Of a DNA stretch of 43,346 nt, positions 1-43,346 are shown in pieces. The first letter of the stretch is position 1, and each line of letters opens with the position of its first letter. The DNA is from Phascolarctobacterium sp. (GTDB taxonomy: Bacteria > Bacillota > Negativicutes > Acidaminococcales > Acidaminococcaceae): NCBI GenBank assembly GCA_017623055.1, contig JAGAPX010000029.1, forward strand, positions 1-43,346. Direction: 5' to 3'. A program made the position numbers and the translations under genes. Below the pieces are notes generated by a model. That model was not told where the DNA came from. It made no database searches and was given only the letters and a program-made list of their open reading frames with translations.

Positions 1-134
1 CTCAGATATTCATTGTCATAAGTTTTCCTTTTAAATTCCTTACCATCGTTAGGTACAAGGATAAAGGTGTAGGAACCATCTTCGCGCCAGAACTTACGAA
101 TTCGTTCTACATAGTTTGAAATTTTATTCCACAT
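1..134 (-). CDS. 5' end of an unidentified protein (partial)
   Basis: An open frame of 44 codons starts at an ATG (132-134) preceded by AAAGGGG at good spacing and runs off the left edge of the window. The peptide starts MWNKISNYVERIRKFWREDG and continues into a short hydrophobic stretch (YTFILVP) and then a basic, polar segment. A basic amphipathic N-terminus followed by such a stretch resembles the start of some membrane-anchored cell-wall peptidases of the M23 type in Negativicutes, but 44 residues are too few to claim this. A sigma70-like promoter lies upstream at 232-260. Existence of the gene is likely; its function is unknown. Confidence 0.6.
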   Translation of the reverse strand, partial: MWNKISNYVERIRKFWREDGSYTFILVPNDGKEFKRKTYDNEYL

Positions 135-231
135 CGTATCCCCTTTAAAATTACGCCTATGGCTATGTCGTTTAGCCTTTTAAAGACAAAAGGACACACC
201 CCTGCCTTATACAGACTATAACGCAGTTTTT

Positions 232-260
232 ATTGTATCATATAAAAATTGGAAAATCAA
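232..260 (-). promoter_or_regulatory. sigma70-type promoter of the left-edge gene
   Basis: Read on the minus strand: -35 TTGATT (255-260), 17-bp spacer, -10 TACAAT (232-237). The leader to the start codon is about 90 nt and contains a small hairpin (GGCTA/TAGCC, 163-179). Confidence 0.5.
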
Positions 261-301
261 AAAACTTTTCCCATAACTTAGGATGATTTATGAAAAGAAA
301 A

Positions 302-334
302 TAAAAAAACAGGGTACAACCTAGGTGTACCCTG
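302..334 (-). terminator. Rho-independent terminator of the AGCS symporter gene
   Basis: Perfect 8-bp stem CAGGGTAC/GTACCCTG (310-317 with 327-334), 9-nt loop, followed on the minus strand by a run of seven T. It lies about 20 nt past the symporter stop codon. Confidence 0.9.
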
Positions 335-354
335 CTAAACATCAGTAACAAATA

Positions 355-1767
355 TTATTTTTCTTCGTTGCCCCAGCAGTAAATACCTTTTTGGTCAGGC
401 ATTACGGACGGGTCAAATTCAGGTTCAACGATACCAGCACGTTTTTGTGCGAAGTAATCGTTCAAAGCAACGTAAGCGTATTTGCTCAGTTGAGCGATTG
501 CTACCAAGTTAACGATAGCCATCAGCGCCATGAAAAGGTCAGCCAAGTTCCAAACCAAAGGAACTTCTGCCACGCTACCAAACATTACCATACCAACTAC
601 CATTACACGGTAAATGTTCAAAGCGTTTTTGTTTTTGCTGATGAAAGGCATATTAACGTCACCATAGTAGTAGTTACCTACGATGGAGCTAAATGCAAAG
701 AGGATAATCATCAATGCCAAGAAAGTGCCTGCCCAGTTACCAATGTGTTGGGACAAAGCAAATTGTGCCAATTCAATACCAGTTTTGCCACTTGCAGCAT
801 AGTCCTTGGTCAAGAGCACGATGAAAGCAGAAGCAGTACATACCAAAAGGGTATCTACAAATACGCCGAAGGCTTGAATCAAACCTTGTTTTACCGGATG
901 GCTAGTGGTCGCAGTAGCTGCCGCGTTAGGAACAGCACCCATACCAGCTTCGTTAGAGAACAAACCACGTTTGATACCTTGCATCATTGCAGCACCAATA
1001 CCGCCACCAAGAGCAGCATCCATACCGAAAGCAGAGCTTACGATATCAGCAAGCATTTGCGGAACAAGGGAAATGTTGGAAACCACAACATAGAAAGCTA
1101 CCAAAAGGTAAATGCCTGCCATAAAGGGAACCATCATTTCAGCAACCTTTGCGATACGAGTAATACCACCAAAGATTACCAACGCAGTCAAAGCAGTAAC
1201 AACGCCACCAACAACAGCTCGATCCACGCCAAAAGCAGTGGAGAAGGAGATTGCAATGGTGTTGGATTGTACGGAGTTGAAAATCAAACCGTAGGTTACG
1301 GAAATCAAAATTGCAAAGAGCACAGCCATAGCATTGTTGCCCAATACATTTTTAATGTAGTAAGCAGGACCGCCCAAGAAGCCGCCGCCTTCACGAGGCA
1401 CTTTGTAAATTTGACCCAAGGTACTTTCTACAAAACCGGAAGCACTACCGATGAGGGCAATAAGCCACATCCAGAAAACTGCACCAGGACCACCGGCAAC
1501 AACTGCAATTGCTACGCCTGCAATGTTACCAACGCCTACACGAGATGCAGTAGAAATACAAAATGCTTGGAAAGAAGAAATATTACCTTCGCCAACGTCA
1601 GAGCCAGCAGTTTGAGTAATCAAACGCAACATTTCTTTTACGCAACGGATTTGTACGAAGCCGCTGCCAATGGTGAACCATACACCCAAACCAATCAACA
1701 TTACGATTAGAATGTAGGACCACAGCCAACCATTAAGAGTGTCAACAATGTTAGAAATAAATTCCAT
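355..1767 (-). CDS. alanine/glycine:sodium symporter (AGCS family)
   Basis: The 470-residue protein is the usual length for the amino acid-carrier-protein (AlsT/DagA) family of Na+- or H+-coupled alanine/glycine importers in the cytoplasmic membrane. It has about ten hydrophobic segments and the family signatures GVGNIAGVA (about residues 78-86) and GGPGAVFWMW (about 92-101), plus the conserved glycine-rich stretch with SNEAGMGA in the middle. Start ATG has GGGAGG about 10 nt upstream. It follows yigZ by 36 bp in the same direction with no terminator between, so it may be co-transcribed, and it ends at a strong terminator. The family call is safe; whether alanine, glycine or another small amino acid (for example glutamine) is the substrate cannot be read from the sequence. 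Confidence 0.93.
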   Translation of the reverse strand: MEFISNIVDTLNGWLWSYILIVMLIGLGVWFTIGSGFVQIRCVKEMLRLITQTAGSDVGEGNISSFQAFCISTASRVGVGNIAGVAIAVVAGGPGAVFWMWLIALIGSASGFVESTLGQIYKVPREGGGFLGGPAYYIKNVLGNNAMAVLFAILISVTYGLIFNSVQSNTIAISFSTAFGVDRAVVGGVVTALTALVIFGGITRIAKVAEMMVPFMAGIYLLVAFYVVVSNISLVPQMLADIVSSAFGMDAALGGGIGAAMMQGIKRGLFSNEAGMGAVPNAAATATTSHPVKQGLIQAFGVFVDTLLVCTASAFIVLLTKDYAASGKTGIELAQFALSQHIGNWAGTFLALMIILFAFSSIVGNYYYGDVNMPFISKNKNALNIYRVMVVGMVMFGSVAEVPLVWNLADLFMALMAIVNLVAIAQLSKYAYVALNDYFAQKRAGIVEPEFDPSVMPDQKGIYCWGNEEK

Positions 1768-1803
1768 GTTTCCTATTCCTCCCCTAAAAAACTCGGACTA
1801 GCG

Positions 1804-2421
1804 TCACAGCGGAACCTCGATAAATTCGCTGCCCTCACGTTCTAACTGCACAACCTTGTTCAAGCTTTCTGTAAGCCAAGCCTCCGCAGTCTCTTTGTCG
1901 CTGTCCTTCATCTTTAAAATAACTTTCGCTTGAAGACCGTATTCCACATCAGCAATTTCAAAAAGCTGTTGCTGATAAAGAATGTTCAAGATTTTGCCAA
2001 CATCGTTCAAATCATACATAAAGCTAAAGCGACTTACCAAAACCTTTTGAGCAATGCCTGTCGCCCTTACAGCTTCAGCAACACTGTTGGTATAAGCACG
2101 AACCAAACCACCAGCGCCCAGTTTGATACCGCCAAAATATCTGGTAACAACAGCAGCAGTATTGGTAAGCTTATTCTTACGCAACACTTCTAACATAGGC
2201 AATCCTGCCGTACCGGAAGGTTCCCCATCGTCACTGGAGCGTTGCGCCATTTCATCTACGATATAAGCAGAACAGTTATGGGTTGCGTCCCAAAACTCCT
2301 TCTTAATCGCCTTGATAAACTCTTGGGCTTCTGCTTCGCTGTTAACCTTTTTTAGCGTGCAAATGAAACGAGATTTTTCGATGACGATTTCCTGACGAAA
2401 ATCTTTGACAATAGTGAACAA
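1804..2421 (-). CDS. yigZ: YigZ/IMPACT family protein (UPF0029)
   Basis: About 205 residues, normal for bacterial YigZ. The N-terminal half holds the hallmark KSRFIC segment, the HNCSAY motif, then DDGEPSGTAGLPML and RYFGGIKLGAGGLVRAY, all diagnostic of the Impact N-terminal domain (RNase PH/ribosomal S5-like fold); the C-terminal half is the UPF0029 ferredoxin-like domain. The exact role is unresolved in the family (nucleic-acid binding, link to translation). The frame is open to a TTG at 2436, but GGAGG (2430-2434) lies inside that extension and sits 8 nt before a TTG at 2419-2421, so I place the start there. An extended -10 promoter lies just upstream. Confidence 0.92.
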   Translation of the reverse strand: MFTIVKDFRQEIVIEKSRFICTLKKVNSEAEAQEFIKAIKKEFWDATHNCSAYIVDEMAQRSSDDGEPSGTAGLPMLEVLRKNKLTNTAAVVTRYFGGIKLGAGGLVRAYTNSVAEAVRATGIAQKVLVSRFSFMYDLNDVGKILNILYQQQLFEIADVEYGLQAKVILKMKDSDKETAEAWLTESLNKVVQLEREGSEFIEVPL

Positions 2422-2450
2422 AACACAGTCCTCCAAAAAATTATGTAATT

Positions 2451-2459
2451 ATTATAACA
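2451..2459 (-). promoter_or_regulatory. extended -10 promoter for yigZ
   Basis: TGTTATAAT on the minus strand (TATAAT at 2451-2456, TG one base before). The -35 region is poor, as expected for an extended -10 promoter. About 30 bp upstream of the chosen TTG start. Confidence 0.5.
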
Positions 2460-2499
2460 TAGTTGCATAGCATTTAAAAATATTTTATGAACATAGCCA

Positions 2500-2528
2500 A
2501 AAATAAAAAGAGGGAGCATCGCTCCCTC
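2500..2528 (-). terminator. terminator of the 93-residue acidic protein gene
   Basis: Perfect 8-bp stem GAGGGAGC/GCTCCCTC (2510-2517 with 2521-2528), 3-nt loop, then a T-rich tail on the minus strand, 12 nt after the stop codon. Confidence 0.9.
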
Positions 2529-2540
2529 AAAGTAAATTCT

Positions 2541-2822
2541 TTATTCAGCTTCGCGTGCCTTACGCACAGCAACCAGTACGGGGAAGGCATCATCAGGTTT
2601 GCCTTCTACGCTACCAATTTTTTCAGCGTACTGTTCTTTAGTAAGTTGGTCAAAGTCCAAAAGCTCGTCATCGCTGAAATAATCTTCCGTACGTCTAACA
2701 GCGTCGGGCTTAATGCCTTGCCAATCTTCTTCAGCAACAAGGGGTTCAAAAACTTCGATGGTAGAAGAACTTCTGTGGTAAATTTGGATTGCATCTTCAA
2801 AAGAATAGGTAATCTTTGCCAT
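2541..2822 (-). CDS. small acidic protein of unknown function (93 aa)
   Basis: A 93-residue soluble acidic protein, rich in Glu and Asp, with no signal peptide, cysteine or membrane segment. I do not recognise the family. Start ATG is preceded by CGGAGGAATTC at optimal spacing. The gene has its own extended -10 promoter (2854-2862) and its own terminator (2500-2528), so it is a monocistronic, deliberately expressed gene rather than a spurious frame. Neighbours (DUF362 ferredoxin upstream, YigZ downstream) give no functional hint. Confidence is for the gene being real. Confidence 0.8.
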   Translation of the reverse strand: MAKITYSFEDAIQIYHRSSSTIEVFEPLVAEEDWQGIKPDAVRRTEDYFSDDELLDFDQLTKEQYAEKIGSVEGKPDDAFPVLVAVRKAREAE

Positions 2823-2853
2823 GGTGAATTCCTCCGTTCTATTCGTTGCCTTT

Positions 2854-2862
2854 ATTATATCA
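2854..2862 (-). promoter_or_regulatory. extended -10 promoter for the 93-aa gene
   Basis: TGATATAAT on the minus strand (TATAAT at 2854-2859). It lies between the DUF362 stop and the small gene's ribosome site, so the small gene can be expressed independently. Confidence 0.5.
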
Positions 2863-2911
2863 TACTTTTGGATAATTATTGTTAATTATTTGCAAAATCT
2901 TTTACGATTTT

Positions 2912-4039
2912 CTATATTTTTATGAGTTCATACTCACGAGTACCCAAGCCAATTTTTTCTGCGTGTTCGAGACACATCTTCCATTCAGAATCAGAGCTGA
3001 TGTTGTGGAAATGGTCATGACCTTGACAGCCTTCTGCGTCTTTAGCAACAGCTTCACCCAAAACAGAGTTAGGCATGGGAGGAGCAGCGCATACTAAATC
3101 AACACAAGCTTGGTCAAGGGCAACCGGGTCAAAGGAAGCCAGCATACCGATGTCTGCTACAACGGGCGCATCGTTTTCGCCGTGGCAATCGCAATAAGGA
3201 GATACATCCACAATCAAGCTAATGTGGAAGTGAGGTCTACCGTGACAAATAGCTTGCGCATATTCTGCCATTTTCTTGTTAAGATTATCAAGGCTTGCAT
3301 CGTAAATGGTGTGGATTGCATCCATGGGGCAAATACCCAGGCAACGACCACAGCCTACACACTTAGTAACATCAATAGAAGCCTTACGGTCAGTAACAGA
3401 AGGCGCACCGTGAGCGCAAATATTTACGCAACGACCACAACCGATACATTTTTTTGCATTAACCTTGGGATGACCGTCGTTGTGCATTTCCATTTTGCCT
3501 GCACGGGAACCGCCGCCCATACCAATATTTTTAATGGCACCGCCAAAGCCTGCCATTTCGTGACCTTTGAAGTGAGTGAGAGAGATAAATACATCCGCAT
3601 CCATAATGGCGCGACCAATCTTCGCTTCTTTTACCAGTTCGCCATTATGTACGGGCACATAAGCTTCATCAGTACCTTTCAAGCCGTCCGCAATGATTAC
3701 GTGGCAACCGGTGCTGAACGGAGTGAAGCCATTTTCATAAGCACTGTCGATATGTTCCAACGCTTCTTTACGACGACCAACATACAAGGTGTTGCAATCG
3801 GTAAGGAAGGGCTTGCCACCCAGTTCTTTAATTACATCAACTACTGCTTTAGCAAAATTAGGACGCAGGTAAGAAATGTTACCGGGTTCGCCAAAATGAA
3901 TTTTAATGGCGGCAAATTGCTTTTCAAAATTGATATCGCCAATGCCAGCCTTTTTAATCAGCTTTTGTAATTTTTGCGGAATGCTCATACCGCTGTGGGG
4001 AGTACGAAAATCAGTAAAGTAAACTTTGGATTTTTCCAC
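2912..4039 (-). CDS. DUF362-domain protein with two 4Fe-4S clusters
   Basis: About 375 residues. The DUF362 fold surrounds a ferredoxin insert with two CxxCxxCxxxC motifs (about residues 198-208, CIGCGRCVNIC, and 227-237, CVGCGRCLGIC), each expected to hold a 4Fe-4S cluster. Other family marks are IHFGEPGN (near 47-54) and GFGGAIKNIGMG (near 164-175). No signal peptide, so probably cytoplasmic; family members are common in anaerobes and are presumed electron carriers, with no defined reaction. The frame is open to TTG at 4057, but GGAGGG lies in that extension and fits a GTG start at 4037-4039. It follows the PHP gene by 44 bp and may be read from the znu operon or from its own weak promoter. 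Confidence 0.88.
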   Translation of the reverse strand: MEKSKVYFTDFRTPHSGMSIPQKLQKLIKKAGIGDINFEKQFAAIKIHFGEPGNISYLRPNFAKAVVDVIKELGGKPFLTDCNTLYVGRRKEALEHIDSAYENGFTPFSTGCHVIIADGLKGTDEAYVPVHNGELVKEAKIGRAIMDADVFISLTHFKGHEMAGFGGAIKNIGMGGGSRAGKMEMHNDGHPKVNAKKCIGCGRCVNICAHGAPSVTDRKASIDVTKCVGCGRCLGICPMDAIHTIYDASLDNLNKKMAEYAQAICHGRPHFHISLIVDVSPYCDCHGENDAPVVADIGMLASFDPVALDQACVDLVCAAPPMPNSVLGEAVAKDAEGCQGHDHFHNISSDSEWKMCLEHAEKIGLGTREYELIKI

Positions 4040-4083
4040 AACTATCCCTCCAACCAAATAATTTATACTTTATTCTAACATTT

Positions 4084-4899
4084 TTATAATAAACCGGGCA
4101 AATATAATTGTTCTATATGCACTTCCGGCTCGCCAAGGTAACGTCCCGGAGCAAAGGTTCCGTGGCAATCGCTACCACCGCTAATCAAAAGCTTATGCTC
4201 ATTACAATATTGGAGCAAAGCTTTTGTCGCAGCTTCATCGTGTCCGGAATGAAAGCATTCGTAGCCATCGAAGGCTTCTTCCCTGAGCATCGCCAAAACT
4301 TTTTCTAAACCAGGTCCGTGAAAGCCACTGGCTGCGTGAGCACAAAGGGCAACACCGCCAGCCCCGTGAATTGTTTTGATAACTTCGGGAATGGACGGAA
4401 ACTCTGGAAAGGCAAGGTCGTGCTCTTTCGTAAAAATGCGTTTAAAGAAATCTACCACGTCCACGCACAAGCCTTTGTCAATTAAGTAGGCAAGACTACG
4501 CCAGCCCCCGCGTCTTCTGTCATAGGTGTAATGCTCAAATTCTGCAACGCTTACGTCCCAACCATCACGTTCGAGCATAGCGATACTGTCCACATCCTTT
4601 TGGTCTAAGAGCGCTTCGTTGTGATTAAGCAGTTCTAAAAGAGGCTTGTTGGTAATGTCTATACCATAGCCTAAAATATGAAAAGATATATCATTTTTAG
4701 TAGAACAAATCTCTGCGGCAGGAATAAATTTTAACCCTGCTTCTTTCGCCAAGCGTTGAGTTTCTGCCACATTGGCAACACTGTCGTGGTCGGTAACGGC
4801 AAGGGCACCCAGCCCAACCTTTTGTGCCTCGAGAATAAGCTCTGCTGGAGTCCAGTTCCCATCGGAAGCAGTGGTATGAATATGTAAATCAGCCTTCAT
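4084..4899 (-). CDS. PHP-domain phosphoesterase
   Basis: 271 residues with the full set of PHP metal-site motifs: DLHIHTTASDG at the N-terminus, VTDHDS (about 40), HAASGFHG in the last third and GGSDCHG near the C-terminus. This layout matches the TrpH/YciV (RNase AM-like) branch, whose characterised members are 3',5'-nucleotide bisphosphatases/5'-3' exoribonucleases using Mn2+; that activity is an extrapolation here. The start ATG (4897-4899) lies inside the last codons of znuB, an 11-bp overlap preceded by GAGGAGG, so translation is coupled. The frame is open further upstream but this would run deep into znuB. Its place in a zinc-uptake operon may reflect the metal need of the enzyme (inference). 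Confidence 0.88.
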   Translation of the reverse strand: MKADLHIHTTASDGNWTPAELILEAQKVGLGALAVTDHDSVANVAETQRLAKEAGLKFIPAAEICSTKNDISFHILGYGIDITNKPLLELLNHNEALLDQKDVDSIAMLERDGWDVSVAEFEHYTYDRRRGGWRSLAYLIDKGLCVDVVDFFKRIFTKEHDLAFPEFPSIPEVIKTIHGAGGVALCAHAASGFHGPGLEKVLAMLREEAFDGYECFHSGHDEAATKALLQYCNEHKLLISGGSDCHGTFAPGRYLGEPEVHIEQLYLPGLL

Positions 4900-5761
4900 T
4901 CTTAGCCTCCTCTTCGCACACCTTGCAATGGGCACAAGGAGTAGGCGCAGGTTTATTACCAGTTTTCTTTTTGCCAAGCAGGGTGCTCACCATAAAGAGC
5001 GCAGTACAAGTCAAGACAATGGTACCACCGGGAGCAAGGTTAGCGTAATAGGAAGTGGTCAACCCCAAGGCTACGGCGATAATTCCGTAAGCCATGCTTT
5101 GCAAAATAGTTTGAGCAAAGCTTTTAGCAGTTTGCAGGGCACACGCCACAGGAATAACCATCATGGCAGAAACCAAGAGCAAACCAACAATACGCATAGA
5201 AAGCGCCACGGTCAAAGCAGTAAGCACTGCCAAAAGCATATTCAATTTATCTACGGGCAACCCTGCCACTTTGGCAGAGGTTTCATCAAAGGTTAAATAT
5301 TGCAGGGGACGATAGTACAAAATCACAAAGAGTACGGTACACAAACCCAAAGCTGCTACAATCAACAAGTCCCTACTGCTAACTGTCATCAGGCTACCAA
5401 AAAGGATGCTTCCTAAATTAAAGCCACCCTCTTTGTTCATGCTGGTAAAGATTACCGCCAAGCCCATACCACTGTAGAAGAATATCGCCAGCACCATATC
5501 CGCGGCATCGGACAGCTTAACTCTTACCCTTTCGATGGCAAGAGCACCTAAAATTGTAGCAACTGCTGCGCTAAGCACAGGACTATAACCAAAAAGGGCA
5601 CCGCCTGCTACACCGGCAAAGGCAATATGTCCTAAGCCGTCGCCAATGAGGGACTGCCTGCGCAAAACAAGGAAGCTGCCAATCAAGGGGCAGATTACTG
5701 CCATGATTAAGCCTGCCAGCCAAGCCCTTTGCATAAATTCCATTTCGAACATTTCTATCAT
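4889..5761 (-). CDS. znuB: zinc/manganese ABC transporter permease (ZnuB-like)
   Basis: 290 residues with about eight membrane segments, belonging to the ABC-3 metal permease family; the conserved GDGLGHIAFAGVA segment lies near residues 40-53 and the TFDETSAKVAGLPV coupling region near 155-168. Starts at an ATG 7 nt after AGAGG, 11 bp past znuC. The C-terminus ends in a cytoplasmic-looking tail with a Cys-rich CAHCKVCEEE element, which could bind metal and is not a usual ZnuB feature. The znuA-znuC-znuB order and the His-rich binding protein favour zinc, although manganese cannot be excluded. Confidence 0.92.
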   Translation of the reverse strand: MIEMFEMEFMQRAWLAGLIMAVICPLIGSFLVLRRQSLIGDGLGHIAFAGVAGGALFGYSPVLSAAVATILGALAIERVRVKLSDAADMVLAIFFYSGMGLAVIFTSMNKEGGFNLGSILFGSLMTVSSRDLLIVAALGLCTVLFVILYYRPLQYLTFDETSAKVAGLPVDKLNMLLAVLTALTVALSMRIVGLLLVSAMMVIPVACALQTAKSFAQTILQSMAYGIIAVALGLTTSYYANLAPGGTIVLTCTALFMVSTLLGKKKTGNKPAPTPCAHCKVCEEEAKNEG

Positions 5762-5772
5762 AAATGTTACCT

Positions 5773-6492
5773 CTATCTATAAAAATAACCGTGCTTATGA
5801 TGATGCTTCAAGGCTGCGTGCACCTCGCCCCAGAAGCAAATTCCGTGGTCAAGGCACAAAGCATTCTGCGCTGCATCAGCCGCCAACTCCAAATCGTGAC
5901 TAACCATAATGATGGTAACACCTTGCTCGCGGTTAATCTTTTTCAGCATGGCATATAGGTCTGCCTTCGCCGCAGTGTCGATACCGGTAGCAGGCTCGTC
6001 AAGAAGTAAAATCTTAGGCTGCTTCACCATTGCTCTCGCAAGAAAAACCCTTTGCTGCTGACCGCCACTAAGCTCACCAATCTTACGGTAACGCAAATCC
6101 GTCAAGTCAAAGCGTTCCATGATTTCGTTGATGGCTTTTTTATCCTCCTCATTGAAGCGGTGGATTAAGCTGTTACCCTTGAGCAAGCCTAAGCCCACAA
6201 CCTCACGGACGCTTATAGGGAAATTCTTTTGAGCACGTCCCGGATTTTGCGGAACATAGCCAATACGCTCCCAATTTTCAAACTCACTGATGGGTGTGCC
6301 GTAATAAATAATCTCACCAATGGTAGGTTCAATAACATTGGCAAGCATTTTCAAAAGGGTACTCTTGCCTGCGCCGTTGGCACCAATCACCGCAACGAAG
6401 TCCCCTTCTGTAATTTCCAAATTCAGTTTATGAAAGACCCAGCCTTCACCATAATCAAAGCCCAAGTCTTTAATTTCGATAATTTTCTTCAT
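5773..6492 (-). CDS. znuC: zinc/manganese ABC transporter ATPase (ZnuC-like)
   Basis: 239 residues, a single ATP-binding cassette: Walker A GANGAGKST (about 38-45), Q-loop near VPQNPG, signature LSGGQQQR (141-148), Walker B ILLLDEPATG (161-170), switch His in MVSHD. It energises uptake through ZnuB. The last 15 residues contain a histidine cluster (HHHKHG), a plausible metal-sensing or metal-buffering tail seen in some ZnuC proteins. Starts 9 bp after znuA stops. Confidence 0.93.
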   Translation of the reverse strand: MKKIIEIKDLGFDYGEGWVFHKLNLEITEGDFVAVIGANGAGKSTLLKMLANVIEPTIGEIIYYGTPISEFENWERIGYVPQNPGRAQKNFPISVREVVGLGLLKGNSLIHRFNEEDKKAINEIMERFDLTDLRYRKIGELSGGQQQRVFLARAMVKQPKILLLDEPATGIDTAAKADLYAMLKKINREQGVTIIMVSHDLELAADAAQNALCLDHGICFWGEVHAALKHHHKHGYFYR

Positions 6493-6501
6493 TATAATAC
6501 C

Positions 6502-7431
6502 TTATTTCGCATTCAAAGCAATTTGCAAATTATGAATGTTCTGCTGCATAATTTGCAAGTAATCTAATTTTTTCTTGCGACCTTCCTCGTTCAAGCCCTC
6601 CAAAGGATCAAGAACGGAAACTTGCGCACCAGTTTCGTCAGCCACAAGTTGCGCCAGTTTAGGATCAGTCAAAGTTTCAAAGAACACATAACGCACGTTC
6701 TCACTTTTTACAACTTTAATCAAACGCTGTAAATCAGCAGGAGTAGGTTCTGCGTGAGGGCTAAGACCATTAACAGCCAATTGCTCCAAGCCGTAATCAT
6801 CTGCCAAATGACCAAAGGCAGCGTGAGCAGTTACAAAAACTTTTTTAGGAGCGTTCTTCGCCAAATTGGTAAGCTGTGCATCTAAAGCTTTAAGCTGTTC
6901 CACGTACTTATCGCAATTATCTTGGTAATATTTAGCGTTCTTGGAGTCTGCCTCACACAGAGCAAAGGTTATGCGTTCAACCTGCACTATTGCTTTTTTA
7001 GGACTAATCCAAATATGAGGGTCTTCTTTCCCGTGGTGGCAATGATGTCCGTGCTCGTGATGTTCTTCCTCGTGAACTTCACCTGCTCGCTCGTACAAAC
7101 CTAAGCCAGTTTGCACTGCCAAAATTTTACGCTCACTTAACGCAGTCAAAGCTTGCTTTGCCCAAGGCTCCACAATGCCATTGTAAACAAAAACCTGCGC
7201 TTTACCAAGACGAGTCAAATCCGCAGGAGACGGTTCCCAATCGTGGGCTTCTGCCCCATCAGGGACGAGGGCATAGACTTCTACCTTGTCACCACCAACA
7301 TTACGCGCAAACTCTGCCATGGGGTAAAAGCTTGCAGCAACCTGTAATTTATTGGAAGCACTTTGCTTTTCACCACCGCAACCAGCAATAAGCAAGGCTA
7401 TCATTAATATGTAAAGAACTAATTTTTTCAT
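6502..7431 (-). CDS. znuA: zinc-binding lipoprotein, ABC solute-binding protein (ZnuA-like)
   Basis: About 309 residues. The N-terminus is a lipoprotein signal with lipobox LIAGC (Cys at about 17). Cluster A-I metal-binding motifs follow: HDWEPSPADL, a His-rich mobile loop (about 135-150; HEEEHHEHGHHCHHG) typical of zinc-specific members, then DPHIWISP, VTAHAAFGHLADDYGL and a late FETLTDPK/Asp region. Start ATG at 7429-7431 has GGAGGAC in front; the longer open frame has no ribosome site. It heads the znuACB-PHP operon, transcribed from the promoter at 7463-7491. The His-rich loop makes zinc the best guess. Confidence 0.94.
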   Translation of the reverse strand: MKKLVLYILMIALLIAGCGGEKQSASNKLQVAASFYPMAEFARNVGGDKVEVYALVPDGAEAHDWEPSPADLTRLGKAQVFVYNGIVEPWAKQALTALSERKILAVQTGLGLYERAGEVHEEEHHEHGHHCHHGKEDPHIWISPKKAIVQVERITFALCEADSKNAKYYQDNCDKYVEQLKALDAQLTNLAKNAPKKVFVTAHAAFGHLADDYGLEQLAVNGLSPHAEPTPADLQRLIKVVKSENVRYVFFETLTDPKLAQLVADETGAQVSVLDPLEGLNEEGRKKKLDYLQIMQQNIHNLQIALNAK

Positions 7432-7462
7432 AAGTCCTCCAAATTTATAATTATCCACATTT

Positions 7463-7491
7463 ATTCTATCGTTTACGTTGGGCATAGTCAA
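7463..7491 (-). promoter_or_regulatory. promoter of the znu operon
   Basis: Minus strand: -35 TTGACT (7486-7491), 17-bp spacer, -10 TAGAAT (7463-7468). Leader of about 25-30 nt to the znuA start. A Zur-type operator would be expected here; see the imperfect inverted repeat at 7503-7534. Confidence 0.65.
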
Positions 7492-7502
7492 TTATGTCAC
7501 TC

Positions 7503-7534
7503 TGAATAAATGTAAATTAAATTTGATAAATTCA
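7503..7534. promoter_or_regulatory. imperfect inverted repeat between divergent znuA and pncA promoters (operator candidate)
   Basis: Arms TGAATAAATG (7503-7512) and GATAAATTCA (7525-7534), 12-bp AT-rich centre, 7 of 10 positions complementary. It sits upstream of the znu -35 and overlaps the pncA -35. The position suits a regulator acting on one or both promoters; no match to a known box can be claimed. Confidence 0.3.
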
Positions 7535-7551
7535 CCAAATGGTACTACAAT
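7523..7551 (+). promoter_or_regulatory. promoter of the nicotinamidase gene
   Basis: -35 TTGATA (7523-7528), 17-bp spacer, -10 TACAAT (7546-7551); about 38 bp before the start codon. Confidence 0.6.
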
Positions 7552-7589
7552 AAAGGCACCACCTATTTATCATAAAAGGAAGTGTCAAA

Positions 7590-8225
7590 ATGCAATTACC
7601 TGACAAGAAATATATCGCGTCCTTTGACATTGACGCGCAAAACACATTTACCCCCGTTTGCCCTAACGAACTCCCCGTAGTTGAAGGCGACCAAATCGCT
7701 GACGAGCTGAACGCTCAAGCAAAATTTGCCAGCCTGCGCGTTGCTTCCCGCGACGCACATACTAACGACGCTTTGTGGCTTAGCGACGAAGAACATCCGC
7801 CTCTTTCCCCCATCGAAGGTCATGCTGATTTAGACATACGTTGGCCGGCACACGCCATCATCGGCACCAAAGGCTTTGACTTTATTGCAGGTCTTGACCC
7901 TGCGGCTTACGACTTCCAAGTTTACAAAGGTATTGAAATTGATAAGCACCCCTATGGCGCTTGCTACCATGATTTAGGCAACAAGCTTTCCACCGGCGTT
8001 ATCGAGTACCTGCGTTGCCAAGGTATCACCACCGTAATTTGCGGTGGCTTAGCTACAGATTACTGCGTAAAAAATACTGTGCTCCAATTACGTGACGCAG
8101 GCTTTGAAGTTATCCTCAATAAAGCTGCCTGCCGTGGTATCGCTCCTGAAACCATCGCTGTTGCCATGCAGGAAATGGAAGCTGCTGGCGTGAAGTTCAT
8201 TGAAAATGCCGGCGAACTTGCTTAA
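7590..8225 (+). CDS. pncA: nicotinamidase
   Basis: 211 residues, the usual PncA size. It hydrolyses nicotinamide to nicotinate in NAD salvage. The isochorismatase-like catalytic triad is visible: Asp15 in FDIDAQNTF, Lys113 in VYKGIE, Cys159 in GLATDYCVKNT. The metal site residues Asp55 and His57 (SRDAHT) and His88 (WPAHAIIGT) are also present, together with the cis-peptide region before Cys159. ATG has AAGGAAG about 8 nt upstream. Monocistronic between its own promoter and terminator, divergent from znuA, consistent with PncA being a metal enzyme, but no functional link is shown. Confidence 0.93.
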   Translation: MQLPDKKYIASFDIDAQNTFTPVCPNELPVVEGDQIADELNAQAKFASLRVASRDAHTNDALWLSDEEHPPLSPIEGHADLDIRWPAHAIIGTKGFDFIAGLDPAAYDFQVYKGIEIDKHPYGACYHDLGNKLSTGVIEYLRCQGITTVICGGLATDYCVKNTVLQLRDAGFEVILNKAACRGIAPETIAVAMQEMEAAGVKFIENAGELA

Positions 8226-8268
8226 AAGAAAATTTGCAATTTAAAACACTGCTCCATAAATTAACAAA

Positions 8269-8300
8269 GGCTCCGCGAAATTGCGGAGCCTAATTTTTTA
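8269..8300 (+). terminator. terminator of pncA
   Basis: Perfect 8-bp stem GGCTCCGC/GCGGAGCC (8269-8276 with 8283-8290), 6-nt loop, then TAATTTTTTAT. It also lies just beyond the convergent minus-strand gene ending at 8309. Confidence 0.9.
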
Positions 8301-8308
8301 TATGACCT

Positions 8309-8593
8309 TTATCCTAAACCATTACATCTTGCCAAATCATCGTAGACCAAGGTTGCCAGCTTCTCAATGAGCGGTGCGTTGCCTGCAAAAACTTGGGTAG
8401 CACCAAGAACTTCCTGCAAGCGAGCTTTGTTGCTCATCATACAACAACAGGGAAGCATAATCTCACTAATGAGATACGCCGCACTACGCAGCTGCATTTC
8501 GTCAGTAAGCAAGCTGCCATCCCGTACCTTACCTGTAAAAACTGCCAAACGTCTATCAATGGCAAGTGCCAATTGTTTTTCCAAAACGCCCAT
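8309..8593 (-). CDS. hypothetical protein (94 aa)
   Basis: 94 residues, mostly helical, with an unusual CCCMM run in the middle (about residues 48-54) inside an otherwise leucine/alanine-rich helix-forming sequence. No recognisable family. The ATG follows the stop of the upstream gene by one base (TAAG-ATG), which indicates translational coupling with the 148-residue protein upstream; the two are probably a functional pair. Confidence 0.7.
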   Translation of the reverse strand: MGVLEKQLALAIDRRLAVFTGKVRDGSLLTDEMQLRSAAYLISEIMLPCCCMMSNKARLQEVLGATQVFAGNAPLIEKLATLVYDDLARCNGLG

Positions 8594-8594
8594 C

Positions 8595-9041
8595 TTAGCG
8601 CATGTTTTCGATAAAGTCTTCGAAGGTGTTGATTACAACGTAGTGACCGGTTACTTTCAAGTCACGAAGCACGGTACCATAGGATTCGTACCATTCGTCA
8701 GCCAAATCCATTTTCAAACCATCTTTTTCATATTCTTCCATCATTTTGAGGATGAATTTGTTTACTTCGCCGGTATCTTTTTTAACGTTCAAAGGAATGA
8801 TGCGTTCTTCGGGTTCGTATTTTTCAACAACAACTTTCCAACCACCGGGGATGGGCGGCAAACGATTAGCTTTAATATAATAGCCTTCAGGAGAGAAGCC
8901 TACATAAGAATCCATTTTATTGTACAATTTAGCTTTTTGCAGAGGGAAGCCATTAGCGTTACCCCATTTAACGATTTCATCGCAAACTTCATTTTTCTGA
9001 ACTACGCTGGTAAAAGTAGTTTCAGCCAAAATTTCGGACAT
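8595..9041 (-). CDS. hypothetical protein (148 aa)
   Basis: A 148-residue, charged, apparently soluble protein without signal peptide. Features seen: a central RLPPIPGGWKVVVEKYEPEE segment and a C-terminal half rich in Glu, Lys and Asp. I do not recognise the family. Start ATG is preceded by AAGGAGG at good spacing and by a well-formed promoter (9075-9103). First gene of a two-gene operon with the 94-residue protein. Confidence 0.75.
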   Translation of the reverse strand: MSEILAETTFTSVVQKNEVCDEIVKWGNANGFPLQKAKLYNKMDSYVGFSPEGYYIKANRLPPIPGGWKVVVEKYEPEERIIPLNVKKDTGEVNKFILKMMEEYEKDGLKMDLADEWYESYGTVLRDLKVTGHYVVINTFEDFIENMR

Positions 9042-9074
9042 TTTTCATTCCTCCTTAAAACATTCATTAGAACT

Positions 9075-9103
9075 ATTTTACTCTAATGACAAAAGAAATT
9101 CAA
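9075..9103 (-). promoter_or_regulatory. promoter of the two-gene hypothetical operon
   Basis: Minus strand: -35 TTGAAT (9098-9103), 17-bp spacer, -10 TAAAAT (9075-9080). Confidence 0.6.
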
Positions 9104-9110
9104 CGAAAAA

Positions 9111-9146
9111 TACAAAAAGAAACGGCTCCTTTTAGAAGAAGCCGTT
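9111..9146 (-). terminator. terminator of the amidohydrolase/DUF3100 operon
   Basis: 7-bp stem AACGGCT/AGCCGTT (9121-9127 with 9140-9146), followed on the minus strand by TCTTTTTG. Confidence 0.8.
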
Positions 9147-9152
9147 AGATTT

Positions 9153-9599
9153 CTAGATTTGACCAAGGGATTTCAAAATTGCTTGAGCGATAATCGCACT
9201 GCCAATGTAAGTACCAATAAATACCACACAAGCAACTACAACGATACGCCAACCACTTTTAGCAAAATCGTCAAGGTCTTTACCGATTGCTACGCCTGCA
9301 TATGCAAGAAGCGGAGTGCACAGGGACACAAAACCAACCTTCGCAACATAAGCACTGATAATTGCACTACCGGGAACTGCAGGATAAGTAAGAATACAAC
9401 CCAAGGTTACAACGTATGCAACGGAGGGAATGTTGCCGGGCAAATATTTTGCCATCAGGATACCAGCCAGTGCAATGACAGTAAGAATCAACAAACCGGG
9501 AATGGATTCTAAAATGGTAGCTTTAGTACCCAAAATGTTGGAAACCAAGCTCATAAAGCAAACTATGAATAAAACGTATAAAGTATCTTTAATGCTCAT
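9153..9599 (-). CDS. small integral membrane protein, partner of the DUF3100 protein
   Basis: 148 residues, almost entirely hydrophobic, with four to five predicted membrane helices. No named family is claimed. Its ATG overlaps the stop codon of the DUF3100 gene by one base (TAATG), so the two are translated in fixed ratio and most likely form a two-subunit membrane protein, presumably a transporter serving the amidohydrolase encoded at the head of the operon (inference). Confidence 0.82.
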   Translation of the reverse strand: MSIKDTLYVLFIVCFMSLVSNILGTKATILESIPGLLILTVIALAGILMAKYLPGNIPSVAYVVTLGCILTYPAVPGSAIISAYVAKVGFVSLCTPLLAYAGVAIGKDLDDFAKSGWRIVVVACVVFIGTYIGSAIIAQAILKSLGQI

Positions 9600-10393
9600 T
9601 ATGCTTCCTCCTTCTTGGGTTCTTCGCCGTATTTAATTTTGTAGCATTTTTTGTAGAGCCATTCTGCCATGGGCAATGCCAGCCAGATGGACATATACAA
9701 ACCGTCAAGACCGGAAAGCATATTACTTGCTGCACCAAAAGCTGCCAATTGTTCTGCCATTTCGGGGAACATTGCGCACAAGGAACCAACAGCCGCGGTC
9801 ATCATACTTGCAGAGCCAACGCCTGCTGCCATTGCCAAAGCATAAGGATGGAAGGGCAAAGTGGAAGCTGCAACAGAAGCCATCAAGCCGAAGAAAATGG
9901 TACCAAAAACAGTACCTGCAATGTAAACGCCCATTACGCCACGACCTTCACTGCTGTCCAAGCCATAACGTTCGCCGATTAAAGCAACGTTAGGTTCGCG
10001 GGCAACAGAGTGAGCAGCGCCAATAGCTTCGCGTTTCAAACCAAGGAATACTGCAATGGGGATACCAATGAAGATAGTACCAAGGTTACCAAATTCTTGG
10101 AGCAACAGTGCGGGGGAAGCCGCAATAATTTTCGGCAGGGTAGGACCAACCAGGGTGCCATAACGAGCCATCAAAAGCATTAAGGTCAAGCCCAAAAGGG
10201 AGCTTGCATCAAGCATTTCTGCCTTGCCGGAGATTTTCAAAAATTTAGGTGTAGTAAGTACGCCTAAAAGCAGAGCGAAAAGCATAGGCAACAACACGAT
10301 AGTGCCAACGCCTACCTTAAAGGTGTGCACGCCAATCATTTCTGCGATAACGATAAGACCTAAAACGATGGCATGTAATTTAAAATTTTTCAT
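9599..10393 (-). CDS. DUF3100-type membrane protein (putative transporter subunit)
   Basis: 264 residues with seven to eight hydrophobic segments and a charged C-terminal tail ending KKEEA. The sequence, including LPKIIAASPALLLQEFGNLG and the AAGVGSASMMTAA stretch, fits my recollection of the DUF3100 family, whose genes recurrently neighbour M20 amidohydrolases. Function is not established; import of an acylated or aminoacyl compound for the neighbouring hydrolase is a reasonable guess. Start ATG follows AGGAGAGG. It lies 26 bp behind the amidohydrolase gene and overlaps the following gene by one base. Confidence 0.75.
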   Translation of the reverse strand: MKNFKLHAIVLGLIVIAEMIGVHTFKVGVGTIVLLPMLFALLLGVLTTPKFLKISGKAEMLDASSLLGLTLMLLMARYGTLVGPTLPKIIAASPALLLQEFGNLGTIFIGIPIAVFLGLKREAIGAAHSVAREPNVALIGERYGLDSSEGRGVMGVYIAGTVFGTIFFGLMASVAASTLPFHPYALAMAAGVGSASMMTAAVGSLCAMFPEMAEQLAAFGAASNMLSGLDGLYMSIWLALPMAEWLYKKCYKIKYGEEPKKEEA

Positions 10394-10419
10394 CAGTTAA
10401 CCTCTCCTTCCCAACTATT

Positions 10420-11730
10420 TCAATTGCTAAAATAGCTTTCAGCCTTCTTTATATATTCCTCTTTTGTGAGGATAGGCTCAAAATTATCAAGGATTGCCTT
10501 TGCCTCCTGCGCATCATCATAAAGCAAATCAATCAAGGTCATGGCAAAAGCCTTCGCCGGCAACAGCACTGCCGCTTTAAAATCTACAGCATGGAAATCT
10601 GCAGTGTGCAGTAAACCATTGGTTCCTCCGATAAAGGGATGAATTACCGGAATAATGTGGGACACATCCCCCATATCAGTAGACGCGCTAAAATGACCAG
10701 CGTCTTTAATGGCGATTCCCGGCCAAGCAAGCTTAGAATTTTCTACGAAAAGCTCATTCATACGAGCGTTACAGCTAAGGGGCATCATACCGGGCAAGGT
10801 TTCTACAATTGTTTGAGCACCAACTGCATCACCGCCAGCCTTCAAGGCAGCGTCAACTTTCAAATGAGTTTTCTCAATTGCGTCCATAGTCTTAGCACGC
10901 ACGTAAAGCTCCATACGCACATCAGCAGGTACAGAATTTACAAAATCCCCGCCCTTGGTGATGATGGGATGGACACGTACCACGTCATCTTCACGGAAGG
11001 TTTCTCTCAGGGCGTTGATACCCATCAAGCCAATCATCGCTGCGTTCAGGGCGTTAATTCCTTCGTCAGGAGCATCTGCCGCATGAGCAGTCTTGCCCAC
11101 GTAACGAACGGTTTTCCCTAAAAAGCCATTACTGCTTTCACCAACGGAAACCGTAGGCTCCGGCATATTTTTATCAGAATGCATTTGCATTGCCATATCA
11201 ATATCGTCAAAGGCACCCTCGTAAATCAACTGCCCTTTGCCACTTAAAAAGTGTAGCTTGCCCTGCTCACGCAGTTTTTTGCGATAAGCAATCTCAATAT
11301 ATTCTTCCGCAGGAACGGCAAAGAACACTGCGTCGCCGGCAAGGTGTTCCATGACGCCACTTTTCATAATGCCGCAAGCTGCGCCAAGCATGGAGGCAAT
11401 CTGCAGATTATGACCACACGCGTGGGCAGCACCTGTCATAGGGTCTGCCTTACAGCTATCAGGACAACCAACTGCATCAAGCTCACCAATAACTGCAGCT
11501 GTCGGACCAGCTTTACAACCTTTGGCACGAGCCTTTACACCGTTGATGGCAAGTCCCATTTGCGGGTCGAGTCCCAAGTTACGCATAAACTCCGCCACTT
11601 TGGCAGAAGTTTTTACTTCCTTGAAGCCCAGCTCTGGCTCATCAGCAATGCTATTGGCAAGAGCTTCTATTTCTGCAGCGCTATCGTCGATAGCAGCGCA
11701 AACCTTTACTTTCAATAAATCTTTGTCCAC
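10420..11730 (-). CDS. M20-family amidohydrolase/aminoacyl hydrolase
   Basis: 436 residues, metallopeptidase family M20, AbgB/amidohydrolase type. Metal-ligand motifs are visible: GELDAVG, the AHACGHNLQ segment (about 128-136), VPAEEY (Glu pair near 160) and a late His in GLLHTADFHA. The dimerisation/lid insert follows the usual order. Such enzymes split amide bonds of N-acyl amino acids or p-aminobenzoyl-glutamate-like compounds; the substrate is unknown. Start is GTG (11728-11730) after AGGAGG. It leads an operon with the two membrane proteins and is divergent from cysE. Confidence 0.9.
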   Translation of the reverse strand: MDKDLLKVKVCAAIDDSAAEIEALANSIADEPELGFKEVKTSAKVAEFMRNLGLDPQMGLAINGVKARAKGCKAGPTAAVIGELDAVGCPDSCKADPMTGAAHACGHNLQIASMLGAACGIMKSGVMEHLAGDAVFFAVPAEEYIEIAYRKKLREQGKLHFLSGKGQLIYEGAFDDIDMAMQMHSDKNMPEPTVSVGESSNGFLGKTVRYVGKTAHAADAPDEGINALNAAMIGLMGINALRETFREDDVVRVHPIITKGGDFVNSVPADVRMELYVRAKTMDAIEKTHLKVDAALKAGGDAVGAQTIVETLPGMMPLSCNARMNELFVENSKLAWPGIAIKDAGHFSASTDMGDVSHIIPVIHPFIGGTNGLLHTADFHAVDFKAAVLLPAKAFAMTLIDLLYDDAQEAKAILDNFEPILTKEEYIKKAESYFSN

Positions 11731-11793
11731 AATTACACCTCCTATTTGAAATTCAATGTAACAGTTTCATCACAAAATCTTTTCTTTCCGAAA

Positions 11794-11822
11794 ATTATAT
11801 CACTCTCAACGAAAATTTACAA
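11794..11822 (-). promoter_or_regulatory. promoter of the amidohydrolase/DUF3100 operon
   Basis: Minus strand: -35 TTGTAA (11817-11822), 17-bp spacer, extended -10 TGATATAAT (TATAAT at 11794-11799). Leader of about 55 nt. Confidence 0.65.
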
Positions 11823-11836
11823 ATCATATCTGATTT
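11821..11836. promoter_or_regulatory. palindrome AAATCA-TATC-TGATTT at the -35 of the amidohydrolase promoter (operator candidate)
   Basis: Perfect 6-bp arms with a 4-bp centre, overlapping the -35 element. A dimeric regulator binding here could block or help the polymerase. No regulator gene is adjacent. Confidence 0.35.
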
Positions 11837-11891
11837 ACAAGTACTCCACTCTAACTTCCCACAAATTTTTATTTTCACAAGCTCCGTGCTG

Positions 11892-11900
11892 TGCTAAAAT
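11892..11900 (+). promoter_or_regulatory. extended -10 promoter for cysE
   Basis: TGCTAAAAT (11892-11900), about 35 bp before the start codon; -35 not convincing. Confidence 0.45.
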
Positions 11901-11934
11901 AGAGTTACCATTTTATAAAGAAAGGAGCCTGCTC

Positions 11935-12618
11935 ATGTTTGCTCAGATAAAAGAAGACTTGAACGCCATTATGCTGCGTGATCCCGCTGCAAAATCAAGG
12001 CTGGAGGCAGCAATGTGTTATCCGGGTTTGCATGCCATTTGGCTCCATCGCATAGCCCATCATTTTTACAAAAAGGGTTGGGTAGTGTTCCCCCGTTTAG
12101 TAAACACCTTCTCTCGCTTTTTGACAGGCATTGATATTCACCCCGGTGCAAAGCTAGGCCCCGGTCTTTTCATTGACCACGGTATGGGACTTGTCATTGG
12201 TGAAACTGCCGAACTCGGCAGTAACGTTACCCTGTACCAAGGCGTTACCCTTGGCGGTACTGGTAAAGAAAAAGGTAAGCGCCACCCCACTATTGGCAAC
12301 AACGTGGTAATTTCCAGTGGTGCTAAAGTTTTAGGCTCCTTCAAAGTTGGCGACAACTCTAAGATTGGTAGCGGTAGTGTTGTTTTAAAAGAGGTTCCGC
12401 CCAATTCCGTAGTAGTTGGCGTTCCCGGACGTGTAGTTGCCCTCGACGGTAAGCGTGTTCACCCTGATGACATCGACCTTGACCACGACGTACTTCCTGA
12501 CCCGGTTGCAGAATACGAAGAACGTTTGGCTCGTCACATGGACGAAATCAACAAGCGCCTGAAAGAATTGGAAGCTTCCATTTACGTTAACAGTCGTCAT
12601 CCTAAAGACTACGATTAA
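11935..12618 (+). CDS. cysE: serine O-acetyltransferase
   Basis: 227 residues, the short Gram-positive-type CysE. It makes O-acetyl-L-serine from serine and acetyl-CoA, the entry to cysteine synthesis. An N-terminal helical part (about 1-65) precedes a left-handed beta-helix of hexapeptide repeats: GIDIHPGAKLGPGLFIDHG, GLVIGETAELG, QGVTLGGTGKEKGKRHPTIG. His82 in IDHGMG and the GTGK loop form the active site. The frame is open upstream but AAAGGAG (11921-11927) fixes the ATG at 11935. The C-terminal 35 residues form a charged helix. Monocistronic; no T-box or other cysteine-sensing leader is visible in the short 5' region. Confidence 0.94.
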   Translation: MFAQIKEDLNAIMLRDPAAKSRLEAAMCYPGLHAIWLHRIAHHFYKKGWVVFPRLVNTFSRFLTGIDIHPGAKLGPGLFIDHGMGLVIGETAELGSNVTLYQGVTLGGTGKEKGKRHPTIGNNVVISSGAKVLGSFKVGDNSKIGSGSVVLKEVPPNSVVVGVPGRVVALDGKRVHPDDIDLDHDVLPDPVAEYEERLARHMDEINKRLKELEASIYVNSRHPKDYD

Positions 12619-12641
12619 AAATTGCAAAGTGTTCCTAAAAT

Positions 12642-12676
12642 AAAACTCCCCTCTCAAAAATGAGAGGGGAGTTTTT
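12642..12676. terminator. bidirectional terminator between cysE and cstA
   Basis: Stem AAAACTCCCCTCTCA/TGAGAGGGGAGTTTT with an AAAA loop; T-runs follow on both strands, so it ends cysE and the converging cstA operon. Confidence 0.92.
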
Positions 12677-12717
12677 ATGTGCATTTTACATTATATTTTT
12701 AAGGTTACGCTGAGAGA

Positions 12718-14313
12718 TTATTCTTCTTTTTTGCTAAGTGCATTATACGCTTCGCGGAGCAACAGTACAGTAAGTACCAAGAGTACAATGTCAAAGGTAA
12801 ATACTACCATATTAGTTTTGGGATTGAGGAGCATTTGTACCAAAGCCACGATGGTGGTAATGAGCATAAAGCCCATGGGGTACATAATGAATGCTGCACT
12901 CTTTTTAAGAGCACGGATAACCCAAACACCCAAAGCCATAAGACCGATAGCAGCAACCAATTGGTTGGAAGCACCGAAGATGGGCCAAATAAGGGTCCAA
13001 GCCGGAACGTTGCCAGCTTTGTAGAAAATAAGTGCCAAAGCAACGCCTACGGAAATACCGGTTGCCAAGTATTTGTTAAGGCTCATACCGGTAAATTCTT
13101 GCAATTGATAACGTGCCAAGCGGGTAGCAGTATCAAGAGAGGTCAAGATGAAGGAGTTCAAAGCCAAGAGACCGATAGCAGTACCCAAACGCGGGGAGAT
13201 GCCAATCAAAGTAGCAAATTGACCTAAACCATGACCATATACAACGGTGGGGCCGCCTTTAAGCATTTCGCCACTCATCATAATGGTACCCAATGCGATT
13301 ACGCCAACAACGCCTTCAAGAAGCATTGCGCCGTAGCCTACGGGAACAGCGTCAGTTTCGCGGGTCAATTGCTTGGAGGTAGTACCGGAAGCAACCAAGG
13401 AGTGGAAGCCGGAGATTGCACCGCAAGCAACGGTAATAAAGAGCAAGGGCCACAAGTATTCGCCGTTTGCAGTTACAAAGCCTTTGAATGCAGGCAATTT
13501 TACTTCGTAGCTTGCACCGCCAAAAATCATACCTACGCCACCCAGGAATACGCTAAAGTACAACATATAGGAAGCCAAGTAGTCACGAGGTTGCAGGAGC
13601 AGCCATACAGGAAGAATGGAAGCTGCGAAAATGTAGCCAATCAAAAGAATGCGCCAGAAGGAAACATCAGCTGCAAAGGTGGATTGTACCCAAGCGCTGT
13701 CCAAGCCAAATATCAAGGAACCAAACAGAATGGGCAACATTACAACGGTACTTACTTTCAAGGAAATACCAAAGCGATAGATTGCTACGCCAAATACCAT
13801 TGCCATCATGATATACAAGGAAGCAGTGAAAGCAACAGCAGGGTCAGCAGCGAAGGTTTGTGCTGCCAATTCCAAGAATACAGCAACAACCAAGGTCAAG
13901 CTGAGCCAGGTAAATGCCAAGAACAGCTTTTGACCGCGAGCGCCAATCCATTGACGTACAACTTCGCCGATGGACAACCCTTTATGACGAATGGAAGCAA
14001 CCAATGCGCCCATGTCATGTACGCCGCCAAAGAAAATACAACCAACGATAATCCAGCAGAAAGTAGGCAACCAGCCAAGCATTGCTGCAGCTGCGATAGG
14101 ACCAACTACAGGACCTGCACCTGCGATGGAAGCAAAGTGGTGACCCATAAGTACTGCGGGATGCGCCGGGCAATAGTCGATATTATCCTGCAGTTCGGTA
14201 GCAGGAGTAGTACGTTCAGGATCCAGACCGTAGTAACGGCTTTGGAATCCGCCATAGAATTTGTATGCTAAGGCAAAGCATACGATGGTAATAACGAATA
14301 AGGTTAATAACAT
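12718..14313 (-). CDS. cstA: carbon starvation protein CstA family transporter
   Basis: 531 residues with about 14 to 16 membrane segments, the short CstA form. The conserved N-terminal block HPAVLMGHHFASIAGAGPVV (about 55-74), the GPIAAAAMLGW motif and HDMGALVASIRHKG are clear. Family members (CstA, BtsT in E. coli) import pyruvate and possibly peptides with protons. ATG has AAGGAAGGG upstream. It is the last gene of the DUF456-dehydrogenase-CHAD-unknown operon, 14 bp after the previous stop. Pyruvate uptake beside a 2-hydroxyacid dehydrogenase is metabolically sensible, but the substrate here is inferred. Confidence 0.93.
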   Translation of the reverse strand: MLLTLFVITIVCFALAYKFYGGFQSRYYGLDPERTTPATELQDNIDYCPAHPAVLMGHHFASIAGAGPVVGPIAAAAMLGWLPTFCWIIVGCIFFGGVHDMGALVASIRHKGLSIGEVVRQWIGARGQKLFLAFTWLSLTLVVAVFLELAAQTFAADPAVAFTASLYIMMAMVFGVAIYRFGISLKVSTVVMLPILFGSLIFGLDSAWVQSTFAADVSFWRILLIGYIFAASILPVWLLLQPRDYLASYMLYFSVFLGGVGMIFGGASYEVKLPAFKGFVTANGEYLWPLLFITVACGAISGFHSLVASGTTSKQLTRETDAVPVGYGAMLLEGVVGVIALGTIMMSGEMLKGGPTVVYGHGLGQFATLIGISPRLGTAIGLLALNSFILTSLDTATRLARYQLQEFTGMSLNKYLATGISVGVALALIFYKAGNVPAWTLIWPIFGASNQLVAAIGLMALGVWVIRALKKSAAFIMYPMGFMLITTIVALVQMLLNPKTNMVVFTFDIVLLVLTVLLLREAYNALSKKEE

Positions 14314-14327
14314 TTAATTCCCTTCCT

Positions 14328-14738
14328 TCAAATATTTTTGCCTTCGTCAAGCAATGCACGTTGCTCAACAAGAAAAATCAAATCCTCAAAGCGCTTAACC
14401 TTTTCCCCTCCCTTATAATGTAAAATTTCTAGCCATCCTCTAATGCCCAACCAGTAGGACTTAATCACTACGTCTGAAAATTCACTGTCCAGTAAAACAA
14501 AGCGATGCTTCATAACATCTTCCTTAGACTGCCAGTTTTCTTTCAGCCAGTTTTCCGAAGCCTTGCCGTTGTGCTTTAAGATTATAAAATCATCTGCGGC
14601 ATAACGGGCAATTTCCCCAGCCAAGCAGTCTTTGACAAAATCAGTATGGCGATGCCAACCTATCATGCCTCCACCCTGCCAAGGAACAAAGCCGTAATCT
14701 CGCAGTAATTCTTCCCACTTATTCAAAGTTTCCTCCAT
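14328..14738 (-). CDS. hypothetical protein (136 aa)
   Basis: 136 residues, soluble, tryptophan-rich (nine Trp, e.g. WQGGGMIGWHRH and YWLGIRGWLEILHYKGG), rich in charged residues. No family recognised. The ATG shares one base with the stop of the CHAD gene (TAATG), so it is translationally coupled; this overrides an upstream in-frame start that would run into the CHAD gene. The coupling suggests that the two products work together. Confidence 0.78.
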   Translation of the reverse strand: MEETLNKWEELLRDYGFVPWQGGGMIGWHRHTDFVKDCLAGEIARYAADDFIILKHNGKASENWLKENWQSKEDVMKHRFVLLDSEFSDVVIKSYWLGIRGWLEILHYKGGEKVKRFEDLIFLVEQRALLDEGKNI

Positions 14739-16021
14739 TATAAATGCTCGTCCTGCCATTCACCCAGCTGTGCCGTAAAGTTATCCCACAAGCTGGGCAA
14801 ACTTGCCAAGGCAGCCTCTGCCTTCGCTCGTTCCCACCCGCAGAACATAGCACCCTCGTATTGCAGGACAGCATCATCAGGATATTGCTTCATAATTTCG
14901 CCAACCAACATATCGTTTACATAATCGTCGTGCAAAAAGCCTAACATATCCTGCAATGACTTCAAGCTACGCAAAAGACTGGTAGGAAAGTAAATTTCTG
15001 GTACGCCCTGCAAGGCATAACGGAAGCGTTTCACTTTAATCCTAATCTTGTGCAGCTGCTCCATATCATCAAAAGCAGGATATTTATCCTGCAGTAACAT
15101 CAGCTTACCACACCAGGTATTAAGTCGCAAGCGAATAAATTGTTTTAAACGCATTTCTTGATATTCTTCCGGTAAAACAGCGTTTTGCATAGTCAAAAGC
15201 ATCTCTGCAAGCTGAAAAGTTACTTCATTTAATTTGTTGGCATTCAAAACTTTCTTGGAAGCTTTGGCACGGTAATCCTGTAAAATTTCTTCCAAGCGAC
15301 TAACCTGCTCCACAGTTTCCTCGCCACGTTGAGCGTGCCTAATCTTCATGCATGTAAGAAGCGCCACATCGTACTCACGTGCATCACCCAAAATATTTGC
15401 CCAACGCTTGATGAGCATTTTGTATTGCTCAAAAGTGGTCATAGGAAGCAAATCCTTGAAGAAAGTTAAACTGGAACGCAAACGACGCAGCTTTACCCGT
15501 AGTTGACGGACAAGGTTACGCTCGTTAGTACAGGTCAGCAAATCACCCCACGCCTTGCTGGCAGCATAAAGATGCCAAGGCAAGTGGCAACACAACGCGG
15601 TAAGAGCGGTATCCTCGTCATAAAGCGCCATATCTTCCATACTAGTACGTCCACGCAATTGCTTCGCCCTCAAAACTAAATCAGGCTCATCTAATACAAA
15701 CTTAATCTTGCTGGCAAGCAATTTTTGCAGCAGCTTGCGCACCTCATTGACAGCCTTTACTTCGTATTCAATGATTACTTCATTCAGCGGCTGAATGTTA
15801 TCGCAGATAACCATTACCCCGCTGATGCAGGTTACTTTGTAGCCAACCTCACTAACAGGTACAAACTTAGTCCGTTTGTACTTGAGCAAATCATCATTCG
15901 CAAGATACTTTTCTTTTATTTTGTTCTTCACCGTTGACTGCGGCAGAAGTTTTTGCACCACCGTCAACAGTTGTCCTTTATTTTTCAAACCAAGCCCATG
16001 CAGGCAAATTTTTTGCTTCAT
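14738..16021 (-). CDS. CHAD-domain protein
   Basis: 427 residues. The C-terminal two thirds (about 140-420) is a CHAD domain: helical, rich in Arg, Lys and His, with the typical VRQLRVKLRRLRSSLTFF segment and the later HKIRIKVKRFRYAL segment, the basic faces that bind polyphosphate in characterised CHAD proteins. The N-terminal 135 residues do not show the CYTH ExExK motif, so this is not the usual CYTH-CHAD fusion; they may be a degenerate or different domain. Polyphosphate binding fits the ppk/ppx genes 3-9 kb away, but the link is inference. Starts 13 bp after the dehydrogenase. Confidence 0.85.
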   Translation of the reverse strand: MKQKICLHGLGLKNKGQLLTVVQKLLPQSTVKNKIKEKYLANDDLLKYKRTKFVPVSEVGYKVTCISGVMVICDNIQPLNEVIIEYEVKAVNEVRKLLQKLLASKIKFVLDEPDLVLRAKQLRGRTSMEDMALYDEDTALTALCCHLPWHLYAASKAWGDLLTCTNERNLVRQLRVKLRRLRSSLTFFKDLLPMTTFEQYKMLIKRWANILGDAREYDVALLTCMKIRHAQRGEETVEQVSRLEEILQDYRAKASKKVLNANKLNEVTFQLAEMLLTMQNAVLPEEYQEMRLKQFIRLRLNTWCGKLMLLQDKYPAFDDMEQLHKIRIKVKRFRYALQGVPEIYFPTSLLRSLKSLQDMLGFLHDDYVNDMLVGEIMKQYPDDAVLQYEGAMFCGWERAKAEAALASLPSLWDNFTAQLGEWQDEHL

Positions 16022-16034
16022 TAATATCCTCTAA

Positions 16035-17006
16035 TTATTTAGCCTTAACTTGAGCAGGCATAGGCTTGCCTTCCAAACCAGCTAAAATATTATCAACAGT
16101 TAAGAGTGCCATGGCATCCCTTGTTTCAGTAGTAGCGGAAGCCATATGAGGAGTAACAGTTACGTTAGGCAAGCTTAAAAGCTTGTGGTCACCGGGCAAA
16201 GGTTCCGGATCAGTAACGTCCATGGCAGCATGGGCAAGCTTACCACTTAGCAAAGCTTCGTACATAGCCTCGGTATCAATGACCGCACCACGAGAAATGT
16301 TGACAATGCGGGCACCGTCCTTCATTTTGGCAAAAGCTTCCTTATTAAACATACCCTTGGTAGTCGGGTTCAAAGTTACGGCAATAACGATGAAATCTGC
16401 TTGAGCAAGCAGTTCGTCAAAGGTAACGTAGGTTGCACCCAAAGCTTCGTCATCAGCACGACGATTACGATTGTGATAAACAATCTTCATTTTGCTTGCC
16501 TTAGCACGCTCCGCAATGGCGCTACCAATATCGCCCATACCAACTACGCCCAAGGTTTTGTGCGCTAAATCTGTCGCCAAACCGAAGGGTTTGTTCTCGC
16601 CCCATTTGCCACTTTTCACGTGGTCATAAGCAAGAACAATTTTACGAGCGCTATCTAAAATCAAAGCGTAAGCCAAATCCGCAACAGCATCTACCAAAAC
16701 ACCAGGAGTATTACCTACGGGAATGTTACGAGCGTTGCAGGCAGCAATGTCAATATTGTCATAACCAACAGAAGCTTGAGCGATAACTTTCAAGTTGGGA
16801 GCCTTCGCCAAAAGCTCCTCGTTAATTTTAATATTGCCTGTGGAAAAAAGAGCGTCTGCCTTTGCCAACCATTCGTCAAATTGTTCCGCAGGAACCCTGC
16901 CACCTTTTTGCCAGCCCAGCAAATTTACAGCAGCATCTAATTTTTCAAAAGCAACATCGCGCATTTTACCGCTAGCGATTACGGTATATTGTTTTAAGTT
17001 AGTCAT
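16035..17006 (-). CDS. D-isomer 2-hydroxyacid dehydrogenase (glyoxylate/hydroxypyruvate reductase-like)
   Basis: 323 residues of the NAD(P)-dependent D-2-hydroxyacid dehydrogenase family. Dinucleotide-binding GVVGMGDIG lies near 150-158, followed by HNRNRR at the end of the second strand, where Arg residues rather than an acid favour NADPH. Active-site marks are QASVGYDNID (near 80), the Arg in NISRGAVIDTEA, Glu in DPEPLPGDH and the catalytic His in VTPHMASAT. It probably reduces glyoxylate or hydroxypyruvate. An upstream in-frame GTG is only one base from the AAGGAG site, so the ATG at 17004-17006 is preferred. Confidence 0.9.
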   Translation of the reverse strand: MTNLKQYTVIASGKMRDVAFEKLDAAVNLLGWQKGGRVPAEQFDEWLAKADALFSTGNIKINEELLAKAPNLKVIAQASVGYDNIDIAACNARNIPVGNTPGVLVDAVADLAYALILDSARKIVLAYDHVKSGKWGENKPFGLATDLAHKTLGVVGMGDIGSAIAERAKASKMKIVYHNRNRRADDEALGATYVTFDELLAQADFIVIAVTLNPTTKGMFNKEAFAKMKDGARIVNISRGAVIDTEAMYEALLSGKLAHAAMDVTDPEPLPGDHKLLSLPNVTVTPHMASATTETRDAMALLTVDNILAGLEGKPMPAQVKAK

Positions 17007-17020
17007 AAAGCTCACGCTCC

Positions 17021-17530
17021 TTACAATAAATAAATCTGTTTAACCAAAAGAATAGCCAACGCTATCCCCGCACACATCTTGCCAATAAGAGCAAGAAATC
17101 TCATCTTCGCAGTTTCCCACGCAAGATGCCAGGCATCCTGTCGCATACCGCTACGCAAGTATTCGTAAATAAAGGCTGTTACGAAAGCGCCACACACGCC
17201 GCCAACGAAAGAGCCTAAAATTGGAAAGAACCCAGTACCAATCAAAGTACCAAAGAAACCGCCAACGCCAATGAACAGCACAGCAACCCAAGGCACCTTA
17301 TACCTTTTTATGCCAAACAGGGACACGCAAAACTCCCAAGCTTCCCCCAGTACATAAATAAGAACCATAGCTGAAAGCAATCGCATATCAAAATATTTGG
17401 CTTCATCATAAAAAGCAAACCCTAAGCTGGTCAACATCATCAAGCTGTTGCCAGGCAAATCGAAAATAGTCAGCAGTGGTCCCAATACCACGATGATACC
17501 GGCAACCAACCATTCTAAGAATAATTGCAT
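17021..17530 (-). CDS. DUF456 family membrane protein
   Basis: 169 residues with four to five hydrophobic segments and glycine-rich helices (FIGVGGFFGTLIGTGFFPI, GSFVGGVCGAFV) typical of DUF456. Function unknown in the family. Start ATG after TAGGAGG. First gene of the operon leading to cstA, with an extended -10 promoter directly upstream, and divergent from the MscS gene. Confidence 0.85.
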   Translation of the reverse strand: MQLFLEWLVAGIIVVLGPLLTIFDLPGNSLMMLTSLGFAFYDEAKYFDMRLLSAMVLIYVLGEAWEFCVSLFGIKRYKVPWVAVLFIGVGGFFGTLIGTGFFPILGSFVGGVCGAFVTAFIYEYLRSGMRQDAWHLAWETAKMRFLALIGKMCAGIALAILLVKQIYLL

Positions 17531-17559
17531 ACGCTACCTCCTAGGGTTTTATTAGGATA

Positions 17560-17568
17560 ATTATAACA
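17560..17568 (-). promoter_or_regulatory. extended -10 promoter of the DUF456-cstA operon
   Basis: TGTTATAAT on the minus strand (TATAAT at 17560-17565), about 30 bp before the start codon. Confidence 0.5.
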
Positions 17569-17616
17569 CAGAACAGAGTAAGCTAATTTAAATAAATTGA
17601 AAAATATGTAAACTGA

Positions 17617-17645
17617 TTGTTTTAGCCATACTAAGATGATAGAAT
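17617..17645 (+). promoter_or_regulatory. promoter of the mscS-trx pair
   Basis: -35 TTGTTT (17617-17622), 17-bp spacer, -10 TAGAAT (17640-17645). Confidence 0.55.
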
Positions 17646-17676
17646 ATAGTCAGATATTGAGTTTATGGAGGATTTT

Positions 17677-18777
17677 ATGGAAGAAATCACAACGATTTTA
17701 GCACCTTGGTACAATTCCATCGTAGCACTCATCGGTTTTGCCATCGTGCGCTATTTATATAAGAAGGTTATTTTAAGAATTCTGCGCAAGGTGACAGAGC
17801 TTAGCCCCTTTTCTTATGACGAAGATATTTTGAACGCCTTTGAACAACCTATTAACGTGATGCTCTACATCGGAGGCATTTACACTGCCATTAATTTGGC
17901 ACCCATCGCCACAGATTACTGGGCAGCTTTTTTGGACAAAGTTTTGCGTAGCGCCATCGTACTGTGCTTCTTCTGGGGTTGCTACAATATGAGCGATACT
18001 ACTCATGGCGTTTTGCTGAAAGTTTTAGAACGTGCAGGAATCCGCTCTGAAGAAGCTGTGTCCAATATTTTCTCTACTATCTTGCGTGTACTTATCGTTG
18101 TTTTGTGCTTCGTTACTGTTGCTAAAGAATGGAACTACGACATCAGCGCCTTTATCGCTTCCTTGGGTATTGGCTCCTTAGCAGTAGCCTTTGCTGCAAA
18201 AGATGCCCTCGCCAATGTTTTCGGCAGCTTGATTATTATTTTGGACAAACCCTTCCAAGTTGGCGAATGGGTTTTGGCAAACGGCTATGAAGGCATCGTA
18301 GAAAAGGTTACCTTCCGTAGCACCTGCTTGCGCACTTTCCCCCACGAACTAGTTTACATTCCCAACTCTCTTTTGAGTAACACTCCCATCATTAACTACA
18401 GTCGTCGTGAAAAACGTCGCATCGATTTTATCTTGGGCTTAACTTACAGTACGACTCATGACCAAATGCTGCAAGTAATCGATAGAATCCAAAACTACTT
18501 GTCTGCGCAGGAAGATTTGCATACTGACGACATCCGTGTACACTTCTTCCAATATGGCGCCAGCAGCTTGGACATTCGTGTAACCTGTCACGCAAAGACC
18601 GGTGAAAGCTTAAGATATTTGGACATCGTGCAACGCATCAACTTGGATTTAATGAAAATTATGGAAGAAATTGGCGTAAGCTGCGCATTCCCCAGCACCA
18701 GCCTTTATTTTGAAACCCCGCTCAAAAATGAGCTTGTAAATGCAAAAGATTTAGTTGCCACCGAACAAAAAGCTTAG
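17677..18777 (+). CDS. small-conductance mechanosensitive channel (MscS family)
   Basis: 366 residues. Four or so membrane segments fill the first 180 residues; the pore helix with the family pattern of glycines and alanines (ASLGIGSLAVAFAAKDALAN) is followed by the beta domain (FQVGEWVLANGYEGIVEKV, STCLRTFPHELVYIPNSLL) and an alpha/beta C-terminal vestibule. It releases solutes on hypo-osmotic shock. GGAGG (17667-17671) fixes the ATG at 17677; an in-frame ATG 12 nt earlier overlaps that site. Thioredoxin follows 14 bp later, probably in one transcript. Confidence 0.92.
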   Translation: MEEITTILAPWYNSIVALIGFAIVRYLYKKVILRILRKVTELSPFSYDEDILNAFEQPINVMLYIGGIYTAINLAPIATDYWAAFLDKVLRSAIVLCFFWGCYNMSDTTHGVLLKVLERAGIRSEEAVSNIFSTILRVLIVVLCFVTVAKEWNYDISAFIASLGIGSLAVAFAAKDALANVFGSLIIILDKPFQVGEWVLANGYEGIVEKVTFRSTCLRTFPHELVYIPNSLLSNTPIINYSRREKRRIDFILGLTYSTTHDQMLQVIDRIQNYLSAQEDLHTDDIRVHFFQYGASSLDIRVTCHAKTGESLRYLDIVQRINLDLMKIMEEIGVSCAFPSTSLYFETPLKNELVNAKDLVATEQKA

Positions 18778-18791
18778 AAAGGAAGATGACT

Positions 18792-19097
18792 ATGGCTTTA
18801 GAAATTAATATGAACAATTTTAAAGAAGAAGTTTTGGAAGCTAAAGAAACTGTTTTGGCAGACTTCTGGGCTCCGTGGTGCGGTCCTTGTCGTATGCAAG
18901 GCCCCGTCTTAGAAAAATTTGCAGAAGCAAATCCTGACGTAAAGGTTGTTAAGATTAACGTAGACGATAATCAAGAGTTAGCAATGCAATTTAAAATTAT
19001 GAGCATTCCCTCCATGATTGTCTTTAAAAATGGCGAAGCAGTAAACTGCGCAGTTGGCTTGCAATCTAAAGCTGCCTTGGAAGAATTGGTTAAGTAA
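18792..19097 (+). CDS. trxA: thioredoxin
   Basis: 101 residues, one thioredoxin domain with the classical redox motif WCGPC (29-33) inside FWAPWCGPCRM and the cis-proline in MSIPSM (about 72-77). No signal peptide, so a cytoplasmic disulfide reductase. Two in-frame ATGs exist; AAGGAAG touches the first directly and lies 6 nt before the second (18792), so the second is chosen. Cotranscribed with the MscS gene and ended by the terminator at 19118-19153. Confidence 0.93.
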   Translation: MALEINMNNFKEEVLEAKETVLADFWAPWCGPCRMQGPVLEKFAEANPDVKVVKINVDDNQELAMQFKIMSIPSMIVFKNGEAVNCAVGLQSKAALEELVK

Positions 19098-19117
19098 AAA
19101 TCAATCGCACTTACAAA

Positions 19118-19153
19118 GAGCGTTCAGTTAAAAACTGGACGCTCTTTTTTATT
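19118..19153 (+). terminator. terminator of the mscS-trxA transcript
   Basis: 11-bp stem AGAGCGTTCAG/CTGGACGCTCT (one G-T pair) at 19118-19128 and 19136-19146, then TTTTTTATTT. Confidence 0.92.
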
Positions 19154-19206
19154 TAGAAACTAGCATATTTCACCTCTGTCGATTAAGCATTTAATTGAGA
19201 TTTATG

Positions 19207-19236
19207 CAAAAAAGCCTGTGCAAAAAGCACAGGCCT
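19207..19236 (-). terminator. terminator downstream of tRNA-Arg
   Basis: Stem GCCTGTGC/GCACAGGC (19214-19221 with 19227-19234), five-base loop, T-run on the minus strand at 19208-19213. Confidence 0.9.
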
Positions 19237-19247
19237 TGTTTTTAAAA

Positions 19248-19324
19248 TGGTGATCCCGGCCAGAGTCGAACTGGCGACCTACTGCTTAGGAGGCAGTTGC
19301 TCTATCCTACTGAGCTACGGAACC
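19248..19324 (-). tRNA. tRNA-Arg (anticodon CCU)
   Basis: 77 nt including an encoded CCA. The acceptor arm GGTTCCG pairs with CGGGATC; D-arm GCTC/GAGC; anticodon stem ACTGC/GCAGT around loop CTCCTAA, giving CCU, which reads AGG; T-arm CCAGTTCGACTCTGG. It lies 18 bp behind the 101-residue CDS without a separate clear promoter, so it may be processed from that transcript. Confidence 0.95.
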
Positions 19325-19342
19325 GCAATATTTAGTTTAAGA

Positions 19343-19648
19343 TTAAAGAGTTTCCGCCATTCCCGGAGGCATGCTCCATTCAACGCGAACTTTGGTATAA
19401 ACCCACAGACGAGTCAGGCAGGTTTTGAAATTTCCCAGGCTGGACAGCGGGTCCAAGGTTACTTCCACGAAGGTTCTGATGTCGTCGCCATCGGGAACTT
19501 CCAAGGTCAAAGGTTTCGCCAAGAAATCTTCTACCAATTTTTTCGCTTCTTCAGAGGCGATAGTTACTTCTGCGCTTTTGGTCTCTTCATTATAGGTTAC
19601 GAAGCCATAAGTGCAATTGTAATTAAGGGTAACAGCAAATTTTTCCAT
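19343..19648 (-). CDS. hypothetical protein (101 aa)
   Basis: 101 residues, soluble, mixed alpha/beta; no known motif. Features: an N-terminal beta-rich stretch with NYNCTYGFVTYNEE, a central helix (SEEAKKLVEDFL) and a C-terminal SMPPGMAETL. ATG follows TAGGAGGGG, and an extended -10 (19675-19683) lies just upstream, so it is well expressed in principle. Located between ppk and tRNA-Arg on the same strand. Confidence 0.75.
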   Translation of the reverse strand: MEKFAVTLNYNCTYGFVTYNEETKSAEVTIASEEAKKLVEDFLAKPLTLEVPDGDDIRTFVEVTLDPLSSLGNFKTCLTRLWVYTKVRVEWSMPPGMAETL

Positions 19649-19674
19649 ATTTAACCCCTCCTAAACTAACCTAC

Positions 19675-19683
19675 ATTATAACA
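19675..19683 (-). promoter_or_regulatory. extended -10 promoter for the 101-aa gene and probably tRNA-Arg
   Basis: TGTTATAAT on the minus strand (TATAAT at 19675-19680), about 27 bp before the start codon. Confidence 0.5.
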
Positions 19684-19710
19684 ATTTTGATTAGTTAGAG
19701 CAATATATAT

Positions 19711-21813
19711 TTACCTACGACTATGCATAGGCTGTAAACGTGCTTGCATGGGGAGTTTGTCAGCAGTGGCAGCAATCTGCGCCAATTCGTACAAATGACT
19801 TTGCGCACTCACAACTTCTGCCTTATTACGCACTCTGCGGTACGCACCGTTGGATTGCATCATATGAGCACCCACGTTATCACGCAGGTACAAATCAAGC
19901 AAACCCTTTACGCGGGCAAGATGGTCTTCGCTTTCCACAGGGAAGAAAAGTTCCACGCGGTCATTAAGGTTACGGGGCATCCAGTCTGCGCTGGAAAGAT
20001 ACAACTGCTCGTTGCCGCCATTAGCAAACCAGAAGATGCGGCTGTGTTCCAGCTGACGACCTACAATACTACGCACCGTAATATTTTCGCTAATACCTTC
20101 GATACCGGTACGCAAACCGCAAATACCACGCACGATAAGTTCAATTTGCACACCATTGGCAGAAGCCTCGTAAAGTTTTTGAATAACAGGGTAATCTATC
20201 AAGCTGTTCATCTTAGCAATGATATGACCACCCTTGCCTGACTTCGCCAAGGCAATTTCGTTATCAATAAGGGCGTAAATTTTTTCACGCAAACCTAAAG
20301 GCGCCATAACCAGCTTGTTCCAAACGGGAGGTTCAGAATAGCCGGAAAGCAAGTTAAAGAATGCCGAAGCGTCACTACCAAACTGATCGTTAGCAGTCAT
20401 AAGACCTAAATCCGTGTAAAGCTTCGCAGTGTTATCGTTGTAGTTACCGGTGCCAAGATGCAGGTAACGTTTAATACCATTTGCTTCCTTGCGCACAATC
20501 AAAATAATTTTGGCGTGGGTCTTTAAGCCCACCAAGCCGTAAATTACGTGGCACCCTGCCTGTTCCAAACGTCTTGCCCAAATAATATTGTTTTCTTCAT
20601 CAAAGCGAGCCTTCAGTTCCACCAGAACCGTTACTTGCTTGCCGTTCTCCGCTGCTTTCGCCAAAGCTGCTACGATGGGAGAGTTACCGCTAACACGGTA
20701 CAAGGTCTGTTTAATCGCCAAAACCTTGGGGTCGTTGGCAGCATCATTTACCAATTTTACAACGGGGTCAAAGCTTTCATAAGGATGGTGCAGTAAAATA
20801 TCCTTTTGCCTGATGGCAGCAAAGATGTCCTCGCCTTCCAAAAGTTCTGCCGGCTGTTGGGGCTTAAAGGGTTCGTAAAGCCAAGGCCACATTCCTTTAA
20901 GACCTGTAAATTTAAAGAAACAGGTAGCGTCAAGAGGTGCATTTATTTCGTAAACCTCCATATCGCTAACGTCTAAGTTTTCTTCCAAGAATTTCTTAAT
21001 GCGGTTGTTATTGGTTTTGTAAATTTCCAAGCGAACAGGAGCGCCACGCTTACGCTTACGCAGAGATTTTTCTACCTCTTTCAGCAAATCGTCAATATCG
21101 TCCTCGTCCACGTCAAGGTCAGAATCACGAGTTACCCTAAAGGGAACCATATCTAAAATTTGGCAGCCATTAAATAAATCAGCACAATGGCTGGCAATAA
21201 TATCTTCCAAGAAAACGAAGGTACGCTTCGCCTCGCAGGGAACTTCTGTAATACGGTCAAGCACGGAAGGAACCTGTACCAACCCCATGCTGTGCTCGCC
21301 TTCACCGTTGATAAGTTCCACTGCCAAGTTCAAGGTTTTATTCGCCAAGAAGGGGAAGGGTCTGGAAGCATCTACCGCCATGGGAGTAAGCACGGGGTAA
21401 ACAACCTCGCGATAATATTCTTCCAACCAGTCCTTGCCCAAATCCGTAAGGTTCGCCGCACGTCTAAAGTGCAAGCCTACACCGTCCATTTCTTTCATTA
21501 AAGCCAAAAGGTATTTGCTTTGAGTCTTTACTTGCTCGTGAGCAGCTTCAGAAATCGCATCAAGCTGTTCCTTAACGCTCATACCGGAAGCATCACGTTT
21601 TTCCACACCATTATCGAAATTATCCCACAAGCCTGCCACGCGCACCATAAAGAACTCGTCAAGATTGGACGCAGTAATGGCGATAAACTTTAAACGCTCC
21701 AAGAGAGGTGTATCCTTAACGGAAGCCTCCTTCAAAACACGCAGGTTAAACTTTAACCAGCTTAACTCGCGATTGTAAAAATATTCAGGTTTAGTCAAAT
21801 CTAAAGCTTTCAT
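19711..21813 (-). CDS. ppk: polyphosphate kinase 1
   Basis: 700 residues, the full Ppk1 length. It polymerises ATP gamma-phosphate into polyphosphate, reversibly. Domains in order: N-terminal helical domain starting YFNRELSWL-like (YFYNRELSWLKFN), head domain, then two phospholipase-D-like catalytic domains. The phosphorylated histidine is His433 in GLKTHAKI; the second conserved histidine is His590 in LEHSRIFWFANGG. ATP-site Arg/Lys in HHPYESFDPV and KQTLYRVS are present. It starts 6 bp after the Ppx-like gene, so the kinase and a phosphatase-family protein share one transcript. No clear terminator follows. Confidence 0.96.
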   Translation of the reverse strand: MKALDLTKPEYFYNRELSWLKFNLRVLKEASVKDTPLLERLKFIAITASNLDEFFMVRVAGLWDNFDNGVEKRDASGMSVKEQLDAISEAAHEQVKTQSKYLLALMKEMDGVGLHFRRAANLTDLGKDWLEEYYREVVYPVLTPMAVDASRPFPFLANKTLNLAVELINGEGEHSMGLVQVPSVLDRITEVPCEAKRTFVFLEDIIASHCADLFNGCQILDMVPFRVTRDSDLDVDEDDIDDLLKEVEKSLRKRKRGAPVRLEIYKTNNNRIKKFLEENLDVSDMEVYEINAPLDATCFFKFTGLKGMWPWLYEPFKPQQPAELLEGEDIFAAIRQKDILLHHPYESFDPVVKLVNDAANDPKVLAIKQTLYRVSGNSPIVAALAKAAENGKQVTVLVELKARFDEENNIIWARRLEQAGCHVIYGLVGLKTHAKIILIVRKEANGIKRYLHLGTGNYNDNTAKLYTDLGLMTANDQFGSDASAFFNLLSGYSEPPVWNKLVMAPLGLREKIYALIDNEIALAKSGKGGHIIAKMNSLIDYPVIQKLYEASANGVQIELIVRGICGLRTGIEGISENITVRSIVGRQLEHSRIFWFANGGNEQLYLSSADWMPRNLNDRVELFFPVESEDHLARVKGLLDLYLRDNVGAHMMQSNGAYRRVRNKAEVVSAQSHLYELAQIAATADKLPMQARLQPMHSRR

Positions 21814-21819
21814 TAATCA

Positions 21820-23370
21820 TCAATCCTCTAAACGCTGTAAAACTGCTTCCAAGCCATAAACTTCTTCAAAGAAGCTTGCCTTAGCCGCAAAGGTCCATTC
21901 TTCTAGCGCCAAATCATTTTTGCTGGTAGCCTGCACCACCATTGCATTATCCTTAATATTTACGCTGCATTGTCTAATTTTTTGCAAATAACTGCGGTCA
22001 AGAGCATCTGCCAGACGAAGAATTGCCGCCAGCTTCGCCACTACTGCCACCATATCCTTATCAATGGCAGGAGCCTTGGTGTTTGTTCTGTCAAAAAGTT
22101 TGTTGGCGTGGTAATAAGCAGCAAGAGCAATAATCTTTTTGTCCCTATCGCTGAAGCCAATAATATCCGTCGCCATAATCAATTCATAAGTATGGGAAGA
22201 ATGGCTGCGCATGCAAATATATTTGCCCAAATCATGCACAATGGCAGCGCCACGCAAAAGCAAGCGTTCACGCTCGCCCATACCGTAATGCTTCGCCAGC
22301 TTGTCAAACATCAAAAGAGAAAGGCGCTCCACTTGGGTAACGTGTTTTTTATCGTATAAATAACGCTTGCCAATACAATGGAACAAGCTAATAAGCTCTT
22401 GCTCCCAATATTTGCACAAGGCTTCGCTAGTCTTGGTGCCAATATGCAAAAGCTGCATACCATCAATAAAGCGGTCGCCGGTAACAATAATTTCTTTGGC
22501 GGGAACAAGGTCAAGCAGCTGCTCGTACAAAAGCACTGTGGGAAGCACCAGCTCTGCCACGCTTTCCGGAATATTATAAACCTTGATAAGCTGGGGCAGG
22601 TTCAGCTTACGCATCTTGCTAAAGAAGTTTTGAAAATCTTCCGCAGCAATGCGATGCACCTTTTGGGCAACGTCCAAACCCAGCATTTTTAAAACAAGCT
22701 CAGTTTCCGTACCGCTCAGAACCAAGTAACGCACATGATCCTGTTGCAGTTCACGACGTACGGAGCCAATGGTACTGGAAAGAAATTCCGTCAACGCCCT
22801 GTTAAAGTGCATACTTTCACGCTTATTACGCTCGAAACTTTCTTTAATACGAATAATGCCTACGTGCAAATTTTGTTGGTATTTAATCTCCTCGTCTTGC
22901 ACGAAGGTAATACCCAAGCCACCGGAAGAAATATCCATCATCAGCATACCTTCACGGTCGCTGGTAATCTTGCTTTCTTTCAAAGTATTGCGGATGGCAA
23001 CAAACTTAGTGTAAATTTCGCGAGGCATATCCACAACGTCAACTACCAAACCTGTTTTGCTATAAATTTGGTCCAGCAAAAAGATTTGGTTGCGTGCTTC
23101 ACGAACTGCAGTAGTCGCCTGTATCTTATATTCTTCCACACCATATTCTTCCATCAACGCCTTAAAACCTAGAAGAATATCACAAATCTCGTTCACAAGA
23201 CTAAAGGGAATAATATTATTCTTAAAAGTTTCTTCGCCTAAACGCACACGCTTGTTACAGCATTCAACAATTTTATATTTATCAATACCACGGTATTCGG
23301 TAATCTGCATGCTAATCATCTCAGAGCCTAAATGAATGGCAGCAAAGGTTGTGTAAGATTTACGCTTCAT
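21820..23370 (-). CDS. divergent Ppx/GppA-like protein with C-terminal HD domain
   Basis: 516 residues. Overall order matches exopolyphosphatase/GppA: two actin-like (ASKHA) subdomains, then an HD domain (LLLRGAAIVHDLGKY, later YHANKLF). The N-terminal phosphate-binding motif, normally DIGSNS, reads IHLGSE (12-17), and the second, normally D(I/L)GGGSTE, reads DISSGGLG (146-153). The region of the catalytic Glu is VVDMPREIYTKF instead of the usual SGxEEA. The phosphate-handling core is therefore altered while the HD metal ligands look intact. It may be a regulatory, HD-dependent or binding protein rather than a standard phosphatase. Encoded directly upstream of ppk. Confidence 0.85.
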   Translation of the reverse strand: MKRKSYTTFAAIHLGSEMISMQITEYRGIDKYKIVECCNKRVRLGEETFKNNIIPFSLVNEICDILLGFKALMEEYGVEEYKIQATTAVREARNQIFLLDQIYSKTGLVVDVVDMPREIYTKFVAIRNTLKESKITSDREGMLMMDISSGGLGITFVQDEEIKYQQNLHVGIIRIKESFERNKRESMHFNRALTEFLSSTIGSVRRELQQDHVRYLVLSGTETELVLKMLGLDVAQKVHRIAAEDFQNFFSKMRKLNLPQLIKVYNIPESVAELVLPTVLLYEQLLDLVPAKEIIVTGDRFIDGMQLLHIGTKTSEALCKYWEQELISLFHCIGKRYLYDKKHVTQVERLSLLMFDKLAKHYGMGERERLLLRGAAIVHDLGKYICMRSHSSHTYELIMATDIIGFSDRDKKIIALAAYYHANKLFDRTNTKAPAIDKDMVAVVAKLAAILRLADALDRSYLQKIRQCSVNIKDNAMVVQATSKNDLALEEWTFAAKASFFEEVYGLEAVLQRLED

Positions 23371-23394
23371 GGCACAATCCTCCTTGATTCATAC

Positions 23395-23460
23395 TGTATA
23401 CTTTTCTCTACCATCAAACAAAATCCTGCGCTTTCACATTCTTTTAACAATGTATACTTT
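23395..23460. repeat. two copies of TGTATACTTT in the ppx intergenic region
   Basis: Identical 10-mers at 23395-23404 and 23451-23460, 56 bp apart, each centred on the palindrome GTATAC. The first overlaps the likely promoter region of the Ppx-like/ppk operon. Candidate regulator sites or duplicated -10-like sequences. Confidence 0.4.
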
Positions 23461-23485
23461 GCTAGGAAGAATCTTGCTTCACTGA

Positions 23486-23501
23486 TGTTTCGCGTGAAAC
23501 A
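23486..23501. promoter_or_regulatory. parS-like ParB (Spo0J) binding site
   Basis: TGTTTCGCGTGAAACA matches the bacterial parS consensus TGTTTCACGTGAAACA at 15 of 16 positions and is itself a near-perfect palindrome. ParB nucleates here to organise and segregate the origin region; such sites usually lie in the origin half of the chromosome. It sits in non-coding DNA between the two divergent Ppx/GppA genes. Confidence 0.7.
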
Positions 23502-23608
23502 TTTTTAAAAGTCAAAGTATAAGACGACTTAAAGAAAATTTTAGCAGGATTTTTGCAAAACAGAGAAAATATATACAGTAATACTCTCTTGACCGCGAGG
23601 TAGTAAAT

Positions 23609-25141
23609 ATGCAAAGAATCGCAATCATCGACATAGGCTCCAACTCTGCGCGCCTTGTCATCAGTCATATTTATAAAAACGGTGCTTACAACATGGTTTA
23701 TAACCAAAAGGAAGCCTTGCGCCTTAGCCAAAAGGTAGATAGCAAGAACATGCTTACGGAAGCAGCCTTTGCTTCCACCTTGGAAACCATGAAGAGCTTT
23801 GCCTATATGTGTAAAATTTACAAGGTAGATAAAACCATCGCCGTTGCTACTGCTGCAATCCGCAATGCCTACAATGGTGTGGACCTTGTTTCCAGAGTTA
23901 TGGAAGAAACAGGCATCCAGCTGCACATCATCTCCGGCAACACGGAAGCTTACATCAGTTACCTTGGGGTAATCAACACCTTGGACGTAAAGAACGGAAT
24001 TATCTTTGACCTTGGTGGTGGCAGTACGGAGCTTATCCTTTTCCAAAACCGCCAGATTGTAGAATCCGTTTCCCTGCCCCTTGGCGCAGTAAACACGACG
24101 GCAATGTTCAATACCCGTAATGAAATGCCTCCCAATGTTTTCAGCGACGTAAACTTTTTTATTAAAAGTCATTTGGAACGCTATCCTTGGTTGAAACAAC
24201 AAGGCCTGCCCTTGATTGGTGTTGGTGGTACGGCGCGTACCGTTGCAAAAATCGTACAACGCAGCAAAAAATATCCTGCAACTAAATTGCATAACTACGC
24301 TCTTACCGCCCAAACCTTCCGCACCTATTTTAATAACCTGCGGGCAACCAACCTTGAACAACGTAAAAAAATTTCCGGTCTTAGCAGTGAACGTTCTGAT
24401 ATTATTCTCGCAGGCTGTAGCATTATAAATTGTCTCTTTGATATTTGTGGTAGCAGGAAACTTATCGTTTCCGGTTGCGGCTTGCGTGAAGGTCTTTTCT
24501 TTGATTACTACTACAAAGCTCACGACTTGCCCGTCGTAGCAGATAACATTTTAGAGCGTAGCCGTGAAAATATTTTGAAGCTGTATACCGCTGACACTTC
24601 TCACAGCAGGCACATCACCGCTTTGGCGCTTAATATGTTTGACAGCTGGCCTAAACTTCACGGCGTAGCTAAAAATAACCGCAAGCTTTTAGAAACTGCG
24701 GCACTTTTACACGATATCGGTATCGTTATTAACTTTTACAGCCACGCCCGCCATAGTGCTTACATGATTCAAAACGCACAGCTCTTTGGCTTAACCCATA
24801 AGGAGCAGGTCATTACAGCAGCCATCGCAGGCTGGCACAATGGCGTTTCCAAAAACTACTTCCGCGACAAATTCTATAAGGAACTGCTCACTGATGAAGA
24901 TTGGGATCTTGTAAATAAGCTAGCGCTGCTCCTCGCCTTGGCAGAAAGCCTTGACTATTCTCAAACCAATCAAATTAACAACATCGCTCCCTACCTAGAT
25001 AAACGTGGCGCAGTCATTAAAATTTTTGCTGATGATATTCCCAGCATTGAAATGCATCAAATTAAAAGCCACCAATCCTGGTTCCGCAAAATCTTTGGTG
25101 CGGAATTAAGTATAGAGTTGGCGAGCGAAAAGAACAATTAA
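23609..25141 (+). CDS. exopolyphosphatase / pppGpp phosphohydrolase (Ppx/GppA)
   Basis: 510 residues with intact catalytic motifs: IIDIGSNSARLVI (6-18), the ISGNTEAYISY element with the catalytic Glu (about 113), DLGGGSTELI (134-143), the GVGGTARTVA segment, and a C-terminal HD-type domain (LLHDIGIVINFYSHARHSAYMI, about 365-386). It degrades polyphosphate from the end and/or converts pppGpp to ppGpp; sequence alone does not separate the two. GAGG is placed about 8 nt before ATG. Divergent from its degenerate paralogue and ppk across a 238-bp region containing the parS-like site. Confidence 0.92.
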   Translation: MQRIAIIDIGSNSARLVISHIYKNGAYNMVYNQKEALRLSQKVDSKNMLTEAAFASTLETMKSFAYMCKIYKVDKTIAVATAAIRNAYNGVDLVSRVMEETGIQLHIISGNTEAYISYLGVINTLDVKNGIIFDLGGGSTELILFQNRQIVESVSLPLGAVNTTAMFNTRNEMPPNVFSDVNFFIKSHLERYPWLKQQGLPLIGVGGTARTVAKIVQRSKKYPATKLHNYALTAQTFRTYFNNLRATNLEQRKKISGLSSERSDIILAGCSIINCLFDICGSRKLIVSGCGLREGLFFDYYYKAHDLPVVADNILERSRENILKLYTADTSHSRHITALALNMFDSWPKLHGVAKNNRKLLETAALLHDIGIVINFYSHARHSAYMIQNAQLFGLTHKEQVITAAIAGWHNGVSKNYFRDKFYKELLTDEDWDLVNKLALLLALAESLDYSQTNQINNIAPYLDKRGAVIKIFADDIPSIEMHQIKSHQSWFRKIFGAELSIELASEKNN

Positions 25142-25152
25142 AAATTAAAACT

Positions 25153-25190
25153 AAAGCTGTAGCTAATCATCGTGATTAGCTACAGCTTTT
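25153..25190. terminator. bidirectional terminator
   Basis: Perfect 17-bp stem (25153-25169 with 25173-25189; arms begin AAAGCTGTAGC) with a TCG loop; T-run on the plus strand and T-rich sequence on the minus strand. It ends ppx/gppA and the converging phosphoglycerol-transferase gene, whose stop codon abuts the stem. Confidence 0.95.
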
Positions 25191-26683
25191 TATTGCATTC
25201 CATTCAGTTTTAAATTAAGTGATGTGAAAATTTCTTTGTTTTCCGCAACGAACTTCTCGCTCATATCAGAGAAGATATCAACGCTGAACTTAGCGTTATG
25301 CTTAACCTCTGCCAAATTCAAAATAATATGAGGTAAATCGTAATAGGCAAGTTCATCAGCCTTGTCAAAATCCGCAATAGGCTTATTCGTCAAGAGAGCT
25401 ACCCTGCGAGGCTTGTTATCAAACTTTTTGATAATGGGAGTGTGACGGAAGTCCCCCATCAGCAAATGATCCCCTAAAATTACCACAACAGTTTCTTTAC
25501 CATTGGGCTGGCTTTCTATAAATTTAACAAAGTCTCCCAATAGATAATCAAGGCTCGCTAAGGCAAATTCATGAGTTCCGTCGGAAATATTTTTGCTCAC
25601 GTAAAGACGCATTCTTTTATCCGGCACGCCTTTAGGGAAATGGGTATCTACCGTCAAAAGCGTAAGGTTAAAGGGCTTATTACCCTGCGCCAATTTTTTA
25701 TATTCTTCCTTCGCCATACTGAAAAGGTCGTAATCATGAACACCCCACACAGTTTTTACTGCGTCTTGGCAAAACTCGTGCCCTTTTACTTCGTAACCAA
25801 AACAATTCATAATATTACCAGTTCCGGCAAAATTCATATCTCCATTGGAAAGAAGCAGGTTCTTGTAGCCAGCCTGCTTGAGCACGCCAGCGTAAGAGAC
25901 TGCGCCAGTTTGACGGACACCGCTAAAAAGTGTATCGCTATTGGCACCAAGATAAGCAGGCAAACCAGTTTGGGTTGCATACAGCGCACCAACAGTCCAA
26001 TCTGCTCCGTCAAAGCATTTATAATTGGTGTAATTGCTCCAGCCGTTGTCTAGCAAATTATTTAAGTGAGGCACTTCATTCGCAAAGTTTTTATTTTGCA
26101 GAAAATTGCTTTCCAAAGACTCGCAATAAATTACGACAATGTTCTTGCCAGCTTGGGCAGTTACCATTTCAGGAGCAAGGTATTTTTCTTTTGCGCCAAG
26201 CTTTTCTAAAATTTGCTCACTACTCATAGAAAAGCTTTGTTTCAGCTCCTTAGCAGAAAGCAAGATATTTTTATAGGCAGTTCCCGTTGCAGAAAAGAAG
26301 AAGCAGCCCAAAGCAAGCACGCTCAAAATTGCCATACCCTGCTTGCTACGTAAAAAGCTTTTTTGTAAAGCACCTTCTTCATCCGTTGCGTTGCTATTCA
26401 GACGTTTATAGGCAAACCAATGGAACGCAACAACGAGGAACAAGGCAAAAACGCCACCATAAAAATATGTAGGCGTAACTTGAGGCGCCATGGCAAGCAT
26501 AGTTCCGTCAATACGGGTAAGGGTGGTGTAATCAATGTGCTGTCCCATAATCTCAAGACACAGGAAATCTATGGAAGCAAGCACATAGCCAGCAAAGGAA
26601 ATCAACGCGCCAAACTTTTTATTTTTTAGAACGCCAAAGCCTAAAACGGCAAAGGCAATGTAGAACAAAAAGACGTCAAACAT
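25190..26683 (-). CDS. LTA synthase/OpgB-type phosphoglycerol transferase (sulfatase fold)
   Basis: 497 residues. Three or four membrane helices occupy the first 130 residues; an extracytoplasmic alkaline-phosphatase-superfamily domain follows. Metal and catalytic marks: IYCESLESNF (Glu near 186), the nucleophile Thr in DGADWTVGALYATQTGLP, TVDTHFPKG and GDHLLMGDFRH near the end. Such enzymes move glycerol-phosphate from phosphatidylglycerol onto membrane glycans or lipids. With fewer membrane helices than LtaS and in a probable diderm, an OpgB-like role in periplasmic glucans or glycolipids is as likely as lipoteichoic acid. Own promoter upstream. Confidence 0.85.
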   Translation of the reverse strand: MFDVFLFYIAFAVLGFGVLKNKKFGALISFAGYVLASIDFLCLEIMGQHIDYTTLTRIDGTMLAMAPQVTPTYFYGGVFALFLVVAFHWFAYKRLNSNATDEEGALQKSFLRSKQGMAILSVLALGCFFFSATGTAYKNILLSAKELKQSFSMSSEQILEKLGAKEKYLAPEMVTAQAGKNIVVIYCESLESNFLQNKNFANEVPHLNNLLDNGWSNYTNYKCFDGADWTVGALYATQTGLPAYLGANSDTLFSGVRQTGAVSYAGVLKQAGYKNLLLSNGDMNFAGTGNIMNCFGYEVKGHEFCQDAVKTVWGVHDYDLFSMAKEEYKKLAQGNKPFNLTLLTVDTHFPKGVPDKRMRLYVSKNISDGTHEFALASLDYLLGDFVKFIESQPNGKETVVVILGDHLLMGDFRHTPIIKKFDNKPRRVALLTNKPIADFDKADELAYYDLPHIILNLAEVKHNAKFSVDIFSDMSEKFVAENKEIFTSLNLKLNGMQ

Positions 26684-26711
26684 AAAAGTCTCCTACAAAT
26701 TTTATAAGACC

Positions 26712-26720
26712 ATTATAACA
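26712..26720 (-). promoter_or_regulatory. extended -10 promoter for the phosphoglycerol transferase gene
   Basis: TGTTATAAT on the minus strand (TATAAT at 26712-26717), directly after the terminator of the preceding operon. Confidence 0.5.
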
Positions 26721-26757
26721 CAAAAGCACTGTACCTAAAATTTAGATACAGTGCTTA
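26720..26757 (-). terminator. terminator of the UDG-ThrE-mntP-peptidase operon
   Basis: Near-perfect stem from AAGCACTGTA pairing with TACAGTGCTT and continuing through CTAAA/TTTAG (26724-26757); T tract is short (CTTTTG). Confidence 0.75.
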
Positions 26758-26765
26758 AATTTTTA

Positions 26766-27899
26766 TCACGCGTTTTTACAAGCAGCTTGCAAAATTCCAT
26801 AAACCATAAGTGCAGAATTGTAAAGGTCTTCCTCTTTAAGAAACTCCTCAACAGTGTGCACGTTTTGCATACCGGTTCCTAAGATTACACAGGGAACACC
26901 ATAAGCATTTAAGAAGTTGGCATCACTGCCACCGCCGGTTTGAGTAATATCCGGAGCGAAGCCATACATTGAGCAAGCGCTCTTTGCTAATTTTACAACA
27001 GTGCTTTCGGTATCGATAAGGAAGCTGCTGTACTTATGTTCCACTTCTGCAGTAACCTTTGCTCCGTATTTTTCTACAGCGTTGCAAATGGTAGAAACTA
27101 CTTCTTCACGGATAGCTTCCAGCTTATCGTTATTACGGCTACGCACGTCGCCCTCAATTTCTACAAGGTCAGGTACCACGTTCGTAGCTACCCCACCGCC
27201 GATGATACCAATGTTACAAGTGGTTTCTTCATCAATGCGACCATAGCGTTTTACTTCTGCCAAAGCCTTCGCCGCAATCATAATTGCGTTAATGCCTTTT
27301 TCCGGTTCCAAACCACCATGAGCTTTTCTGCCATGAACGCTAATCTTATATCTATATTGACCAGGCGCACCAATAACTATTTCGCCGGGAGCACCTTCGC
27401 CATCCAAAGCATAGGCAACTTGCGCTTTCAGCTTGGAGCGATCCATACAACGGGAACCATTTACGCCACCTTCTTCTGCAATGGTAAAGAGAATTTGGAT
27501 GTCGCCGTGTTCAGCATTTTCTTCTACCAGCATGCGTACGCCCTCTAAAATTGCTACCACACCGGACTTATCATCACCGCCCAAAATGGTAGTGCCATCG
27601 CTATAAAGTACGCCGTCTTTTTGTACGACAGTAGTACCACTGCAAGGCTCCACCCCGTCCATATGAGCAGAAAGCAGTACGCTCACCGCACCTACTTTGT
27701 TACCGGGCAAAAACGCCCAAAGATTACCGCAGTTACCGCCCAACTTTTCGCCAGCGTCATCTTCTTCCACGGTAAATCCCAAAGCTTCCAATTTAGTACG
27801 CAGCATTTCAAAAACAGGACGTTCCTGCAAGGTGTGACAAGGCACCGCCACCACTTCTTTAAATTCCGCTAACATTCTTTCTTTATTAACAAGTTTCAT
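26766..27899 (-). CDS. M20 peptidase, peptidase T-like
   Basis: 377 residues. Metal-site motifs: SAHMDGVEP (first His, about 80), GGDDKSGVV (bridging Asp, about 107-114), FTIAEEGGVNGS (catalytic Glu pair), YALDGEGAPGE and the late His in TGMQNVHTVEE. The pattern fits the PepT-like/YqjE group of tri- or aminopeptidases in the cytoplasm. Two consecutive ATGs exist; the second (27899) is better spaced from GAGG. Last gene of the run from the small membrane protein through UDG, ThrE and MntP. Confidence 0.9.
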   Translation of the reverse strand: MKLVNKERMLAEFKEVVAVPCHTLQERPVFEMLRTKLEALGFTVEEDDAGEKLGGNCGNLWAFLPGNKVGAVSVLLSAHMDGVEPCSGTTVVQKDGVLYSDGTTILGGDDKSGVVAILEGVRMLVEENAEHGDIQILFTIAEEGGVNGSRCMDRSKLKAQVAYALDGEGAPGEIVIGAPGQYRYKISVHGRKAHGGLEPEKGINAIMIAAKALAEVKRYGRIDEETTCNIGIIGGGVATNVVPDLVEIEGDVRSRNNDKLEAIREEVVSTICNAVEKYGAKVTAEVEHKYSSFLIDTESTVVKLAKSACSMYGFAPDITQTGGGSDANFLNAYGVPCVILGTGMQNVHTVEEFLKEEDLYNSALMVYGILQAACKNA

Positions 27900-27914
27900 C
27901 ATCTTACCTCACAA

Positions 27915-28472
27915 TCATAAAAATCCTGTATGTTCTAGCAAAATCTTCACGCCAATGCAAATTAACACTACACCGCCAAAGATATTTGCCTTCTTACCCA
28001 CAGTTGCCCCAAGCTTAAAGCCCATTAAGCCACCAAAAGCAGATATGCCAAAGGTTACAACACCAATCAACGTAATTGCCAACCAAATGTTAGTCTGCAA
28101 AAAGGCAAAGCTTACGCCAATAGCCAAGGCGTCAATACTGGTAGCCAGCGCCAGCACAAACATTTCCTTGGTGGAATAACTTTTCCTTATGTCGCATGCA
28201 TCCTTGGCTTCGGAAATCATATTCCAACCCAAGTACGCCAACAGGGCGAAAGCTATCCAATGGTCGTAATCTACAATATATGTTTGAAAAGACACCGCAC
28301 CCAAGTAGCCAAGCAAAGGCATTAAAGCTTGGAATGCTCCAAACCAAATACCAAAGCGCATTGCTCCCTGAAAACGATTTTCAGGAGAAAGCACCATACT
28401 TCCACAGACGGATACGGCAAAGGCATCCATGGCTAAGCCCACGGACACCAAAAGCAATTCAAATAATCCCAT
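27915..28472 (-). CDS. mntP: manganese efflux pump MntP
   Basis: 185 residues with six membrane helices in two repeated halves, each with the acidic signature: GLAMDAFAVSVCGSM (about 13-27) and ATSIDALAIGVSFAF (about 109-123). MntP exports Mn2+. ATG follows TTTGGAG. No yybP-ykoY manganese riboswitch is present in front; only 14 bp separate it from the ThrE small subunit gene, so expression is tied to that operon. Confidence 0.93.
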   Translation of the reverse strand: MGLFELLLVSVGLAMDAFAVSVCGSMVLSPENRFQGAMRFGIWFGAFQALMPLLGYLGAVSFQTYIVDYDHWIAFALLAYLGWNMISEAKDACDIRKSYSTKEMFVLALATSIDALAIGVSFAFLQTNIWLAITLIGVVTFGISAFGGLMGFKLGATVGKKANIFGGVVLICIGVKILLEHTGFL

Positions 28473-28486
28473 AGGTTCTCCAAAAA

Positions 28487-28939
28487 TTATTTAGTCCAAA
28501 AGTTTTTAGTAGCGCTAATCTTAATCACGCGGAAAATGCTGGCAATAACCATAATTCCAAGGGCAATCGCCGCAGAATCCGTACCCGCAGTGAGCAGGGT
28601 AGTTACGCCGTTATCGTAGCTTTTCTCAATAATCTGCTTCATACCTTGGTACATACCAAGTCCCGGAACAAGAGGAATAATGCCCGGGATGAGGAATACC
28701 GTCGCAGGCTGTTTAAACATTCTCGCAGAAAGCTCGCTAATCAGCGCCAACGCTACAGTAGCAAGGAAGTTGGCGTGGAAGGAATTGTATTCCAAATACT
28801 GACGCAGGTATACGAAAACCACCCAGCCAATGGCACCAATGACACCGCTAATAATAAGAGTGCGCTTAGGAGCTTGGAAGAGCACCGCAAAAGCAATGGT
28901 TGCCAGGAAGGAGTACAGGAAGGATTCATAAAGACCCAT
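28487..28939 (-). CDS. threonine/serine exporter, small membrane subunit (ThrE C-terminal half)
   Basis: 150 residues with four to five membrane helices and the family segment PGIIPLVPGLGMYQGM (about 94-109). It equals the C-terminal membrane part of ThrE, encoded as a separate protein in many Firmicutes. The ATG chosen overlaps the stop of the partner gene by one base (TAATG); two further in-frame ATGs lie inside the partner gene. Works with the 260-residue subunit. Confidence 0.88.
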   Translation of the reverse strand: MGLYESFLYSFLATIAFAVLFQAPKRTLIISGVIGAIGWVVFVYLRQYLEYNSFHANFLATVALALISELSARMFKQPATVFLIPGIIPLVPGLGMYQGMKQIIEKSYDNGVTTLLTAGTDSAAIALGIMVIASIFRVIKISATKNFWTK

Positions 28940-29721
28940 TACCATAAATCCCACCCCCATTTATGCCAAGCCTGCAAAACGAAAGCCAAGCCTACAGCAA
29001 TAGAAGAAGCAAAAAGTATCGCTTCCGCCACGCGGGAGTTACCAGAAACCAAGTCCCCCGCCATATAGTCACGCAAGCCGTTAGTAAAGGCAACCCCCGG
29101 AACAAATGGCATTACTGCGCCAACGATAATTTTATCCATAGTGCATTGCACGCTTACCGCACAACACATAATTGCTACGATGGCAATGGTAGCACCAGCC
29201 AAAGCGTTCTCCCAAAATGCACTGGGGCGATAACCGCTAAGAAGCTTTAACACCAGCATCGCAATCAATCCCGTTACAAACGCTGCTATAAAATCGTGAC
29301 TATTGCCACCCAGCATGGCAGAAAAGCCTGCGGAAGCAAGACCACTCGCCAAGCAAATAAGCTTATCATTATAAGGAGGAGTCTCCTTGAGCTTATTATT
29401 AAAATAATCCATGGTACCTTCGTAATCTAAAGGCCACTTGTCCAAATTATAAAGGAAGTCGTTAATTTCGCTAACAGTTCGCAAATTAGTACTGCGGGAG
29501 CGAATACGACAAACACAGCTGTAACCGTCGGGTTGCTCGTCACCTAAAACGATAACCGTAGGCGTAACGAAAACGTTAACGTCCGGATAGTGGTTTTTAG
29601 CACAAAAACGCTCGATGGTGTCTTCCACACGGGAGGTTTCTGCACCACTTTTCAAAAGCACTTTGCCCAAAGCCATGGCAATATCTAAAGTTTGTTTACG
29701 ATTTAATTGACCTAAAATCAT
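28939..29721 (-). CDS. threonine/serine exporter, large subunit (ThrE N-terminal half)
   Basis: 260 residues. A cytoplasmic N-terminal domain (about 1-115) with the family start LLKSGAETSRVEDTIERFC is followed by five membrane helices, including the PFVPGVAFTNGLRDYMAGD motif (about 203-221). It corresponds to the N-terminal part of ThrE; together with the small subunit it should export threonine and serine by proton antiport. Starts 5 bp after the UDG-like gene. The presence of a serine exporter 4 kb from a serine uptake and breakdown operon is noted as a finding. Confidence 0.9.
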   Translation of the reverse strand: MILGQLNRKQTLDIAMALGKVLLKSGAETSRVEDTIERFCAKNHYPDVNVFVTPTVIVLGDEQPDGYSCVCRIRSRSTNLRTVSEINDFLYNLDKWPLDYEGTMDYFNNKLKETPPYNDKLICLASGLASAGFSAMLGGNSHDFIAAFVTGLIAMLVLKLLSGYRPSAFWENALAGATIAIVAIMCCAVSVQCTMDKIIVGAVMPFVPGVAFTNGLRDYMAGDLVSGNSRVAEAILFASSIAVGLAFVLQAWHKWGWDLW

Positions 29722-29726
29722 TTTAC

Positions 29727-30425
29727 CTATTTCTCATTTGCAAAAATTTCTGCTACCGCTGCTTTAAAGCGATTAGCACCACCCATGGATGGGTGAGGAA
29801 CAGCAACGCAGTCCACGCCGTAACGTGCTAAAGTAGTTGCCGCCTTTTGACCGATGGCAACAACCTTCATATCAGGTACAAGTTCCATCAACATTTTAGC
29901 GTATTCAATGCCCTCGTCCAGTTCTGTGTTAGATGGAGTTCTGTTGGAAAGCAGGTTGCCTTCCTTGTAAGGGTGGAAGGGAAAAATATTCCACAAAATT
30001 ACGTCGAAGGCAGTAAGCCCGTGACGGTTAAGCGCATTCCAAACAGCAGTATCTGTGGGCTCGTTAAAGCCTTTTTGTTTTTGGCTATTGTTAAGTAGCG
30101 GGCTAGCAGGGTCACTAGTACGAGTTTTGGCGTAATCCCACTCACCAAGCACACTCTTTTGGTCTACGTCAGGGTGGTGACCCAGTAAAATTCTTTCAGA
30201 AGTGATGGCGATACCGCTAAAGTGACCACCTTGATAACCCAAGCCTTCCGCAATAAAAAGATACTTAGCCTTAGTGCGAAGCTCTAAATAGCGTTTGAAA
30301 GTTGTACTGCGAATAACAGGCGCTTCTTCGCCAATATCACAGCTTGTATTAAACTCACTCCAAGGGTTAAACACCAAGGGCGCGTGGTACGCTTGCAGTT
30401 TATCTAAAAAAGTCTTGATATCCAT
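29727..30425 (-). CDS. uracil-DNA glycosylase superfamily protein
   Basis: 232 residues. Marks of the UDG fold: FIAEGLGYQGGHFSGIAIT (about 57-75, equivalent to the GExPGxxE/D water-activating loop of family 4-like enzymes), ILWNIFPFHP (uracil-recognition Asn, about 143) and VPHPSMGGANRF (HPS leucine-loop motif, about 211-222). It would excise uracil from DNA, although the first motif deviates from classical Ung, so the exact substrate is uncertain. No 4Fe-4S cysteine pattern. Follows the 77-residue protein with no gap (stop TAA then ATG). Confidence 0.8.
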   Translation of the reverse strand: MDIKTFLDKLQAYHAPLVFNPWSEFNTSCDIGEEAPVIRSTTFKRYLELRTKAKYLFIAEGLGYQGGHFSGIAITSERILLGHHPDVDQKSVLGEWDYAKTRTSDPASPLLNNSQKQKGFNEPTDTAVWNALNRHGLTAFDVILWNIFPFHPYKEGNLLSNRTPSNTELDEGIEYAKMLMELVPDMKVVAIGQKAATTLARYGVDCVAVPHPSMGGANRFKAAVAEIFANEK

Positions 30426-30659
30426 TTATTTTTTCCTCATATAAAACCAATATCCGGCAAGAGCAGCAACTGCAGCAGCTCCCAGCCATTGTCCATAAGC
30501 AATTAAGGCAAAGGCTACAATAATCGCCGCAAACTTTCTCATGCTCGGATCAAAATATGCAACTGCAACGACGATGGCACACATCACTGCTGCCGCAAGC
30601 ATCGGCGGTAAGAGAGAGAATGCTACCATGACAATGCAAACAGCTAAAACTATTCCCAT
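30426..30659 (-). CDS. small membrane protein (77 aa)
   Basis: 77 residues with two to three hydrophobic helices and a basic C-terminus (WFYMRKK). No family known to me. The frame is open farther upstream, but that extension would run through a terminator and tRNA-Leu; AGGAG 8-9 nt before the ATG at 30657-30659 fixes the start. It heads the run UDG, ThrE, MntP, peptidase. Confidence 0.75.
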   Translation of the reverse strand: MGIVLAVCIVMVAFSLLPPMLAAAVMCAIVVAVAYFDPSMRKFAAIIVAFALIAYGQWLGAAAVAALAGYWFYMRKK

Positions 30660-30686
30660 AATAAGGCTCCTATTGTTTATCACATA

Positions 30687-30713
30687 GTAAAAAAGAGAGC
30701 CAAGTAAGCTCTC
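30687..30713 (-). terminator. terminator of tRNA-Leu
   Basis: Stem GAGAGC/GCTCTC (30695-30700 with 30708-30713), 7-nt loop, six T on the minus strand. Confidence 0.85.
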
Positions 30714-30728
30714 CATCAAATTTAAAAT

Positions 30729-30813
30729 TGGTGCGAGTGACAGGAATCGAACCTGCACGCCTCACGGCGCTAGATCCTAAGTCTAGTGCGTCTGCCAGTT
30801 CCGCCACACTCGC
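30729..30813 (-). tRNA. tRNA-Leu (anticodon UAG)
   Basis: 85 nt including CCA, with a long variable arm as in class II tRNAs. Acceptor GCGAGTG/CACTCGC, anticodon stem CTAGA/TCTAG with loop CTTAGGA, anticodon UAG. T-arm CAGGTTCGATTCCTG. Confidence 0.95.
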
Positions 30814-30825
30814 ATTCCATTGGTT

Positions 30826-30834
30826 ATTATAACA
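30826..30834 (-). promoter_or_regulatory. extended -10 promoter of tRNA-Leu
   Basis: TGTTATAAT on the minus strand (TATAAT at 30826-30831), between the terminator of the His-Gln-Lys transcript and tRNA-Leu, so tRNA-Leu is a separate unit. Confidence 0.55.
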
Positions 30835-30842
30835 TATATAAA

Positions 30843-30875
30843 CAAAAAAATAAACCGCCTACTTTCGTAGACGGT
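30843..30875 (-). terminator. terminator of the tRNA-His-Gln-Lys transcript
   Basis: 9-bp stem ACCGTCTAC/GTAGGCGGT (minus strand) with a GAAA tetraloop at 30854-30875, then TTATTTTTTTG. Confidence 0.92.
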
Positions 30876-30886
30876 CTTTGTCGAGT

Positions 30887-30962
30887 TGGTGATCCACCCG
30901 CGACTCGAACGCGGGACACCCTGATTAAAAGTCAGGTGCTCTACCGACTGAGCTAGTGGATC
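30887..30962 (-). tRNA. tRNA-Lys (anticodon UUU)
   Basis: 76 nt with CCA. Acceptor GATCCAC/GTGGATC, anticodon stem CCTGA/TCAGG with loop CTTTTAA, T-arm CGCGTTCGAGTCGCG. Confidence 0.95.
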
Positions 30963-30965
30963 ACT

Positions 30966-31041
30966 TGGCTGGGGCGGCTGGACTCGAACCAACGCATGCG
31001 GGAGTCAAAGTCCCGTGCCTTACCGACTTGGCTACGCCCCA
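30966..31041 (-). tRNA. tRNA-Gln (anticodon UUG)
   Basis: 76 nt ending GCCA. Acceptor TGGGGCG/CGCCCCA, anticodon stem CGGGA/TCCCG with loop CTTTGAC, T-arm with GGTTCGAGTCC. Confidence 0.95.
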
Positions 31042-31063
31042 ATCATTGTCGCGTGCTAACAGG

Positions 31064-31140
31064 TGGGGTGGCTAGAGGGATTCGAACCCTCGAGTAACGG
31101 AGCCACAATCCGCCGTGTTGACCGCTTCACCATAGCCACC
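31064..31140 (-). tRNA. tRNA-His (anticodon GUG)
   Basis: 77 nt with the encoded extra G at -1 typical of tRNA-His and a CCA end. Anticodon loop TTGTGGC gives GUG; T-arm GAGGGTTCGAATCCCTC. First tRNA of the His-Gln-Lys transcript. Confidence 0.95.
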
Positions 31141-31177
31141 AAATCTTTCCAAACTCAATAGCTTGGCGACAGGTGTT

Positions 31178-31206
31178 ATTATACTATAAGAAAATTACTG
31201 CGTCAA
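31178..31206 (-). promoter_or_regulatory. promoter of the tRNA-His-Gln-Lys operon
   Basis: Minus strand: -35 TTGACG (31201-31206), 17-bp spacer, consensus -10 TATAAT (31178-31183). A strong stable-RNA-type promoter directly after ridA; only a weak AT-rich hairpin separates the two units. Confidence 0.8.
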
Positions 31207-31232
31207 TACTTTTTCTAAAAAATTTTAGAAAT

Positions 31233-31607
31233 TTATTTTACAGCAACAACTTCAATCTCAACGTGCACGCCTTTGGGCAATGCAGCCACTTGCACGAAGG
31301 AACGAGCAGGCGGATTTACTTGGAAATATTTACCATACACACCATTAACTGCTGCAAAATCGTTGATGTCAGTTGCGAAGATAGTAGTTTTTACAACATT
31401 TGCATAAGTGCAGCCTGCTGCTTCCAAAACTGCGCCAATGTTATGCATTACTTGTTCAGCTTCTGCTTCGATGTTTTCTAAAACTAATTCGCCGGTTGCC
31501 GGATTAATTGCAATCTGACCAGAGCAATACACAGTGTTGCCTGCTACGATTGCTTGGGAATAAGGTCCCAAAGCTTGAGGTGCTTTATCAGTAGAAATTA
31601 CTTGCAT
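31233..31607 (-). CDS. ridA: RidA family enamine/imine deaminase
   Basis: 124 residues, the standard RidA trimer subunit. Conserved residues: GPYSQAI (14-20), Arg102 in PPARSFVQV (binds the substrate carboxylate) and Glu118 in VEIEVVAV. RidA hydrolyses 2-aminoacrylate and related imines to keto acids plus ammonia. 2-Aminoacrylate is the reactive intermediate released by serine dehydratase, whose genes lie just upstream (21 bp), so the operon carries its own detoxifier. ATG after AAAGGAG. Last gene of the serine operon. Confidence 0.95.
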   Translation of the reverse strand: MQVISTDKAPQALGPYSQAIVAGNTVYCSGQIAINPATGELVLENIEAEAEQVMHNIGAVLEAAGCTYANVVKTTIFATDINDFAAVNGVYGKYFQVNPPARSFVQVAALPKGVHVEIEVVAVK

Positions 31608-31628
31608 TTTAAAATCTCCTTTGTCTTT

Positions 31629-32513
31629 TTATTTTGCAAAATATGTTTTAGCCCAAGCTAATGCCGTTGGCGTAGTTGCCATACCCCCGCCCGCAGTTTC
31701 CTTCAAAGCACAAGGTAGACTGTCGCCAACGCTCTTCATTGCGTCAATGGCCTCGTCCGCAGGAATAAAGCTTTCAATTCCTGCCAGTGCAAGCTCTGCC
31801 GCCGCAAGTGCCTGCAAAGCACACGAACCATTACGTTTGATGCAGGGTACTTCAACTAACCCAGCCACAGGGTCGCATACAAGACCCAAAACATTTTTAA
31901 ACACAATGGATACAGCGTGTCCAATTTGAGCAGGATTTCCTCCAAGCATTGCCACCGCTGCACCTGCAGCCATCGCCGCCGCACTGCCACATTCCGCCTG
32001 GCAACCACCTGTTGCTCCTGCCAAAGAAGCTCTATCTGCAATTACAAGGCCGATGCCTCCGGCAACAACAAGACCTTCTGCTAAAACTTGATCGCTTAAA
32101 TTATAATGTTTTTTCAACGCAAAGAACACTCCCGGCAGCACGCCGCTTGCCCCTGCTGTAGGTGCAGCTACGATTCTGCCCATTGCCGCATTGGCTTCCG
32201 CGACCGCCATGGCATAGACCATTGCATCCTTTGCCTTATCACCTAAAATATTGTTGAACTGTTTTTGCTCGGAAGCTTCCAAAAGACGTTTTGCAGCTCC
32301 ACCAGTCAAACCACTATGGGAGCGTACGCCTGTAAGTCCAAAATCAATGGATTCCTTAATAACCACAAGCATTGATTCCATTTTAGCAAGCAGTTCTTCT
32401 TTAGAGCATTCCAGCTCCTTGGCATTATATTCAATTAAAAATTCCTGCATGGATTTTCCGGAAGCTTCTGCCTCGGAAATCCAGCTGTTTAAAGAAAGTT
32501 TATCTTTTTTCAT
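31629..32513 (-). CDS. sdaAA: L-serine dehydratase, iron-sulfur-dependent, alpha subunit
   Basis: 294 residues, the usual alpha-chain length. It converts L-serine to pyruvate and ammonia with a 4Fe-4S cluster. Signatures: APTAGASGVLPG (117-128) and four cysteines in the right places (Cys171 and Cys175 in GGCQAECGSA, Cys213 in GLVCDP, Cys224 in VEVPCI), of which three hold the cluster. The enzyme is oxygen-labile and typical of anaerobes. Starts 9 bp after the beta gene. Confidence 0.95.
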   Translation of the reverse strand: MKKDKLSLNSWISEAEASGKSMQEFLIEYNAKELECSKEELLAKMESMLVVIKESIDFGLTGVRSHSGLTGGAAKRLLEASEQKQFNNILGDKAKDAMVYAMAVAEANAAMGRIVAAPTAGASGVLPGVFFALKKHYNLSDQVLAEGLVVAGGIGLVIADRASLAGATGGCQAECGSAAAMAAGAAVAMLGGNPAQIGHAVSIVFKNVLGLVCDPVAGLVEVPCIKRNGSCALQALAAAELALAGIESFIPADEAIDAMKSVGDSLPCALKETAGGGMATTPTALAWAKTYFAK

Positions 32514-32522
32514 AGCTTAACC

Positions 32523-33188
32523 TCACGCAACACTGGCGATAAATCGCACAGAGTGAATTTGCTGCAAGGCAGCAATCAGATTGATGATTCCTTGCGGAAC
32601 ATCTTCGTCACACTCGATGACCATAGAAGCCAAGCCACCTTTATTGCTACGGAACACGCGCATAGTCGCCACGTTCACTCCCGCACTGGCAAGAGTGCTG
32701 GTAACCAGGGCGATAATACCCTTTCTATCTTCATGGACTGTCAAGATGGCAGGTAATTTACCTGTCAGCTCCACAGGGAAACCATCAATGCTATTTACAA
32801 GCACCTGCCCGCCTCCCACAGAAGCGCCAATAATCTCACACTTGCTACCGTCTGCCGCCGTAAGCTTGAACATAGCAGTGTTGGGATGGGTCAAGCTTCC
32901 CAAATCAACCTTGTCAAAGCTATAATCTAAGCCTGCTTCCTTGGCAAACTTATCTGCTTCAGGAATGCGCGCATCATCAGGCAACCAACCCATCAAGCCA
33001 GCCAAAAGCGCCATATCCGTACCATGTCCCTTGTGAGTTTCAGCAAAGGAACCGTGCAGATAAATTTCTGCCTTTACGGGAGAACTACCTAAAATTCCGG
33101 CAGCTAACAAACCAAGACGAACAGCACCAGCAGTATGGGAACTGGAAGGTCCAATCATCACAGGACCAATAATATCAATAATATTCAT
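32523..33188 (-). CDS. sdaAB: L-serine dehydratase, iron-sulfur-dependent, beta subunit
   Basis: 221 residues. The N-terminal domain begins IGPVMIGPSSSHTAGAVRLG (about 8-27), the hallmark of serine dehydratase beta chains, where it contacts the cluster and active site. The C-terminal 75 residues form an ACT domain (LTVHEDRKGIIALVTSTLAS), a known site for serine sensing or oligomer control. Partner of the alpha subunit encoded next. TTGGAG precedes the ATG; 21 bp after the HutP-like gene. Confidence 0.95.
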   Translation of the reverse strand: MNIIDIIGPVMIGPSSSHTAGAVRLGLLAAGILGSSPVKAEIYLHGSFAETHKGHGTDMALLAGLMGWLPDDARIPEADKFAKEAGLDYSFDKVDLGSLTHPNTAMFKLTAADGSKCEIIGASVGGGQVLVNSIDGFPVELTGKLPAILTVHEDRKGIIALVTSTLASAGVNVATMRVFRSNKGGLASMVIECDEDVPQGIINLIAALQQIHSVRFIASVA

Positions 33189-33209
33189 TACTTTTCTCCA
33201 ATTAAAAGT

Positions 33210-33644
33210 CTATACCTCAGTAGGAACAGAACGATGAGCAACGCCCACACATAGTTCGTTAAGATTAAGTACGCCTACGCCCATAAAGATTGCCACACAA
33301 AGATGTTCTCCATAGCGAGCTATCCCAATCTTGCCACCAACACTAAAGCCGATTGCCTTATTCTTTACTTGCTCTAAGGCAGCATGAGTAGCACCTGCTA
33401 CAGCACCAGCTCCCACATGGCTTTCATTTACCAAGCCTTGTTTTTGAGCAACAACAACGGCACGCTCCATAATTTTACGGATGGAAGGAACAAACTCTCC
33501 GCCAAAATCAACAGCAGCACTACGAATATTTTGTTTGAGCAAAGATTCTTTGATGAATTGTTCTTCTGTACGAGAAGAGCTTAATGCCAAGCGTAATGCG
33601 GCACGGCCTACATCAATACTTTTTAACGAACCAGTTTCTAACAT
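33210..33644 (-). CDS. HutP-family RNA-binding regulator
   Basis: 144 residues, close to the length of B. subtilis HutP, the hexameric antiterminator that binds UAG/NAG triplets in hut mRNA when loaded with L-histidine and Mg2+. The C-terminal half carries the family pattern: GAVAGATHAAL (80-90), SVGGKIGIARYGEHLCVAIFM (101-121), then GVGVLNLNELCVGVAHRSV (122-140), ending in His137, equivalent to the metal-binding His near the C-terminus of HutP. In my recalled alignment two other B. subtilis His ligands (H73, H77) fall on glycines here, so the effector may differ. Placed 5 bp after the symporter and before sdaAB, in an operon whose leader has UAG clusters. Confidence 0.82.
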   Translation of the reverse strand: MLETGSLKSIDVGRAALRLALSSSRTEEQFIKESLLKQNIRSAAVDFGGEFVPSIRKIMERAVVVAQKQGLVNESHVGAGAVAGATHAALEQVKNKAIGFSVGGKIGIARYGEHLCVAIFMGVGVLNLNELCVGVAHRSVPTEV

Positions 33645-33649
33645 TTATA

Positions 33650-35083
33650 TCAGTCCTCTTCTATCATTTCCACTTCCTTAATCTTCTCTTTGTCAAACAA
33701 GGGAATGAGCAAGAAAGTAAGAATGCAAATTACCCATTCAAAGTAAACAACTTCTTTGAAGATGGGTTTAATACAAGCTAAAGGATTGCCCGGCATGTAC
33801 CACAGCACGATGCCTGCGATACCAACCAAGGTGGTCCAAAACGCACTACTGCGGCGACAAGCGCCAGGAGCAAACACAGTAAAGAAAAAGATACAGGTCA
33901 AAGCAGTAGTCATGGACAGACCAGCAATCATAGTTTTCAAAATACCTGCGGCGTTGAAAGCAAACCACAGAGTAACGATACCAATTACAAAAACAGTAAG
34001 ACGATTTATGGTAACAAATTTTTCATCACTAACACTAGGATTAATGAAACGTTTATAAATATCTTGGGAGAACAAGGTGCTTGCGCCCAAAAGAATAGTA
34101 CAAGCCGTAGAAACGTCTGCTGCCCACAGCGCCGCCAAAGTTGCACCGGAAGCGATGGGGTTAAGGCTCATAACAACTTTAGGCATGGCAATGGCAGCTT
34201 TTTCCACAGGAATTTCCGGGAACATAACTTTCGCTACCAAACCAAGCACTGCGCACAAAAAGCCTACGGGGAAAATCAAAAGACCACCCAAAAGGAAACC
34301 ATTACGTGCAGATTTTACACTGCTTGCACCACAGGCAATTTGCACAGGACCTTGAGCAGTAATTGCTTGGGTAATCATAACCACAAACCAGCTGATGATT
34401 ACTACCAGAGGAATGCCTGCCAGAGGATCAACCATAACTTCTGCATTGGGAAGCTTGGAAACTAAAGCATCCCAACCACCAACATTATCAACCGCGCTAA
34501 CGCAGGAATACAAAACGCCAAAATAAATCAAGGTAACGCTGATGATATTGGACAAACCGCTGGACCACAAACCGCCAATCAAAGTAATGCCAATGAACAC
34601 CACTGCACTCATCAGCATACCGCCTTGGAAGCTGAAAACTTCCGGAAGCAGGGAAGAAAGAATCGCACCGCCTGCCAAATATTGCAAAGCAGTAATTACA
34701 CACATAATAATTACTAAACCAACCGCACTGATTACGCGACCCTTGGTGTCGTAATATTTTTCAAAGAATTCCGGAATGGTGGAAACTTTCATGGCACGCA
34801 ATCTTCCTGCGGCAAAAAGGCCCATCACTACAGCACCAGCTGCCCAAGCCGCGTTATACCAGCCAGCAGCCATACCAATAGAAAAAGCTCTTTCAGCTAC
34901 GCCAACAGTTGAAGCAGCGCCAACTGCCAAACCAGTAATGTTAACTGCGATCAAAGCACTACCAAGCTTGCGTCCTGCCAAAAGGTACGCAGTAGATCCT
35001 TTAGAAGCTCTGTTCTTCACCCAAAAGCTTATGCCGAAGAGCATTGCGATGTACAGACACACGATAATTAATTGAATAGACAT
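33650..35083 (-). CDS. sodium:solute symporter (SSS family), probable serine/amino-acid importer
   Basis: 477 residues with about 13 membrane segments of the SSS (LeuT-fold) family; typical N-terminal features are YLLAGRKLGSALIAVNITGL (about 33-52) and the GVAERAF segment, with WSSGLSNIISVT in mid-protein. It drives uptake by Na+. The operon context (serine dehydratase, RidA) makes L-serine the best guess for the substrate; the family also covers proline, pantothenate and sugars, so this is inference. Its AAAGG ribosome site (35094-35098) lies exactly in the 5-nt gap between two UAG triplets of the leader, 10 nt before the ATG. Confidence 0.88.
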   Translation of the reverse strand: MSIQLIIVCLYIAMLFGISFWVKNRASKGSTAYLLAGRKLGSALIAVNITGLAVGAASTVGVAERAFSIGMAAGWYNAAWAAGAVVMGLFAAGRLRAMKVSTIPEFFEKYYDTKGRVISAVGLVIIMCVITALQYLAGGAILSSLLPEVFSFQGGMLMSAVVFIGITLIGGLWSSGLSNIISVTLIYFGVLYSCVSAVDNVGGWDALVSKLPNAEVMVDPLAGIPLVVIISWFVVMITQAITAQGPVQIACGASSVKSARNGFLLGGLLIFPVGFLCAVLGLVAKVMFPEIPVEKAAIAMPKVVMSLNPIASGATLAALWAADVSTACTILLGASTLFSQDIYKRFINPSVSDEKFVTINRLTVFVIGIVTLWFAFNAAGILKTMIAGLSMTTALTCIFFFTVFAPGACRRSSAFWTTLVGIAGIVLWYMPGNPLACIKPIFKEVVYFEWVICILTFLLIPLFDKEKIKEVEMIEED

Positions 35084-35176
35084 ACCTACACTACCTTTCT
35101 ACCATACTACAATTCGTAGGTTCAAAAAATTTAGGTTCCTTCCTACAAAGCTACAATCCTACAACGCAAGGAAACC
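35084..35176 (-). promoter_or_regulatory. 5' leader with two UAG-triplet clusters (candidate HutP-type RNA switch)
   Basis: On the minus strand the leader of the symporter mRNA contains TAG triplets at 35159-35161, 35151-35153, 35143-35145 (cluster 1) and 35107-35109, 35099-35101, 35091-35093 (cluster 2), each cluster with an exact 8-nt period (TAG-N5-TAG-N5-TAG), plus a further TAG at 35086-35088. Cluster 2 brackets the ribosome site AAAGG. The 5' end GGTTTCCTT (35168-35176) can pair with AAGGAACC (35134-35141), placing cluster 1 in a loop of 26 nt. There is no T-rich terminator, which points to translational rather than termination control. Regulatory function is inference; the spacing pattern is directly visible. 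Confidence 0.72.
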
Positions 35177-35182
35177 ACTAAC

Positions 35183-35191
35183 ATTATAGCA
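35183..35191 (-). promoter_or_regulatory. extended -10 promoter of the serine operon
   Basis: TGCTATAAT on the minus strand (TATAAT at 35183-35188); the -35 region is weak. A start near 35176 gives a leader of about 93 nt beginning just before the hairpin that holds the first UAG cluster. Confidence 0.6.
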
Positions 35192-35237
35192 ATTTTCTTC
35201 TATAAATAAAAGCTTCCTTTCGTAAAAAGGCTTGTGA

Positions 35238-35267
35238 TTGACATCTTCGGGAAAATTTTGTTAAAAT
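35238..35267 (+). promoter_or_regulatory. promoter of the TSCPD-corA pair
   Basis: Consensus -35 TTGACA (35238-35243), 18-bp spacer, -10 TAAAAT (35262-35267). Leader of about 80 nt; no M-box-like Mg sensor recognised. Confidence 0.65.
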
Positions 35268-35353
35268 CGGTACATATAAGAGGATTTTGCCAATTTATGT
35301 CGAATTTTAATTTATTCAACGTGAAAAAATAGTTTTGTTAAGGAGGCAAGAAC

Positions 35354-35593
35354 ATGATTTCTTACACCACTAGCGGAACCTGTTCTAAAATTATAAATTT
35401 TGAAATCACCGACGGCAAATTGCACAATGTTTCTTTCGTTGGCGGTTGCCCCGGTAACTTACAAGCCATCAGCAAATTAGTAGAAGGCATGGATGCAAAG
35501 GAAGCTGCTTCAAAACTTCAAGGCATTCGTTGCGGAATGCGCCCGACCAGTTGTGGGGACCAGTTCGCAAAGGCAATCTTGGCAAACATTTAA
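35354..35593 (+). CDS. TSCPD-domain protein (TIGR03905-like)
   Basis: 79 residues, a stand-alone TSCPD domain (the small domain also found at the C-terminus of class II ribonucleotide reductases). Four conserved cysteines occur in the family positions: GTCSK near the start, GGCPGN (about 31-36), IRCGMRPTSCGDQ (about 57-69), possibly a metal site. Function of the stand-alone form is unknown; it is widespread in anaerobic Firmicutes. ATG after AAGGAGG. Followed by corA after 39 bp. Confidence 0.88.
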   Translation: MISYTTSGTCSKIINFEITDGKLHNVSFVGGCPGNLQAISKLVEGMDAKEAASKLQGIRCGMRPTSCGDQFAKAILANI

Positions 35594-35632
35594 TTCAACT
35601 ATTAAGAATTAACGAGGAAGGAGGGTTAGCCA

Positions 35633-36583
35633 ATGTACAAAGTAGTTAAGAGTACCGACGCAGGTTTAGACGAATTAGAAATTGATAGACTTGAAAAGGG
35701 CTGCTGGATTGATGTTGTGGCGCCCTCTGAAGAAGAACTGCAGGAAATTGCGGCGGCAACCAAAATCCAAATGGATTTCCTCACCGCCCCCCTCGATGAA
35801 GAAGAAAAATCTCGTATCGAAATTGAAGACGACCAAATCCTCATCTTGGTGGACATTCCTTTCCTGCGCAGTAATAAAGATTATGACACCCTCCCCTTGG
35901 GCATTATCATCACTGAAAACTGCATCACCACAGTTTGCTTGGAACCCAACGCTGTTACCGCAGAGTTCGGCGCTCATAATACAAAGATGTGGTCCACTTT
36001 CAAAAAGACCCGTTTCTTATTCCAAATCCTTTTTAAATCTGCAACCTTATACCTGAAATACATTCGTATCATCATCCGCAGGACTGACGAATTGGAAAAA
36101 CACTTGCGTCAATCCATGCAAAACTCCGAGCTGTTCAACCTTTTGGACTTGCAAAAATCCTTGACCTACTTCTCCACTTCTCTCCGTAGCAACTACATTG
36201 TTATGGAAAAATTGCTCCGTCTGCGTAGCGCAACCCAGTCCCGTCATCTTATCAAGCTTTACGAAGAAGACGAAGACCTTTTGGAAGACGTTATCATCGA
36301 GTACAAGCAAGCGGTAGAAATGGTTGAAATGTACAGCCACATTCTTAACAGCATGATGGAAGTATTCGCCAGCATCATCAGCAACAACTTGAACTTAGTC
36401 ATGAAATTCTTGGCGACCATGACCATCGTTTTGGCGATACCCACCTTGGTTTCCAGTATGTGGGGTATGAACGTACCCGTTCCTTTCGCCAACAACCCTT
36501 GGGGCTTTGCCATCGTGCTTACATTCGCGTTGGGAGTTTCTGGTGCGGCAGCTTACCTTTTGTGGAAGCGTAGAATGTTCTAA
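35633..36583 (+). CDS. corA: CorA-family magnesium/cobalt transporter
   Basis: 316 residues. A large cytoplasmic N-terminal funnel (about 1-250), rich in charged residues, is followed by two C-terminal membrane helices. The selectivity motif GMN sits at 278-280 in SMWGMNVPVPF, at the end of the pore helix, as in all CorA pentamers; the short C-terminal tail is basic (LLWKRRMF). It admits Mg2+ (or Co2+/Ni2+). AAGGAGGG precedes the ATG. Probably cotranscribed with the TSCPD gene. Confidence 0.94.
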   Translation: MYKVVKSTDAGLDELEIDRLEKGCWIDVVAPSEEELQEIAAATKIQMDFLTAPLDEEEKSRIEIEDDQILILVDIPFLRSNKDYDTLPLGIIITENCITTVCLEPNAVTAEFGAHNTKMWSTFKKTRFLFQILFKSATLYLKYIRIIIRRTDELEKHLRQSMQNSELFNLLDLQKSLTYFSTSLRSNYIVMEKLLRLRSATQSRHLIKLYEEDEDLLEDVIIEYKQAVEMVEMYSHILNSMMEVFASIISNNLNLVMKFLATMTIVLAIPTLVSSMWGMNVPVPFANNPWGFAIVLTFALGVSGAAAYLLWKRRMF

Positions 36584-36604
36584 AATTAAAAAGCGTTTTA
36601 AAAA

Positions 36605-36638
36605 TTTAGAGGCTATCTCAAAAGAGATAGCCTCATTT
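36605..36638. terminator. bidirectional terminator between corA and the exporter locus
   Basis: Perfect 11-bp stem GAGGCTATCTC/GAGATAGCCTC (36609-36619 with 36624-36634), AAAA loop, T-rich on the plus side and A/T-rich on the other. Ends corA and the converging regulator gene. Confidence 0.9.
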
Positions 36639-37286
36639 TTATTTTACTTTGAAATTGTCTAAACCGGCAAAGATAAATTCTTTAATAAGTTTTGTTTGGC
36701 GAGCAGCGTTGCCAATGTGAGGTGCAATTTCTTCCATATTATTTCTACGGATGAAGACCCCCATCATTAAAGGCGACATAGCTGAAAAATAACAAGTGTA
36801 CAGCTTGGGGTCATCTTCTGCCAAGCCGGTGTACTCACTAAAAATTTTCATAACAACGCTAATCTTGGGCAAGGCTTGTTCCGAAAGAACTTGTTTCACA
36901 AATGATGAAGGTGCCAAAACTTCACGAGCCCACACCTTCACGTGCCAACTTTTTTCATCCAGCACGCTTTCCAAGAAAAAATCAAAGAACCTCTCTATCT
37001 TTTCCTTAGATGTGCAATCGCTGGCATACAAGCGTTGCAGGGCATCTAAACTGATAAAATAATTATGTACTTCCTCCAGCACCGCTAAATACAAACCGTC
37101 ACGACTACCAAAATGATAGTTTACCGCCGCCATGTTCACCTTTGCCATTTGGCAGATGGCTTTACTGGTAACTTTCTCGTAGCCAAGATTACCAATCAAA
37201 TTGCCAGCACATTCTATGATTAGCGCCCGTGTTTCTTTTCCATCCTCACGTTTAGGAATCGTAGTGCGCACTTTTATATTTTGCAT
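36639..37286 (-). CDS. TetR-family regulator (CecR-like)
   Basis: 215 residues. The N-terminal HTH (about 20-65) shows the TetR pattern: AGNLIGNLGYEKVTSKAICQ, then VNMAAVNYHFGSRDGLYLAV. The ligand-binding C-terminal domain resembles that of CecR (YbiH), which in E. coli controls the ybhGFSR exporter; the downstream-to-upstream gene set here is the same, which supports the call. An in-frame ATG two codons upstream touches the AGAGG site, so the ATG at 37284-37286 is used. It lies last in the exporter operon and would act at the repeats TCAAATCYAAATTTGA (inference). Confidence 0.88.
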   Translation of the reverse strand: MQNIKVRTTIPKREDGKETRALIIECAGNLIGNLGYEKVTSKAICQMAKVNMAAVNYHFGSRDGLYLAVLEEVHNYFISLDALQRLYASDCTSKEKIERFFDFFLESVLDEKSWHVKVWAREVLAPSSFVKQVLSEQALPKISVVMKIFSEYTGLAEDDPKLYTCYFSAMSPLMMGVFIRRNNMEEIAPHIGNAARQTKLIKEFIFAGLDNFKVK

Positions 37287-37301
37287 AAACATCCTCTTTC
37301 A

Positions 37302-38411
37302 TCACAATTTATTACGGAAAAACCAACCTGCCGTTGGTAAGGTTATCGCTGCAATTATCAGCATCGGTACAAAAGCATAAGCTATGGTTCCTATGCTACT
37401 ACCTTCTAAAACAATGCGTCTTACCGCTTCCGTGGCAAAGCGCAAAGGATTAACCAAGGTAAAATATTGGAGCAGCTCCGGCATATTGCGCACGGGAGTT
37501 GTTGCACCTGAAAGCAATGACATGGGCATCATAGTCATAAAGCAGTACACCATTACCTGTTGCATATTAGCTGACACGGCAGAAATAGATAAGCCAATCC
37601 CTACACAGCTAAGCAAGAATACAAAGAGCAATAAGTAGAGCGTAAACAATGAACCTACAACTTTTATATTAAACCAAAAACAAATTATCAGCAAGGCAAA
37701 GGTTGCCTGCCCTAAGCCAATCAAAATTGGTGGAATAGCCTTACCAATCAAGATTATACTAGGAGAAATAGGTGTAACTAAAAGCTGGTCAAAGGTTCCC
37801 TGCTCCCTTTCCCTCGCTACGGAAAGTCCTGCTAACATCAAAACTTGGGACAATGCCATCATGGGCATTAACGCAGGCAAGAACATCCAGCGTGTAATCA
37901 GATTAGGATTGTACCAGGAAATAGTTTCCATTTCCAAAATGCTTCCACCATTTCGCATAGCATTGTATTCAGCAACGATACTATTAACATATCCTGCAGC
38001 TATCCCCGAAGTTGATGAATTTCTACCATCAGTGATTACCTGCACTTCAGCATTCTCACCTGCAGCCAGCTTATCAGCAAAATCAGGAGGTATATTTATA
38101 ACCAGCATCGCCGCATCAGAATCTATTGCCTGAGAAATTTCGTTGGTACTATTTAGTGTTTGTGCCCTTTGGAATACACCACTTCCTTCAAGCTTGCCAA
38201 TAAGTTCCGTGGAATACGCGCTACGACTTTGGTCAAGGCAAGCATATTGCACCTCGTCCAAATTAAAGGTTGCTCCGTAACCAAAAAGCAAAGTCTGCAT
38301 AATGACAGGCAAAAACAAAATAGTACGGGTGCGTGGATCCTTAATGGTAGTGCGCAATTCTTTAATTATCATAAATTTTAGCTTGCGTAAGAACGCTTTA
38401 AATCCATCCAT
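37302..38411 (-). CDS. ABC-2 type exporter permease (YbhR-like)
   Basis: 369 residues. One N-terminal membrane helix (about 24-45), a large extracytoplasmic domain (about 50-175), then five helices with the ABC-2 signature SVAREREQGTFDQLLVTPI (about 198-216) and the GATTPVRNMPELLQYFTLVNP ending. Partner of the next permease and the double ATPase. The ATG follows the stop of ybhS directly (TAG-ATG), so the two are coupled. Confidence 0.9.
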   Translation of the reverse strand: MDGFKAFLRKLKFMIIKELRTTIKDPRTRTILFLPVIMQTLLFGYGATFNLDEVQYACLDQSRSAYSTELIGKLEGSGVFQRAQTLNSTNEISQAIDSDAAMLVINIPPDFADKLAAGENAEVQVITDGRNSSTSGIAAGYVNSIVAEYNAMRNGGSILEMETISWYNPNLITRWMFLPALMPMMALSQVLMLAGLSVAREREQGTFDQLLVTPISPSIILIGKAIPPILIGLGQATFALLIICFWFNIKVVGSLFTLYLLLFVFLLSCVGIGLSISAVSANMQQVMVYCFMTMMPMSLLSGATTPVRNMPELLQYFTLVNPLRFATEAVRRIVLEGSSIGTIAYAFVPMLIIAAITLPTAGWFFRNKL

Positions 38412-39536
38412 CTATTCCACCCTCTTTTGTGTAACTCTAAAAGCCATGCTGATAAAAAAGATTGCGTACAGAACCAAGATAGTACAATTTTTAAAAATCA
38501 ATGACCAATTGTTCCCTGCCAAAAACAAAGTCTTTAGCAGCTGCATATAATAAGTAGGCGGTAAGGCGTAGCCTACCATTTTTACTACCAAAGGTACGCT
38601 ACGCAAGTCAAACAAAAAACCTGAAAGCATCATGGTAGGCATCATGCTTAAAACAAGTGCCATCTGACTAGCAAGAAACTGGTTTTTTGTAATGGAAGAA
38701 ATCATCAGTCCCACGCCAAGAGCTACAAAAAGATACAGCATAGTACAAAGCAATATTATAATGAAGGAACCATGCATTGGTACGTCAAAAAGCAGTTGCG
38801 ATGCAGCAACGCACAAGCTAAAGCCAACCATTGCCACACAAAAATAGGGAATCATTTTAGAAAGAAGAATCTCTAAAACTTTCACAGGCGTTACGAAAAG
38901 AGCTTCAAGCGTACCGCGCTCCCACTCTTTCGCCATAACCATAGAAGTTAAAAATACGCCCGAAATTGTTATAACTAAAACAATCAGCCCCGGAATGAAA
39001 TACCAAGTGCTGGTGTTGGCATCGTTAAACCACATTCTATTGACAACGGTAATTGCACCAACCCTTTGCCCGCTTCCCATAAACTTTTGTTGGTTACGAG
39101 CAAGCCAGCCATTTATGGCGCCTTCAATATAGCCTTTCATTACATTGGCATTGGAAGCATCTACCCCGTACAAAATAATCTGTACGTTGGCACGATGTTG
39201 ATAAAGGCTTTCTGTAAAATCTGAAGGAATACGCACAATGGCATCAACAGTCCTGCTATCCATCAAAGCAACTGCATCCTTCATGGAGGGAGGGTAGTAG
39301 GGGGAAAAATACTCCGAACCCTCCATAAAGCTCAGCATATCTTCCACCGTTGGTGACGGGTCATCAATTACGACAGCAGTGGGAACACGCTTTACGTCCA
39401 TTGAAATACCGTAGCCCATCAAGAAAATAAGAAGAATGGGTACAGCTATGCCAATCATCAAACTACTGTTGTCACGCAACAGCTGTTTGAACTCTTTGCC
39501 GACCAAAGCTTTTAGCCGCCTTAAAAATCCTGTCAT
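38412..39536 (-). CDS. ABC-2 type exporter permease (YbhS-like)
   Basis: 374 residues with the same layout as its partner: N-terminal helix (about 27-48), extracytoplasmic domain including SPTVEDMLSFMEGSEYFSPY, then five helices with the motif VMAKEWERGTLEALFVTPV (about 203-221). Three bases separate it from the ATPase stop codon. Such paired permeases with a double ATPase and HlyD protein export drugs or other amphiphiles through a diderm envelope. Confidence 0.9.
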   Translation of the reverse strand: MTGFLRRLKALVGKEFKQLLRDNSSLMIGIAVPILLIFLMGYGISMDVKRVPTAVVIDDPSPTVEDMLSFMEGSEYFSPYYPPSMKDAVALMDSRTVDAIVRIPSDFTESLYQHRANVQIILYGVDASNANVMKGYIEGAINGWLARNQQKFMGSGQRVGAITVVNRMWFNDANTSTWYFIPGLIVLVITISGVFLTSMVMAKEWERGTLEALFVTPVKVLEILLSKMIPYFCVAMVGFSLCVAASQLLFDVPMHGSFIIILLCTMLYLFVALGVGLMISSITKNQFLASQMALVLSMMPTMMLSGFLFDLRSVPLVVKMVGYALPPTYYMQLLKTLFLAGNNWSLIFKNCTILVLYAIFFISMAFRVTQKRVE

Positions 39537-39539
39537 AGC

Positions 39540-41033
39540 TTACACCTCCTTATCACGAGCATTTTCCACAATGGCAATGAAGGCTTCGTTCATATCTACT
39601 ACATCAATGCCAGCTTGAGCACGAATTTCTGACGGAGTACCAATAGCAAGCATCTTACCTTGGTCCTGAATCATAATTCTATCGCAGTACTCCGCCTCTT
39701 CCATAAAGTGAGTGGTAACAATAATAGTCTTGCCCTCTGCTGCCAACTCAGTAATCTGTTGCCAAAAGTTACGACGCGCCAAAGGGTCAATGCCACTTGT
39801 TGGTTCGTCCAAGAAAATGATACGCGGTTCGTGAAGCAAGGCTGCCGCCATAGAAAGACGTTGCTTGTAACCGCCGGGAAGCTCTCCTGCCTCATTGTCG
39901 CTCATTTCTAACAAGTCAAATTGTTCTTTTACCTCTATCATTCGCTCAGCTAATCGCTTGTCACTTAAACCATAAGCACCGCCATAAAACTCCAGGTTCT
40001 CATCCACGGTCAAGGTGCCGTACAGAGAAAACTTTTGTGCCACGTAGCCAATGTTTGCTCTAGCTTGAGTACGGGCAGTACGCAGATTCACTCCCGCTAC
40101 GGAAAGTACACCGCTACTAGCAGGCAACAAACCGCACAACATTTTAAAGGTAGTGGTCTTGCCTGCGCCATTGGGTCCAAGCAAACCAAAAATTTCGCCC
40201 TCGTGCACTTGAAAGGACACATCATTAACAGCGACAAAATCACCAAACTTCCGCACCAAGTTCTTTACTTCTATGATAACCTTGTCAGAAATAGTCCTTT
40301 CCTTCTTAAAAATCTCCTCATTAGGCGGGTGCATATACTCCTGTAAGTTTTCAGGAGCATTGTCATATAGCACCTTACCTTCTTCAACAACGATAACTTT
40401 GCTACACAGCTCTGCCTCATCCATATAAGCAGTGCTGACTAAAACGGTCAATCCTTCGTCAGCAACAAGCTGCTGTAAAATTTCCCAAAGCTCTCGACGG
40501 GACAAAGGGTCAACGCCAACAGTAGGCTCATCTAAAATTAACAGCTCCGGCGAACGCACGAGGGTACACGCCAAGCCAAGCTTCTGCTTCATACCACCAC
40601 TAAGCTTACCAGCCAAACGCTCCGTAAATTTTGCCAAGCCTGTCATTTCTAACAGTCTGGCAAAACGTTCCTTGCGTTCTTCCAAAGGAACACTGTGTAA
40701 ATCGGCATATAAATTCATATTTTCGCTAACGCTCAAATCCTCATACAAGCCAAATTTTTGAGGCATATAGCTAATTCTATCCTGTACCTCTTGCGAATTG
40801 ACGGTCACATCAATTCCCAAAACATTAAGAGAACCAGAGCTAGGCACCAGCAAACCACAAACCATTCGTAAAAACGTAGTCTTGCCTGCACCGTCAGGAC
40901 CGATGAGCGCTGTAAGCTTACCGTGAGGAATGGTGATATTTATATTTTCCAAAGCTACGATTTCTTTTTTGCTAGCTTTGTCATAAAAGCTTTTAGAGAT
41001 ATTCGTCGCGGTTATTACGTTTCGTTCACACAT
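39540..41033 (-). CDS. ABC exporter ATPase with two nucleotide-binding domains (YbhF-like)
   Basis: 497 residues holding two full cassettes. NBD1: Walker A GPDGAGKTT (about 45-53), signature LSGGMKQK (about 144-151), Walker B LLILDEPTVGVDP. NBD2: Walker A GPNGAGKTT (about 286-294), signature LPGGYKQR (about 385-392, where the usual Ser is Pro), Walker B IIFLDEPTSGIDP. A linker of about 30 residues lies between them. This fused layout is that of E. coli YbhF. AGGTG before the ATG at 41031-41033; an in-frame GTG three codons earlier overlaps that site. Confidence 0.93.
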   Translation of the reverse strand: MCERNVITATNISKSFYDKASKKEIVALENINITIPHGKLTALIGPDGAGKTTFLRMVCGLLVPSSGSLNVLGIDVTVNSQEVQDRISYMPQKFGLYEDLSVSENMNLYADLHSVPLEERKERFARLLEMTGLAKFTERLAGKLSGGMKQKLGLACTLVRSPELLILDEPTVGVDPLSRRELWEILQQLVADEGLTVLVSTAYMDEAELCSKVIVVEEGKVLYDNAPENLQEYMHPPNEEIFKKERTISDKVIIEVKNLVRKFGDFVAVNDVSFQVHEGEIFGLLGPNGAGKTTTFKMLCGLLPASSGVLSVAGVNLRTARTQARANIGYVAQKFSLYGTLTVDENLEFYGGAYGLSDKRLAERMIEVKEQFDLLEMSDNEAGELPGGYKQRLSMAAALLHEPRIIFLDEPTSGIDPLARRNFWQQITELAAEGKTIIVTTHFMEEAEYCDRIMIQDQGKMLAIGTPSEIRAQAGIDVVDMNEAFIAIVENARDKEV

Positions 41034-41087
41034 ACAGCTCACCTACATTTCTAGAGTAAAATTGTTAGAAGTATCGGAAGGCGCGAA

Positions 41088-41147
41088 ACAGCGAAGCTTA
41101 CGAAGTGATAGCGTACTTGACGTACGTTGAACGAGTAAGCAAGCTGT
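41088..41147. repeat. 60-bp imperfect inverted repeat between hlyD and the ATPase gene
   Basis: Nested symmetry: outer arms ACAGC..GCTTAC and GTAAGC..GCTGT, inner arms AGCGTAC and GTACGTT around TTGAC. On RNA it would form a long bulged hairpin without a U-tract. It lies in the only sizable gap (132 bp) inside the exporter operon; it could be a REP-like element, an mRNA processing or stability site, or the remnant of a small mobile repeat. No second copy noticed in the window. Confidence 0.5.
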
Positions 41148-41165
41148 GACAAAGCATAACGATGT

Positions 41166-42152
41166 TTATAGCAATTTTACAGTTGCAGGCATGCCCATGC
41201 GAAGAACATTGTCTTTATCCTCCACATACACTCTAACCTCATAAACAAGAGAGCTTCTAAGTTCTTCTGTTTGCACGGTTTTAGGTGTAAACTCCGCAAC
41301 GTTGGAAATATAGCCAACTTGTCCGTTAATGGGTTTGTCAGGAAAGCTATCAATAATTACCTGCGCCGCCATACCCGGTTTGATTTCGCCTAAACGCTTT
41401 TCACTAATGTAGGCACGCACCCATTTAGTATCTTCCACTGCAATTAAGTACACAGGTTTTTGAGGAGAAGCCATATCGCCGGGTTCCTGCAAGCGTGAAC
41501 GAACCACGCCATCAATGGGGGAAAGAAGCTTAGTCTGACTAAGATTGTATTTTTGCAAAAGGAGATCAGCACGCAAACCTTTCAGTTGTGCTTCAGCTTC
41601 AGCAATATCTTCCGCGCGGGGACCAATCTCACTTAAACGATAAGTTTCGCGGGCATTGTCAAGGTCTGCAGCCGCAGCCTTGAATCTTGCTGAAGCGTTA
41701 TCCATCTCTTGCTTGCTGATTGCAGAAGATTTATACAGCTCTGCCATACGATTTTTATAAAGAAGTGCATTTTCATAATCTGCTTCTGCAGCACGCATCT
41801 TGGCAGCACTTTGCTCAATTTCTTCCGGGCGGGAACCATTCTTCAAGCGTTGAACAACAGCTTCCTGTTTTTCAATGGCAGCTTCGCTTTTGGCAATGCT
41901 CAATTCCAAAGGCTTGCTCTCTAACGTAGCCAACAAATCATTCTTCTTAACTCTGTCCCCTTCTTCTACCAGCATTTTTTCGATACGCTCGCTGGAGTTA
42001 AACGCCAAGGACACCTGACGAATATCTACATTACCGTACAAAACAAATTCATCATTTTGCCGGGAGAAATAATAATAACCAGCACTAACAGCTACGGCAA
42101 CCACTGCTGCCAAACCAATAATTCTCTTTTTGTGTTCTTTCAGGTTAAGCAT
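41166..42152 (-). CDS. HlyD/YbhG-type membrane fusion protein
   Basis: 328 residues. An N-terminal membrane anchor (about 10-29), a first lipoyl-like half (SLAFNSSERIEKMLVEEGDRV, about 47-67), a long coiled-coil hairpin (about 78-205, rich in Ala, Glu, Lys and Gln) with the second lipoyl half TKLLSPIDGVVRSRLQEPG (about 207-225), then a beta-barrel. It bridges the inner-membrane pump to an outer-membrane channel. ATG after AAGGAGGAAGG. Own promoter and operator candidates lie upstream (42176-42285). Confidence 0.92.
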   Translation of the reverse strand: MLNLKEHKKRIIGLAAVVAVAVSAGYYYFSRQNDEFVLYGNVDIRQVSLAFNSSERIEKMLVEEGDRVKKNDLLATLESKPLELSIAKSEAAIEKQEAVVQRLKNGSRPEEIEQSAAKMRAAEADYENALLYKNRMAELYKSSAISKQEMDNASARFKAAAADLDNARETYRLSEIGPRAEDIAEAEAQLKGLRADLLLQKYNLSQTKLLSPIDGVVRSRLQEPGDMASPQKPVYLIAVEDTKWVRAYISEKRLGEIKPGMAAQVIIDSFPDKPINGQVGYISNVAEFTPKTVQTEELRSSLVYEVRVYVEDKDNVLRMGMPATVKLL

Positions 42153-42175
42153 AACCCTTCCTCCTTTATTTTATT

Positions 42176-42191
42176 TCAAATCTAAATTTGA
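42176..42191. promoter_or_regulatory. operator candidate, copy 1 (TCAAATCTAAATTTGA)
   Basis: Near-palindrome TCAAAT-CTAA-ATTTGA, extendable to TTTCAAAT..ATTTGAAA, located in the leader 24 bp before the hlyD start. One base different from copy 2 at 42263-42278. Likely site for the CecR-like regulator of this locus (inference). Confidence 0.6.
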
Positions 42192-42204
42192 AATTTGTGT
42201 TAAA

Positions 42205-42236
42205 AATTTTGCTGCGCTCATTTTAGGGAACGCAGC
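42205..42236 (-). terminator. hairpin terminator or attenuator between the two hlyD genes
   Basis: 9-bp stem GCTGCGTTC/GAGCGCAGC on the minus strand (42211-42219 with 42228-42236, one G-T pair), followed by AAAATTTTTAAC. It lies downstream of the promoter at 42257-42285, so it can act on both read-through from the upstream hlyD and the new transcript. Confidence 0.65.
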
Positions 42237-42256
42237 ATTTTCTTTTTAGTGAATTC

Positions 42257-42285
42257 ATTATATCAAATCCAAATTTGAGAAACAA
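42257..42285 (-). promoter_or_regulatory. promoter of the main exporter operon with operator in its spacer
   Basis: Minus strand: -35 TTGTTT (42280-42285), 17-bp spacer, -10 TATAAT (42257-42262). The spacer is occupied by the second operator copy (42263-42278), a position where a bound TetR dimer would exclude RNA polymerase. Confidence 0.7.
42263..42278. promoter_or_regulatory. operator candidate, copy 2 (TCAAATCCAAATTTGA)
   Basis: Near-palindrome TCAAAT-CCAA-ATTTGA lying exactly between the -35 and -10 elements; matches copy 1 at 15 of 16 positions. Confidence 0.65.
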
Positions 42286-42325
42286 TATACACTCCTTAAA
42301 TTTGTTGCAAAAATCACATCTGCTT

Positions 42326-43090
42326 TTATTTTACAACAACCAAAACATTTTCACCCGTCTTTAAAAAATGCTTGGGATCTTTCACATCAACCCTAACCTC
42401 GTAGCCTTTAACCGCACCAGTCAATTCGGAAAAACTCCCCGGCAAAGGCTCTGCCACTGTGGAAACGTATTCAATATTTCCCTCTACGGTCATAGCAGGC
42501 ATAATCTCTGTCATAACTTTTACGTACATACCTTTGTTAAGTTTTTTAGCATAAGCTTCGTCAGCATAAGCATGTACCCATTTGCTATTAGGAGCTTCCA
42601 AATAAAAGACAGGCTTCATTGCCACCGCCATTTCGCCGGGATTTTGCAAACGCACGCTAATAACACCGTCGGCAGGCGCGACAATTCTCCCTTGACGCAA
42701 AAACTTTTCTTTGAGGAGAAGGTCTGCCCGTAAACCGCTAAGCTTGCTGTAAGCAAGTTTCTTTTCGTCTGCATCTACGTTGGGGTCTTTCATCTCTTCT
42801 TCGTAATGAGCAATGCTGTTTTTGGCAGCCTCCGCTTGGGAAGTTAAATCGTCCATTTGCAAAACACCAAGCACGTCCCCGCGATGAACCTCATCGCCAA
42901 CATTGGCATACATTGCGCCAATAGGGTACTCCATATTAAAGGAAAGGTACATTCTTCTTGGTTCTACCTTTCCACGCATGGCAACTTCTTCCTCTTCCGC
43001 ACCACCAAAGAATGTAAATAAAACTAAAATCAGTACACTCAAAATTGCTAATACAGCCCATACTCCTTGATTTCTTCTAATAAATTCCAT
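42326..43090 (-). CDS. HlyD-like membrane fusion protein, short form
   Basis: 254 residues. N-terminal membrane anchor (about 12-29) followed by an acidic GGAEEEE stretch, a first lipoyl-like half (PIGAMYANVGDEVHRGDVLG, about 56-75), a short helical hairpin (about 82-130, much shorter than in the neighbouring HlyD), the second lipoyl half IVAPADGVISVRLQNPGEMA (about 137-156) and a beta-barrel. The short hairpin would not reach as far as a normal adaptor. Probably a partner or specialised adaptor of the same exporter. ATG after GGAAG; its own promoter at 43157-43184. Confidence 0.85.
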   Translation of the reverse strand: MEFIRRNQGVWAVLAILSVLILVLFTFFGGAEEEEVAMRGKVEPRRMYLSFNMEYPIGAMYANVGDEVHRGDVLGVLQMDDLTSQAEAAKNSIAHYEEEMKDPNVDADEKKLAYSKLSGLRADLLLKEKFLRQGRIVAPADGVISVRLQNPGEMAVAMKPVFYLEAPNSKWVHAYADEAYAKKLNKGMYVKVMTEIMPAMTVEGNIEYVSTVAEPLPGSFSELTGAVKGYEVRVDVKDPKHFLKTGENVLVVVK

Positions 43091-43105
43091 GCTATCACTT
43101 CCTTA

Positions 43106-43148
43106 CATAAAAAGAGAGCTGCTCCCAACAATGTTGGTTACAACTCTC
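43106..43148 (-). terminator. hairpin with U-tract in front of the short hlyD gene (terminator/attenuator)
   Basis: On the minus strand GAGAGTTGT pairs with GCAGCTCTC (two G-U pairs) and CCAAC with GTTGG across a small internal loop, followed by TTTTTATG. It can end the upstream PhoU-domain gene, but it also lies just after a predicted promoter (43157-43184), so transcripts for the short hlyD must pass it. Confidence 0.7.
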
Positions 43149-43156
43149 CTAAGGTC

Positions 43157-43184
43157 AGTATAGCATTTAAAATTCCAAATACAA
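43157..43184 (-). promoter_or_regulatory. promoter candidate for the short hlyD gene
   Basis: Minus strand: -35 TTGTAT (43179-43184), 16-bp spacer, extended -10 TGCTATACT (TATACT at 43157-43162). Transcripts would start just before the hairpin at 43106-43148. Confidence 0.45.
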
Positions 43185-43250
43185 GGACTTCACTGTAATT
43201 TCAGAAAGCCCCTAATTTCAACATAGTTTTTTCACAAGCCTACAACAATT

Positions 43251-43346
43251 TTAGAATGTACCTTGTACCAGCTGGCTGATGTTTTTGGAATGGTCAGCAA
43301 CACGCTTCATATTAATAAGAAGTTCCAGCATCATAAAGCCTGCCAC
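43251..43346 (-). CDS. C-terminal end of a PhoU-domain protein (partial)
   Basis: The last 31 codons of a gene entering from the right edge; the peptide includes LELLINMKRVADHSKNISQL and ends in LVQGTF. The pattern of an aliphatic helix followed by (K/E)R(V/I)xDHxxNI is the second-repeat signature of PhoU domains, found in PhoU itself and at the C-terminus of Na+/phosphate symporters. Which of these it is cannot be told. A phosphate-handling gene fits the polyphosphate genes elsewhere in the window, but only loosely. Confidence 0.7.
   Translation of the reverse strand: MAGFMMLELLINMKRVADHSKNISQLVQGTF

Follow-up and report, generated by a model that had tools for sequence, protein, structure and literature searches.

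The symporter-hutP operon and its leader

The window analysed here is a stretch of 43,346 nucleotides of Phascolarctobacterium sp. (Acidaminococcaceae, Negativicutes) DNA (contig JAGAPX010000029.1), which carries on its minus strand an operon encoding an SSF-family symporter, a HutP-subfamily protein, both subunits of L-serine dehydratase and a Rid-family deaminase, preceded by a leader with two ladders of evenly spaced UAG triplets (Table 1). The nearest solved structures to the symporter are sugar and choline symporters, at low similarity. The hutP gene starts 5 nt past the symporter stop codon and is the only PF09021 gene found in the genome (n=1), and the profile matches of the operon genes include no hut genes. 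A cluster of four tRNA genes (30732-31139) lies directly 3' of ridA on the same strand.

Table 1. Position of the operon genes and leader features in the Phascolarctobacterium window
Feature	Position	Strand	Evidence or remark
-10 element TATAAT	35183..35188	minus	TG one base upstream (extended -10); from sequence
5' leader RNA	35084..35176	minus	putative extent about 93 nt, from sequence; fold at chance level
Ladder site 1 (cluster 1), GTAGGATTGTAGCTTTGTAG	35143..35162	minus	three UAGs (35161-35159, 35153-35151, 35145-35143), 8-nt period; kept in relatives
Ladder site 2 (cluster 2), GTAGTATGGTAGAAAGGTAG	35091..35110	minus	three UAGs (35109-35107, 35101-35099, 35093-35091), 8-nt period; includes ribosome-binding site
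Ribosome-binding AAAGG	35094..35098	minus	flanked by second and third UAG of site 2
Seventh UAG	35086..35088	minus	begins 5 nt past last UAG of site 2
SSF-family Na+/solute symporter gene	33650..35083	minus	PF00474, E 7.7e-29
HutP-subfamily gene, proposed ladder binder	33210..33644	minus	PF09021, E 3.5e-42; HutP fold
sdaAB, L-serine dehydratase beta subunit	32523..33188	minus	TIGR00719
sdaAA, L-serine dehydratase alpha subunit	31629..32513	minus	TIGR00718
ridA, Rid-family enamine/imine deaminase	31233..31607	minus	TIGR00004

On the minus strand, the leader 5' of the symporter gene (ATG at 35083-35081) reads TTGTAGGATTGTAGCTTTGTAG ... TTGTAGTATGGTAGAAAGGTAGTGTAGGTATG, and its two clusters, each with a period of exactly 8 nt, are separated by 33 nt. 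A near-consensus extended -10 promoter, TGCTATAAT, is found upstream of the ladders; from it we infer a transcription start near 35176, and because this element lies just upstream of them, the ladders would fall inside the transcript. A simple promoter and terminator scan of the window returned no more sites than were found in shuffled sequences, and the TATAAT element was absent from its list because the accompanying -35 is weak. Folding of the leader was no better than that of shuffles (z-score 0.28), a terminator search within it found none, and scanning the window against Rfam with gathering cut-offs returned tRNAs only, the leader matching no family. An ACCUAC/GUAGGU pairing spotted by eye in the leader was rejected, as it is missing in the sister species.

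The pattern TAGN5TAGN5TAG occurs twice in the window, against 0.17 expected, and none of 100 shuffles reached two. Among 20,000 dinucleotide-shuffled versions of the 95-nt leader, none contained two TAG-N5-TAG-N5-TAG clusters, and likewise none contained two clusters sharing any period from 5 to 12. Pattern searches across the entire 1.72-Mb genome found GTAGN4GTAGN4GTAG only in the symporter leader (n=2), and the reversed pattern not at all.

Conservation of the ladder in Negativicutes

Of 380 Negativicutes genomes, 134 were found to have HutP-family genes, and 120 regions from these were examined. In most families an SSF gene lies immediately 5' of hutP, and the ladder was found upstream of such SSF-hutP pairs in 32 genera belonging to 17 families. 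Leaders representing the 32 genera held 58 TAG pairs at a distance of 8 nt, compared to 4.2 in shuffles (sd 2.0, maximum 10), and with one leader per family (n=17) there were 31 such pairs, compared to 2.1. Distances of 6, 7, 9 and 10 in the genus leaders showed no comparable enrichment; weaker peaks at 3, 5, 13 and 16 arise from twice the period and from extra TAGs near the grid. All 58 pairs at distance 8 were on the sense strand and none on the antisense strand, which argues for a signal in RNA.

The conserved unit of the ladder is GUAGNAUG, repeated every 8 nt, with G at -1 in 94% and A at +4 in 79%. When two of three grid positions were TAG, the third was some other NAG, mainly CAG or AAG, in 23 of 107 cases (4.6% expected, p 6e-10), while UAA and UGA showed no 8-nt period in the leaders (3 and 2 pairs, respectively). 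NAG is also the triplet rule described for HutP (PMC7430163). Throughout the class, nearly every leader in the 17 families examined carries site 2 as GTAGAAAGGTAG or a variant close to it, in which AAAGG lies about 10 nt ahead of the start codon with a UAG/NAG triplet on either side; outside the window family many of these site 2 ladders have two UAGs, not three. Site 1 is found upstream of site 2, and the spacing between the clusters varies among relatives. A hairpin resembling an intrinsic terminator (CACTCC..GGAGTG-U6 and similar) separates the two sites in eight families, designated f7 (Pelosinus), f12, f16, f21, f24, f25 (one Sporomusa-type leader), f26 and f30; the window family is one of several in which no such intersite terminator was found. 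As the hairpin occurs only in some families, the ladder at the ribosome site is the constant element, and terminator control an optional one.

An earlier sequence-only reading of the window had described the two clusters and the seventh TAG, and their positions proved exact on the minus strand; it had also considered the shared period unlikely by chance, as the leader shuffles bear out, and had pointed to a ribosome site between UAGs of cluster 2, a nesting that recurs in almost all families. Alignment of orthologous leaders, which it had suggested, revealed periodic UAGs conserved in the class, and orthologous leaders lacking the periodic triplets were not encountered. Its further proposal, that HutP-type binding would gate the ribosome site, is supported by this nesting, by a HutP-fold protein being encoded in the same operon, and by the NAG rule being kept at the variable triplet.

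Class-wide matches to the GTAG ladder in a large family (f20), such as GTAGGGAAGTAGGGAA, were discounted, as they resemble simple tandem repeats. The f20 genomes are mostly without a window-type hutP.

A HutP subfamily with a changed ligand pocket

To our knowledge, nearly all work on HutP concerns the histidine antiterminator of Bacillus. By profile and by predicted fold, the window protein is a member of the HutP family. It matched PF09021 with 144.1 bits (cut-off 25), and its AlphaFold model (pLDDT 92.5) aligned to 4ok9 with a Z score of 17.2 and an rmsd of 2.3 over 130 residues, and to 1vea with a Z score of 17.0; Geobacillus and Bacillus HutPs overall gave Z scores of ~15-17, and the best non-HutP fold 7.4. 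Searching the PDB by phmmer with the single sequence gave no match, and a profile alignment was used instead.

The histidines H73, H77 and H138 of HutP structures hold a metal ion and L-histidine. In the profile alignment, with B. subtilis residue numbering checked against 1vea, they correspond to G80, G84 and L128 of the window protein. G80 and G84, together with H76, H114, H137 and R138, do not vary among 39 sequences drawn from Negativicutes and from outside the class, and the position of H138 is mostly Leu across the window-type subfamily. All three histidines are kept in six paralogs of the other subfamily from the same bacteria. As the histidine ligands are replaced here and retained in these paralogs, we consider the window-type proteins to be a separate HutP subfamily with a different pocket. 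Judged by these residues, the window protein is outside the group of histidine-activated antiterminators, and the sequence evidence says that PF09021 contains, besides the classical proteins, at least one further large subfamily whose ligand pocket has changed.

Ladders at aromatic amino acid genes

Allowing steps of 8 or 9 nt (GTAGN{4,5}), the window genome contains five ladders in total: two in the SSF-hutP leader, two before the second gene of a tandem aroF (DAHP synthase) pair, and one before two tandem SNF/SLC6-type symporter genes. The best solved relative of these symporters is 4us3, a bacterial sodium-dependent transporter that we take to be MhsT, a hydrophobic amino acid transporter. 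Ladders in related genomes precede tyrA, aroF, aroH, glcD and further SSF genes, as well as genes for an ABC_sub_bind-family solute-binding protein and a tyrosine phenol-lyase-like protein, and the ribosome site is again nested in the ladder at tyrA of genome G014, aroF of G061 and glcD of G023. Among 37 genomes of the family, a ladder at aroF or tyrA was present in 16 of the 29 with hutP and in 1 of the 8 without it, a modest association (Fisher p 0.048, uncorrected for kinship among the relatives), and the aroF and tyrA leaders of five genomes of a sister genus (g17) without this hutP showed none.

Outside the class, members of the same hutP subfamily are followed by aroH, aroF and tyrA in Desulfosporosinus, Desulfotruncus, Desulfoscipio and Syntrophomonadaceae. 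Several Desulfosporosinus-type leaders have a ladder and then a terminator 5' of hutP, and the outgroup leaders contain 14 GNAG pairs at distance 8, compared to 2.2 in shuffles (maximum 7 in 200 shuffles). No ladder was found in the aroF leaders of hutP-containing genomes outside the order, and the aromatic link outside the order is therefore one of synteny and a few targets only. The recurring partners of the ladders and of hutP are aromatic and, above all, tyrosine-related.

Examination of some of these gene neighborhoods revealed further features. The tandem aroF paralogs of the window genome (L232:2008-5235; G000:C14:74507-76876) are followed by a gene whose start resembles the aroF N-terminal domain and whose remainder matches tyrA, possibly representing a regulatory domain fused to prephenate dehydrogenase. 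In the window genus (L232 and L233), the leader of the second aroF has a hairpin, for example TTAAGCTTTCGCTTAAG, between its two ladders, which is not a terminator because it has no U-run. At another locus (L146:4028-13668), three diverged hutP copies are interleaved with two pairs of tyrosine decarboxylase and amino acid permease genes, with long N-masked stretches after each hutP copy. Relatives in Dialister and Veillonellaceae have thrS with a T-box leader, immediately followed by a window-type hutP (L143-L154, L156, L349, L358); these thrS-hutP pairs were rejected as ladder targets, their leaders being T-boxes, and no ladder was seen at the loci.

Proposed mechanism and alternative explanations

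Our overall reading, to which we give a probability of roughly 0.6, is that the HutP-subfamily protein binds the ladders, blocks translation and senses an aromatic amino acid. This relative of HutP probably sits on the start region of the mRNA and thereby shuts off translation. The ladders would be single-stranded RNA sites for the product of the operon's second gene, and a multimeric, HutP-like hexameric protein would take one UAG per subunit. Bound to site 2, it would hide the ribosome site and stop translation of the symporter; since the hutP start is 5 nt past the symporter stop codon, we propose that hutP translation would be stopped as well, resulting in autoregulation. The same protein would act in trans on aroF/tyrA and on the SLC6-type symporters. 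The signal would be one of the aromatic amino acids, tyrosine being the likeliest, and plentiful tyrosine would therefore lower both uptake and synthesis, as in the logic of TRAP but carried out by a HutP fold. Where a terminator separates the sites, binding at site 1 may also alter read-through, and the window lineage, which has no such terminator, would rely on translation. We infer the ligand, the sign of control and ladder binding itself from sequence comparisons. The serine-dehydratase genes of the window operon are not explained by an aromatic signal, and the substrate of the window symporter may be serine or an aromatic amino acid. For the tyrosine phenol-lyase-like target and the tyrosine decarboxylase neighbours, induction would fit better than repression. 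We would give even odds to a broader proposal, in which a widespread and so far undescribed class of HutP-fold regulator without the histidine-Mg2+ site senses an aromatic amino acid and governs how it is taken up, made and broken down in Negativicutes and Clostridia-type Bacillota through 8-nt GUAG ladders, with a translation block as its core and a terminator as an option, as an independent counterpart of TRAP.

It is conceivable that the same protein and sites serve activation, with binding preventing the formation of a terminator or else of an inhibitory fold, in the manner of HutP at the hut operon. Such a role is in keeping with the terminators that follow site 1 in eight families of Negativicutes and that follow the ladder 5' of hutP-aroH operons, and also with the catabolic targets. 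However, the window leader has no terminator and folds at chance level, none lies between the sites in the window family, site 1 is upstream of the terminator stem and not within it, and almost every leader has its ribosome site inside site 2; we regard activation as unlikely. The sequence-only reading had called the mode of control unlike classical antitermination; this holds for the window leader, but not for the eight families, where the terminator between the clusters points to a transcriptional layer. That reading had also proposed a serine switch, in which the protein on the ladders would sense serine and control its uptake and breakdown, and sdaAB, sdaAA and ridA are indeed found 3' of hutP, both in the window and in most members of its family and order. 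The sda genes nevertheless accompany SSF-hutP in some lineages only (one order plus scattered others), and SSF-hutP pairs with ladders occur without them in most other families; in addition, ladders in trans are found at aroF, tyrA, aroH and SNF symporter genes, and the Clostridia-type operons consist of hutP-aroH-aroF-tyrA. A serine switch is thus not supported, and a serine signal seems to us less probable still than activation.

Two further explanations do without the binding of a protein to the leader RNA. Regular spacing of repeats is typical of DNA operators, and the ladders are near promoters, as would suit the binding sites of a transcription factor; with a single orientation relative to the gene (58 pairs versus 0), a site 2 that tracks the ribosome site across 17 families, and a HutP-fold gene adjacent to the ladders, operators are a very improbable explanation. 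The UAGs might also be stop codons that insulate the symporter from upstream translation since, 8 not being a multiple of 3, three consecutive UAGs stop every frame. This suggestion is hardly credible in view of the lack of an 8-nt period for UAA and UGA, the filling of gaps mostly by CAG and AAG, which are not stops, and the additional conservation of G at -1 and A at +4.

Comparison with HutP, TRAP and T-box systems

The spacers between classical HutP triplets are usually given as 4 nt, which would make a period of 7 nt, compared to the period of 8 nt in the window ladders. The window protein has its family and fold in common with HutP of Bacillus subtilis (PF09021; PDB 1wmq, 1vea; PMC7430163), which recognizes two clusters of three UAG/NAG triplets on unstructured RNA, as the window protein is predicted to do. 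The two differ in that H73, H77 and H138 are replaced by Gly, Gly and (mostly) Leu in the window subfamily, and in that the clusters are ~20 nt apart in hut RNA. In addition, the target of the window protein is not hut, its site 2 covers the ribosome site, and its leader has no terminator.

TRAP (MtrB) of B. subtilis is another amino acid-responsive ring protein that reads repeated (G/U)AG triplets, and it controls aromatic amino acid synthesis both through attenuation and through a block of translation initiation. It also controls transport. Its fold, however, is unrelated to that of the HutP-type window protein. TRAP needs 11 triplets at spacers of 2-3 nt (PMC7430163). A TRAP gene (MtrB/TrpBP, PF02081) was found in 0 of 59 genomes of the window family, with B. 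subtilis as a positive control. T-boxes, which are present in the same class, also represent leader-based control of amino acid and tRNA-synthetase genes, but they are structured tRNA sensors, whereas the window leader has neither an Rfam match nor a stable fold.

RNA regulation by HutP-type reading of triplets is known, and what would be new is an aromatic subfamily with TRAP-like logic. Searches of open-access papers, whose silence is weak evidence, returned none that connects HutP to chorismate mutase or to tyrosine together with a regulon, no mention of a HutP family or HutP-like proteins, and nothing useful on HutP with UAG or in aromatic metabolism. If our reading is true, the ladders represent an unrecognised amino acid switch, with TRAP-like action on a different protein. 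The code of GUAGNAUG every 8 nt is precise and searchable, predicting an aromatic amino acid regulon in gut and environmental anaerobes and providing a ready regulon annotation for bacteria without TRAP. The subfamily also offers a direct test of how ring proteins read spacing, and of how one fold is re-used for different amino acids.

Other HutP-family loci

Paralogs that keep H73, H77 and H138 (L089-L100, e.g. L090:4132-10269) occur in malonate-decarboxylase operons of Acidaminococcaceae, in the order OAD_beta, biotin ligase, hutP, mdcA, sometimes with two hutP paralogs per locus. A terminator-like hairpin (AGAGAG..CTCTCT-U5) lies between hutP and mdcA, and no 8-nt ladder was evident at these paralogs, for which we predict HutP-type control beyond histidine use. 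In a Phascolarctobacterium-like genome, a ladder of the form TAG-N4-TAG-N4-TAG, with a period of 7 nt as usually given for classical HutP, is found upstream of a hutP without SSF (L085:5780-5980, also L318). Finally, a gene of lactate-racemase length is located 3' of hutP in both subfamilies and in two families (L123:6410-7699 and L127:3046-4335); the former matches LarA, and the latter was judged by its length alone.
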